A stretch of 46,084 nucleotides of DNA from Planctomycetota bacterium (GTDB lineage Bacteria; Planctomycetota; Planctomycetia; Pirellulales; UBA1268): assembly GCA_003671185.1 (NCBI GenBank), contig QWPN01000100.1:1-46084 (forward strand). The letters are read 5' to 3'. Both the position numbers and the translations under genes were made by a program. Shown piece after piece: positions 1 through 46,084 of the stretch. A model generated the notes under the pieces. That model had not been told where the DNA came from. It searched no databases and worked only from the letters and a program-made list of their open reading frames with translations. The first letter of the stretch is position 1. Each line of letters opens with the position of its first letter.

Positions 1-2
1 CC

Positions 3-1838
3 CGTCCGGCCGCGGCCACGCTCTTCGACCTGCACGGCGGCGACGACGCGGGAAGTGAGGCCCGGCCCGCCAGTGGTGAGATTCTCGTGCCGGCGGACGA
101 GTCGACCCTGGCGCCGGCAGTGGCCCGCCTGCGCTGCGGCGACGCGGTCACCGTGTGCGTGGCGCGACGGCCGGAGGGCGCGATCCTGGCCCCACCGCAG
201 GGACTGGCGCTGGCGACCGGCGATCTGCTGGTGTGGGCGAACCGAGAACTCGCGGAGGCCAGCAGCGTCCTGCGCGACCTGCTCGCCGATCCCACCGTGC
301 CCAAGCGCGGGCACGACCTCAAGCGGCAGGACGTCGCCCTGCGCACCATCGGCCTGCGGCTGCACGGCGCGGCCTTTGACACGATGCTGGCCGCCTACCT
401 GCTGGAGTCGGGCGAGCGCAATCTGGGGCTGGTGGAGACGCTGCGGCGGCAGGGTGTGGAGTCTGCACCGGGCGGCCCCGACGAGGCGGCGGCCATCGAG
501 CATCCCGCCGACGCGACCCAGGCGGCGGCCCACTGTCGCGCCGTGGCCCACCTGGTCGCTCTCCTGCCGCCGCTCCTCACGGACGCCGGACTCGATGACC
601 TGTTCGCCAGGGTGGAGATGCCCTTGGCCGTGCTGCTGGCCGACATGGAGTTCCGCGGCGTGCGCATCGATTCCGCGGTGCTCGCGGCCCTCTCGGCCGA
701 CTACGCCGTCCGGCTGGCCGCGCTCGAGGCCGAGATTCACGCACTCGCCGGACGGCCCTTCGCCATCGCCTCGCCGTTGCAGTTGCGGGCGGTGCTGTTC
801 GACGAGCTGGGGCTTCCGGTGGTGAAGCGGGGCAAGACCGGCCCCAGCACCGACGCCGAGGTGCTGGAGGAGCTGGCGGCTGGACACCCCTTGCCGGCCA
901 AGCTCCTCGAGCACCGCAAGTACGCCAAGCTGAAGAGCACCTACGTCGATGCCCTGCCCGCGCTGGTCAATCCGGCCACGGGCCGGATCCACACCTCGTT
1001 CAACCAGACCGTCACGGCCACCGGCCGGCTCAGTTCCAGCGACCCCAACCTGCAGAATATCCCCATCCGCACGGCCGAGGGGCAGCAGATCCGGGCCGCC
1101 TTCCTGCCCGGCGCGGAGGGCTGGCGGTTCATCTCGGCCGACTACTCGCAGATCGAACTCCGTATCCTCGCGCACCTCTCCGGCGACGCGGCCATGCGCG
1201 CGGCCTTCGCGGGGGGCGAGGACATCCACGCGCGGACCGCGGCGGCCGTGTTCGGCGTGCCGCCCGACGGCGTCACCGCCGCCATGCGTCGCACCGCCAA
1301 GGCCGTGAACTTCGGCATCCTCTACGGGCAGACGGCGTTCGGGCTGGCCAAGGGGCTGGGCATCCCGCAGACGGACGCGGCCGCCTTCATCGCCGCCTAC
1401 CTGCGCACGTTCGCCGGCGCCGCGGCGTTCATGGACGATGTTCTCGACCGCTGCCGGCGCGACGGGCACGTGACCACGATCCTGGGCCGGCGCCGGGCCA
1501 TCAAGGATGTGCGGGACCGAGCCGGGAGGCGCACGGCCGCCGGCGTGTTCGCGCTCTCGCTGCCGGAACGCACGGCCGTCAACACGGTGGTGCAGGGGTC
1601 CGCGGCCGATCTCATCAAACTGGCCATGCTGAGGGTGGACGGCCGCCTGCGCCGGGAGGGCCTGCGGGCGGCGCTCGTGCTGCAGATCCACGACGAACTG
1701 CTGCTCGAATCGCCGCCCGACGAGGTCGAGGCGGCCCGGCGGGCCACGATCGAGGAGATGCGGAACGCGATGTCGCTCGACGTGCCGCTCGAGGTGTCGT
1801 CCCACGATGGCGGCAACTGGGCGGAGTGCCATGCCTGA
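3..1838 (+). CDS. polA: DNA polymerase I, C-terminal part (5' end outside window)
   Basis: The reading frame is open to the left edge, so this is the C-terminal part of a protein normally near 900 residues; a GTG at 87 is in frame but is not a credible start. The polymerase domain is complete. Motif A is DYSQIELRILAHLSGD, motif B is RTAKAVNFGILYG and motif C is QIHDELLLE, containing the metal-binding aspartates and the fingers Lys/Tyr. The preceding exonuclease-like domain keeps the fold landmark FDTMLAAYLLESGERNLGL. However, the place of the Klenow NLKYD motif reads HDLKRQ and no clear DxE pair is visible, so proofreading is probably lost, as in Taq and Bst polymerases (inference). Role: gap filling and Okazaki fragment maturation. 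It is followed at 39 bp by coaE and heads a co-directional run ending with ftsY. Confidence 0.96.
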   Translation, partial: RPAAATLFDLHGGDDAGSEARPASGEILVPADESTLAPAVARLRCGDAVTVCVARRPEGAILAPPQGLALATGDLLVWANRELAEASSVLRDLLADPTVPKRGHDLKRQDVALRTIGLRLHGAAFDTMLAAYLLESGERNLGLVETLRRQGVESAPGGPDEAAAIEHPADATQAAAHCRAVAHLVALLPPLLTDAGLDDLFARVEMPLAVLLADMEFRGVRIDSAVLAALSADYAVRLAALEAEIHALAGRPFAIASPLQLRAVLFDELGLPVVKRGKTGPSTDAEVLEELAAGHPLPAKLLEHRKYAKLKSTYVDALPALVNPATGRIHTSFNQTVTATGRLSSSDPNLQNIPIRTAEGQQIRAAFLPGAEGWRFISADYSQIELRILAHLSGDAAMRAAFAGGEDIHARTAAAVFGVPPDGVTAAMRRTAKAVNFGILYGQTAFGLAKGLGIPQTDAAAFIAAYLRTFAGAAAFMDDVLDRCRRDGHVTTILGRRRAIKDVRDRAGRRTAAGVFALSLPERTAVNTVVQGSAADLIKLAMLRVDGRLRREGLRAALVLQIHDELLLESPPDEVEAARRATIEEMRNAMSLDVPLEVSSHDGGNWAECHA

Positions 1839-1876
1839 GGGAGCGCCCGGGGCGTGAATGCGGAAGTGAGGCTGTG

Positions 1877-2485
1877 ATGATCGTCGTGGGGTTGGTGGGG
1901 CGGATCGGTGCCGGGAAATCGACCGTGGCCCGACTGCTGGCCGCGCACGGGGCGACCGTGGTCGACGCCGATCGGATCGCCCACGAGACGCTCGAAGAAG
2001 CGGACGTCGTGCAGGCCCTCGTGGCCCGATTCGGCCCCGACGTACTCGACGATGCGGGCCGCGTGCGCCGGGCCGTCCTGGCCGGCAGGGTGTTCGGGCC
2101 GACCGAGGCCCAGGCCGCCGATCTGCGGGCCCTGGAAGGGATCGTGCATCCCCGGGTGCGGCGGCGGATCGAGGCCCTCGTGGCCGCCGCGCGGGCCGCC
2201 GATTCGCCGCGGGTGGTGGTGCTCGACGTGCCGCTGCTCGTGCAGGCAGGGTGGGATACGATCTGCGAACGCCTCCTGCACGTGGAGTGTGTGGAGCAGG
2301 TGCGTCAGGCCCGGATCGATGCGCGCGGTTGGCCTGCGGCGCAGCGCGACGCCCGTGAGCGGGCCTGGGAACGCGGCTACCGGCCGCCGGATCCGGCCAA
2401 AACCCTTCGCGTGGATGCCTCCGGCGATCCCACGTATACTGCAGAAAACGTCGGTCGGATCTGGAACGTGCTCGTAGGTGGGTGA
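1877..2485 (+). CDS. coaE: dephospho-CoA kinase
   Basis: CoaE phosphorylates the ribose 3'-OH of dephospho-CoA, the last step of coenzyme A synthesis in the cytoplasm. From the ATG at 1877 the product has 202 residues, the usual family length. It begins with a beta strand and the P-loop GRIGAGKST, followed by the substrate-side DADRIAHE segment and the VVLDVPLLVQAG strand typical of CoaE. The start was chosen because GGAAGTGAGG lies just upstream; a GTG at 1826 overlapping polA would add 17 residues before the P-loop strand and is less likely. A TATACT hexamer at 2435-2440, near the 3' end, could be a -10 element for rho, but I see no good -35 partner. Confidence 0.95.
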   Translation: MIVVGLVGRIGAGKSTVARLLAAHGATVVDADRIAHETLEEADVVQALVARFGPDVLDDAGRVRRAVLAGRVFGPTEAQAADLRALEGIVHPRVRRRIEALVAAARAADSPRVVVLDVPLLVQAGWDTICERLLHVECVEQVRQARIDARGWPAAQRDARERAWERGYRPPDPAKTLRVDASGDPTYTAENVGRIWNVLVGG

Positions 2486-2698
2486 CTGCCCACGGCCGTG
2501 CCGGTTCGTTCGGCACCCGCCTGGGGCTCCTTTTCCACCGTCGCAGTGACGTGCTGGTGACCGCGTGATGCGCGGTGCCGACGCGTCCCGGCGCCGGTCG
2601 CCCATCCGTCCGTACTTCCCGGTCCGTGTCATTCCGCCGCGTGCGCGGTTCGTTCCCTGCTTCGGGAGCGTGCCCGTGCCCGGCATCCCGGTGCTTCC

Positions 2699-4087
2699 AT
2701 GACGAATCCCGTCCCCGACAAGCAGCCCCACGGCGATGCGGAACCGATGTCGATCGCCGAGGAGATCGCGGCGGAGGTCAAGGAGGGGATCGACGTCACC
2801 GACCACTACGAGTCGTTGAAGAAGGGCGATGCCTACATCGCCACGCTGCAGAAGATGTCGATGCAGGAGCTTGTCGACCTGGCTCGCCAGGAGCAGATCG
2901 GCGATGTCACTGGGGCCAATCGCCAGGATCTCGTATTTCGCATCCTCAAGGAGCGGGTCAAGCTCAATGGCCTGATGTTCGGAGAGGGAACGCTGGAAAT
3001 CCTGCCCGACGGGTTCGGCTTCCTGCGCAGCCCCGACTACCACTACCTCTCCTGCCCGGACGACATCTACGTGTCGCCCAGCCAGATTCGCCGCTTCGGG
3101 CTGCGCAACGGCATGAGCGTGGCCGGCCAGATCAGGCCGCCCAAGGAGAGCGAGCGGTATTTCGCCCTGCTGCGTGTGGAGGCGATCAACGGCGAGGATC
3201 CGGCCAAGCTCTCCACCCGGGTGTTCTTCGACGAACTCACGCCGCTGCATCCGGACGAGCGGATCGTGCTCGAGACAACGGCCGAGGAACTCTCCACCCG
3301 CGTCGTGGACCTGATCGTGCCCATCGGCTTCGGCCAACGCGGCCTGATCGTCAGCCCGCCGCGGGCCGGGAAAACGGTGCTCCTGCAGAAAATGGCCAAG
3401 GCGGTGCTCGTCAACTACCCCGAAGCCTACGTGTTCATGCTCCTCATCGACGAGCGGCCCGAAGAGGTCACCGACATGGAGCGGCAGGTGAAGGGGCCGT
3501 CGTGCGAGGTGATCAGTTCCACGTTCGACGAGAACTCCAGCCGGCACGTGCAGGTGGCCGACATGGTGATCGAGAAGGCCAAGCGGCTGGTGGAGTACGG
3601 CCGAGACGTCGTGATCTTCCTCGATTCGATCACGCGGCTGGCGCGGGCCTGGAACTCCGAGGTGCCCAACTCCGGCAAGATCCTTTCCGGTGGCGTCGAC
3701 TCCCACGCCCTGCAGCGGCCCAAGCGCTTCTTCGGCAGCGCCCGCAAGGTCGAGCAGGGTGGCTCGCTGACGATCATCGCCACTGCGCTCGTCGACACCG
3801 GCAGCAAGATGGACGACGTGATCTTCGAGGAATTCAAGGGCACGGGGAACCTGGAGATCGTGCTCGACCGGCGCCTCGTCGACAAGCGGATCTACCCGGC
3901 CATCGACATCAACCGCTCCGGCACTCGCCGCGAGGAGATGCTCCTCGAGCCCGAGGAATACCGGCGCATCTGCGTGCTGCGGCGGGTGCTGGGCGAGATG
4001 AACCCCACCGATGCCATGGAGTTGCTCGTGAATCGGCTTGCCAAGACGAAATCGAACAGCGATTTCCTCATGAGCCTGAAGTCGTAG
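2699..4087 (+). CDS. rho: transcription termination factor Rho
   Basis: Rho is the hexameric RNA-dependent ATPase that ends transcription at unstructured C-rich RNA. The product has 462 residues, slightly longer than the common 420 because of an acidic N-terminal segment. Order: N-terminal helical domain ([21 protein letters not shown]), a cold-shock-like RNA-binding domain ([31 protein letters not shown]), then the ATPase core. The core shows Walker [13 protein letters not shown] (around residue 220), [12 protein letters not shown], a Walker B strand [16 protein letters not shown], and [21 protein letters not shown]. The 213-bp gap upstream holds no convincing gene; Rho genes are often autoregulated through such leaders, but nothing here proves that. 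Confidence 0.98.
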
Positions 4088-4107
4088 GCGGCCGTGCAGG
4101 GACCCGT

Positions 4108-4632
4108 ATGAGCACCATCCCCTCTCCGCGCATGTTTCGGGGGTCGTCCGGCCGGCTTCCGGCCGGCGTGCGCATGGCGATCGTGGTGTCGCGCTGGAAC
4201 GAGCCGATCACCGCCCGCCTCCTCGAGGCCGCGCTGGCGACGTTCACGGCGGCGGGCCTGGCGGCCGACGCGGTCGACGTGGCCTGGGTGCCCGGTTCGT
4301 TCGAACTGTCGCTGGCAGCCGACCGGCTGGCCTCCTCGCGCCGGTACGCCGCGGTGCTCTGCCTGGGGGCGATCATCAAGGGGGAGACCTCGCACGATCG
4401 CCACATCGCCACCGCCGCGGCCTGCGGCATCGAGGCGGCGGGGCGGGCCCACGGCATCCCCATCCTGTTCGGCGTGCTCACCTGCGAGACCCTGGCACAG
4501 GCCATGGTCCGTGCCGGTGGCGACGCCGCCGACCGCTACGCCGGCAACAAGGGGGCGGAGTGCGCCAACGCCGCGCTCGACATGGTGTCGCTGCTGGCTC
4601 AATTGCCCCTCTCCCCGGAGGCCAGCGCATGA
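4108..4632 (+). CDS. ribH: 6,7-dimethyl-8-ribityllumazine synthase
   Basis: Lumazine synthase condenses 5-amino-6-ribitylamino-uracil with dihydroxybutanone phosphate, the penultimate riboflavin step. From ATG 4108 it has 174 residues. Family landmarks are in order: VVSRWNEPITARLLEAA, WVPGSFELSLAA (substrate loop), LGAIIKGETSHDRHIA (with the catalytic His of the xTxH segment), FGVLTCETLAQA, and GNKGAECANAALDM near the C terminus. A longer in-frame extension upstream overlaps rho in another frame and is not real. The stop overlaps the nusB start (ATGA), the classic ribH-nusB pairing, which supports translational coupling. Confidence 0.96.
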   Translation: MSTIPSPRMFRGSSGRLPAGVRMAIVVSRWNEPITARLLEAALATFTAAGLAADAVDVAWVPGSFELSLAADRLASSRRYAAVLCLGAIIKGETSHDRHIATAAACGIEAAGRAHGIPILFGVLTCETLAQAMVRAGGDAADRYAGNKGAECANAALDMVSLLAQLPLSPEASA

Positions 4633-5060
4633 GCCGTCGCAGCCGGGCCCGCGAAGTCGCCCTGCAGTCGCTCTACCAGGCGGACCTCAATCCAGGCGTC
4701 GATCCACGCGACCGGACCCGATTTCACAAGGGCCGGCTGCGGTCGGCGGAATTGGTGGCCTTCGCCGACGGGCTCGTCGACGGCGTGGTTCGCCACCGCG
4801 ATGCCCTCGTGGCGGCGATCGACGGCCGGGCGGAGCACTGGCGGTTTTCCCGCATGGCCGCCACCGACCGCACCGTGCTCTTGATCGCGGCCTTTGAACT
4901 GCTGCACACCGATACGCCGGGTCCCGTCGTCGTGGACGAGGCGATCGAACTGTCGCGCCGCTACGGCAGTGAGGCGTCGCCGCGGTTCGTGGCGGGCATT
5001 CTCGGCCGTCTGCTCGCCGACCGGGCGGTGCCGGGGCAGCCGGCGCCGGCCCAGGGCTGA
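4629..5060 (+). CDS. nusB: transcription antitermination factor NusB
   Basis: NusB is the all-helical RNA-binding protein that with NusE (S10) assembles the boxA antitermination complex on rRNA operons. The product has 143 residues, typical for the family. It opens with RSRAREVALQSLYQADLNP and has the C-terminal core DRTVLLIAAFELLHTD, VVVDEAIELSRRYGSE, and FVAGILGRLLAD, all standard NusB landmarks. Its ATG overlaps the ribH stop by four bases, which decides the start; a more upstream in-frame start would lie inside ribH. Confidence 0.96.
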   Translation: MSRRSRAREVALQSLYQADLNPGVDPRDRTRFHKGRLRSAELVAFADGLVDGVVRHRDALVAAIDGRAEHWRFSRMAATDRTVLLIAAFELLHTDTPGPVVVDEAIELSRRYGSEASPRFVAGILGRLLADRAVPGQPAPAQG

Positions 5061-5100
5061 CTGATCCCGGCGCGGCGCGCCCCAAGGAGAACCGCACACC

Positions 5101-6138
5101 ATGGCACTGTTTCGCTTCGGCCGCCGGGACGAGCCTGCCGCCGACGCGGCCGCTCCCGCTGACGCGGCCGCTCCCGCCGAACAGCCGGGGGCCGGCTCTT
5201 CCCGTCCCGGCTTTCTCGACCGGCTCAAGGCCGGCCTGGCCAAGACGGCCCGCCTGCTCAACACCGACGTCCGTGACCTGCTGAAACGCGAGGGTCGCCT
5301 TGTCGACGAGGACTTTCTGGAGGAACTCCGCGCGGTCCTCGTGCGCACCGACATGGGGCCGTCCGCCGCCGAGGCGATCGTGGTCGACGTCCGCGAGCGG
5401 CTCCGGGCCCGCGTGGTTGATCCCGACGTGGTGCTCGACTCGATCCGCGGGCAGCTCCGGTCGCGTCTCGACAGCACCGCCGCCCCGCTGACACAGGCAG
5501 CGGCGGGCCCCACCGTGATCCTGGTCACGGGCGTCAATGGTTCCGGCAAGACGACGTCGATCGCCAAGCTGGCGAGGCATTTCACCAGCCAGGGCCGCAC
5601 GGTCGTGCTGGGGGCCGGCGACACCTTTCGGGCGGCGGCCGTGGAACAGCTGGCGATGTGGGCCGGTCGCGTGGGGGCCGAACTCGTGCGCGGAGAGACC
5701 GGCTCCGACCCGGCCAGCGTAGCGCATCGGGCCGTGGCCCGGGCCGTAGAGGGGGGCTTCGATGTCTGCATCGTCGACACGGCCGGCCGCCTGCAGACGC
5801 AGTCGAACCTGATGCAGGAACTGGGAAAGATCCGCCGCGTGATCGCCAAACTGGTGCCCGAGGCGCCGCATGAGACGCTGCTGGTGATCGACGCCACGGC
5901 CGGGCAAAACGCGCTGTCGCAGGCCAGGGGGTTCAAGGAGGCCGCCGGTTGCACGGGAATCGTGCTGGCCAAGCTTGACGGCTCGGCCCGTGGCGGCGTG
6001 ATCGTGCCGGTGACCGAGCAGTTCGGGCTGCCGGTGAAGTTCGTGGGCGTGGGCGAGTCGGCCGACGACCTGGAGCCGTTCGAGCCGGAAAATTTCCTCG
6101 CCGCCCTGCTCGACGGGGCATTTCCAGCCGCGGGGTGA
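5101..6138 (+). CDS. ftsY: signal recognition particle receptor FtsY
   Basis: FtsY is the SRP receptor GTPase at the cytoplasmic membrane, docking ribosome-nascent chain complexes to the translocon. It has 345 residues. A short Ala/Pro/Asp-rich acidic N-terminal segment (about 12-40) is followed by the N domain (FLDRLKAGLAKTARLL, EEDFL-type helix, VLVRTDMGPSAAEAIV) and the G domain. The G domain contains G1 TGVNGSGKTTSIAKLA, GAGDTFRAAAVEQL, G3 VDTAGRLQTQSNLM, G4 LAKLDGSARGG, and the closing GVGESADDLEPF. AAGGAGAA about 10 bp before the ATG is a good ribosome site. It appears to close the polA-to-ftsY run, since a 270-bp gap and a repeat follow. Confidence 0.97.
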   Translation: MALFRFGRRDEPAADAAAPADAAAPAEQPGAGSSRPGFLDRLKAGLAKTARLLNTDVRDLLKREGRLVDEDFLEELRAVLVRTDMGPSAAEAIVVDVRERLRARVVDPDVVLDSIRGQLRSRLDSTAAPLTQAAAGPTVILVTGVNGSGKTTSIAKLARHFTSQGRTVVLGAGDTFRAAAVEQLAMWAGRVGAELVRGETGSDPASVAHRAVARAVEGGFDVCIVDTAGRLQTQSNLMQELGKIRRVIAKLVPEAPHETLLVIDATAGQNALSQARGFKEAAGCTGIVLAKLDGSARGGVIVPVTEQFGLPVKFVGVGESADDLEPFEPENFLAALLDGAFPAAG

Positions 6139-6157
6139 CCGGCCGGTCGACGCAGCC

Positions 6158-6216
6158 GGCAGGGTTTACCGGCAGGGTTTACCGGCAGGGTTTACCGGCA
6201 GGGTTTACCGGCAGGG
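6158..6216. repeat. 13-bp tandem repeat, four copies plus a half copy
   Basis: The unit GGCAGGGTTTACC starts at 6158, 6171, 6184 and 6197, with a final partial copy GGCAGGG at 6210-6216. Copies are identical. It lies 20 bp after ftsY in the 270-bp gap before the porin gene, and because 13 is not a multiple of 3 it cannot be a coding repeat. No spacer structure is present, so it is not CRISPR. Possible explanations are a replication-slippage microsatellite or an array of regulator sites for the porin gene; neither is shown. Confidence 0.9.
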
Positions 6217-6408
6217 TGGGACCTTGCGGCCGCGGCAGGCCTGGGCGAATGGCGGATGTTCCTCTCGCCCGATACTCGAGATGGGGTGGGGAGTTTCGGC
6301 GCGTGTCACGGATCGGCGGACCGTGCACGGTCGTTTCCTGCCTCAAACGCCTGGCGGGCCGCGCTGCGCGACCGGTCATTCACACCATCGATAGGGAGCT
6401 TCCGAGAC

Positions 6409-7860
6409 ATGCGTTTCATGAACCTCAAACTGCCGAAGTGGGTGGCGGCCGGCCTGCTGACCGCCGCCACGATCTCATCCGCCACAGGCCAGGAACAATC
6501 CGGGTTGCCGCCGGTGCAGGCGGCCGTGCCCCAGGAGGACGCCTACCAGATGCGCGCGCTGCCGCCGCAGGAGGCTGCCGAGGAGGTCGCCGAGGAGCCG
6601 AACCGGTACCTGCAGACCAAGGTCCTCGGTGATCGGGGTATCAAGACCTACGGCTGGATTAACGCGGGCATCGGCGCCAACAACTGGGGCAGCCCGTTCA
6701 ACGGCCCGATCACGTTCAACGACCGCAACTGGCAGGGCCAGATGAACCAGTTGTACCTCGTCAACGAGAAGGTGCTGGATCTCGAGGACGGTGGTTTCGA
6801 TTGGGGAGGTCGTGTCGACCTGCTCTACGGTACCGACTACATCTACACGACGGCGCGGGGGTTGGACGGCAACCTCTTCAACCAGCCTAACGGCGCCGGT
6901 GCGGTCGGGGCTCCGTCATGGGCTTCGAGCAAGGACTACGGCCTGGCGATGCCGCAACTCTACGGAGAGGTTGGCGGTGGTAATCACGCCGTGAAATTCG
7001 GGCACTTCTACACGATCATCGGCTACGAAGTGGTGCCGGCGATCGGTAACTTCTTCTACACGCACGCCTACACGATGCAGTATGGCGAGCCGTTCACCCA
7101 CACCGGCGTGCTCGACACCTGGACGCCCAACGACCAGCTGACCGTGTATGCCGGGATCACGAACGGCTGGGACAATTTCAGTGACCCCATCAATAGCGTG
7201 ATCATCAACAACCCGGGAACGATCGGGGCGACGAGCAACGCCGCGTTCCTGGGCGGCGTGTCGTTTAAGAACAGCGATCAGACCCAGTCGCTCACGACCA
7301 CGGTGTCGAGCGGCAACGAGCCGGTGTTCGTCAGTGGTGCCCCGTTGAACACGCTGGTGGGCAACCGGTCGATCATCAGCACGGTGTACGTCAACGAGCT
7401 GAACGAGAAGTTGACCTACGTGTTCCAGAACGACAACGGCTGGCAGTTCAACGCCAACCCCACGCTCTCGAACATCGGGCAGCAGGCGGGCCTGGCGCAG
7501 TGGTACGGCATCAACCAGTACGCCTTCTGGAACTTCAGCGACACGCTGATCGGCGGCGTGCGGCTGGAGTGGTTCCGCGACAACAACGGGTACCGGGTGT
7601 TCAACCCGATCCGAAACGGCTTTTTCGGCGGGCCGTACGGGGCCGGCTACCAGGGCAACTTCTGGCAGATGACGTGGGGCCTGAACTGGAAGCCCAACCG
7701 CAACTGGATCATCCGTCCTGAATTGCGGTACGACTGGTACTCGCCCGACAAAGATGGTGGGCCGCTGCCCTTCGGCCGCCAGGTGGGTGGTGCCGGCACC
7801 GCCACTGGCGATCAGTACGGCCAGCTCTACGGTGGCTGCGACGCGATCTGGCAGTTCTAA
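6409..7860 (+). CDS. outer-membrane beta-barrel porin, BBP2-like
   Basis: A secreted outer-membrane barrel of 483 residues. From the ATG at 6409 (AGGGAG about 10 bp upstream) it begins with a signal peptide (basic MRFMNLKLPKW, hydrophobic AAGLLTAATI, cleavage near ATGQ). A short Glu/Pro-rich linker (about 30-70) follows, then alternating aromatic/polar strands rich in Gly, Asn, Tyr and Trp through to the C terminus, which ends in aromatic Phe (IWQF) as barrel proteins do. Segments such as TYGWINAGIGANNWGS, QLYLVNEKV and KFGHFYTIIGYEVVPA resemble the putative beta-barrel porin-2 family that is abundant in planctomycetes. Substrate is unknown. A monocistronic unit is likely, given the intergenic repeat before it and the strong terminator after it. 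Confidence 0.85.
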   Translation: MRFMNLKLPKWVAAGLLTAATISSATGQEQSGLPPVQAAVPQEDAYQMRALPPQEAAEEVAEEPNRYLQTKVLGDRGIKTYGWINAGIGANNWGSPFNGPITFNDRNWQGQMNQLYLVNEKVLDLEDGGFDWGGRVDLLYGTDYIYTTARGLDGNLFNQPNGAGAVGAPSWASSKDYGLAMPQLYGEVGGGNHAVKFGHFYTIIGYEVVPAIGNFFYTHAYTMQYGEPFTHTGVLDTWTPNDQLTVYAGITNGWDNFSDPINSVIINNPGTIGATSNAAFLGGVSFKNSDQTQSLTTTVSSGNEPVFVSGAPLNTLVGNRSIISTVYVNELNEKLTYVFQNDNGWQFNANPTLSNIGQQAGLAQWYGINQYAFWNFSDTLIGGVRLEWFRDNNGYRVFNPIRNGFFGGPYGAGYQGNFWQMTWGLNWKPNRNWIIRPELRYDWYSPDKDGGPLPFGRQVGGAGTATGDQYGQLYGGCDAIWQF

Positions 7861-7917
7861 ATGTGTTCCGGCTGCCGGGCCATCCATGGCCCCGGCTACT
7901 GGACACCGAGCATGAAA

Positions 7918-7954
7918 GCGAGGCCCGCCGGAAACGGCGGGCCTCGCCCTTTTT
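7918..7954 (+). terminator. intrinsic (Rho-independent) terminator after the porin gene
   Basis: A perfect 13-bp GC-rich stem, GCGAGGCCCGCCG at 7918-7930 pairing with CGGCGGGCCTCGC at 7935-7947, closed by a GAAA tetraloop and followed by CC and TTTTT at 7950-7954. It lies 57 bp after the porin stop codon. Confidence 0.95.
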
Positions 7955-8141
7955 CCCGCATGAGTTCTGGCGGGCGGGGGCTGCCGCACGAGCCGTGGTC
8001 CGTGGGGGCGACGCCGTGCGGCAGTCCGCCTCGCTCACTTTTTCGCCGGTTCGGCTCCAGCCGCTGTTTGACGTAAGTCCAAAGGCCGACGCGCAAGCAG
8101 TGAATTCAGGCAAGGTGCGTAACCTGCACAGGACGCACAGT

Positions 8142-8170
8142 TTTACAGGTTTGGCCTCTACCGCTAGCCT
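8142..8170 (+). promoter_or_regulatory. weak candidate promoter for the thioredoxin-like gene
   Basis: In the 399-bp gap 7861-8259 the only other signal I see is TTTACA (8142-8147), 17 bp, TAGCCT (8165-8170). The -35 is good, the -10 poor. A short dyad (GTGCGT and ACGCAC, 12 bp apart) lies just upstream at about 8115-8139. No gene can be supported in this gap. Confidence 0.3.
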
Positions 8171-8259
8171 TTCCTACGAGTTTCGGCCCAGTAGCCCTCG
8201 CGGAACGGTTCCGCTGTGCCCGATGAGATGGGGACTGGGCGGCACGGAGGCAAGCGACG

Positions 8260-9201
8260 ATGAGTCTGACAAACCTGGAGGCGCGTGTTCATTTTTTCCG
8301 GGGTTCTTTCCGAACCCCCCGCCGGCTGGCCCTGGCCTGGTGCATGGCCGCGGTGGCAGGACTCGCCTCACACTGCCTGCCAGCCCACGCCGGCGAAGGC
8401 TGGCTGACCAGTTACGAGGGGGCCCTGACAGCCGCCGAAGAGACCGGCCGGCCGATTCTGACCATCTTCACGGGCAGCGACTGGTGCCAGCACTGCCTGA
8501 CCCTGGAAAAGAACGTCCTCCACACCGAAACCTTCCGGGAGTGGGCCCGTGACCGCGTGATCCTGCTGATGATCGACCTGCCCAAGCAGGGGATTTCCCA
8601 GGAAGAACGGCACGCCCGCTCGCGGGTGTGCATCAAATACGGGGTGCGGTCCTTCCCCAGCACCCTGCTGATCGCCCCGGACGGCAGGAAAATCACGGGT
8701 CATTCCGGCTATCTGGGCCAATCGCCCGCCGCCTGGGTGGCCGCCCTGGAAGAACACCTGCCAGCCGCGGAGATGGCGTCCAAGCCGGCGGCCGGTGGGG
8801 ATGACGAACAGGTGCTCTCGTCTCTGGAAAAGGCCGTGGAGACCGCCCGGGACAGCCGCAGGCCGATCCTGATCATGGTCTCCAGGCCGGGTGATTCGGC
8901 GGCCACGACCCGGGTTGCGTCCTTGATCAACGACCCCGAGTTCGAGTCCCTGGCCCGCGACCATTTCGTGGTGGCCCGGGTGGCCCCGCAGGACGAGGCC
9001 GCGAATCCGTCGGACGGTGTCTCCGAGCGACTCCTGGGCGGTGAAAAACTGCCTCCCCAGGGCTTTGGGGTGATTGTCACCGACGACGGCGAGACGCCCC
9101 TGTTTGCGGAATCCGGCGCCCAGTCGCCGCAGCGGATCGTGAGCGGCCTGCGCCGGTTCCTCGCCGCCCGCCACGCCCGCAGCGCCGAAGTCCGTCGCTA
9201 A
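8260..9201 (+). CDS. secreted two-domain thioredoxin-like protein
   Basis: A 313-residue exported protein. The N terminus has a Tat/Sec-like signal (FRTPRRLALAWCMAAVAGLA, cleavage near AHA-GEG). The first thioredoxin-like domain (about 45-170) carries the redox pair C76-x-x-C79 in the sequence DWCQHC, followed by the SFPSTLLIAPDG strand with the cis-proline. This resembles the DsbD-gamma/thioredoxin_7 families that reduce periplasmic disulfides. A second domain (about 185-305) looks like a diverged thioredoxin fold (PILIMVSRPGDSAATT, LPPQGFGVIVTDDGE) with no CxxC, so it may be structural or partner-binding (inference). GGAGG at 8246-8250 supports the start. It is convergent with the chemoreceptor gene; partners are not evident nearby. 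Confidence 0.85.
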   Translation: MSLTNLEARVHFFRGSFRTPRRLALAWCMAAVAGLASHCLPAHAGEGWLTSYEGALTAAEETGRPILTIFTGSDWCQHCLTLEKNVLHTETFREWARDRVILLMIDLPKQGISQEERHARSRVCIKYGVRSFPSTLLIAPDGRKITGHSGYLGQSPAAWVAALEEHLPAAEMASKPAAGGDDEQVLSSLEKAVETARDSRRPILIMVSRPGDSAATTRVASLINDPEFESLARDHFVVARVAPQDEAANPSDGVSERLLGGEKLPPQGFGVIVTDDGETPLFAESGAQSPQRIVSGLRRFLAARHARSAEVRR

Positions 9202-9202
9202 A

Positions 9203-9231
9203 CGGCCCCGGCCCAGGGCCCCCCGGGGCCG
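9203..9231. terminator. GC hairpin between convergent genes
   Basis: A 9-bp inverted repeat, CGGCCCCGG (9203-9211) and CCGGGGCCG (9223-9231), fills the 43-bp space between the thioredoxin-like gene and the converging chemoreceptor gene. There is no T run on either strand, so if it stops transcription it may need Rho or simply protect 3' ends. Confidence 0.4.
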
Positions 9232-9244
9232 CAGGCGGTCGCCG

Positions 9245-10852
9245 TTACTCCTGTCCGGTGCGAAACCGGGCCGCATCGGCGTTCAGTTCGGCGATGGCAC
9301 GGCGGAGTTCGGCCAGCGACGTTCCGAACACCGCCAGGGAGGCCGCCGATTCGCCGGCGTCGGCCCGCAGGGTCTCCATGGCGTCGTGGATCTGCCGGGC
9401 TCCCCGGGACTGCGACTCCACTCCCTCGTGCACCTGCTCCAGCGACCGGGTCACCGATTGCACCGGCTCGATGATCCGGCCCAGTTTCTCGCTCACCTCG
9501 GCCACCTCCCCGACGCGGCTGCTGACCTCGTTGCGAAACCGGTCCATCTCCATCGTGCCGCTGGCCACGGCGGCCTGCATGTCGCGCACCATACGCTCGA
9601 TGTCCTTGGTGGCCAGCGCCGTCTGGTCGGCGAGGCGGCGGATCTCCTGGGCCACGATGCGGAAGCCACGGCCCGACTCGCCCGCCTTCTCGGCCTCGAT
9701 CGTGGCGTTGACCGACAGCAGGTTGGTCTGCTCGGCCACCTTGGCGATCGTGGTCACGACCGACGTGATGCCGCTGGCCCGCTGGCTGATGGTGGCGAGC
9801 TTGCGGTTGAAGGCATTCATCGCCTCGTCGAGCTGTTCCATCGAGGCCGTCATGCTCTCCAGGCCGCCGCGTCCCTGGCCGGCCACGGTGGCCGCCTCGC
9901 GGGCGATGGCGGTCACGCTGCTGGTGGCATCGAGAAGCCGTTCGCCGGTGGCGGAGATCTGGGCCACGGCCGCCGAGATTTCCTGGGCCGAGCCGCTGAA
10001 GCCGCGCACCGCGCGGTCCTGCCGGACCAGGGCCCGAGCCGCGTCGGCCTCGACACCGGCCATCCGTTCGCCAGCCGACTGGATGCGGCCCACGGTGCCG
10101 CCCAGCGAGTGGTTCATGCGTTGGCAGGCGCCGAGCAGCCGGCCCAGTTCGTCCTGGCCCCCGGCGGCCACGCGCCGGCCGAGATTTCCGGCCGCGACCG
10201 CCTCGGCGACCGCGATCGCCTCCTGCACCGGGGCGGCAATCGAACGGACCAGCCAGAACGCCGCCAGCACGGCGGGCAGCCCCACCAGCAGGGCCGAGCC
10301 GGCTGCGGCGGCCAGCGGCCACCATGCCGCCTCAACACCCGGTGCCGCGGCGATCGTCACCAGCACGGCCCCCGCTTGTCTCCCGTCGCCGTGCGTGAGA
10401 GCCGCCGCGGCACGATAGCCCTCGGCCACCGCACGGCTCGCTGGCCTTCCGGACGCCATGCAGTTCCGCACCATGTCGGCGTCCTGTTGCACGAGCGGCA
10501 ATGACGCGTCCGACGCCACGCCCGACCGGTCGATGTGTCGCGTCATCCGCGGGGCGAGTTGTGGATCGAGGATCCGCACCTCGAACACGTTGCCGCCCAC
10601 GAACTCGCCAATCACACGCTGCAGTCCCTGTGCGACGCGTCGTGTCGGAGCCGGGGAAGACTCGTCGGGCCCGGGGCCGGCCTCGGCGTATTCCACAGCG
10701 CGGGCCAGGATGCCTGCGATGCTGGCCGCGTCGGCGCGGGCCTGCGCGACGATTGCGCGGCGGGCCATGACCGATTGCACGAGCGTGGCGACCGCGACGG
10801 CAGCCAACGCGAGCAGCACGGCCGCCAGGGGGATCCGATATCGAAGCGACAT
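9245..10852 (-). CDS. methyl-accepting chemotaxis protein, WspA-like
   Basis: A 535-residue membrane receptor. TM1 is at about residues 5-25, a roughly 140-residue extracytoplasmic domain follows, TM2 lies near 165-190, then a HAMP-like segment (RSIAAPVQEAIAVAEAVAAG) and a long helical signalling domain. The hairpin tip EQTNLLSVNATIEAEKAGES and the following RGFRIVAQEIRRLADQT and MQAAVASGTMEMDRF match WspA-type receptors, which use NATIEAEKAGE where most receptors have NAAIEAARAGE; WspA senses surfaces and drives c-di-GMP signalling. No CheR-docking pentapeptide is seen at the C terminus. No cheA, cheW, or diguanylate cyclase gene is nearby, so it is an orphan here. The start MSLRYRIP was chosen for GGAG 8 bases upstream; an upstream start would add eight residues. 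Confidence 0.92.
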   Translation of the reverse strand: MSLRYRIPLAAVLLALAAVAVATLVQSVMARRAIVAQARADAASIAGILARAVEYAEAGPGPDESSPAPTRRVAQGLQRVIGEFVGGNVFEVRILDPQLAPRMTRHIDRSGVASDASLPLVQQDADMVRNCMASGRPASRAVAEGYRAAAALTHGDGRQAGAVLVTIAAAPGVEAAWWPLAAAAGSALLVGLPAVLAAFWLVRSIAAPVQEAIAVAEAVAAGNLGRRVAAGGQDELGRLLGACQRMNHSLGGTVGRIQSAGERMAGVEADAARALVRQDRAVRGFSGSAQEISAAVAQISATGERLLDATSSVTAIAREAATVAGQGRGGLESMTASMEQLDEAMNAFNRKLATISQRASGITSVVTTIAKVAEQTNLLSVNATIEAEKAGESGRGFRIVAQEIRRLADQTALATKDIERMVRDMQAAVASGTMEMDRFRNEVSSRVGEVAEVSEKLGRIIEPVQSVTRSLEQVHEGVESQSRGARQIHDAMETLRADAGESAASLAVFGTSLAELRRAIAELNADAARFRTGQE

Positions 10853-10894
10853 GCGCGGTCTCCGTGGGGCCGGCACGGGCCCCTGCAGGAAACC

Positions 10895-11137
10895 CTAGTG
10901 CGCCGCTGCCTCGCACGCCACTGGCGGGAGCATCGTCACGACCGTTGCCACCGGCACCAGCGGCGGGGCGTCGGCGGCCGTGTCGTGGAGCGCCGCCCGG
11001 CGCATGGCGGCCGCGGCACCGCAGCCGCCGATGGGCAGGAACAGGAATCCGGGCGCGAGCACCCACGGCAGCCAGACGGGAACACCCCGCTGGGGCAGCG
11101 GAGCGGGCGACCGTGTGTGGGTGCGGCGGTTGGCCAT
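10895..11137 (-). CDS. possible small membrane protein (hypothetical)
   Basis: An 80-codon frame from ATG 11137, ending 42 bp before the chemoreceptor start on the same strand. It encodes a basic N terminus, one hydrophobic segment (PVWLPWVLAPGFLFLPIGG) and a short Ala/Pro-rich tail. I recognise no family. No clear ribosome site precedes it. A weak promoter-like pair lies upstream at 11188-11217. A longer version of this frame runs through the tRNA-Leu gene and is an artefact. It could be a real receptor-linked peptide or chance coding in GC-rich DNA. Confidence 0.3.
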   Translation of the reverse strand: MANRRTHTRSPAPLPQRGVPVWLPWVLAPGFLFLPIGGCGAAAAMRRAALHDTAADAPPLVPVATVVTMLPPVACEAAAH

Positions 11138-11187
11138 CGCGGCGTCCGGGGGGCGGGGGACGGAGGTGGCCCGTCCCGGTCGGCGGA

Positions 11188-11217
11188 GGGATAGCCTGCG
11201 GCCGGAGCCGGAATCAA
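11188..11217 (-). promoter_or_regulatory. weak candidate promoter upstream of the chemoreceptor region
   Basis: Read on the minus strand: TTGATT (11217-11212), 18 bp, TATCCC (11193-11188). The -10 matches only in its first three bases but is preceded by GGC, as other putative -10 boxes here are. It sits between tRNA-Leu and the small frame starting at 11137 and could drive the chemoreceptor. Confidence 0.3.
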
Positions 11218-11252
11218 GTGCGGTCCTGGCACCGCGCAGCGACCGGGCAAGG

Positions 11253-11338
11253 TGGCCGAGGCGGGGATCGAACCCGCACGGAGATCGCTCTCCACGGGAT
11301 TTTAAGTCCCGTGCGTCTGCCAGTTTCGCCACTCGGCC
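11253..11338 (-). tRNA. tRNA-Leu (anticodon UAA)
   Basis: On the minus strand an 86-nt tRNA folds with a 7-bp acceptor stem (GGCCGAG with CTCGGCC) and discriminator A. The D arm is GGCGAAACTGGCAGACGC and the anticodon stem-loop is CGGGA-CTTAAAA-TCCCG giving anticodon UAA. A long variable arm (GGAGAGCGATCTCC) marks a class II tRNA such as Leu, and the T arm GCGGG-TTCGATC-CCCGC closes the fold. The 3' CCA is not encoded (CCT follows the discriminator). A -10-like TAGGAT (11354-11349) lies about 10 bases before the 5' end. Confidence 0.97.
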
Positions 11339-11447
11339 GGGGTGCGCGATCCTAGCAGACCGGGAAAAAAGTCCGCAGGTCCGGCAGCCGCCCGCCCGCG
11401 GCGGGCTACACTCTCCGGCCCCACGTCACCTTCGCCGAGTCCCCACC

Positions 11448-11975
11448 GTGCCTGCCGAGATTTCCGAGACCACTGCCAGTGCCGCCGCTGGCAGGACCGC
11501 CCTCCCGGGGATCGACGGCTTCCTGGGTTCCCGCGCGTCCCTGGGCATGGACGTCGTGCTGGTCGGCCTGATCGCCCTGCTGCCGGTGCTCGCCTGGAGC
11601 GTGGCCCTGGTGCGGCGCGGGCGGTATGCGGTCCACAAGCGGCTGCAGTTGTTCATCGTGACGGCGTTGGCGGCGGCGATCCTGGTCTTCGAGATCGACG
11701 TGAGGTTGGTGAGCGACTGGCGGCTACGGGCCCAGTCCAGCCCGCTGTGGCCGACCGGCGTGCTCGTGGCGCTGGGCATCCACCTCCTGTTCGCCGTATC
11801 GACGCTCGTGCTGCTGGTGTGGGTGCTGTGGGAGGCGCTGGCGAGGTTTCCAGCCGATCCGGCCCCGGGTAGCCATGGCCCCCGGCACCGCCGCATGGCC
11901 CGGCTGGCGGCGGCCGACCTCGTGCTCACGGCGGTCACCGGCACGATTTTCTACTGGCTGGCCTTCGTGGCCTGA
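11448..11975 (+). CDS. DUF420-like four-helix membrane protein
   Basis: A 175-residue integral membrane protein from GTG 11448 with about four transmembrane helices (MDVVLVGLIALLPVLAWSVAL, LFIVTALAAAILVFEI, GVLVALGIHLLFAVSTLVLL, LVLTAVTGTIFYWLAF). The pattern of a His before helix 2 (YAVHKRL), a His within helix 3 and a final TG-x-x-x-Y resembles DUF420, whose Bacillus member CtaM (YozB) helps cytochrome oxidase maturation. A clearer DUF420 gene sits in the oxidase cluster at 43864, so this would be a diverged second copy or relative. GGCTACACT at 11404-11412 could be an extended -10. Its 3' end overlaps the converging tatC by 25 bp. Confidence 0.6.
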   Translation: MPAEISETTASAAAGRTALPGIDGFLGSRASLGMDVVLVGLIALLPVLAWSVALVRRGRYAVHKRLQLFIVTALAAAILVFEIDVRLVSDWRLRAQSSPLWPTGVLVALGIHLLFAVSTLVLLVWVLWEALARFPADPAPGSHGPRHRRMARLAAADLVLTAVTGTIFYWLAFVA

Positions 11976-13018
11976 CCACGGTCGCCGCGCGGGGCCGCGT
12001 CCCCGGCCGCGAACCAGCGGCACAGCCACAGCCCGCCGAAGTAGAGCAGGCACAAGGGGACGGCCAGGAACAGCAGGCTGTAGGGGTCGGCCGGCGTGAG
12101 CACCGCCGACACCACGACGATCACGAGCACCGCCACCCGCCACTGCGCGGCGTAGGCGGCCACGTCGAAGACACCGATCCGTTCCAGGAACAGCATCACC
12201 AGCGGCAGCTGGAACCCGAGGCCGAACCCCAGCGGCAGCACGAGCACGAAGCCCAGCCATTCGCTGATGCGCGGATCGGGGTCGAGCCCCAGCCAGGCGT
12301 TGAACTGCAGCAGGTAGTCGAGCACGAAATCGAAGACGAAGAAGAAGGCGATGCCCACCCCCGCCAGGAACAGGCCGATGCTGATCGGCAGGAACGTCCA
12401 CACCCACTTCTTCTCGTGCGGGTAGAGCCCGGCCGCCACGAACGTCCAGAGCTGGTAAAAGATCCAGGGGCTGGCCAGCACGATGCCCACGAGCAGCGCC
12501 GCCTTGACGTAGATGCCGAACGCCTCCTGCGCGCTGAGGGTGGTGATGCTGACTCGCGGGTCGCGGGACAGCGGCTGCCAGAGCAGCATGGGCACGAGCG
12601 CATCGGCGTCGAAGGCAGGGGCGTCGGCGGGACGAGGTGCCCCCGGTGCGGTGCCGCCGCGGCCGAGCACCAGCTGGAGCCGGTCGGGGTGCACCTCGCG
12701 GAGCTCGAACGACATGGCATGCTTCTCGACCGCATCGCGGATCTCGTCCTGGGAGTAGGGCAGGGCGGGGCCGCCCGCGGCGCGAGGCTGCCAGGTGGCG
12801 GCGGTTTCCAGGGCCCGCTGCGTGTAGTAGTCGCCCAATGCCTTGCGCAGCGGCGACTCGATGAGGTGCACCACGGGCCGGGCCACGAAGAACCCCAGCA
12901 GGACGGCCACGGCGAGGCCGGCCGAAGCGCGGATCAGGCAGGTGCGCAGTTCCTCGAGGTGCTCGCCGAACGTCATCGTCGAGCTCTGGAACAGGTCGTC
13001 GTCGGTGAGGCGGGGCAT
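11951..13018 (-). CDS. tatC: Sec-independent translocase subunit TatC
   Basis: TatC is the polytopic receptor that recognises twin-arginine signal peptides in the cytoplasmic membrane. The 355-residue product starts with the conserved FGEHLEELRTCLIRA cytoplasmic segment. TM1 is followed by an unusually long periplasmic insertion (about residues 60-175; typical TatC is near 250 residues). The core then resumes with LSAQEAFGIYVKAALLVG, SPWIFYQLWTFVAAGLYPHEK and FELPL-like FQLPLVMLFL helices to a charged tail. Such an insertion is characteristic of planctomycete TatC. Its gene follows apgM at 88 bp. Likely clients in the window include the Rieske protein at 25998, which has an RRGFLQ motif. Confidence 0.95.
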   Translation of the reverse strand: MPRLTDDDLFQSSTMTFGEHLEELRTCLIRASAGLAVAVLLGFFVARPVVHLIESPLRKALGDYYTQRALETAATWQPRAAGGPALPYSQDEIRDAVEKHAMSFELREVHPDRLQLVLGRGGTAPGAPRPADAPAFDADALVPMLLWQPLSRDPRVSITTLSAQEAFGIYVKAALLVGIVLASPWIFYQLWTFVAAGLYPHEKKWVWTFLPISIGLFLAGVGIAFFFVFDFVLDYLLQFNAWLGLDPDPRISEWLGFVLVLPLGFGLGFQLPLVMLFLERIGVFDVAAYAAQWRVAVLVIVVVSAVLTPADPYSLLFLAVPLCLLYFGGLWLCRWFAAGDAAPRGDRGQATKASQ

Positions 13019-13106
13019 GGCGGTGGAGGGGAGGCGGCCGCTGCGGCGGAAAACGCCCCCGACTGTACTTCAAACGGCCAGCCTCTGCCGCCGCCCGCGT
13101 CCCGGC

Positions 13107-14312
13107 CTACGCCCCGTACTTGCCGAAGCGCTGCGCGTGGGCCATGGCCAGGAGCATGAGGTGCCTGGCCGGGAAGATGCCGAAGCCACCCCGCAGGCAT
13201 TCCCGCTCCGAGAACCCGCCCAGCCCGTCGGGCCGGCAGGTGTCGGCCACCAGCAGCGTGGGCACGGGATGCCAGCTGTGGCTTTTGAGCCGGCTGGGAG
13301 TGGAATGGTCGCCGGTGACGACGAGCACGTCCGGTCGCAGGGCTTCGATCCGGGGCAGGGCGGCGTCGAGTTCCTCGATGCGCTTCACCTTTTCGGCGAA
13401 GGCACCGTCCTCACCGGTGGAGTCGGTGTACTTGAAGTGCAGGAAAAAGAAGTCGTAGTCGTTCCAGCAGCCGGCCAGTTCGTCGATCTGCTCGGCGAGC
13501 GTCTGGGCCTGGCCCACGAGGGTCATGCCCACGAGCCGGGCCAATCCCTTGTACATCGGGTACACGGCGATGGCGGCGGCGCGGAGGCCGTAGAGTTCCT
13601 GGTAGGAGGGCAGGGCGGGCTTGGCGGCGAACCCGCGCAGCACCATGCCGTTGGCCTTCTTCTCGTCGGCGAGGATCCCACGGGCCTGCCGCACGAACTC
13701 CCGGGCCACATCGGCCGTGCGGCGGGCGGCAGGCGTGGCGGGCTGTGGGTCGAGCGGGGCCACGCCGGTGGCCTGTGGATCGGTGTCCGCCACGCCGCCG
13801 TCGAGCCCGGGCCCGCGGAACACCACGACGAAGCGATGCTCCTTGACCGGCTTCACGAACGTCTCCACGCCGTCGATGCGCACGGCCTGCAGTCGCTCCA
13901 CGACCCGGAAGCTCTCCTCCGAGGGGATGCGGCCGGCGCGGCGGTCGCTGATCAGGCCCGCGGCGTCGAGCGTGCAGAAGTTGCCCCGCGCCGCCACGTC
14001 CTGGGGCCCGAGTTCGAAGCCGATGCCGGTGGCCTCGAGCGCCCCGCGGCCGATCTTGAAGTGCAGCGGGTCGTAGCCGAACAGTCCGAGGTGGCCGGGG
14101 CCCGAGCCGGGCGTGATGCCGGGCAGCACCGGCACGCTGGAGCCGCTCGTGCCCCGCGCCGCCAGCCGGTCGAGGTGGGGCGTGGCCGCAGTCTCCAGTT
14201 CGGTGCGGCCGCCCGGTTCCATGGGCAGGCCGCCCAGGCCATCGGCCACGAGCATCACGATCTTGCTGGAGTTCTTCTCGGCCAGTTCGCGAACCAGGTC
14301 GTGCTCTGTCAC
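13107..14312 (-). CDS. apgM: 2,3-bisphosphoglycerate-independent phosphoglycerate mutase, archaeal type
   Basis: A 401-residue alkaline-phosphatase-superfamily enzyme interconverting 3- and 2-phosphoglycerate. Visible landmarks are the N-terminal metal site KIVMLVADGLGGLP, the catalytic-region ATPHLDRLAARGTSG, PGITPGSGPGHLGLFGYDP, FFLHFKYTDSTGEDG, and the C-terminal metal ligands VVTGDHSTP and SHSWHPVPTLL. These match the aPGAM (ApgM) branch rather than the 510-residue GpmI. It is upstream of tatC on the same strand and divergent from pgi, placing two glycolytic genes head to head across about 130 bp. Confidence 0.93.
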   Translation of the reverse strand: MTEHDLVRELAEKNSSKIVMLVADGLGGLPMEPGGRTELETAATPHLDRLAARGTSGSSVPVLPGITPGSGPGHLGLFGYDPLHFKIGRGALEATGIGFELGPQDVAARGNFCTLDAAGLISDRRAGRIPSEESFRVVERLQAVRIDGVETFVKPVKEHRFVVVFRGPGLDGGVADTDPQATGVAPLDPQPATPAARRTADVAREFVRQARGILADEKKANGMVLRGFAAKPALPSYQELYGLRAAAIAVYPMYKGLARLVGMTLVGQAQTLAEQIDELAGCWNDYDFFFLHFKYTDSTGEDGAFAEKVKRIEELDAALPRIEALRPDVLVVTGDHSTPSRLKSHSWHPVPTLLVADTCRPDGLGGFSERECLRGGFGIFPARHLMLLAMAHAQRFGKYGA

Positions 14313-14371
14313 GGGTGCTCAGCTCCTCGTGGGGGTGGGCGTGCCGCGGTGCCGCCGTCGTGCCCGGGACG

Positions 14372-14401
14372 TTGCCCGGCGTTGACCGCGTCGGCTACAG
14401 T
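14372..14401 (+). promoter_or_regulatory. candidate promoter for pgi
   Basis: TTGCCC (14372-14377), 18 bp, TACAGT (14396-14401) preceded by GGC, in the 128-bp space between divergent apgM and pgi. The predicted start of transcription is about 30 bp before the chosen pgi start. Confidence 0.45.
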
Positions 14402-14440
14402 TCCCGCGCCGCGCCGGGGCGTTCAGCGTACCGCCTTCCC

Positions 14441-15847
14441 GTGGCGCCGTCACCGCGCCGCCCCGAATCCGCCCCAGGTGCATCCCTGAGCGTCATCCGT
14501 CCGCAGCCGCCCCGGGATCCGATTGGCTACGCCCCGGCCCGCGTATTCGCCTCCGGCACGTCGTTCGCTGGCGGCCTGGTCGCGCTGTCCGCGAGGCTCG
14601 ACGGCGCCCGGGCCGACATGGCCGCCGCAGGCGATGCTTGCCGGCGGAGCGACGGGGCAGAACCGGCCGCTCGCGGCATCGCCTTCATCGACCTGCCCGA
14701 CCGGCTTCTCGACGCCTACGGCCGCGACCGGCCCTCCAGCGAACTGTTCGCGATCCTGCAGGTGGCGCGCCGCATCCGCGACGCCGTCGACCGCGTCATC
14801 CTGCTGGGCGAGGCGGGCTGCGTGCTGGGCACGCGGTCGCTGTTCGAGTCGTGCTGCCATCCGTTCCACAACGAACTCCCCCGCGGCGAGCGCGGTGGCC
14901 GCCCGCGACTCTCCTTCGAGGGATTTTCCATCGACAACGATTCCGCCCAGGGGCTGCTCGATCTGGTGGCGCCGGCAGGTCGGCCACGCGGCGCCGACCT
15001 GCTCGACCGCTGGGGGCTGATCGTGGTGGGCGCCGGCGGCGCGAACCGGGCGCCGGCACTGGCGACGCGGTTATTCCTGGCGGCGCTGGGGACGGGGCCG
15101 GAGGGCGGTCCGCAGCGGCTGGCCGACCTGGTCGTGCCGATCACGGCGCCTGACGACCGGCTCGCCGAACTGGCTCGGGCCCTGGGATGTGCCGATGCGT
15201 TCACGATCCCGGCCGGTCTGGACGCGGCGTTCTCTCCGTTCACGGCCGCGGGCCTGCTGCCGGCGGCGATCGTGGGCATGGACGTGGTGCGGTTCCTGGA
15301 GGGGGCGGCGGCGATGAACCGCCGCTTCCGCGAGGCGCCCGTCGGCGCGAACCCGGTGCTCGATCACGCCGGCACATCCCACCTGGCCGCGGAGGCCGGC
15401 GTCGGCCTGCGCGTGCTGTCGACCCCGAGCAGCCGCCTAGAGTCGCTGGGCGCGTGGTATGTCAGGCTGCTCGCCGAGAGCCTGGGTGTGGCGGCACGAG
15501 TCGCCTCGCCGTTGGCAGGGTCGGTCGTCGCCGCGCCGGGTTCCGACGACCCACAGGCCGGGGGCGGCCTTCGCGACGTCCTCGTCACGCACGTCGTGGC
15601 GGGCGAGCCGCGCCGCGACCGGCTCGCCGTGCCGGCGGTGGAGGCGTGCGGTCGCGACGAGGACGGGCTCGACGCCCTCGTGGGCACGACCTGGCCGGAG
15701 TTGCAGGCTGCCGCCGAGGGGCCCGGGCGGCCGCCGCCGGTGCCCGCCGCCGAGATCGTCCTGCCCCGGATCGACGAGCATGCGATCGGCCAGGTCATGC
15801 AGATGCTGATGCTGTCCACGGTGGTCGAAGGGCGGCTCCGGCTATAG
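14441..15847 (+). CDS. pgi: glucose-6-phosphate isomerase (diverged)
   Basis: Interconverts glucose 6-phosphate and fructose 6-phosphate. Recognisable Pgi landmarks are VILLGEAGCVLGTRSLFE (the phosphate-loop strand, canonically a GIGGS-type loop), FSPFTAAGLLPAAIVGMDV followed by FLEGAAAMNRRF, AWYVRLLAESLG, and the C-terminal IDEHAIGQVMQMLML helix. The phosphate loop is unusual, with GEAGC in place of GIGGS, so the enzyme is a distant member. From GTG 14441 it has 468 residues; the start is uncertain because no strong ribosome site is visible and conservation begins later (about residue 30). Its stop overlaps the GGCTATAGT sequence just before the next gene. Confidence 0.82.
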   Translation: MAPSPRRPESAPGASLSVIRPQPPRDPIGYAPARVFASGTSFAGGLVALSARLDGARADMAAAGDACRRSDGAEPAARGIAFIDLPDRLLDAYGRDRPSSELFAILQVARRIRDAVDRVILLGEAGCVLGTRSLFESCCHPFHNELPRGERGGRPRLSFEGFSIDNDSAQGLLDLVAPAGRPRGADLLDRWGLIVVGAGGANRAPALATRLFLAALGTGPEGGPQRLADLVVPITAPDDRLAELARALGCADAFTIPAGLDAAFSPFTAAGLLPAAIVGMDVVRFLEGAAAMNRRFREAPVGANPVLDHAGTSHLAAEAGVGLRVLSTPSSRLESLGAWYVRLLAESLGVAARVASPLAGSVVAAPGSDDPQAGGGLRDVLVTHVVAGEPRRDRLAVPAVEACGRDEDGLDALVGTTWPELQAAAEGPGRPPPVPAAEIVLPRIDEHAIGQVMQMLMLSTVVEGRLRL

Positions 15848-15884
15848 TGCTCGCGTTCCCTCACGCCGCCGGAGAGCAGCGACC

Positions 15885-16583
15885 ATGCCCGTCACCTTCA
15901 CCTGGACCGGCCACGCCACGTGGCTCATCGACACGGGCGCGGGAACACTGCTCGTCGATCCCTTCTTCGACGAGTGCCCCACCGCGAGCGTGAAGGCCGC
16001 CGATGTCTCCTGCGACGCGATCCTGCTCACGCACGGCCACTTCGATCACGTCGCCGACTGCGTGGCGATCGCGACGCGCACGGGGGCGAAGGTGTTCTGC
16101 AACTGGGAGATCGCCCAGTGGCTCGGTCGGCAGGGGGTGACGCTGGTGCAGCCCATGAATCTCGGGGGCCGCGTGGCCGTGCCCGGTGGCACGGCGCAGA
16201 TGGAGGTCGCCCACCACTCGTCGAGCCTGCCCGACGGCAGTTACGGCGGCAATCCCGCCGGCTGGCTGCTCGAGGTGGGCGGGCTGCGCATCTACCTGGC
16301 CGGCGACACGGCGCTGTTCTCCGACATGGAACGGATCGGCCGGCCGCGCGACGGCCGCGGGCTCGACGTGGCAGTGCTCCCCATCGGCGACCTGTTCACG
16401 ATGGGGCCCGACGACGCCCTGGAGGCCGTCCGCCTGCTGCGGCCGCGGGTGGCGTTTCCCAGTCACTACGGCACCTGGCCGCCGATCGAGCAGGACGCCG
16501 CGGCCTGGGCGCGGCGCGTGCGCGACGCGGGACTGGCCGATGTGCACGTGCCGGCGCCCGGCCAGCCGGTCAGCGTGGCGTAG
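15885..16583 (+). CDS. metal-dependent hydrolase, UPF0173 family (MBL fold)
   Basis: A 232-residue metallo-beta-lactamase-fold hydrolase of unknown substrate. It has the metal-binding signature LLTHGHFDHVAD, an early TWTGHATWLID strand with the conserved His, AHHSSS in mid-protein, the GDTALFSDME metal ligand Asp, and AVLPIGDLFTMGPDDALEA, the hallmark of the UPF0173 group. GGAGAG at 15871-15876 supports ATG 15885. It follows pgi by 37 bp. Its last 14 bp overlap the converging Rieske ferredoxin gene. Confidence 0.9.
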   Translation: MPVTFTWTGHATWLIDTGAGTLLVDPFFDECPTASVKAADVSCDAILLTHGHFDHVADCVAIATRTGAKVFCNWEIAQWLGRQGVTLVQPMNLGGRVAVPGGTAQMEVAHHSSSLPDGSYGGNPAGWLLEVGGLRIYLAGDTALFSDMERIGRPRDGRGLDVAVLPIGDLFTMGPDDALEAVRLLRPRVAFPSHYGTWPPIEQDAAAWARRVRDAGLADVHVPAPGQPVSVA

Positions 16584-16935
16584 GCGGTTCGGGCCCCGTG
16601 GCGGGTGGCACCTGCACCTCGATGGTTCCATCCGTGATGCGGACAGCGAACACGTCGACCTTCAATTTCGGGTTGTCGCACCAGGCACCGTCACAGGTGC
16701 GGAACCGCCAGGCGTGCCACGGGCAGGTAACGACGCCGTCCACGAACGGTCCGCTCCCCAGTGAGGCGCCCATGTGCGGGCAGAGGTCGTCGATGGCGTG
16801 GTAGTCCGCGCCGTCGAAGAACAGGGCCACGAGCCGGCCGGCCACCTCGTAGGTGCGGCCCTCACCGGCGGGAATGTCGCCCGCACGGGCCACGGGCGTG
16901 AAGGGAATCGTCTCTGGTCCGGCGGCGTCGGTCAT
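16570..16935 (-). CDS. Rieske-type [2Fe-2S] ferredoxin, NirD/BphF-like
   Basis: A 121-residue soluble protein with one Rieske domain. Ligands C52-x-H54 in CPHMGASL and C71-x-x-H74 in CPWHAWRF hold a [2Fe-2S] cluster. There is no signal peptide or membrane anchor, so it is cytoplasmic. Such ferredoxins serve ring-hydroxylating oxygenases or nitrite reductase (NirD), but no such partner is adjacent, so its client is unknown. It is distinct from the membrane Rieske of the bc complex at 25998. Confidence 0.92.
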   Translation of the reverse strand: MTDAAGPETIPFTPVARAGDIPAGEGRTYEVAGRLVALFFDGADYHAIDDLCPHMGASLGSGPFVDGVVTCPWHAWRFRTCDGAWCDNPKLKVDVFAVRITDGTIEVQVPPATGPEPPTPR

Positions 16936-16954
16936 GCTGGCGTGTCTCCGCCGG

Positions 16955-16960
16955 TATCAT
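16955..16960 (+). promoter_or_regulatory. -10 element abutting the HAD phosphatase start (probable leaderless transcript)
   Basis: TATCAT at 16955-16960 is seven bases before the ATG at 16968. Transcription would be expected to begin at or next to the ATG. There is no purine-rich ribosome site other than GCGGGC. Confidence 0.45.
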
Positions 16961-16967
16961 AGCGGGC

Positions 16968-17906
16968 ATGTCCGCTTCGCCGCCCACGCGAGACCGCCCT
17001 GAGGCCGTGGCCCCGCACCGCCTGCGTCTGCTCGTGCTGGACGTCGACGGCACGCTCACCAACAGCCGACACGAGGTCACGGACTCCACCCGGGAGGCCA
17101 TCGCACGGGTGGTCGCGGCCGGCGCCCGCGTGATGCTGGCCACGGGCCGCCGCTACCGCGACGTGTTACCGGTGGCCGACCGACTGAACGTCGCAACGCC
17201 GCTCGTGACGGCGTCGGGGGCGCTGGTGAAACGGCCCACTGATCACGGCACGCTGCACCGGGCGGCGTTCGCCGCCGGCGTGATCGAAGGGGTGCTGGCC
17301 GAGGTGGTGGCGGCCGGGCACGAGCCGATCCTGTACACGGACAGTTTCGCCGCCGGGTATGACTTCCACTGCCGCAGCCTCGCCGACGCGCGACCGGGGG
17401 GGGGCGGCCTGGCCGACTACCTCGACCGCAACCGCGATCTGGCCCGCGTCACGCCCGACCTCGAGAGGACGCCGCCGGCCACCGCTTTCGCCGGCTTCGC
17501 GATGGGCGACGAGCACGCCATGCGTGGGCTGCAGGGTCGATTGGAGGCCGCCTTTCCGGGGCTGCTCTCGCTGCACACGATCCGCAGTCCGCGCTACCTG
17601 CACTGGATGTGCGAGATCGCTCCGGCCGGAGTCACCAAGTGGACGGGCGTGACGGCCGTGGCCCGGGAGTGGGGCATCGCGGGGCACGAAAGCTGCGCGG
17701 TGGGCGACGACGTCAACGACCTGCCCATGATCCGCGGGGCTGGACTGGGCGTGGCCATGGGCAACGCGCGGCCCGAGGTGCTGGCCGAGGCGGATGTCGT
17801 GGTGGGCACGCACGACGGCACCGGCATGTCGGATGTGGCGGAGTTGGTGCTCGCCAGCCTTTCCCAGCCTGCGCCACTTGGCCCCGCGGGCCGGCCCGCG
17901 GCCTGA
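16968..17906 (+). CDS. HAD-superfamily hydrolase, Cof type (IIB)
   Basis: A 312-residue phosphatase of the Cof/YidA group. Motif I is LLVLDVDGTLTNS (nucleophile D25, acid D27), motif II is in VMLATGRRYRDV, and motif IV is AVGDDVNDLPMIRGAG, with the IIB cap domain between them (about 95-215). The closing GLGVAMGNARPEVLAEADVV is standard. Substrate cannot be read from sequence; relatives act on sugar phosphates or pyridoxal phosphate. It is divergent from the Rieske ferredoxin gene by 32 bp. Confidence 0.93.
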   Translation: MSASPPTRDRPEAVAPHRLRLLVLDVDGTLTNSRHEVTDSTREAIARVVAAGARVMLATGRRYRDVLPVADRLNVATPLVTASGALVKRPTDHGTLHRAAFAAGVIEGVLAEVVAAGHEPILYTDSFAAGYDFHCRSLADARPGGGGLADYLDRNRDLARVTPDLERTPPATAFAGFAMGDEHAMRGLQGRLEAAFPGLLSLHTIRSPRYLHWMCEIAPAGVTKWTGVTAVAREWGIAGHESCAVGDDVNDLPMIRGAGLGVAMGNARPEVLAEADVVVGTHDGTGMSDVAELVLASLSQPAPLGPAGRPAA

Positions 17907-18011
17907 CGGCGCCGGGCCGCGGCCGGGAGCCTTGTGGCGGCCCGTCGCGATCCCTATACCTCCGCCCCCCGGGCCGCCGCCGGCCGCCCGCTCCTGGGGC
18001 CTCCGTGCGCC

Positions 18012-18494
18012 ATGGATCTCAAACTTCACCGACCGCAGGCCGCCTGCGCCCGAACCGGCCGCGCCTTCGTGGCCCACGAGCGCTTCCACTCGGCTCTCGT
18101 CCGTGCCGCCGGCGGCTTGGAGCGGATCGACGTCTGCGACGAGGCCTGGCAAGGGCCCCCGCCCGAGGCGATCGCCTGCTGGCAGTCGACGTTTCCCGCA
18201 GCCCATCAGGCCGGTCCGTCGCTGGCTCCGCCCGATGTGCTGCTCGATGCGTTGGAGGGCCTCGAGGAGAACCGCGACGAGGAGCCGCTCCGCTACCTGC
18301 TGGCACTGCAGCTCGTGCGCCGGCGCGTGCTGCGCATCGTCAACGACGCCGGGGCCGGCGGCGACGAACTGCTGCTCGCCTGCCGCAAGCGCGATCGGGA
18401 ATACCGGGTCCGCAGCCTGTCGCCAGGCGAGGCGTCGGCGGCGGGGGTCGAGGAGAAGCTCGCCGCGCTGCTCTGGTCGGGAGATGCCGCATGA
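18012..18494 (+). CDS. conserved hypothetical protein
   Basis: From ATG 18012 a 160-residue soluble acidic protein; I do not recognise a characterised family. It starts MDLKLHRPQAACARTGRAF, with an ARTG-AFVAHE segment suggestive of a small metal- or nucleic-acid-related domain. A helical second half follows (VLLDALEGLEENRDEEPLRY, LLALQLVRRRVLRIV). The stop overlaps the next gene's ATG by four bases (ATGA), so the two are coupled, and the next product is exported. A GTG at 17934 would add 26 low-complexity residues and is less likely. Confidence 0.7.
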   Translation: MDLKLHRPQAACARTGRAFVAHERFHSALVRAAGGLERIDVCDEAWQGPPPEAIACWQSTFPAAHQAGPSLAPPDVLLDALEGLEENRDEEPLRYLLALQLVRRRVLRIVNDAGAGGDELLLACRKRDREYRVRSLSPGEASAAGVEEKLAALLWSGDAA

Positions 18495-19378
18495 CCGCGT
18501 CGTCCCGCGTGCTGGCCCTGCTGCTCGTCGTGGCCTCGGTCGCCTCCAGCGGAGCCTCGTGCCCGCAGGTGCTGCGTGGCTACCAGGTGGGCACGATGCC
18601 GCTGCCGCGGACGCTCCCCGCGCAGCCCTCGCTCGAGCAGATCATCACCGCCGTGCACGACAACACGCAGCGGGTGCGGAGTTACGCGGCGACGCAGGCG
18701 GTGCTGGCCGTGCCGGGGGTACCCCGGCTTTCCGCTCGCGTGGCCTGCGAGCCTCCGCGACGCTTCCGCCTCCAGGCCCAGACGTCGATCACCGGCCCGG
18801 AACTCGACATCGGCAGCAACGACGACCTGTTCTGGCTCTGGCTGCGGCAGCACAAGCCGCCGATCCTGGCGTACTGCCGGCACGACCAGTACGGCCGCTC
18901 GGCCGCCCGGCGCATGCTGCCGATCCGCGCGGACTGGATGCCTGAACTGTTGGGCCTGGTGTCCTTCAGGCCCGGGGATCGGCACGAGGGACCATACCCG
19001 CTGCCGGATGGCCGGATCGAGATTCGCAGTCGCATTGCCGCGGACGACGGAGAACTGTTCAAGTCGACGATCCTCGACGGCACGACGGCGCTGGTGGCCG
19101 AGCAGCACCTGTTCACCGCGGCCGGCGAACGGCTGGCCAGCGTGCGCACGTCGCGGCACCGCGTGGATGCACCGTCGGGAGCGGCCCTGCCGCATCTCGT
19201 CGAGGTGTCGTGGCCGGCCTCCGGCGTCGACTTCTCGCTCGACATCGCGGCCATCACCACGAATTCCGCCGGCGCCGATCCGGGGCAACTCTGGCAGATG
19301 CCGGCCTATCCGGGCTACGAGCCCGTGGATCTGGCCGACCCATCGGTCGTGATCGGGCCACCGTCGCGGTCGCAGTGA
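18491..19378 (+). CDS. exported protein, LolA/LolB-like fold suspected
   Basis: A 295-residue secreted protein. The N terminus has a signal sequence (SSRVLALLLVVASVASSGAS) with a Cys directly after it, which could be a weak lipobox. The mature part has alternating strands such as LEQIITAVHDNTQRVRSYAA, FRLQAQTSITGPELDIGSND and DLFWLWLRQHKPP. That arrangement (helix, then a sheet that reports a molecule's state through DLFWLW) is like planctomycete proteins with a LolA-type lipoprotein-carrier fold, but no decisive motif is visible. Coupled to the preceding gene; the last 64 bp overlap the converging sigma factor gene. Confidence 0.7.
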   Translation: MTASSRVLALLLVVASVASSGASCPQVLRGYQVGTMPLPRTLPAQPSLEQIITAVHDNTQRVRSYAATQAVLAVPGVPRLSARVACEPPRRFRLQAQTSITGPELDIGSNDDLFWLWLRQHKPPILAYCRHDQYGRSAARRMLPIRADWMPELLGLVSFRPGDRHEGPYPLPDGRIEIRSRIAADDGELFKSTILDGTTALVAEQHLFTAAGERLASVRTSRHRVDAPSGAALPHLVEVSWPASGVDFSLDIAAITTNSAGADPGQLWQMPAYPGYEPVDLADPSVVIGPPSRSQ

Positions 19379-19968
19379 TCCTGCAGGGCCCGCAGCTTCT
19401 CCCGCGCCCGCGAGAGGGCGGGGCCGATCGAGCCCAGCGGCATGCCGGTGAGCCTGCTGATCTCTCCGTAGCTTCGCGCCTCGAGGTGATGGAGTCGCAC
19501 GAGGTGCGCCTCGGCGCCATCGAGGCTGCCGAGCAGGGTTTCCACCTGCTCGCGGTCGGCGATCCGCGCCGTCTCGTCGGGGGCGGTGGGCTGGCCGGCC
19601 GAACCGGTGTCACGGGGCGTGGCGTTACCCCGGCTCAGGTGCCGCACGGCGACCCGGCGGGCGATCACGGTGAGGAAAGTCGGCAGGCTCGAACGCCCGG
19701 CGAACGACCGCATCACGGCGGCGCTGTTGCGCAGGCACTCGAGGAGGATTTCAGCAACCAGATCGTCGCGGTCGCCGGCGGCCAGCACAGACCCGCGCTG
19801 GGCCGCCGCCCGTGCGGCCACGTGGGCGAAGAGTCCGGAGAATCGCCCTACGAACGACTCCCAGGCACCCGGCTGACCTGCCAGACAGGCGTCGAGCAGG
19901 AGCCGGTCTTCGGCCGCCAGAGCGGTGGTGGCGCGGCCGGGGTGCTGTGAAGTCGACACGGCAGTCAT
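19315..19968 (-). CDS. ECF-type RNA polymerase sigma factor
   Basis: A 217-residue sigma-70-family factor with regions 2 and 4 only. Region 2 runs from LLLDACLAGQPGAWESFV through DRDDLVAEILLECLRN and RSSLPTFLTVIARRVAVRHL. Region 4 includes EAHLVRLHHLEARSYGEISR followed by LTGMPLGSIGPALSRAREKL, the helix-turn-helix that reads the -35. The start at 19968 was preferred because a good promoter lies at 20056-20085, making upstream in-frame starts untranscribed from it. No anti-sigma gene is adjacent. Its 3' end overlaps the facing exported-protein gene by 64 bp, an uncommonly long convergent coding overlap. Confidence 0.88.
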   Translation of the reverse strand: MTAVSTSQHPGRATTALAAEDRLLLDACLAGQPGAWESFVGRFSGLFAHVAARAAAQRGSVLAAGDRDDLVAEILLECLRNSAAVMRSFAGRSSLPTFLTVIARRVAVRHLSRGNATPRDTGSAGQPTAPDETARIADREQVETLLGSLDGAEAHLVRLHHLEARSYGEISRLTGMPLGSIGPALSRAREKLRALQDHCDRDGGPITTDGSARSTGS

Positions 19969-20055
19969 GCCCCGCGGGCCGGCCGGAGCCTGCCCGCGGC
20001 GTTTTCCGCCGGCGAGCGGGGCGTCGCGGACCAAAAAACCGGTCTCTTTAGACCC

Positions 20056-20085
20056 ATCATACGGGTGGCCTGCGCCGGCCACCAA
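20056..20085 (-). promoter_or_regulatory. sigma-70-like promoter for the ECF sigma gene
   Basis: On the minus strand TTGGTG (20085-20080), 18 bp, TATGAT (20061-20056). The -10 matches consensus at five of six positions. Predicted transcription starts near 20048, leaving a leader of about 80 nt before the start codon. Confidence 0.55.
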
Positions 20086-20138
20086 TGCCAGTCGGGTCCG
20101 GCTCATGAAACGGCCGCGTTCGGCCGATTTCACAATCG

Positions 20139-20167
20139 TTGACACGATTTCGCCATCGACCTACGAT
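20139..20167 (+). promoter_or_regulatory. sigma-70-like promoter for fdxA
   Basis: TTGACA (20139-20144), a 17-bp spacer, TACGAT (20162-20167). The -35 is perfect and the -10 matches four of six; start of transcription near 20174, about 70 bp before fdxA. It lies back to back with the sigma factor promoter. Confidence 0.75.
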
Positions 20168-20244
20168 GCCGCGCAGCAGTCCGCTGCCGCGGCCATTGCG
20201 ACCGTCAGCCCGCCCGCAATAACCCTTTCCCGGAGTCCGCAGCC

Positions 20245-20520
20245 ATGACCCACGTCGTCGCCGAGCCGTGTTTCGCCTGCAAGTACACCGACTGCGTCGT
20301 GGTGTGTCCCGTGGAGTGCTTCTACGAGGGCGACAAGATGGTCTACATCCACCCGGACGAGTGCATCGATTGCGAGGCCTGCGTGCCGGAGTGCCCGGTG
20401 GAGGCGATCTTCCACGAGGACAACCTGCCCGCCGAGTGGAAGGACTTCAAGGAACTGAACGCCGAGATGTCGCCGCAGCTTCCTGTGATCACCGAGAAGA
20501 AGGACCCGCTCTGCGGCTGA
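20245..20520 (+). CDS. fdxA: ferredoxin, 7Fe/8Fe type (FdxA-like)
   Basis: A 91-residue low-potential electron carrier of the Azotobacter FdI/FdxA family. It has C9, C12, C17, C21, C25 in the first half ([15 protein letters not shown]) and C40, C43, C46, C50 in the second ([17 protein letters not shown]). By analogy with FdI, C9, C17 and C50 hold a [3Fe-4S] cluster and C21, C40, C43, C46 a [4Fe-4S] cluster. It is slightly shorter than FdI, ending at [10 protein letters not shown]. It has its own strong promoter at 20139. Likely cytoplasmic; redox partner unknown. Confidence 0.95.
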
Positions 20521-20549
20521 GAGCGGTCGGGGTGCCTGTCGACTCGGCG

Positions 20550-20597
20550 GGCGTTCGCTCCGACTGCCAAGCGGCAACGGCCAGGAGGGCGTTGCCG
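20550..20597. repeat. 48-bp direct repeat with internal hairpin, copy 1
   Basis: A 48-bp block identical to 20684-20731, 134 bp apart. It begins GGCGTTCGCTCCGACTGCC and ends in an 8-bp inverted repeat, CGGCAACG (20572-20579) and CGTTGCCG (20590-20597), around a 10-base loop. It lies just after fdxA in the 213-bp space facing the HNH gene. Confidence 0.9.
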
Positions 20598-20643
20598 GCG
20601 GGCGTTCGATGTCGGGGTTCAGGTACGACGCTTGTGCGTACGA

Positions 20644-20731
20644 GGCTCGCCAGGACGGCGAGCCGGCAGTCGAGCGAACTCTCGGCGTTCGCTCCGACTG
20701 CCAAGCGGCAACGGCCAGGAGGGCGTTGCCG
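20644..20731. repeat. composite palindromic (REP-like) element, three hairpins, includes repeat copy 2
   Basis: Three adjoining inverted repeats. The first pairs GGCTCGCC (20644-20651) with GGCGAGCC (20657-20664). The second pairs GGCAGTCGAGCGAAC (20665-20679) with GTTCGCTCCGACTGCC (20687-20702), with one bulged base and a 7-base loop. The third pairs CGGCAACG (20706-20713) with CGTTGCCG (20724-20731). The last two overlap copy 2 of the 48-bp repeat (20684-20731). It ends two bases before the HNH stop codon, so it would form structured 3' ends for both converging transcripts. Confidence 0.85.
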
Positions 20732-20733
20732 CG

Positions 20734-21384
20734 CTACTTCAAGTCCACCAGCCAGTACGCGTTGTCGACGAAGCTCTTCCAACTGGCGTACTTCGGATTG
20801 CCGAGTTTCAGCGACAGCAGCGGGCTGCGTTTCGGCTTCACGGGCTGGCGTATGAGGTTCATCCGCGCCTCGTGAGGCGTCCGCCCGCCCTTGCGCACGT
20901 TGCAGGCGACGCAGGCGCAGACGATGTTCTCCCAACTGGTGATGCCGCCCCGGCTGCGAGGCACGACATGGTCGAGCGAGAGTTCGCTGGTGGGGAACCC
21001 CTTGCCGCAGTACTGGCACTGGTTGCCATCGCGAGCGAACACATTGCGACGGTTGAATCGCAGCCCCTGTCGCGGTCCGCGGTCGCACGACAGCAGGCGG
21101 ATCACCCGAGGTGCCCGCAGGTCGTAGCCCACGGCCCGCACCCAGTCCTGTTCGGGGTCGCCGAGTGCGGCGTGCAGGGCCGATAACTCCCGCCACGAGT
21201 CGAGCGAATAGGCCGCATAGTGGCCCTCCTCGATGTGGACGACCTCCGCCAACTGGCGAAACAGGAGCGTGATCGCCCGGCGCACGTTCGTGATGTGCAC
21301 GGCCACGAACGACCGGTTGAGCACGAGCACGCTCAGACCCAGCGACGACGATGCTGACGCTGCCGGCAGGGCGATCGCGGTCAT
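20734..21384 (-). CDS. HNH endonuclease family protein
   Basis: A 216-residue stand-alone HNH protein. The N-terminal domain has the usual LVLNRSFVAVHITNVRRAI beginning. The nuclease module follows, with FARDGNQCQYCGKGFPTSEL (zinc Cys pair), LSLDHVVPRSRGG (catalytic His/Asp), the ENIVCACVACNVRKGGRTP second Cys pair, and a basic tail. Such solitary HNH proteins are common in planctomycetes and cyanobacteria; their role (repair, defence, or mobile) is unknown. Start ATG 21384 follows AGAGG; another Met 12 codons upstream is possible. No intron, intein or transposase is near. Confidence 0.9.
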   Translation of the reverse strand: MTAIALPAASASSSLGLSVLVLNRSFVAVHITNVRRAITLLFRQLAEVVHIEEGHYAAYSLDSWRELSALHAALGDPEQDWVRAVGYDLRAPRVIRLLSCDRGPRQGLRFNRRNVFARDGNQCQYCGKGFPTSELSLDHVVPRSRGGITSWENIVCACVACNVRKGGRTPHEARMNLIRQPVKPKRSPLLSLKLGNPKYASWKSFVDNAYWLVDLK

Positions 21385-21427
21385 GGCACGGCCTCTTTGC
21401 ACCCGGGCACTCGCAATCAACTGAAAA

Positions 21428-21457
21428 AGTTTATCCTGTCCCGCCGAATGCCGCCAA
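21428..21457 (-). promoter_or_regulatory. candidate promoter for the HNH gene
   Basis: On the minus strand TTGGCG (21457-21452), 18 bp, TAAACT (21433-21428), about 40 bp before ATG 21384. The two hexamers match consensus moderately. The remainder of the 260-bp gap 21385-21644 shows no gene. Confidence 0.4.
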
Positions 21458-21644
21458 CTCGGGCGGCTTCCGCATGGCGCAGCCGCGTCAGTGGCGGGGC
21501 TGACCGCGGTCTGGGTGGGGTCGCAGCCACGGTCGGTACGAAGGCTTGCGTTCGCTGCTCATGCGCGGCACACTCGCTGTATCGATGATTCGTCGCTGGC
21601 CCGATGGCCCGCGTGGCCGACGCACAATCCGCCCGGAGAATGCC

Positions 21645-21968
21645 ATGCTTCATTACTCGTGCGATGCGTGCAAGCGGCCGATCAAGACCGACACCGACGT
21701 CCGCCACGTCGTGAAGATCGAGGTGTTTCCCGCGGTCGAAGACCAGTCCTGCGGGTGCGACGAGGCCGAGTCGCTGGCGGCGGATGCCGACAATCTCGAG
21801 GAGATGCAGGATCTGCTCGAGCGCCTCGACGAGAGCGACGAGGCGACGGGTTTCGATGATGCGACGCGGTCGCTGCGCTTCGACCTCTGTGACGCCTGTC
21901 GCCAGCGGTTCGTAAAAAACCCGCTGGGGCTGAAGAACGGCAAGCAGCTCGACTTCAGCAACAACTGA
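21645..21968 (+). CDS. small zinc-ribbon protein, hypothetical
   Basis: A 107-residue acidic protein with two CxxC knuckles at either end: C6-x-x-C9 in CDACKRPI and C82-x-x-C85 in LCDACRQRF. A C36/C38 pair is also present. Between them is an acidic helix (NLEEMQDLLERLDESDEATG). The paired knuckles suggest a zinc ribbon bringing the termini together. Start ATG 21645 has GGAG seven bases upstream. I recognise no named family; function unknown. Confidence 0.75.
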   Translation: MLHYSCDACKRPIKTDTDVRHVVKIEVFPAVEDQSCGCDEAESLAADADNLEEMQDLLERLDESDEATGFDDATRSLRFDLCDACRQRFVKNPLGLKNGKQLDFSNN

Positions 21969-22146
21969 ACGGGCATCGGCGTGGCCATTCTGGCCCGGGC
22001 CGGTCGGCTGATCGCCGGGACCGCCATCCGTGATCGCTCCGCGGCCGACGCCCGGGGCCGGTGGGTTCCGTTCCCAGCCGCAGGTTCGTAGGCTGTGGGG
22101 CCCAAGAACGATCCCCTACGAGACACCCCCGGAGCACCGGTTCACC

Positions 22147-23220
22147 ATGGCCTCGAAGACGCTGAAGATCGCTGCGATTCCCGGGGACGGCACCGGCCCC
22201 GAGGTGACTGCCGAGGCGCTCAAGCTGTTGGCGGCGGTGGCCAAGATCGACGGCTTCACCTACGACGTCGAGGTGCTCGACTGGGGCGGTGACCGGTATC
22301 TGAAGACGGGCGAGATCATTCCCGAGGGCGGGCTCGACCTGCTGCGTGGCAAGGACGCGATCTTCCTGGGGGCGATCGGCCATCCCCAGGTGGCGCCCGG
22401 CATCCTCGAAAAGGGACTGCTGCTCGACCTGCGCTTCAAGCTCGACCAGTACATCAACCTGCGGCCGGTGAAACTGCTGCCCGGAGTGGAGACGCCCCTG
22501 GCGGGCCGCGGCCCCAAGGACATCGACTTCGTGGTGGTGCGCGAGAACACCGAAGACCTGTACTGCGGCGTGGGCGGTTACTTGAAGAAAGGCACGCCGG
22601 ACGAGGTGGCGGTGCAGCAGGCGGTGTACACGCGCAAGGGCTGCGAGCGGTGCATCCGCTGGGCCTTCGACTACACGCGGCAGCGCAATAGCCCCAAGAA
22701 GACGCTCACGCTCGTGGCCAAGACGAACGTGCTCACCTACGGCCACGACCTGTGGTGGCGGACGTTCCAGGAGGTGGCCAAGGACTACCCCGACGTGAAG
22801 ACCGACTACAACCACGTCGACGCCTGCTGCATGTGGATGGTGAAGAATCCCGACGCCTACGACGTGATCGTGACCACCAACATGTTCGGCGACATCATCA
22901 CCGACCTGGGTGGCATCCTGCAGGGCGGCATGGGCGTGGCCGCGGGCGCCAATCTCAATCCGGACCAGGGTGGCGTGAGCATGTTCGAGCCGATGGGTGG
23001 CAGTGCCCCCAAGTACACCGGTCAGAACGTGATCAATCCCATCGCGGCCATCAATGCCATGGCGATGCTGCTGGAACACAGCGGGCATCCCGTCTCCGGC
23101 GGCCGCATCGACCGGGCCGTGGCCCAGGTCACGGGAACGAAGATGAAGAGCCAGGCAGCCGGACGCATGGGCTACGGCACCCGCGAGGTGGGCGATCTCG
23201 TCGTGGCGGCGCTGGGGTGA
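22147..23220 (+). CDS. NAD-dependent beta-decarboxylating dehydrogenase (isopropylmalate/tartrate/D-malate type)
   Basis: A 357-residue member of the isocitrate/isopropylmalate dehydrogenase family. It has the N-terminal [35 protein letters not shown], the substrate-specificity segment [19 protein letters not shown], the catalytic Lys region [15 protein letters not shown], the metal-binding [13 protein letters not shown] and [14 protein letters not shown], and [20 protein letters not shown]. LeuB usually has VRELTGGIYFG where this has [11 protein letters not shown]. The VRENTE and [16 protein letters not shown] features are closer to tartrate/D-malate dehydrogenases. Substrate therefore is uncertain. 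No leuA/C/D genes are adjacent. ATG 22147 gives the family length. Confidence 0.85.
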
Positions 23221-23251
23221 AGGGTGGCGGCCGGTCCGCACGCTGACGGTC

Positions 23252-23271
23252 GCCTGACCTCCGTGTCAGGC
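23252..23271. terminator. small hairpin between convergent genes
   Basis: GCCTGAC (23252-23258), six-base loop, GTCAGGC (23265-23271), in the 65-bp space between the dehydrogenase and the converging Gfo/Idh gene. There is no T run; a role in 3'-end formation is only possible. Confidence 0.35.
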
Positions 23272-23285
23272 CGGCGGCCCTGCAT

Positions 23286-24293
23286 TCACAACGGCACGCG
23301 GCGGCCCTCGGCCTGGCTCGTGGCCGCGGCCTGCACGATGCGCATCGCGCACAGCGTGTCGTCGAGGCCGCTCATGTGCCGCACCAGGCTGGTGACCATG
23401 CGGTGGAACTGCACGAGCATCTGCTCGCCCACCGGCCGCTCGCTCTCCAGGGATTCCTGGTGCCGGCCCGCCGTGTCGAACCACACCAGCGCCGCCGGCA
23501 GATCGACGAAGGCGATGCCATTCTCGCAAACCACCTGCAGTGCCGGCGGCGGACGAAACCCGACGGCCTCCTCCCAGCGGCCCGGCATGTAGTAGCCGCA
23601 GCTGATCTGCGCCAGCGGGCCGTCGCCGGGCCGGCCGTTCCCGGCAAAGTCCAGGCTCATCATCTGGTAATCGTCGCTGTCGCCACCGGGAGTCTCGGCA
23701 TGCCGCACGGCCACCACACTGGTGGGTTCGATACCGGCCACGTAGCGGCACCAGTCGACCAGCTCCATGAGGTCGCGGGCCTCGGTGCGGCGGTCGCGGC
23801 TCGAGGCGGCACTGCCGGACGTGGAGAGGGGCACCCGGCGGTGGCAAAACAGCATCCGCGGCTGCCCCAGCTTCGTGGCGATCAGTTCCTTGAGCCGCAC
23901 GGTCGCCGGGGCGTGGCGGCGTGGCAGCTCGGCCATGAAGGCGATGCCCGCCTCCTCCACCCGCCGGCGCAGGACGCGGGCCTCTTCCGCTTCCAGGGGC
24001 AGGGAGATCGCCGAGTAGACGGCCTTGCCGTGGTCGCAGGCGGCCAGGATCGGCGTGGCGCCGAACCACTGGTCCGCCAGGTACAGCAGGGCGTCGATGT
24101 CGTCCCGTGAGGCCAGCGCGCGGAAACCGTCGACCGCGGCGGCGTTCAGTTCGCCAGCCGCCCGCTGGGCCCGATGCGCCACCTGCTCGCAGATGCCGCG
24201 CACCTCGAAGCGGTCGGCCAGGGTGCGCAGCGCCGGCAGATGCCGCGACTCCCACTGCTCGCCAAGTCCGACGATTCCCACGCGCAGCTTCAT
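23286..24293 (-). CDS. Gfo/Idh/MocA-family protein, altered EKP motif
   Basis: A 335-residue protein with an N-terminal Rossmann fold (LRVGIVGLGEQWESRHLPAL) and the C-terminal sheet of Gfo/Idh/MocA oxidoreductases. The motif normally read EKP (catalytic Lys, residue about 97) is here ISLPL in AVYSAISLPLEAEEARVL, lacking the Lys. It may bind NAD(P) without the usual chemistry, or use another base; substrate unknown. The start overlaps the purD stop by four bases (ATGA), so it is translated with purD although no purine role is evident. Confidence 0.85.
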   Translation of the reverse strand: MKLRVGIVGLGEQWESRHLPALRTLADRFEVRGICEQVAHRAQRAAGELNAAAVDGFRALASRDDIDALLYLADQWFGATPILAACDHGKAVYSAISLPLEAEEARVLRRRVEEAGIAFMAELPRRHAPATVRLKELIATKLGQPRMLFCHRRVPLSTSGSAASSRDRRTEARDLMELVDWCRYVAGIEPTSVVAVRHAETPGGDSDDYQMMSLDFAGNGRPGDGPLAQISCGYYMPGRWEEAVGFRPPPALQVVCENGIAFVDLPAALVWFDTAGRHQESLESERPVGEQMLVQFHRMVTSLVRHMSGLDDTLCAMRIVQAAATSQAEGRRVPL

Positions 24294-25630
24294 GGCGGCG
24301 CCTCCGCGGCCAGCGTGCTGGCATCGTCGGCGGCCGGCGTCTCGCGTTCGTGCCGCAGCCCCTTGTCGGAGATGTCCTTGCGGCACCATGCGCCGGGCCA
24401 GCGGATCTCCTTGACGGCCGTGTAGGCCTGCAGTTTCGCCCGAGCCAGCGATGCTCCCGTCGCCGTCACGGCCAGCACGCGGCCGCCGTCCGTGACCACG
24501 CCGCCGTCGCCGGCGCGGGTCGCAGCGTGGAACACCTGCGCATCGGTGACCCGCGCCGCGGCGTCGAGCCCGCGGATGGGGCGGCCCTTCTCCACGCTGC
24601 CCGGGTAGCCTGCGCTGGCCATCACCACGGTGACGCTGGCGCCGTTCCGCCAGATCGGCGGTTGCACCTCGTCGAGCCGGCGGTCCGCCGTGGCATCGAG
24701 CAGGTCGAGCAGGCTGGAGTCGAGCCGCGCCAGCAGCGCCTCGCACTCCGGATCGCCGAATCGGGCGTTGAACTCCAGCACCTTGGGCCCCTGGGCGGTG
24801 AGCATCAATCCCGCGTACAGCACGCCCTGGAAGGGTACCTTGGCCCGGCGCATGGCGTGCACGGTGGGCACCAGGATCCGGGCCTCGATATCGGCCAGCA
24901 TGTCGGCGTCGACGAACGGAGCGGGGCAGTAGGCCCCCATGCCCCCGGTGTTCGGTCCCTGGTCGCCATCGTGGGCGGCCTTGTGATCCTGTAGCGGCGG
25001 CAGGGTGACGATCGTGCGACCGTCGGTGATCGCCATCACGCTCACCTCGACGCCGTCGAGCCTCTCCTCCACGAGGATGCCGCCTGACGCGGCCGCCAAC
25101 TGCGGGTCGGCGCTGATCGCGGCCAGGGCTTCGAGCGCCGCGGCGCGGTCGGCGCACACGAACACGCCCTTGCCCGCCGCCAGGCCGTCGGCCTTGATCA
25201 CGACCGGCATGTCCTCGCGGGCCTCGAGGTACTCGCGGGCCCTCGCCATGGCGCGGAACTCGCGGAACATGGCGGTGGGGACGTCGCCGCGGTGCAGGAT
25301 CTGCTTGCAGAACAGTTTGCTGCCCTCGATCTGCGCGGCGCGGGCCGTGGGGCCGAAGATCCGCAGGCCCGCGTTCTGGAAGGCGTCGACGATGCCGGCC
25401 ACGAGCGGCGCCTCGGGGCCCACGACGGTGAGATCGACTTCGCGCCTGCGGGCAAACTCGACGAGCGCGGGGACGTCGGTGGCGGCCAGCGGCACGTTCT
25501 CCGCGATCGCGGCCGTACCGGCGTTGCCGGGCGCGACGAGCACCTCCGCGCCGTCCTTCGCCAACTTCCAGGCGATCGCATGTTCGCGTCCGCCGCCGCC
25601 AACGACGAGCACGCGGCGGGGTGTGGTCAC
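24290..25630 (-). CDS. purD: phosphoribosylamine-glycine ligase
   Basis: GAR synthetase, joining phosphoribosylamine and glycine with ATP in purine synthesis. From GTG 25630 it has 446 residues (usual 420-440); GGAG seven bases upstream decides the start. Domains: N domain with VLVVGGGGREHAIAWKLA and VVGPEAPLVAGIVDAF, and the ATP-grasp region with SKLFCKQIL, MPVVIKADGLAAGKGV, QDHKAAHDGDQGPNTGGMGA and EFNARFGDPE. The C domain contains MASAGYPGSVEKG and a final Gly-rich VLAVTATG. An unusual tail of about 20 residues rich in Ala/Glu ends the protein. Divergent from the respiratory supercluster across a 367-bp gap. Confidence 0.96.
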   Translation of the reverse strand: MTTPRRVLVVGGGGREHAIAWKLAKDGAEVLVAPGNAGTAAIAENVPLAATDVPALVEFARRREVDLTVVGPEAPLVAGIVDAFQNAGLRIFGPTARAAQIEGSKLFCKQILHRGDVPTAMFREFRAMARAREYLEAREDMPVVIKADGLAAGKGVFVCADRAAALEALAAISADPQLAAASGGILVEERLDGVEVSVMAITDGRTIVTLPPLQDHKAAHDGDQGPNTGGMGAYCPAPFVDADMLADIEARILVPTVHAMRRAKVPFQGVLYAGLMLTAQGPKVLEFNARFGDPECEALLARLDSSLLDLLDATADRRLDEVQPPIWRNGASVTVVMASAGYPGSVEKGRPIRGLDAAARVTDAQVFHAATRAGDGGVVTDGGRVLAVTATGASLARAKLQAYTAVKEIRWPGAWCRKDISDKGLRHERETPAADDASTLAAEAPP

Positions 25631-25837
25631 GGTGTCGCTCCTGGTGCCGGATGTGGTTGGTGGTGGCCTGCCGCCGCCACACGTTGTACCCAACGCTCCC
25701 GCGCCGGTCGCCGGGGGCTTCCGGGGGGCGGCGCCGTCGCCTCTCGGCGCCGAGCGCCGCTGCGTTTTCCCGGCCACGAATGAGGTCGTCGCGCCGCGAA
25801 TCCCCCTGCAGAGGGTGGCGGTGGTCAACCACCGAAG

Positions 25838-25865
25838 TTGACAGTACCGGGGCGCCCGATACAGT
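25838..25865 (+). promoter_or_regulatory. promoter of the respiratory supercluster
   Basis: TTGACA (25838-25843), a 16-bp spacer, TACAGT (25860-25865); perfect -35, four-of-six -10. Predicted start of transcription near 25872. It is the only strong promoter I see ahead of the Rieske gene in the 367-bp gap 25631-25997; the rest of that gap (25631-25837) has no gene or clear signal. Confidence 0.75.
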
Positions 25866-25873
25866 TACAGAGA

Positions 25874-25895
25874 GTTCGTGAAAAAAATCACGAAC
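25874..25895. promoter_or_regulatory. CRP/FNR-type palindromic operator
   Basis: A perfect 8-bp dyad, GTTCGTGA (25874-25881) and TCACGAAC (25888-25895), with A6 between. The core CGTGA-N6-TCACG matches the TGTGA-N6-TCACA architecture of CRP-family sites. It lies at about +2 to +24 of the promoter at 25838, a position expected to repress by blocking polymerase. An alternative is an RNA stem-loop in the leader. Confidence 0.6.
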
Positions 25896-25997
25896 CCCTC
25901 CAATTCAGGCCGAAACTGGGTTTTGACGCGGTTCATCCCCGATCCGCGACGGGCCTGGCCGAAGGGTTGATCGAGGCCAGTGCCGCCGAGGCTTTCG

Positions 25998-27089
25998 ATG
26001 GCAGAAAAGAAGAAGATGTCGGTCGCCGAAATTCTGGCTGCCGCCAGGGCAGCGGACGGCAAGGGAGATGCGGCGGCTTCGCCTGCAGCGCCCGCAGCAG
26101 AGTCGCCTGCCGCAGCAACAGCGCAGGCCAACGCGGAGCAACCGCCCGCTGAGACGAAGGCCAAGCCGGTGCAGGCTGCCAAACCCGCGCCAGGAGCGGG
26201 CGGCCGTCCCAGCGTGGCCGACATCCTGGCCCTGGCGCGTGCCAAGAACGCCGGCGCTCCGGCTCCTGAAGCCGCCGCCAAGCCGGTGGCGGAGAAGCCC
26301 GCTGCCGCGCCGAAACCGGCTGCCGCGAAGGCGCCTGCCAAGCCAGCGCTGACCCAGGGGGCGCCGAAAACCGGCGTGCAGCGTGACACGGCCAGCATCC
26401 TCGCGGCCGCCCGCGGCGGGGCCAAGCCGGGGCCGGTGAGCAAGGCTGACGCTCCGCAGCGTCCTGCCGCGAAGCCCAGAGAGCCTGCCAAGCCGGCCGC
26501 TGAAAAGGCCGCGGCCCGTCCCGTTCCCCCCATGCCCGTGCGGCCGGTGACGTCCGCGGCCAAGAAGGTGGAGGATGCGGAGGACCGTCGCGGCTTCCTG
26601 CAGATCGCGATGGGATCCTTCATGGCGGTGGGCTTCACGGCCCTGTCGGTCACCGGAGGGCTGTTTTCGCTGGGGCTGGCCCGCTTCTTGTTTCCCAACG
26701 TGCTCGCCGAGCCGCCCAGCAAGTTCAAGGTCGGATTCAAGGACGGGTTTCCGACCGGCAAGGTGGAGACAAAGTTCGTCGCCCAGTACGGCGTGTGGGT
26801 CGTGAACTACGAATTTCAAGGCCAGCAGCAGATCTACGCCCTGAAGACGGTGTGCACGCACCTCGGCTGCACGCCGAGCTGGCTGGAGGCGGAGCAGAAG
26901 TTCAAGTGTCCCTGTCACGGCAGCGGCTTCTACAAGGACGGCGTCAACTTCGAGGGCCCCGCACCGCGGCCGCTGGAGCGGTACGCGATCCGCACTGCGG
27001 ACGACGGCCAGCTCGAGATCGACAAGAGCAGGTCGTTTCAGGAAGAACTCGGCCAGTGGGCCGATCCCGACTCGTTCGTCACCGTCTGA
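25998..27089 (+). CDS. Rieske iron-sulfur protein of the bc-type complex, with long N-terminal extension
   Basis: The Rieske subunit carries electrons from menaquinol to the cytochrome. From ATG 25998 (GAGG six bases upstream) it has 363 residues. Residues 1-190 are an Ala/Pro/Lys-rich extension with three related motifs: SVAEILAAARA (8-18), SVADILALARA (72-82) and DTASILAAARG (130-140). A twin-arginine-like signal-anchor RRGFLQIAMGSFMAVGF begins near 197. The Rieske domain has ligands C286, H288 (CTHLGC) and C304, H307 (CPCHGS), with disulfide cysteines C291 and C306. The extension stays in the cytoplasm if the TM is single-pass (inference). First gene of the supercluster. Confidence 0.93.
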   Translation: MAEKKKMSVAEILAAARAADGKGDAAASPAAPAAESPAAATAQANAEQPPAETKAKPVQAAKPAPGAGGRPSVADILALARAKNAGAPAPEAAAKPVAEKPAAAPKPAAAKAPAKPALTQGAPKTGVQRDTASILAAARGGAKPGPVSKADAPQRPAAKPREPAKPAAEKAAARPVPPMPVRPVTSAAKKVEDAEDRRGFLQIAMGSFMAVGFTALSVTGGLFSLGLARFLFPNVLAEPPSKFKVGFKDGFPTGKVETKFVAQYGVWVVNYEFQGQQQIYALKTVCTHLGCTPSWLEAEQKFKCPCHGSGFYKDGVNFEGPAPRPLERYAIRTADDGQLEIDKSRSFQEELGQWADPDSFVTV

Positions 27090-27110
27090 ACAAGGAACGG
27101 TTTTCCTGAC

Positions 27111-27884
27111 ATGGCCATCGGCGAAACGATTCGCAACTCCCAGATTTGGAAGAGCATCTTCCGCCACCCGATGCCGCTCGATCGGCGCAATCGGATCGTG
27201 GTCATGCTCACGAATTTCTTCCTGCACCTGCACCCGGTGTCGATCAAAAAGCAGGGCATCGCCCTGTCGTTCACCTGGTGCATGGGCGGCGTGACGTTCT
27301 TCCTGTTCCTGGTGGAGACCGTCACGGGCGTGCTGCTGATGTTCTATTACCGGCCCACGCTCGAGTGGGCCTACAACGACATCCTGGCACTGCGCGACGT
27401 GACCAGCCTGGGGATCCTACGCGAGCTGCATCGCTGGGGTGCGCATGCCATGGTGATCACCACCTGGCTGCACATGTACCGCGTGTTCCTCACGGGCAGC
27501 TACAAGCCGCCGCGCGAGTTCAACTGGGTGATCGGGGTGATCCTGCTCCTGCTCACCCTGTTGCTGTCGTTCACGGGCTATCTGCTGCCCTGGGATCAGC
27601 TGGCCATCTGGGCGATCACGGTGGGCTCGAACATGGCCCGGGCCACGCCGTTCCTCGGGTACGAGGGGCCCGGCCAGCAACTGCTCACGGTGGGCGGCAT
27701 CGACATGATCACCGACGCCTCCGATGCCCGGTTCGGCCTGCTGGGGGCCCGTTTCGTGGGCGAGGAAACGCTCAACCGGTTCTACGTGCTGCACTGCATC
27801 GCGATCCCGCTGGCGGTCGCCCTGCTGCTGGCGATCCACTTCTGGCGAGTGCGAAAGGACGGCGGCATCAGCGGGCCGCTCTGA
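27111..27884 (+). CDS. cytochrome b, N-terminal half (b6-like)
   Basis: A 257-residue four-helix heme protein equivalent to cytochrome b6/QcrB. Helix 2 has [19 protein letters not shown] and helix 4 [20 protein letters not shown]. The His pairs hold hemes bL and bH, with the 15-residue spacing in helix 4 as in b6. The [13 protein letters not shown] Qo-region segment follows helix C. Cys57 in TWCMGGVTF aligns with the b6 Cys35 position (YCLGG) that covalently attaches heme c-i. This marks a b6f/menaquinol-type, not mitochondrial, lineage. AAGGAA lies just before the ATG. Works with the subunit IV gene 10 bp downstream. Confidence 0.96.
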
Positions 27885-27894
27885 CAAACCACCC

Positions 27895-29220
27895 ATGCAT
27901 TCAAACGGCTTCTTTCTCAAGGATGTCGCCGGCTTTCTGGGCGGCTACTACACGTTCATGGCCCTGATGAACGGGGTGGCCGCCCTGTTGCTCTGGCGGC
28001 GCAAGGGGCAGGTGGGCTGGGCTCTGACGTGGGTGGCCTTCGCCGCTGCCATGATGGTGCTGGCCAGCCTGGCCTTGTCGGGGTCGGCTGAGCTCGTGCC
28101 GGCCCTGCCGCAGTCCGCCCGCACGATCGTCAACAGCCTCTCGGGCCCAGTGCTGTACACGCTGGGCACGACGGCCCTGCTCACGATCCTGTTTGTGTTC
28201 CGCAGTTTCTTCGTCAAGCCGATGGTGGCCTGGACGATCCTCAACGCGATGCTGCTGCTGATGGGGCTGTCGATGGCCGACGAGAACTTCGCCGCCATCG
28301 TCATGAAGCCCGACAACGTCCCCATCGTGGGGCTCGTGTTCCTGCTGGCGTTCTTTACCTGGGTGGCCACCAAACAGGCCGTGGTCAATGACGACCGCAT
28401 CGCCCGCGGGCTGCCGCCGGTGGAGAAGGAGAACGATGAGAAGGTGCTGGTGTGGCCCGATCTCGTGTACACCGAACTGATCTGCATGGTGGCCGTGTCG
28501 GCGTTCCTGCTGCTGTGGGCCATCTGCCTGCCCGCGCCCCTGGAAGAACCCGCCTCCAGCGTGAAGACACCCAATCCGTCGAAGGCCCCGTGGTACTTCC
28601 TTGGGCTGCAGGAAATGCTCGTCTACTTCGATCCCTGGTATGCGGGCGTGGTGTTGCCCAGCCTGGTGATCTTCGGGCTCATGGCTATGCCGTACCTCGA
28701 CTTCAACAAGAAGGGCAACGGCTACTACTCGATCGCCGAACGCAAGTTCAGCTACCTGACGTGGCAGTTCGGCTTTCTCGAACTGTGGATCACGCTGATC
28801 ATCCTGGGGACGTTTCTGCGCGGCCCCAACTGGAACTTCTTCGGGCCCTTCGAGTTTTGGACGCCCTACAAGGTCGAGGTGCTCAACAACGTCGACCTGC
28901 CGCAGATGTTCTGGGTGGGTCTGCTCGATCGGCCACTGCCGCGTGCGCCGCAGGGCGCGAGCGGCCTGGTGCAGGCGGGCTACGTGCTCCTGCGCGAGGC
29001 GCCTGGCCTCCTGGTGATGGGCGTCTATCTGCTGGTTCTGCCGCCGCTGCTGGCCGTGACGATCTTCCGTGGCTTCTTCGCCAAGATGGGGTTCATCCGC
29101 TACATGGTGATGGCGAATCTGATGCTGCTGATGCTGTCGCTGCCGCTGAAGATGGTGCTGCGTTGGACGCTGAACCTAAAATACATCGTCAGCATCCCGG
29201 AATTTTCGCTCAATTTTTAG
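27895..29220 (+). CDS. cytochrome b subunit IV-like protein, N-terminally extended
   Basis: A 441-residue membrane protein. The C-terminal core resembles subunit IV/C-terminal cytochrome b: PDLVYTELICMVAVSAFLL, then PNPSKAPWYFLGLQEMLVYF (the PEWY-region counterpart here reads APWYFLG), and VLPSLVIFGLMAMPYLDFN. Instead of the usual 160-residue chain, about 150 residues with four hydrophobic helices precede it (from MHSNGFFLKDVAGFLGGYYT). Two further helices follow near the C terminus (GLLVMGVYLLVLPPLLAVTI, MVMANLMLLMLSLPLKM). The substitution of PEWY's PE by AP may alter the Qo-site glutamate role. Functional completion with the b6-like gene is expected. Confidence 0.9.
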   Translation: MHSNGFFLKDVAGFLGGYYTFMALMNGVAALLLWRRKGQVGWALTWVAFAAAMMVLASLALSGSAELVPALPQSARTIVNSLSGPVLYTLGTTALLTILFVFRSFFVKPMVAWTILNAMLLLMGLSMADENFAAIVMKPDNVPIVGLVFLLAFFTWVATKQAVVNDDRIARGLPPVEKENDEKVLVWPDLVYTELICMVAVSAFLLLWAICLPAPLEEPASSVKTPNPSKAPWYFLGLQEMLVYFDPWYAGVVLPSLVIFGLMAMPYLDFNKKGNGYYSIAERKFSYLTWQFGFLELWITLIILGTFLRGPNWNFFGPFEFWTPYKVEVLNNVDLPQMFWVGLLDRPLPRAPQGASGLVQAGYVLLREAPGLLVMGVYLLVLPPLLAVTIFRGFFAKMGFIRYMVMANLMLLMLSLPLKMVLRWTLNLKYIVSIPEFSLNF

Positions 29221-29263
29221 GGTTGCGCGGCGCCTTCTCGCTCGCCTTTTGAAGTAACCTCCA

Positions 29264-32200
29264 ATGCCTGCAAATGAACAGACCTGGCGCAATCTGAAGG
29301 TGCTGCACGTCGTGTTCGCGGTGGCAGCCGTGCTGCTGCTCGTGGCTACGGTGTTCATGCTCGCCGCCGACCACGACCGGCCCTGGAAGAAGTACGCCCG
29401 TGGTTTCCGGAATCTGGAAACCTGGTCGGCAACCGCCCGCGTCCAGGAGCAGGACTCGAGGTCCTACGAGGCCCGCCGCCAGGAACTCGACGACGCCCTC
29501 GCGGCGGCCCGACGGGCCGACCTTGATTCCGGCTTGGCGCAGGAGTTCGTGGCCCGCGTCCGGACCGTGGCCGAGGATGCTCAGGCCGCCGACCGGGTCC
29601 AGCTCGACATCGACGAACTCAAGACGCAGGCGGATTCCGCTCAGCGGCTCACGCTGCGGGGCGACCTGCTGGGGCGGATGTTCGACATCGTGGCCCGCGC
29701 CAAGTATCGCGAGGACATGAAGGCGGGCGCCCTCAAACTCCACAAGGCGAAGCTCGACAAGAACCGCGCCGATTACGAGTTGGCGGTGGCCGAAGAGGCC
29801 CCTCAGACCCGGCGGGATGAGTTGCTGGCCCTGGCGGACGCGACGCGGGCGGAGGTGGCGGCCGCCACGCTCGACTTCCAGGCAGCCAACACGCACCGCA
29901 AGTCGCTCGAGGAATCACTGCGCCGGATCACCGCCCCCGAGGATGAGGCCGCCAAGGGCGTGGCCGACCACCGCACGAAACTCGCCCAATTGCAAAAAAC
30001 GTTGGCACAGCGACAGCCGAGCGCCGGCAAGGCGGTGCTGGAGTTGCCGGTGCTCGACGCGTTCAACGGCCCTCTGCGGGTTGACCAGTTGTGGCTGCCG
30101 CAGCTCACGCTGAACAACAACTTTCGTGACGTGGCCCGGTTTGACCGCTGCACCACCTGCCACCGCGGCATGGACAAGTCGCTGCCCGGCGCTCCGTACG
30201 ACCCGGCCTATCCTCACGCGGATCCCGTGACCCTGGCGTTGGCCACGCCCGACAAGGCTCCCGGCGCCGTCGTCGGCGACGGCAACGATCAGCTGGAACA
30301 GGCCTACGGGCTGCGGCTGGCGGCGCAGGGGCTGTTCCACGCCGAGGATCCCACGGTCGCCGTCGTGGTTCCGGAGTCTGCGGCGGCCAAGGCCGGGCTG
30401 AAGATGGGCGATGTGATCGAACAGATCGGCGACAGCCGGACCGCGGCCCGTCCCGTCGCCCTGGCGGGGCTCCTGGACACGCCGGTGTGGGGCAAGCCGC
30501 TGACGCTCACGGTGCGACGCGGTGTGCCACAGCCGTACTCGACCCATCCGCGGCTCGACCTGTTCGTGAGCGACTCCAGTCCGCATCCGATGAAGAATTT
30601 CGGTTGCACCATCTGCCACCAGGGGCAGGGGAGCGCCACCAGCTTCAAGTGGGCGTCGCACTCTCCGAACACGCCGAAGCAGTCGCACGACTGGCACGAC
30701 GAGCATGGGTGGTTCAACAACCACCACTGGATCCTGCCCATGCTGCCGCAGCGGTTCGAGGAGTCGAGCTGCCTGAAGTGCCATCACCAGGTGGTCGACC
30801 TGGAGCCGAGCGAGAAGTATCCCGAGCCTCCCGCCCCCAAACTCGTCGAGGGCTACCACCTGATCCGCCAGTACGGCTGCTACGGCTGCCACGAGATCAA
30901 CGGCTGGTCGGGCCCCGAATCACGAATCGGCCCCGACATGCGACTGGCGCCCAACTACCACGAGGTGGCCGAATCGCTGACGTCCGATCCGGGGCTGTCC
31001 GAGCTGGGCGACGCCGTGGTCCGCTGGGTGGACGATGTGCGGTCGAGCCCGGACGGCCGCGATTCCCGCCTGCGGCTCCGCGAGGCGATCGAGCGCGACG
31101 CGGCCGCCGGCACCGAGGCGAAGTTGTCGCACCGTTCGCACGACATGGCGGCGCTGCTGAAGGACCCCGAGACACCCGGAGCCTTGCCCAAGGTCGGGCC
31201 TTCGTTGCGGCACGTGGCCAGCAAGGTGGGCTATGACTGGCTTTATTCCTGGCTGCGAAATCCGCAGGACTTCCGGCCCTCCACGAAGATGCCGAGGTTC
31301 TTCGGACTCTGGGAGCACCTCGAGGGCAAGGGTCTCGAGGAGTCGATGCGCTACGAGCCTCTCGAGATCCGCTCGATGATCCGCTACCTCACGGCCTCGA
31401 GCGCGGCGTTCGAGCACGTGAAGCCATACGCGGGCATCACCGCCAAGCCCGACGTGGATCGCGGTCGCAAGGTCGTCCAGCTTCGCGGCTGCCTCGCCTG
31501 CCACCAGCACGCGGACTTTCCCCAAGCCACGAGCACCCATGGCCCGAATCTGTCGCGGATCGGCGCCAAGGCGGCCTCCCATCCGGAGGGCCGGCAGTGG
31601 CTCTACAGCTGGCTGCGGGAACCGGCCCGCTACCACCCCAAGACGCTGATGCCCAACGTGCTGCTGGAGCCGGTCGCGCTCGCGGACGGCACGGTCAGCG
31701 ACCCCGCGGCGGACGCCACCGAATACCTGATGCGATCGACGGAGGACTGGAAGCCCGAGGCCGTGCCCGCCGAGGGGACGCTCTCCGCCGGCGAGCGCAA
31801 GGCGCTCGAGGAGTTGGCCCTGATGTATCTCAAGGAGAGGTTCACCGCGGTGCGGGCCGCGCAGGTGCTCGAGGATGGCCGGTCGGTGGGCGACAAGGGT
31901 GACGAAACCATGCTCGCCGGTCTTGACGGGCCGGATCGGGAGCGACTGCTGCTCGAGTACGTGGGCAAGAAGACGATCGCCAAGTTGGCCTGCTATTCCT
32001 GCCACGACATTCCCGGCTTCGAGGATGCCAAGCCGGCCGGCGCCGCATTGGCCGACTGGGGCCGCAAGGATCCGTCGCGCATCGCTTTCGAGCAGGTGTC
32101 GCACTTCGTCACGCACCAGTTGGCGGGGAAGCACGGGCACGGCGGTCACGGGCACGGTCACGACGGCCACGCCGCGCAGCCGGGTGCTGACACGGCATCC

Positions 32201-33778
32201 GGGGACGCGCAGCTGAACCCGGATCTGGCGTATGTCAGCGCCGAGGGTGATGCCCACGTCGACGCGGAGTCGCTTGACCCTGACACCGGCTATTTCCTGC
32301 AGAAGCTGTTGGGGCACGAGCGTGAGGGCTTCCTCTGGCAGAAGCTCCGCGCCCCTCGCAGCTACGACTACAAGAAGGCGGAGAACAAGACGTACAACGA
32401 GCGCTATCGGATGCCGCAGTTCCCCTTCGATCAGAAGCAGCGGGAAGCGGTCATGACGTTCGTGCTGGGGCTCGTTGCCGAGCCTCCGGCGCCGAAATAC
32501 GTGCACAAGCCGGCCCCGCGGGAGCAGGCCCGGCTGGACGGGCTGGTGGTGGCCGAACAGTACAACTGCGGCGGTTGTCACGCGCTCCATATGGACCGTT
32601 GGGACATCCGCTACACGCCGGGCTCGATGGGTGAGCCGCCGGCGATCGCCGATTATCCCTTCCTGTCGCCGCACTTCACGCCGGAGCAGGTGGCGGCGTC
32701 GCTGGCCACCGACTGGCAGGGCCGTCGCAAGGCAACGATCGTGGGGATGCCGAAACTCGACACCGCGGGCCGGGACGTGCTGGTCGACCAGGACGGCCAG
32801 GAGTACGACCCGGAGGATGCCGAGGCGGTGCCGCATCGGTCGGTGATGCTCTGGCATGACGCCCTTGTCGACGGCGAGCCGCGGCCGGTGGGCGGCCAAA
32901 ACCTGCTCGTGCCCGAGGACGCCATCCGCGCCGGCAGGCACTATCCCGCCAAGGGGGGCGACCTGGCCAGGTTGCTCTTCCCTGTGGTGATCGCCGACGA
33001 AAAGCAGGTCAATCCGAACGTCAAGGATGACGATGCCTGGGGCTGGTTGCCGCCGCCTCTGGTGGGCGAGGGAGCCAAGGTGCAGTCCGCATGGCTGCAC
33101 AAGTTCCTGCTCAATCCACACACCATCCGTCCGCCGGCGGTGCTGCGGATGCCGAAGTTCAACTTCAGCTCCGGGCAGGCTGCCGATCTCGTTAATTACT
33201 TCGCGGCCGTGGACGGGGCGGACTACCCCTACGTCTACGATCCGCGGCTCGACGAGAGTTCGCTGGCCGGTGCCGAGGAGCAGCACCCCGGTCACCTGCG
33301 GGACGCCCTCAAGATCGTCACCAACAACAATTACTGCGTGAAGTGCCACCTGGTGGGCGACTACACGCCGCCGGGCAGCGTCAAGGCGCTGGCGCCACAG
33401 TTGGAGCGGGTGCACGAGCGACTCCGTCCCGGCTACGTCCATGATTGGATCGCCAACCCCAAGCGGTTCCTCCCCTACACGGGCATGCCGGTCAACATTC
33501 CGTTCGACAAGCCGATCGATCAGGCCATCTACAAGGGAACGAGCGAGCAGCAGGTCAGCGCGCTCACCGATCTGCTCATGCACTTCGACACGTTTGCGAA
33601 GAAGAGCCTGTCGCTGGAGGCGTTCCTCAGGCAGCAGCCCGCCACCCCGCGGCAGTCCCAGGCCGCACCGGTCGGTCCGCCGGCCGCGTCCCGGGGGGCG
33701 GGGCGGTCGCAACCGTCGGCGCAACTGGACGTTCCGAATGCGGACTCCTCGTCGCGGAAGAACGTCGCCCTAAACTGA
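29264..33778 (+). CDS. octaheme cytochrome c with embedded PDZ domain
   Basis: A 1,504-residue membrane-anchored protein in the place of cytochrome c1. One TM (about 12-34) is followed by a charged, coiled-coil region (about 50-250). Eight CxxCH heme motifs follow with first Cys at residues 296, 448, 503, 539, 743, 910, 1102 and 1358. Between hemes 1 and 2 is a PDZ-like domain (about 335-430; VPESAAAKAGLKMGDVIEQI). A His-rich stretch HGHGGHGHGHDGH lies near residue 965. Several cytochrome c-like lobes contain MPRF, MPNV and MPKF Met-bearing segments as candidate axial ligands. Periplasmic electron relay from Rieske/cytochrome b to a mobile carrier is inferred from position. The C-terminal tail is Pro/Ser-rich. 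No other heme motif was seen. Confidence 0.9.
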   Translation: MPANEQTWRNLKVLHVVFAVAAVLLLVATVFMLAADHDRPWKKYARGFRNLETWSATARVQEQDSRSYEARRQELDDALAAARRADLDSGLAQEFVARVRTVAEDAQAADRVQLDIDELKTQADSAQRLTLRGDLLGRMFDIVARAKYREDMKAGALKLHKAKLDKNRADYELAVAEEAPQTRRDELLALADATRAEVAAATLDFQAANTHRKSLEESLRRITAPEDEAAKGVADHRTKLAQLQKTLAQRQPSAGKAVLELPVLDAFNGPLRVDQLWLPQLTLNNNFRDVARFDRCTTCHRGMDKSLPGAPYDPAYPHADPVTLALATPDKAPGAVVGDGNDQLEQAYGLRLAAQGLFHAEDPTVAVVVPESAAAKAGLKMGDVIEQIGDSRTAARPVALAGLLDTPVWGKPLTLTVRRGVPQPYSTHPRLDLFVSDSSPHPMKNFGCTICHQGQGSATSFKWASHSPNTPKQSHDWHDEHGWFNNHHWILPMLPQRFEESSCLKCHHQVVDLEPSEKYPEPPAPKLVEGYHLIRQYGCYGCHEINGWSGPESRIGPDMRLAPNYHEVAESLTSDPGLSELGDAVVRWVDDVRSSPDGRDSRLRLREAIERDAAAGTEAKLSHRSHDMAALLKDPETPGALPKVGPSLRHVASKVGYDWLYSWLRNPQDFRPSTKMPRFFGLWEHLEGKGLEESMRYEPLEIRSMIRYLTASSAAFEHVKPYAGITAKPDVDRGRKVVQLRGCLACHQHADFPQATSTHGPNLSRIGAKAASHPEGRQWLYSWLREPARYHPKTLMPNVLLEPVALADGTVSDPAADATEYLMRSTEDWKPEAVPAEGTLSAGERKALEELALMYLKERFTAVRAAQVLEDGRSVGDKGDETMLAGLDGPDRERLLLEYVGKKTIAKLACYSCHDIPGFEDAKPAGAALADWGRKDPSRIAFEQVSHFVTHQLAGKHGHGGHGHGHDGHAAQPGADTASGDAQLNPDLAYVSAEGDAHVDAESLDPDTGYFLQKLLGHEREGFLWQKLRAPRSYDYKKAENKTYNERYRMPQFPFDQKQREAVMTFVLGLVAEPPAPKYVHKPAPREQARLDGLVVAEQYNCGGCHALHMDRWDIRYTPGSMGEPPAIADYPFLSPHFTPEQVAASLATDWQGRRKATIVGMPKLDTAGRDVLVDQDGQEYDPEDAEAVPHRSVMLWHDALVDGEPRPVGGQNLLVPEDAIRAGRHYPAKGGDLARLLFPVVIADEKQVNPNVKDDDAWGWLPPPLVGEGAKVQSAWLHKFLLNPHTIRPPAVLRMPKFNFSSGQAADLVNYFAAVDGADYPYVYDPRLDESSLAGAEEQHPGHLRDALKIVTNNNYCVKCHLVGDYTPPGSVKALAPQLERVHERLRPGYVHDWIANPKRFLPYTGMPVNIPFDKPIDQAIYKGTSEQQVSALTDLLMHFDTFAKKSLSLEAFLRQQPATPRQSQAAPVGPPAASRGAGRSQPSAQLDVPNADSSSRKNVALN

Positions 33779-33841
33779 ATGTGGAGAGTCTGCCCGTCCC
33801 GCAGGTCCCAGTCCGCAACGCCCCATCCCCGGAGAGTCGCC

Positions 33842-34618
33842 ATGAGCCCGTCGCTGATCCGCCGTGTCGCCCTGGTCGTCTGTCTCTGTGCCGCGCCCGC
33901 CGCCCGGGCCGACGAGTGGGCGAGCATCAAGGGCAAGTTCGTGTTCGGCGGCAGCGTGCCGGCGGCGGCCGACCTCAAGGCCGACAAGGACGTGGAGGTG
34001 TGCGGCAAGCACAAACTCGTCAACGAGGAACTCGTCGTCGGTGCCGACAAGGGCATCGCCAACGTCGTGGTCTTCGTCCGCGACAAGGGGGTGAAGGTGA
34101 ATCCCGAACTGGCCGCGGCTGCCGCCAAGGCGAAGGTGGAACTCGACAACGCGAGCTGCCGTTTCGAGCCGCACGTGGTGTTCGTGCAGACGGGGCAGGA
34201 GTTCGTGATCAAGAACTCCGACACGGTCGGGCACAACAGCAACGTGTCCACGGTGAAGAACCCGCCGTCGAACAGCCTGGTTCCTGCCGGGGGTTCGGCT
34301 GCCCTGAAGTTCTCCAGCGAGGAGGCGATTCCCGCGCAGGTGACCTGCAACATCCATCCCTGGATGAAGGCCTGGGTGCTCGTGCGTCCGAATCCCTACG
34401 CCGCGGTCTCGAAGGCCGACGGCTCGTTCGAGATCAAGGGCGTGCCGGCCGGTGACATCGAACTGCAGTTCTGGCACGAGAAGGCCGGCTACCTCGCCGA
34501 GATGACGATCGGCGGCAAGGCGGAAAAGGTGTCCAAGGGCCGCATGAAGCTGACCGTCCCGGCAGCCGGCAAGGACATGGGCGATATCGTGCTCGACGCA
34601 GCCATCTTCAAGAAATGA
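33842..34618 (+). CDS. periplasmic cupredoxin-like protein
   Basis: A 258-residue exported protein (signal: SLIRRVALVVCLCAAPAARA). Type 1 copper ligands appear as H131 in SDTVGHNSN and C169, H172, M175 in TCNIHPWM, as in plastocyanin-like domains with a short CxxHxxM loop. The C-terminal part (NPYAAVSKADGSFEIKGVPA) resembles a carboxypeptidase-regulatory, transthyretin-like sandwich. GGAGAG before ATG 33842. Paralogous to the next protein; both could be mobile electron donors or assembly copper proteins between the bc complex and the oxidase (inference). Confidence 0.85.
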   Translation: MSPSLIRRVALVVCLCAAPAARADEWASIKGKFVFGGSVPAAADLKADKDVEVCGKHKLVNEELVVGADKGIANVVVFVRDKGVKVNPELAAAAAKAKVELDNASCRFEPHVVFVQTGQEFVIKNSDTVGHNSNVSTVKNPPSNSLVPAGGSAALKFSSEEAIPAQVTCNIHPWMKAWVLVRPNPYAAVSKADGSFEIKGVPAGDIELQFWHEKAGYLAEMTIGGKAEKVSKGRMKLTVPAAGKDMGDIVLDAAIFKK

Positions 34619-35499
34619 TTGCCATGCGATTTACGTCGTGCGTTTTCCTCGTCCTGCTGGCGTCGTGCTGCGGTGGCTGTGGCCAGGGTCGGCTCGCTTC
34701 GCCCCGGCCCGATGACGAGGCGGCCAAGACGATCCGTGCCGCGATCGGAGGCGCCTCGGCGGCTGCTGACGTCGCGGCGGAGAGCGGTGCCGCGGGCACG
34801 GGTTGGGCCACCCTCAAGGGGCGGTTCGTGTTCGCCGGCGATCCCGGCCAGCCCAAGGCGCTGGTCGTCGACAAGGACACGGAGGTGTGCGGCAAGTCGT
34901 CGAAGCTCTACGACAGGTCGCTGCGGGTCGATTCGTCGTCCAAGGGGCTGGCCGGCGTGGTGGTGTTCGTCCGCAAGTCCAGCCGTGTGAAGTCCGCTGT
35001 GCCCGAGACGCCGCTCGTCTTCGACCAGAAGAACTGCGAGTTCCTGTCGCCCGTGTTCGCCGCCCGCGTGGGGCAGCCGGTGGACGTCAAAAACAGCGAT
35101 CCGGTCGGCCACAACACCAACGTCGCCGGCACCAGTTTCAACCAGTTGATTCCGTCCGGCGGCAGCACGATTTTCAAGCCCGCCGGTGAGACCGGCATGC
35201 CGGTGATGGTGACCTGCAACATCCATCCCTGGATGAAGGCCTACGCCGTGTTCCGCAAGGACGGTTACGTGGCCGTATCCGCCGGCGACGGCTCGTTCCA
35301 GATCGCCGACCTGCCGGCCGGCGAGATGCTGGAGTTCCAGGTCTGGCACGAGCGGTCCGCCGGGCCCAATGGCGCACTCGGTCTGGACAAGGCTGACCTG
35401 AAGTGGACCCCCAAGGGCCGCTTCCAGGTCAAACTGCAGGAAGACGAAGTCAAGGATCTCGGCACGCTGGAAGTACCGGCGGCGGCCATCGGCACGTGA
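34615..35499 (+). CDS. cupredoxin-like lipoprotein, paralog of the previous
   Basis: A 294-residue paralog (shared EVCGK, NSDxVGHN, VTCNIHPWMKA and DGSF segments). Copper ligands are H166 and C201, H204, M207. The N terminus MRFTSCVFLVLLASCC has a lipobox, so it should be membrane-tethered, unlike its soluble-looking neighbour. The start ATG 34615 overlaps the previous stop (ATGA); Met at 34624 is an alternative. It ends one base into the next frame's possible ATG at 35499. The pairing of one soluble and one lipidated copy may provide a relay or two copper-loading states; unknown. Confidence 0.84.
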   Translation: MIAMRFTSCVFLVLLASCCGGCGQGRLASPRPDDEAAKTIRAAIGGASAAADVAAESGAAGTGWATLKGRFVFAGDPGQPKALVVDKDTEVCGKSSKLYDRSLRVDSSSKGLAGVVVFVRKSSRVKSAVPETPLVFDQKNCEFLSPVFAARVGQPVDVKNSDPVGHNTNVAGTSFNQLIPSGGSTIFKPAGETGMPVMVTCNIHPWMKAYAVFRKDGYVAVSAGDGSFQIADLPAGEMLEFQVWHERSAGPNGALGLDKADLKWTPKGRFQVKLQEDEVKDLGTLEVPAAAIGT

Positions 35500-35534
35500 T
35501 GCAGGCGACGCCCATGCACAGGCAAGACAGCCCC

Positions 35535-36713
35535 ATGAAAGTTTCGACGAACCAGGCCGGCATCCTCCTGGCCCTGGTGGTGGCGGTGTGTGCGGGCTGC
35601 GGCACCACGCCGCCCGCCTCGTTCCGGGCAAACCTCGTGGAGGCCACCAAGCAGCGGCTCACGCCGGATCAGGAGCGGCAGGTGGCCACCATCCTGCTGG
35701 CGATGTTCGGCACGCCCGACGATCCGGTGGCCCTGCCGGAGACGGGCCTCGACGAGGCCAAATTGAAACTCTGTGCCGGTCCCGTGCGCAGCGACATCGT
35801 GGGCCGCAAGAACGGCCTGTATCGCGAGCACTGCGCTCACTGCCACGGCATCTCGGGCGACGGCATGGGGCCGACCGCGGCCTTCCTCAATCCCTATCCC
35901 CGCGACTACCGTCCGGGGGTGTTCAAGTTCAAGAGCACGGAACGGGCGGACAAGCCGACGCATGGCGATCTGGTGCGCATCCTGCACAACGGCATTCCCG
36001 GCACGTCGATGCCCTCCTTCGCCCTGTTGAGCGCGGTGCAGGTGGAGGCGCTTGTCGAGTATGTGAAATACCTGAGCATCCGCGGTGAGACGGAATTGGC
36101 GCTGGTACGGCAGTACTTCGAACTCGACGACGACGCCCAGGGCAAGTTGCCCGAGACCCGCGAATTTCTCGTCGACGAGGTGCTCACTCCCATCGCCGAG
36201 CGCTGGAATGGAGCCGCCGACGCCCGGATCGCGGTCCCGGAGATGCCCGCGGACATCGACATGATGGCCTCCATCGCCAAGGGTCGGGAACTCTTCTATG
36301 GCGACAAGGCGAATTGCGTGAAGTGCCACGGCGTGACCGCACTCGGCGACGGCCAGGCCAACGACTACGACGACTGGAACAAGGCGATCGTGGAATGGCG
36401 CAAGGAGGTCGGCGGCGACAAGGACTCGGATTGGGTGTCCAAGGCGAATCGCGTGCTGGCGGGCGACGCGCTCAGGCCACGGACCATCCCCCCCCGCAAC
36501 TTGAGGCACGGAATCTACCGCGGTGGCCGCCGGCCGCTCGATCTCTATTACCGCATTCATGCCGGCATCAACGGGGCACCGATGCCGGCGGCCAAGGGCA
36601 CGGTGGACCCACAGGACATCTGGCACATCGTGAATTACATCCGTTCGTTGCCGTACGAGTTCGACGGTGAATTGGGCGTGGATCGGCCCATGGTGGCGAA
36701 GGACAGGTTCTAG
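35535..36713 (+). CDS. diheme cytochrome c lipoprotein
   Basis: A 392-residue periplasmic lipoprotein with lipobox VCAGC after a hydrophobic GILLALVVAV. Two heme c sites are C100AHCH and C261VKCH, each in a cytochrome c fold ending in Met-containing segments (GTSMPSFALL; GAPMPAAKG). It likely carries electrons from the octaheme protein to CuA. ATG 35535 gives a normal signal peptide; an overlapping ATG at 35499 would add 12 residues and couple it to the cupredoxin. The tail ends just before coxB. Confidence 0.9.
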   Translation: MKVSTNQAGILLALVVAVCAGCGTTPPASFRANLVEATKQRLTPDQERQVATILLAMFGTPDDPVALPETGLDEAKLKLCAGPVRSDIVGRKNGLYREHCAHCHGISGDGMGPTAAFLNPYPRDYRPGVFKFKSTERADKPTHGDLVRILHNGIPGTSMPSFALLSAVQVEALVEYVKYLSIRGETELALVRQYFELDDDAQGKLPETREFLVDEVLTPIAERWNGAADARIAVPEMPADIDMMASIAKGRELFYGDKANCVKCHGVTALGDGQANDYDDWNKAIVEWRKEVGGDKDSDWVSKANRVLAGDALRPRTIPPRNLRHGIYRGGRRPLDLYYRIHAGINGAPMPAAKGTVDPQDIWHIVNYIRSLPYEFDGELGVDRPMVAKDRF

Positions 36714-36774
36714 GTTCAGGGGCGCGGCGCCGGGCGACCGGTGCCGCCGACACACGAGCAGGGAGTCTTTCGAC

Positions 36775-37575
36775 GTGGGCAAGCGACTGGCCGGAATGTT
36801 CTGGGCCCTGGTGTTCCTCGCCGTGCCGGTACTGGGCGTGGCCACGTTCGCCGTGGCGCCGTCGATCAACGTCTGGCTGCCCAAGGACGTCTCCGAGCAC
36901 GGCCGGCAGATCGACTCCCTGTTCTATTTCATTCTCGTGCTCACCGGCGTGGTGTTCGTGGCCACGGAGGTGCTGCTGTTCTGGTTCATCTGGAAGTACG
37001 ACGCGGTGAAGCAGCAGGGGCCGGCGACCTACATCCAAGGCAGCCACACGTTGGAAGTTGTGTGGACGATCATCCCCGCGGCCACGCTCTTGTTCCTGGC
37101 CATCTACCAGATGAACGCCTGGGCCGACGTCAAGATGCGCCGGCCGGCCATGGCGCCCACCGTGGAGGTCGTGGCCCGGCAGTTCGAGTGGCGGCTGCGG
37201 TATCCGGGCCGCGACGGCACGCTGGGAACCGCCGATGACCTGTTCCTCGTCAACGACCTGCACCTGCCCATCGACGAGGATGTGCTCATCCAACTCAAGA
37301 GCATGGACGTGCTGCACAGCTTCTTCCTGCCTCACGTGCGCATCAAGCAGGATGCCGTGCCGGGCATGAAGATCCCCGTCTGGTTCAAGGCCCGCGAGGA
37401 GGGCGCCTTCGACATCGTCTGCGCCGAACTATGCGGCTGGGGCCACTACAAGATGAAGGGTCGCGTGACCTACGAGTCGCGGGCCAAGTTCGACGCCTGG
37501 CTGGAGCGGAAGTACGCCGAGCAGGAGGCGACCCAGCCGCAATCCGAGGCCGCCGACGTGGCCCTCGTTCGCTGA
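36775..37575 (+). CDS. coxB: cytochrome c oxidase subunit II
   Basis: A 266-residue CuA subunit from GTG 36775 (GGGAG nine bases upstream). Two TM helices (VFLAVPVLGVATFAVAPS; FYFILVLTGVVFVATEVLLF) precede a cupredoxin domain. The domain holds the binuclear CuA site C216AELC220GWGH224YKM227, with QFEWRLRYPG and SMDVLHSFFLPHVRIKQDAVPG strands. It lacks the C-terminal heme c domain of caa3-type enzymes, so electrons must come from a separate cytochrome or cupredoxin. First of the oxidase genes; coxA follows at 43 bp. Confidence 0.97.
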   Translation: MGKRLAGMFWALVFLAVPVLGVATFAVAPSINVWLPKDVSEHGRQIDSLFYFILVLTGVVFVATEVLLFWFIWKYDAVKQQGPATYIQGSHTLEVVWTIIPAATLLFLAIYQMNAWADVKMRRPAMAPTVEVVARQFEWRLRYPGRDGTLGTADDLFLVNDLHLPIDEDVLIQLKSMDVLHSFFLPHVRIKQDAVPGMKIPVWFKAREEGAFDIVCAELCGWGHYKMKGRVTYESRAKFDAWLERKYAEQEATQPQSEAADVALVR

Positions 37576-37618
37576 CCGACCACAGACTGGAATCACGCCG
37601 TTTCCGGAGGATGACCCG

Positions 37619-39448
37619 ATGACCCCGCCCACCACAACCGCCTCGCCCGCCGTCGATCACGGTCACGTCACGGTGCCGGCGCACGGCCACGCCCCCCACG
37701 GCGGCCTGTCGCACTTCCTCTCCACCTACGTGTTCTCCAAGGATCACAAGGTGATCGGACTGCAGTTCCTGTTCTCCACGCTGCTCTGGTTCCTGATCGG
37801 CGGCCTGCTGGCCCTGGCCGTGCGCTGGCAGGTGGCCTGGCCGTGGTCGCCCGTGCCGGTGCTGGGCAAGCTGTTCGCCCAGGAGGGCGGTCAGATGGCG
37901 CCGGAGTTCTACACGATGCTGTTCACGATGCATGCCACCGTGATGATCTTCCTGGTGATCATCCCCATCCTCGCCGGGGCCTTCGGCAACTTCTTGATCC
38001 CGCTCATGATCGGGGCCGACGACATGGCGTTCCCCACGCTCAACATGCTGTCGTACTGGTTCATGTGGCCGGCGTTCATCGCCTTCGGGGCCAGTTTCTT
38101 CGTCGAGGGAGGGGCGGCCGCGGGTGGCTGGACGAGTTATCCGCCGCTGTCCACCAACGTGGCCTCCTCGCCCGGCAGTGGCTGGGGGCAGACGCTGTGG
38201 CTGCTGGGGCTGACGTTCGTGGGCGTCTCCTCGATGCTGGGCAGCGTCAACTACATGACCACGATCATCCTCATGCGCGCCCCGGGCATGACCATGTTCC
38301 GGCTGCCGATGACGATCTGGGCCATGTTCATCACCGCCGTACTGCAGGCCTTCGCGCTCCCGGTGCTCACGGCGGCCGGCTTCATGCAGCTGGCCGATCG
38401 CGTGTTCAACACCGGTTTCTTCTCGCCGGAGGGGCTCGTCGTCAACAACCTCACCTCGGGCCCCGGTGGCGGCCAGCCGCTGCTGTGGCAGCACCTGTTC
38501 TGGTTCTACAGCCACCCGGCTGTCTACATCATGATCCTGCCGGCGATGGGCATGGTCAGTGACATCCTCACCTGCTTCGCCCGCAAGCCGCTGTTCGGGT
38601 ACCGACCCATGGTGTACTCGATCGCCGGCATCGCCGGGCTGGGCTTCATCGTCTGGGGCCACCACATGTTCATGTCGGGCATGAACCCCGCGCTGGGCAT
38701 CACCTTCATGGTGTCCACGATGATGATCGCGCTCCCCAGCGCCGTGAAGACGTTCAACTGGTTGGGCACGCTGTGGGGCGGACGAATCCAGTTCACCACG
38801 TCCATGCTGTTCGCGATGTCGTTCGTGTCGATGTTCATCATCGGCGGACTGTCGGGAATCTTCATGGCAGCCACACCCGTCGACATCTTCATTCACGACA
38901 CCTACTTCATCGTGGCCCACTTCCACTACGTGCTCTTCGCCGGGACGGCGATGGGGGTGTGGGCGGCGATCTACTTCTGGTTTCCCAAGATGTTCGGCCG
39001 CACGATGAACGAGTTCTGGGGGAAGGTTCACTTCTTCCTCACCTTCATTTTCCTCAACGGCACGTTCTTCACGATGCACATCCTGGGGGCCGTGGGTTTC
39101 CCGCGCCGGCTGGCCGACGCCTACCACTACGAGACGTTCCACCACCTGCAGCCCATGAACGCATTCATGACCTGGTGCGCCATCGGCATGGTGGCCACGC
39201 AGATCATCTTCGCCATCAATTTCGTGTGGAGCATGTTCCGCGGGCCGGTCGCGGGACGAAATCCCTGGAACGCCAACGGCCTCGAGTGGACGGCTCCCAG
39301 CCCGCCGGGTCACGGAAACTTCGACTACCAGCCGATCGTGTATCGCGGACCCTACGAATACTCGGTGCCCGGCGCGGACAAGGATCACCTCATGCAGACC
39401 GATCCGCCGAACGCTGCGGCAGCTGCGGCAGCGGCGGCGGCACACTGA
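37619..39448 (+). CDS. coxA: cytochrome c oxidase subunit I, A2-type heme-copper oxidase
   Basis: A 609-residue catalytic subunit (12 TM core). CuB ligands H299 and H348/H349 are in WFYSHPAVYIMIL and WGHHMF, with crosslinking Y303. The helix VI segment is YSHPxVY, without the Glu of A1 oxidases, which is the A2-subfamily signature; proton uptake uses the Tyr-Ser pair. The heme a3/a ligands are in VAHFHYVLFAGTAMG. D-channel IGADDMAFPTLN and K-channel SAVKTFNWLGT residues are present. The N terminus is His-rich (VDHGHVTVPAHGHAPHGG) and the C terminus poly-Ala. Catalyses O2 reduction with proton pumping. Confidence 0.98.
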   Translation: MTPPTTTASPAVDHGHVTVPAHGHAPHGGLSHFLSTYVFSKDHKVIGLQFLFSTLLWFLIGGLLALAVRWQVAWPWSPVPVLGKLFAQEGGQMAPEFYTMLFTMHATVMIFLVIIPILAGAFGNFLIPLMIGADDMAFPTLNMLSYWFMWPAFIAFGASFFVEGGAAAGGWTSYPPLSTNVASSPGSGWGQTLWLLGLTFVGVSSMLGSVNYMTTIILMRAPGMTMFRLPMTIWAMFITAVLQAFALPVLTAAGFMQLADRVFNTGFFSPEGLVVNNLTSGPGGGQPLLWQHLFWFYSHPAVYIMILPAMGMVSDILTCFARKPLFGYRPMVYSIAGIAGLGFIVWGHHMFMSGMNPALGITFMVSTMMIALPSAVKTFNWLGTLWGGRIQFTTSMLFAMSFVSMFIIGGLSGIFMAATPVDIFIHDTYFIVAHFHYVLFAGTAMGVWAAIYFWFPKMFGRTMNEFWGKVHFFLTFIFLNGTFFTMHILGAVGFPRRLADAYHYETFHHLQPMNAFMTWCAIGMVATQIIFAINFVWSMFRGPVAGRNPWNANGLEWTAPSPPGHGNFDYQPIVYRGPYEYSVPGADKDHLMQTDPPNAAAAAAAAAAH

Positions 39449-39602
39449 TCTGAGGTTGTCCGGTTCGTCACCCACGAGCCCGAGCCGCCGGCGGGGCGGT
39501 GGGAACGCTGCCCGCCAACCCTGCCCGCCGTTCAACACCGCCGGAACTCGAACTCGACGATCACCTGAACGCGGGCCGTACGAAACTGGATTCGGCGCAT
39601 CG

Positions 39603-40577
39603 ATGACGAGTCGCTCTCTCAACTGGACGCATCTGGTCGCCTGCCTGCTGGTGGGAGTGACCGCGGTGCTGCTGTCGTTCGGCGCGCTCGTGACGACGTA
39701 CGAGGCGGCGATGGCGGTGCCCGACTGGCCGGCGACGTACGGGCACAACATGTTCCTGTTCCCCTGGGCGGAATGGCTGTACGGCCCGTGGGACCTGTTT
39801 CTGGAGCACGGCCACCGGCTGCTGGGGGCTGCCGCCGGCATGGTGACCCTCGTGCTGGCGGCGGTGTCCTGGAGGTCGGACATTCGGCCCGCCGTCCGCT
39901 GGCTGGCGCTGGCCGCGGTCGGTCTCGTCATCCTGCAGGGGGCACTGGGCGGAGCCCGGGTGCTCCTCGACGACAAAACGATCGCCAAGGTGCACGCCTG
40001 CACGGGGCCGCTGTTCTTCGCGGTCGCCGTCGCCATCGCCACCCTGTCGCGGCGCCCCGCGGCGGCCGCCGCAGGTTCGCTCGCCCGGCTGCCCGTGGCC
40101 CTGCTTGTCGCGGCGTACCTGCAACTCGTGGCGGGCGCCCAGTTGCGACACCTCGACGCCACCGTCGACCCCTCCACGTTCCACACGCTGGTCGGGCTGC
40201 ACATCCTCGGGGCCGTCGCCGTCACGGTGCTGTCGGTTGTCAGTGCCGTCGTCGTCTCCGAGAACGGATCGCCCGCCGCCCGCGGCTGGTCGAGGGGAAT
40301 CGTAGTGCTCGTCGCCGTGCAGATGCTGCTCGGCGCCGGTGCCTGGATGGCGAACTGGGGCTTGCCGTCCGGCCTGCTGCCGGAGTCGTGGCAGTGGAGC
40401 GAGCCGTTGCGGGCACGCAGCCTGGGAAACGCCGCGGTGGTCACCGGGCACGTCGTGCTCGGCATGCTGATCCTGGCTGCCACGGTCGTGCTGGCGATCG
40501 AGGCCGGGGCGATCGGCGGCGCACAGGCGGGCCGGGAAGCCGGCGACGGGTTGGCGTCCGGGAGGGTGTTCGCATGA
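39603..40577 (+). CDS. ctaA: heme A synthase (COX15/CtaA family)
   Basis: A 324-residue, eight-helix membrane enzyme that oxidises heme O to heme A. Heme-ligand His residues occur in LEHGHRLLGAAAGMV, AQLRHLDATV, FHTLVGLHILG and VTGHVVLGML. The first extracytoplasmic loop (AAMAVPDWPATYGHNMF) lacks the cysteine pair of Bacillus CtaA. Start ATG 39603 was chosen as the first Met before TM1; the 155 bp upstream after coxA shows no gene. Overlaps ctaB by four bases. Confidence 0.92.
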   Translation: MTSRSLNWTHLVACLLVGVTAVLLSFGALVTTYEAAMAVPDWPATYGHNMFLFPWAEWLYGPWDLFLEHGHRLLGAAAGMVTLVLAAVSWRSDIRPAVRWLALAAVGLVILQGALGGARVLLDDKTIAKVHACTGPLFFAVAVAIATLSRRPAAAAAGSLARLPVALLVAAYLQLVAGAQLRHLDATVDPSTFHTLVGLHILGAVAVTVLSVVSAVVVSENGSPAARGWSRGIVVLVAVQMLLGAGAWMANWGLPSGLLPESWQWSEPLRARSLGNAAVVTGHVVLGMLILAATVVLAIEAGAIGGAQAGREAGDGLASGRVFA

Positions 40578-41545
40578 CGCCCCCGGCCTGCACTGACGTC
40601 GCTGTCGTCCCGCCCCCCTTCGGCATCGCGGGAGGGGACGTTGCCACCCGCGCCCGTGCCACGTCGTGGGCCGTTGACGTCTCCAAACTCGTGCGGCCGC
40701 GCATCGCCGTGATGGTGCTGGCCACGGTGGTCACCGCCTTCTGGCTGACCGCCGGTCGGCCGGAGAACGTGACGTCGCTGGTCGTGCTGCTGGTGGGCAC
40801 GGCGCTCGTGGCCGCCAGTTCCAGCATCGCCAACCAGATCCTGGAACGGGAGTCCGACCGGCTGATGGAGCGGACGGCGGGGCGGCCGATCGCCGCGGGT
40901 CGCATGTCGGTTGGCGAGGCGTGGTTGCTCGCCGCGGTGACGCTCGCGGCGGGGGCGGTTGCGGTGTGGGCCGGCGCGGGCGCCGGTGCCACGGTCGCGG
41001 CATTGGCCACGTGGCTCCTCTACGTGTTCGTCTACACGCCGCTCAAGCGGATGACTCCGCTGAATACGGCCGTCGGCGCCGTGGCGGGGGCGTTGCCGGT
41101 GGCGATCGGCTGGTGCGCGGCCGGCGGACCGGGACGGCTGGCGGACGGCGACGTGCGTGGCGGGCTCGCCGTCGCGGCTTTGGCGACGATCCTCTATCTC
41201 TGGCAGTTCCCCCACTTCATGGCGATCGCCTGGCTGTACCGCCGCCAATACGAGGCCGCTGGCTCGAAGATGCTCACGGTCGTCGATCCGTCCGGCCTGC
41301 GGGCCGCCGGCCAGTCGCTCGCCGCATCGCTGGCGATGGTTCCCGTCAGCCTCGTGCTTGCCGTGCCGTCGGGCAGCATCCGGCTGTTCCTGGCGGCAGC
41401 CGTGGCCGCGCTGGTCTACGTGGTGGCCTCTTTCCGGTTCGCGGTCCGTCGCGACGACTCCTCGGCACGTGTGCTCCTGCTCACCTCGCTCGGCTCCCTG
41501 CTCGGACTGCTCACCGCGGCCGTCGTTTTCGGCAGCCGGTCCTGA
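40574..41545 (+). CDS. ctaB: protoheme IX farnesyltransferase (heme O synthase)
   Basis: A 323-residue UbiA-family prenyltransferase that farnesylates heme B. Active-site Asp-rich segment NQILERESDRLMERTAGRPI (usual NxxxDxxxD pattern here NQILERESD) and the second LTPLKRMTP-type loop (YTPLKRMTPLNTAVGAV), with LWQFPHFMAIAWLYRRQYEAAG and nine hydrophobic helices. ATGA overlap with ctaA supports translational coupling; together they supply heme A to coxA. Confidence 0.95.
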   Translation: MTPPACTDVAVVPPPFGIAGGDVATRARATSWAVDVSKLVRPRIAVMVLATVVTAFWLTAGRPENVTSLVVLLVGTALVAASSSIANQILERESDRLMERTAGRPIAAGRMSVGEAWLLAAVTLAAGAVAVWAGAGAGATVAALATWLLYVFVYTPLKRMTPLNTAVGAVAGALPVAIGWCAAGGPGRLADGDVRGGLAVAALATILYLWQFPHFMAIAWLYRRQYEAAGSKMLTVVDPSGLRAAGQSLAASLAMVPVSLVLAVPSGSIRLFLAAAVAALVYVVASFRFAVRRDDSSARVLLLTSLGSLLGLLTAAVVFGSRS

Positions 41546-41584
41546 CCCCGTTTTGCGTCCCCGTTCCCCCCACGAGCCCCGATC

Positions 41585-42562
41585 ATGAACGCTTCCGCGA
41601 TCACCATTCAGCACGGACACGACGGCCACGGTCACGGGGACGGCCATGGCGACGGCCACCACGGCCACGTCACGCTGCAATACCAACCCGGCCTGCCGCT
41701 CTCCCGCGGGAAGCTGATCATGTGGCTGTTCCTGTCCACGGAGATCATGTTCTTCGCGGCACTGCTGGGGAGCTACGTGGTGCTGCGCTTCGGGGCCCCG
41801 GTCTGGCCCAAGCCCCACCACGTGCACTTGAGCGAGCCGATCGGCGCCTTCAACACGTTCGTGCTGATCTGCTCCAGTGTCACGATCGTGCTCGCGTTGG
41901 AAGCCGCCCGCGTCAACAAGGCGGGGCTGGCGAAGGCCTGGATGGTGGCCACGTTCCTGCTTGGTGGCCTGTTTCTCGGGGTCAAGGGTTACGAGTACCA
42001 GGCCAAGTTCTCCCACGGCATCTACCCCTGGGCGCCGCGCGGGCTGATCTACGAGCGGCCCGACTTGTACTACGGTTCGGCGGTGCGGGCCCGGCTGGGC
42101 GAGGCGGCGATGATCGACCGGCTCAAGGAGCTCAACGAGAAGCCCGCCGATCAGTTGTCGGCAGACGAACTGGCGGCCCGCACCCGGCTGCAGCAGGTCC
42201 AGAAGATGGTGATGAGTTCCGACCAGCAGGCCTTCGACATGGCAGTCGTCGCCGACCAGGTGATGCCGCTGCCGGCCGAGGGCGCGCACGGCGGCCATGG
42301 CGGGGCGCACGGGCTCAATGATGTCTTCCCCTGGCTGCGACTGCCGATCGTCATCCCCGGCGGCAGCATGTGGGCCAGCACCTACTTCCTGCTCACCGGG
42401 TTTCACGCCATCCACGTGATCGTCGGCCTGATCGTGTTCGGGATCATGCTCACCTGGACGCTCAACGCCAAGCGCGCCGGGGCGATCGAGAACGCGGGCC
42501 TGTATTGGCACTTCGTCGACCTCGTGTGGATCTTCCTGTTCCCGCTCATGTACCTGTTCTGA
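41585..42562 (+). CDS. coxC: cytochrome c oxidase subunit III with large insertion
   Basis: A 325-residue membrane subunit (family about 200-210). It begins with a His/Gly/Asp-rich stretch ([19 protein letters not shown]) and then [41 protein letters not shown], and the terminal [16 protein letters not shown] and [19 protein letters not shown] helices. Roughly 110 residues (about 145-255) containing a charged helix and [10 protein letters not shown] are inserted between helices 3 and 4. The insertion should face the periplasm if topology is normal; function unknown. Confidence 0.94.
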
Positions 42563-42596
42563 ACGTCCCCAGGATCACGACCGAAAGGCTTCCGCC

Positions 42597-43097
42597 ATGA
42601 CCGACCACGGCACCCACTCCGACGCCGGCCACCACGGCCCGATCACCCGGCCCGGCCAGTCGGCCGACGAGACACTCGAGCACGCCGCCCACGGCCATGG
42701 TGACGACCACGGCCACGGCGGGATCGGCAAGTACCTGCTCGTGTTCCTGGCCCTCTGCGGGCTGACGACCATGTCGTTCTTCACCTACTCGCCCGCCTGG
42801 CCCTGGCGGGATCAGCCACAGGTGGGCTGGGCCTTCATGATGGCGGTGTCGTGCACGAAGGCGATGCTCGTGATTCTCTGCTTCATGCACGTGTGGTGGG
42901 AGGCGAATTGGAAGTACGTGCTCACGATTCCGGCCGCGATGATGGCGATCTTCCTGGCGATCATGCTCGTGCCCGACGTGGGCATGCGATTGCGGATGGT
43001 GTCGCAGGAACGGGCGCTGCACATGGCGCGGTCGTCGGACGTGAAATTGCTGGAGCGGGCCGCCGCGGAGCGGTCCGCGGAGGCACCGGCCCACTAG
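42597..43097 (+). CDS. coxD: cytochrome c oxidase subunit IV (prokaryotic)
   Basis: A 166-residue protein with a His-rich start (HGTHSDAGHHG, HAAHGHGDDHGHGG) and three hydrophobic helices: KYLLVFLALCGLTTMSFFTY, MMAVSCTKAMLVILCFMHV and VLTIPAAMMAIFLAIMLVP. FMHVWWEANWKYVL is typical of the small prokaryotic subunit IV family (CtaF/CoxD), which stabilises the enzyme. It follows coxC by 34 bp with CGAAAGG before the ATG. Confidence 0.9.
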   Translation: MTDHGTHSDAGHHGPITRPGQSADETLEHAAHGHGDDHGHGGIGKYLLVFLALCGLTTMSFFTYSPAWPWRDQPQVGWAFMMAVSCTKAMLVILCFMHVWWEANWKYVLTIPAAMMAIFLAIMLVPDVGMRLRMVSQERALHMARSSDVKLLERAAAERSAEAPAH

Positions 43098-43207
43098 CCG
43101 TTTCCGTGCTACCCACTCGCTCTCCACGTGGTCGGACCGGGGAAACGCGAGGTTTCCACGGTCTGCCAGTCGCCGGCCCCCACACTCCGCTCACCACGTT
43201 GGACGCG

Positions 43208-43867
43208 ATGAAACAAGCCGCCCCCCGCGTGATGCTGCCACTGTTCGTGGCCATGCTGGTGGGATGCGGCGAGGGGGACCGCGGCGGGGCCGCCCCCACG
43301 CCCGCGCCCGTGGCAGGCCGGGTCGAGCCCGACGACGAGGCTGCCGTCACCAACGTGGCAGACACGCCGTTCACGCTCACCGACCAGACCGGCCAGCCCT
43401 TCGACTCGCGTGCCCTGCGCGGCAAGGTGTGGATGGGGGCGATCTTCTTCGCCAACTGCCCCGGCCCCTGTTTTCGTGAGAACCAGGCGATCGCCGACAT
43501 CCTGCGCAGGATCGAGACCCCGGATTTCCTGGTCGTGAGCCTGACCTGCGATCCCGACAACGACACGCCGGACGTGTTGCGACGTTACGCAGAACGCTTC
43601 GAGGCCGATCCGCTGCGCTGGAAGTTTCTCACCGGCGACATGAAGGTGATCAGCGAGGTCGGGCAGAAGACGTTCTTCCTGCCCGTCGAGGTGGGCGTGC
43701 ATTCCGAGCGCGGTGTGGTCTTCGACCGCCAGGGCAGATTGCGGGGCGGCTACCACCTGCTGCAGCCCGACCGGGTGGCCCTGCTGGAGAAACTGATCCG
43801 CGACGTACTCGCCGAGCCCGCCGTGCCGGCCGCGACCGAGACCGAGGCGGCCGGAGCGGCGCCATGA
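43208..43867 (+). CDS. SCO1/SenC-family copper chaperone lipoprotein
   Basis: A 219-residue lipoprotein (MLVGCGEG lipobox) with a thioredoxin-like fold. SCO copper ligands are C84-PGP-C88 in ANCPGPCFRENQ and H165 in VGVHSERG. It loads or reduces the CuA site of CoxB. Ends in an Ala/Glu/Thr tail. ATGA overlap with the DUF420 gene shows coupling. The preceding 110-bp gap after coxD has no gene. Confidence 0.94.
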   Translation: MKQAAPRVMLPLFVAMLVGCGEGDRGGAAPTPAPVAGRVEPDDEAAVTNVADTPFTLTDQTGQPFDSRALRGKVWMGAIFFANCPGPCFRENQAIADILRRIETPDFLVVSLTCDPDNDTPDVLRRYAERFEADPLRWKFLTGDMKVISEVGQKTFFLPVEVGVHSERGVVFDRQGRLRGGYHLLQPDRVALLEKLIRDVLAEPAVPAATETEAAGAAP

Positions 43868-44325
43868 TCGCGACTCTCATCGCCGCCGCTGATGCCGTCG
43901 TGCCGGCCGCCGTGCATCCGCTGGCCACGACCAATGCCGTTCTCAACGCGCTGGCCACGGTACTCCTCGTGGCCGGCTGGGTGTTCATCAGGCGCGGAAA
44001 CGTGACGGCCCATCGGGCGGCCATGGTGGCGGCGTTCGGAGTCTCGGCCGTGTTCCTCGGCTGCTATCTCACCTACCACTATCTCGTCGGACACGTGCCG
44101 TTCCGCGGGCAGGGCGCCGTGCGAGCCGTGTACTTCGCGATCCTGATCTCGCACATCCTGCTCGCGGTGCTGGTGCCTGTCCTGGCGCTGCGGATGTTTT
44201 TCCTCGCCTGGCGAGGCCGCTGGGAGGCCCACCGGCGGTTGGGGCGGGTCACGCTGCCGATCTGGCTGTACGTGTCGGTGACGGGTGTGGTGATCTATGC
44301 CATGCTCTACCACCTGGTTCCCTGA
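43864..44325 (+). CDS. DUF420 membrane protein (CtaM-like)
   Basis: A 153-residue four-helix membrane protein with the family pattern HPLATTNAVLNALATVLLVAG, AHRAAMVAAFGVSAVFLGCY followed by LTYHYLVG, HILLAVLVPVLALRMFFLAW, and HRRLGRVTLPIWLYVSVTGV with a terminal Tyr. The Bacillus homolog CtaM is needed for aa3/caa3 oxidase activity, consistent with this position after SCO. Conserved His residues may bind heme or copper (inference). Start overlaps the SCO stop. Confidence 0.93.
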   Translation: MIATLIAAADAVVPAAVHPLATTNAVLNALATVLLVAGWVFIRRGNVTAHRAAMVAAFGVSAVFLGCYLTYHYLVGHVPFRGQGAVRAVYFAILISHILLAVLVPVLALRMFFLAWRGRWEAHRRLGRVTLPIWLYVSVTGVVIYAMLYHLVP

Positions 44326-44350
44326 CCCCGGTCCGGTTGGACCGGCAGGC

Positions 44351-44356
44351 TATAAT
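44351..44356 (+). promoter_or_regulatory. perfect -10 box six bases before the next start (probable leaderless transcript)
   Basis: TATAAT at 44351-44356, preceded by GGC, with ATG at 44363. RNA polymerase would start at about 44363, the start codon itself. A -35 at the usual distance is poor, so an extended -10 may suffice. It would give the last genes an internal promoter. Confidence 0.55.
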
Positions 44357-44362
44357 TCGGGC

Positions 44363-44656
44363 ATGGGCATTCCCCGTCCCGTAGCCTCGGTCTCCCCACG
44401 CCGGTTTCCGGCTGCCGCCATCGCCTGGGCGGTGGTGGTGCTCGTCTGCGTCGCGGCCGAGGCGCTGGGCTGTCCGAACTGCAAGGACGCCGTCAACACG
44501 TCCGACCCCGACGGGCTCAACCTGGCGCGGGGCTACTTCTACAGCATCCTGCTCATGCTGGCGATGCCCTTCACGCTGGCCGGATCGTTCGGCGCCTACG
44601 TGTGGCGCGAGATGCGACGGCAGCAGCGCGAGCAGGCGGGACGGCCGGCACCGTGA
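44363..44656 (+). CDS. small membrane protein with CPNC motif, hypothetical
   Basis: A 97-residue protein with two TM helices (AIAWAVVVLVCVAAEALG; FYSILLMLAMPFTLAGSFGAYV). An exported CPNCK motif at the end of the first helix/signal resembles small planctomycete proteins accompanying oxidase genes. The Cys pair could bind copper or heme, or form a disulfide; unproven. The tail is basic and cytoplasmic. GTGA overlap with the next gene. Confidence 0.75.
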   Translation: MGIPRPVASVSPRRFPAAAIAWAVVVLVCVAAEALGCPNCKDAVNTSDPDGLNLARGYFYSILLMLAMPFTLAGSFGAYVWREMRRQQREQAGRPAP

Positions 44657-45681
44657 ACCTGCGCCGCGAGCCATCGGGCCGGCAGCCGTCGCGCGGTGCG
44701 GCACCGCGGAACTACCTCGCCCCCGGCGAGCACCGCCGTCTGTTCTGGCGGGTGATGCCACTGGCTGCGGCGCTGGTGCTGCTGCTCAGCTGGGTGGAGA
44801 ACAGGTGGTTTCCCCGCGTCATGCCCCGCCCGGCGCCGCAGGCCGACACCAAGCTCGAGGCCCTGCGTGGCCCGATGCCGGAGGGCGACGCCGTGCTCAT
44901 CGAGCGCGACGAGGAGCCCTTCGAGCCGTCGGTCCCGGCCGCCGAGCTCTCCGCGCCCGCACCGGCGCTGGCCCAGGTTCGCGACGCCACGTTCTTTCGT
45001 GACGAGGAGATCGACGCCTGGCTGCAGACCTTTATCACGCTCGAGTCCAGCGGCCGCGACGCTCTGCGCCGCGGCCGGCCGCGGGACGTGAGCTTCAGCG
45101 AACTGTTCGGCCAGCCGCGCACCTTCCGGGGCCGCCTGGTGCGGATGCGTGGCAAGCTCCACAGGCTGGAACGCCTGCGGGCGCCGGCCAACGACTACGG
45201 CATCGACGACTACTGGCAGGGATGGCTGGAGCCGGCCGGCGGCCCGCCGTCGCCCGTGGTGCTGCACTGCCTGCAGCTGCCACAGGGCATGCCGGAAGGC
45301 ATGGACATCTCCGAGGATGTGGAGGTGACGGGCTACTTTCTCAAGAACTACGCCTATGTGGCCCGCGATACGATCCGCGTGGCCCCCTTGATCATGGTCC
45401 TGGAGCCTGCCTGGAAGCCCCTGCCAGCGGCTGTGCCGGAGGGCGGATTGCATGGCGCCGTGTCGCTGGGCACGGTGGCTGCCGCCACGGCGGCGACCGC
45501 GCTGGCCGCCGTCGTCATCGGCGGCGTCCTGTCCCGCCGCCGGGCCGCGCGGCGTGGCGCCGCCGCGCCGGCCGACCTCGACGCCGCGCTTGCCGGTGTC
45601 GACATCTGCACCGTCGAAGAATCGCTGCGTCGGGTCGCGGCGTCGCTGCCCGATGCTCCTCCCCGGGGAGAAGGACCATGA
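44653..45681 (+). CDS. membrane-anchored hypothetical protein in the oxidase cluster
   Basis: A 342-residue protein from GTG 44653. One TM near the N terminus (VMPLAAALVLLLSWVEN, about 35-51), a roughly 200-residue extracytoplasmic domain, and a second TM near the C terminus (GTVAAATAATALAAVVIGGV) before a basic then acidic tail. The domain has FSELFGQPRTFRGRLVRMRG and DISEDVEVTGYFLKNYAYVA, suggesting an OB-like beta fold of GRLVxxxG strands. I do not recognise a characterised family. Coupled to both neighbours by four-base overlaps, so a role linked to the oxidase or its assembly is likely but not shown. Confidence 0.75.
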   Translation: MNLRREPSGRQPSRGAAPRNYLAPGEHRRLFWRVMPLAAALVLLLSWVENRWFPRVMPRPAPQADTKLEALRGPMPEGDAVLIERDEEPFEPSVPAAELSAPAPALAQVRDATFFRDEEIDAWLQTFITLESSGRDALRRGRPRDVSFSELFGQPRTFRGRLVRMRGKLHRLERLRAPANDYGIDDYWQGWLEPAGGPPSPVVLHCLQLPQGMPEGMDISEDVEVTGYFLKNYAYVARDTIRVAPLIMVLEPAWKPLPAAVPEGGLHGAVSLGTVAAATAATALAAVVIGGVLSRRRAARRGAAAPADLDAALAGVDICTVEESLRRVAASLPDAPPRGEGP

Positions 45682-46084
45682 CGAGCCCGATGGTGATCGG
45701 CGGCGCCGCCGGCCGCGTGCTGCTCGGTGCGCTGCTGGTGCTGGTGATGCCGAGCCTGCGCGGCGCGGCGCCGTCGCAGGACGTCGACGTCCGCGAGTTT
45801 CCGGCCTTCGTGACGATGCAAAAGATCGACCGCGACAGCCGGCGTGTGCTGGAGGATGACAGCGACTGGAGCGACGACAAGGAGCGGATGCTGGGGCGGG
45901 TGCTGGCCCGCCTGCCCGCCCCGGCGAGCCTGGCGGCAGACTGGGCCGCAACGGCCCAGGCGGTGGCCGAGTCGGGCGCGGCCACCCCCATCGCCGACGT
46001 GCCGGTGCGGGTGCAGGGCCGCGCCGTGTTCGTGGCGCCGCGGACGCTGCCTGCGGCGATCGCCGAACTGGCCGGCAGGCCCGA
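45678..46084 (+). CDS. exported hypothetical protein (3' end outside window)
   Basis: From ATG 45678 (AAGGA just upstream; the ATGA overlaps the previous stop) the frame is open to the right edge, 135 complete codons. It begins with a signal peptide (GRVLLGALLVLVMPSLRGAA). The mature part starts with VDVREFPAFVTMQKI and DSRRVLEDDSDWSDDKERML, and later PVRVQGRAVFVAPRTLP. The last strand resembles the GRLVRMRG-type strand of the preceding protein, so the two could share a domain. No named family is recognised. Confidence 0.7.
   Translation, partial: MTSPMVIGGAAGRVLLGALLVLVMPSLRGAAPSQDVDVREFPAFVTMQKIDRDSRRVLEDDSDWSDDKERMLGRVLARLPAPASLAADWAATAQAVAESGAATPIADVPVRVQGRAVFVAPRTLPAAIAELAGRP

Follow-up and report, generated by a model that had tools for sequence, protein, structure and literature searches.

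A probable Rex operator ahead of the respiratory cluster of a planctomycete, and its altered spelling within the order Pirellulales

The palindrome at positions 25874-25895 of the window (the whole stretch of DNA analysed, 46,084 nucleotides) is very probably, judging from sequence comparisons, the operator of Rex, a protein encoded once in the genome (contig C3), and would control the Rieske/cytochrome b/oxidase cluster that follows. Rex is a repressor which senses the NADH/NAD+ ratio. The window corresponds to a single contig of a draft assembly, of which 2.75 Mb (85% complete) have been recovered, and the close relatives of the source genome are Pirellulales, within the Planctomycetota. Coordinates are collected in Table 1.

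Table 1. Features of the operator region and of the respiratory cluster in the window
Feature	Position	Strand	Basis or remark
purD, divergent neighbour left of the operator	24290..25630	-	GARS domains
-35 box TTGACA	25838..25843	+	16-bp spacer kept in 28 orthologous sequences
-10 box TACAGT (TAnAnT in relatives)	25860..25865	+	transcription start predicted at ~25872
Rex-type operator GTTCGTGA-A6-TCACGAAC	25874..25895	.	sequence and relatives
Rieske iron-sulphur protein, long Ala/Pro-rich N-terminus; first gene after the operator	25998..27089	+	PF00355, E=7.9e-11
Cytochrome b, N-terminal part	27111..27884	+	PF00033
ORF with cytochrome b C-terminal (petD-like) domain	27724..29220	+	PF00032, E=2.1e-05; the actual start is probably at about 27885 or beyond
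1504-aa cytochrome c protein with PDZ domain	29264..33778	+	PF00034, PF17820
Cytochrome c protein	35403..36713	+	PF00034, PF13442
Cytochrome c oxidase subunit II	36667..37575	+	PF00116, PF02790
Cytochrome c oxidase subunit I	37619..39448	+	PF00115, E=4.5e-147
Cytochrome c oxidase subunits III and IV	41585..43097	+	PF00510, PF03626

The 22-mer GTTCGTGAAAAAAATCACGAAC carries perfect 8-bp arms around an A6 centre which is itself asymmetric. The perfect dyad reported in the preliminary description is more than a chance occurrence: sequences of the type GTTCGTGA-N6-TCACGAAC are expected 0.14 times per shuffled window even when up to 3 mismatches are tolerated, and the copy in the window has none. 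The dyad follows closely on TTGACA-N16-TACAGT, the only match of sigma-70 type that the intergenic region contains (shuffle mean 0.0), and the operator is predicted from the -10 box to span about +2 to +24. The earlier view that this placement favours repression holds, relative to a start which is predicted. In 28 distinct orthologous sequences the same -35 box is followed, at the 16-bp spacing, by a TAnAnT box and, 7-11 bp further on, by the palindrome; as this list was obtained by looking for the arrangement beside exact sites, it illustrates conservation, and does not measure it.

Conservation was assessed by locating, across 60 relatives, the Rieske and NuoB orthologues, fetching the upstream DNA, and scoring in each region the best site of two chosen spellings, TTCGTGA-N6-TCACGAA or TTGTGA-N6-TCACAA. 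Of 50 Pirellulales genomes, 49 have the operator upstream of the Rieske gene, in agreement with the expectation that a regulatory site would be kept there, and 50 of 51 have it upstream of nuoA. Rieske sites have no mismatch in 32 genomes, 1 in 14, 2 in 3 and 4 in one; sites of the nuoA operon, reached through NuoB, have none in 32, 1 in 18 and 4 in one. Shuffled upstream sequences never scored below 2 mismatches. The GTGA-N6-TCAC core is invariant in all 99 sites; the mean top-base frequency of 45 flanking bases is 40-55% in sets excluding the genus of the window. A second set of named loci, overlapping the first, has the site in 70 of 73 cases, the exceptions being three loci of the order (L309, L314, L319). 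Genomes of one genus are not independent, and the weight of these counts therefore rests on the other genera and families.

The textbook Rex operator is TTGTGA-N6-TCACAA. This canonical form is found in the other families of the order at the very same nuoA and Rieske positions, and the site in the window is its equivalent. Compared with the TTGTGAA-N4-TTCACAA-like dyad of Rex, the GTGA-N6-TCAC core is exact, and the outer base is C, not T, in both halves; the site sits in or just after the promoter (the start being predicted) of operons for redox and respiratory functions. In the family of the window, the base preceding GTGA is C in both halves at 28 of 33 Rieske and 19 of 35 nuoA sites, and most of the remaining sites are mixed (C/T). 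The genome G023 has TTCGTGA at the Rieske gene and TTTGTGA at nuoA, and G025 the reverse. Since a single genome may use one spelling at one target and the other elsewhere, the two are most likely recognized by one protein.

A single complete Rex is encoded in the source genome. It features the PF06971 winged helix (E=1.3e-15) and an NAD-binding domain with GxGxxG, scores above the cut-off of several NCBIfam Rex models, and matches T-Rex at 1e-52. The residues corresponding to the T. maritima DNA contacts Arg12, Ser33, Gln46, Arg48, Lys49, Gly58, Gly61 and Tyr64 are kept; two others are altered, Lys43 into Ser and Arg60 into Pro. PF06971 was detected in 49 of the 60 relatives, and fragments in 2 more. 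The finished genome G052 has neither Rex nor the operator at the Rieske gene or at nuoA, a single case of loss, in a genome whose Rieske match is distant (40% identity). No rex was detected in eight drafts which carry the site (G005, G007, G008, G017, G034, G036, G049 and G058), among which G008 and G049 are 97% and 95% complete. In several genomes rex lies within ~1 kb of a contig end; this is so in the source genome as well (L065, 1-750), where it adjoins a gene for a repetitive protein. Given such locations, assembly gaps plausibly account for the missing rex in some of these drafts. A scan of the Rex loci for the core revealed no operator upstream of rex.

The genes found 3' of the palindrome encode, in order, the Rieske protein, cytochrome b, cytochromes c, COX2, COX1, a UbiA-type enzyme, COX3, COX4 and SCO1, and are plausibly co-transcribed; purD is not thought to be a target. 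The 1504-aa cytochrome c/PDZ protein is located between the cytochrome b and the oxidase genes. The N-terminus of the Rieske protein (window 25998-26560) is rich in Ala, Pro and Lys, and its translation shows a short motif repeated three times, as SVAEILAAARA, SVADILALARA and DTASILAAARG.

TTCGTGA-N6-TCACGAA occurs exactly twice in the 2.75 Mb recovered, both times before respiratory operons, the second copy lying 47 bp ahead of nuoA, which belongs to a nuoA-B-C-D operon. A copy with one mismatch lies 63 bp upstream of nuoH, which brings to three the respiratory operons marked in the source genome; hits with two mismatches were too numerous for individual interpretation. Elsewhere in the order, a canonical site lies ahead of nqrA, a gene of the Na+-translocating NADH:quinone reductase, in four genomes (G042, G050, G038, G046), and another lies in G051 ahead of a gene whose product is of the ATP-synthase gene 1 type. 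As in the Rex regulon of Streptomyces, the putative targets are the NADH dehydrogenases, or NADH-oxidising entry points, plus the chain behind them. Canonical Rex-type sites were also noticed near small proteins with two CBS domains, confirmed by Pfam at two loci (L146, L186) and recognized by reading at two (L176, L181), which makes these proteins a possible further target of Rex. Palindromes of the TTCGTGAAGCGGTTCACGAA type, found in many genomes of the genus, reside inside a conserved coding sequence and were set aside; exact hits were obtained in G039, G042 and G049. An identical perfect palindrome, TTGTGAGCTAGCTCACAA, is present at the ends of two contigs of G049 (C297 and C301), and is possibly the end of a mobile element.

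Could the dyad be read by a regulator belonging neither to the Rex nor to the CRP/FNR families? The lack of a detected rex in some site-bearing drafts, the two altered contacts in the protein and the outward extension of the nuoA sites to GAC...GTC speak for such a factor. Yet, the order-wide form of the site is the Rex consensus, its targets are Rex targets, and Rex is itself widespread among the relatives; we regard an unrecognised regulator as quite unlikely.

The preliminary description had assigned the palindrome to a CRP/FNR-like sensor of oxygen, redox, NO or nucleotide. The notion of a redox sensor probably stands, the sensor most likely being Rex; the CRP/FNR family does not, in view of the absence of PF13545, the occurrence of one full-length Rex, and the canonical Rex operators at orthologous positions. 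TGTGA-N6-TCACA is a CRP core too, and recognition by a CRP-, FNR- or HcpR-like protein might have been favoured by the true PF13545 proteins present in other families of the order. The core of the site fits the CRP form, which is common to Rex; the FNR form TTGAT-N4-ATCAA is absent. The suggested search for CRP/FNR paralogs found none with the CRP-type HTH (PF13545, HTH_Crp_2) in the recovered genome, which is 85% complete, and the assignment was rejected on this ground; the results across the family agree. Among the 36 relatives in the family of the window, where the site is most conserved, only one partial PF13545 match was obtained (27.9 bits, in G033), and in six other genomes of the order (G037, G043, G045, G053, G055, G056) the site is present without any PF13545 match over the cut-off. 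The cNMP-domain proteins of the source genome lack this HTH: by reading, they are an MscS-like channel, fusions to glucose-6-phosphate dehydrogenase, to glutaminase and to a ferredoxin-type protein, and two small proteins. The dehydrogenase and the glutaminase (contigs C29 and C75) each carry the cNMP-binding domain at the C-terminus. Binding by a CRP/FNR protein is thus very unlikely, and the case shows that dyads resembling CRP sites call for comparison with Rex operators before they are assigned to a regulator. That the palindrome works in RNA is scarcely credible: the predicted transcript would start with an 8-bp stem and an A6 loop, but folding of the leader reaches only z = -1.8 against shuffles, the 99 sites have an unchanging core, no compensatory pair change, and 23 of 297 cells mispaired in RNA at the three outer positions, and the same dyad is found at nuoA, nuoH and nqrA, so that the hairpin was rejected.

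In the Rex model, at low NADH a Rex dimer would bind the palindrome just 3' of the -10 box, cover the transcription start, and keep RNA polymerase from transcribing the Rieske/cytochrome b/cytochrome oxidase cluster; copies of this operator also precede nuoA-D and nuoH, the operons for complex I. With NADH building up under insufficient respiration, the repressor would take it up and leave the DNA, and the chain would be induced. Complexes I, III and IV would thus be made in coordination when NADH accumulates. The model names the sensor most likely setting the amount of respiratory chain in Pirellulales, an abundant aquatic group of planctomycetes with few genetic tools, and operators and targets are supplied for a direct test.

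The T. maritima structure offers a possible clue to the altered spelling: there the thymine immediately preceding GTGA is contacted by Arg60 of the wing (PMC8836258). The Pirellulales Rex proteins that were read have Pro at this place, and the matching base of the half-site varies between T and C. As families with the T form also have Pro, this residue could explain a relaxed choice, not a preference for C. The case is a natural instance of operator drift beside an altered protein contact. A more extended proposal is that in the family of the window Rex and its operators have both drifted from the usual form, giving a switch of the whole chain (complex I, bc/oxidase cluster, Na+-NQR and ATP synthase) whose operators are spelled differently. 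This is a tentative reading, which we would sooner doubt than accept; if it is true, the Rex system would gain a new variant. The regulator and the class of site are already known. To judge from the literature searched, in which no paper on Rex in Planctomycetes or Pirellulales was found, the novelty appears to lie in the regulon of the Pirellulales and in the change from T to C in its operators; papers beyond that search may exist.

The best term of comparison is Streptomyces avermitilis, whose Rex is a repressor of nuo, atp and cyd, binds in gel shift hppA, whose site TCGTGAATCAATTCACGA has TCGTGA halves, and protects from -3 to +25 at cydA1 (PMC5355995). The GTGA-N6-TCAC dyad and the targeting of complex I and ATP synthase operons are shared by the two systems. 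As at cydA1, the site lies over or just after the transcription start (here a predicted one), its position being nearly the same as the footprint, and the hppA site indicates that at least one bound Streptomyces site has a TCGTGA half. In contrast to Streptomyces, the putative targets include here a Rieske/cytochrome b/aa3-type oxidase cluster and, in relatives, Na+-NQR; C mostly precedes GTGA in both halves in the family of the window, and rex has no visible autoregulatory site. CRP, FNR and HcpR operators have a similar GTGA-N6-TCAC core, but the source genome is without a matching regulator, and targets and order-wide form fit Rex. Compared with the T. maritima and T-Rex structures (PDB 7wb3/5zz5, 3ikt; PMC8836258), the protein of the source genome departs from T. 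maritima Rex at the Lys43 and Arg60 positions, and shares homology over the whole protein, the Arg-Lys base-reading pair, the Gly-x-Gly-Tyr of the wing and the NAD loop.
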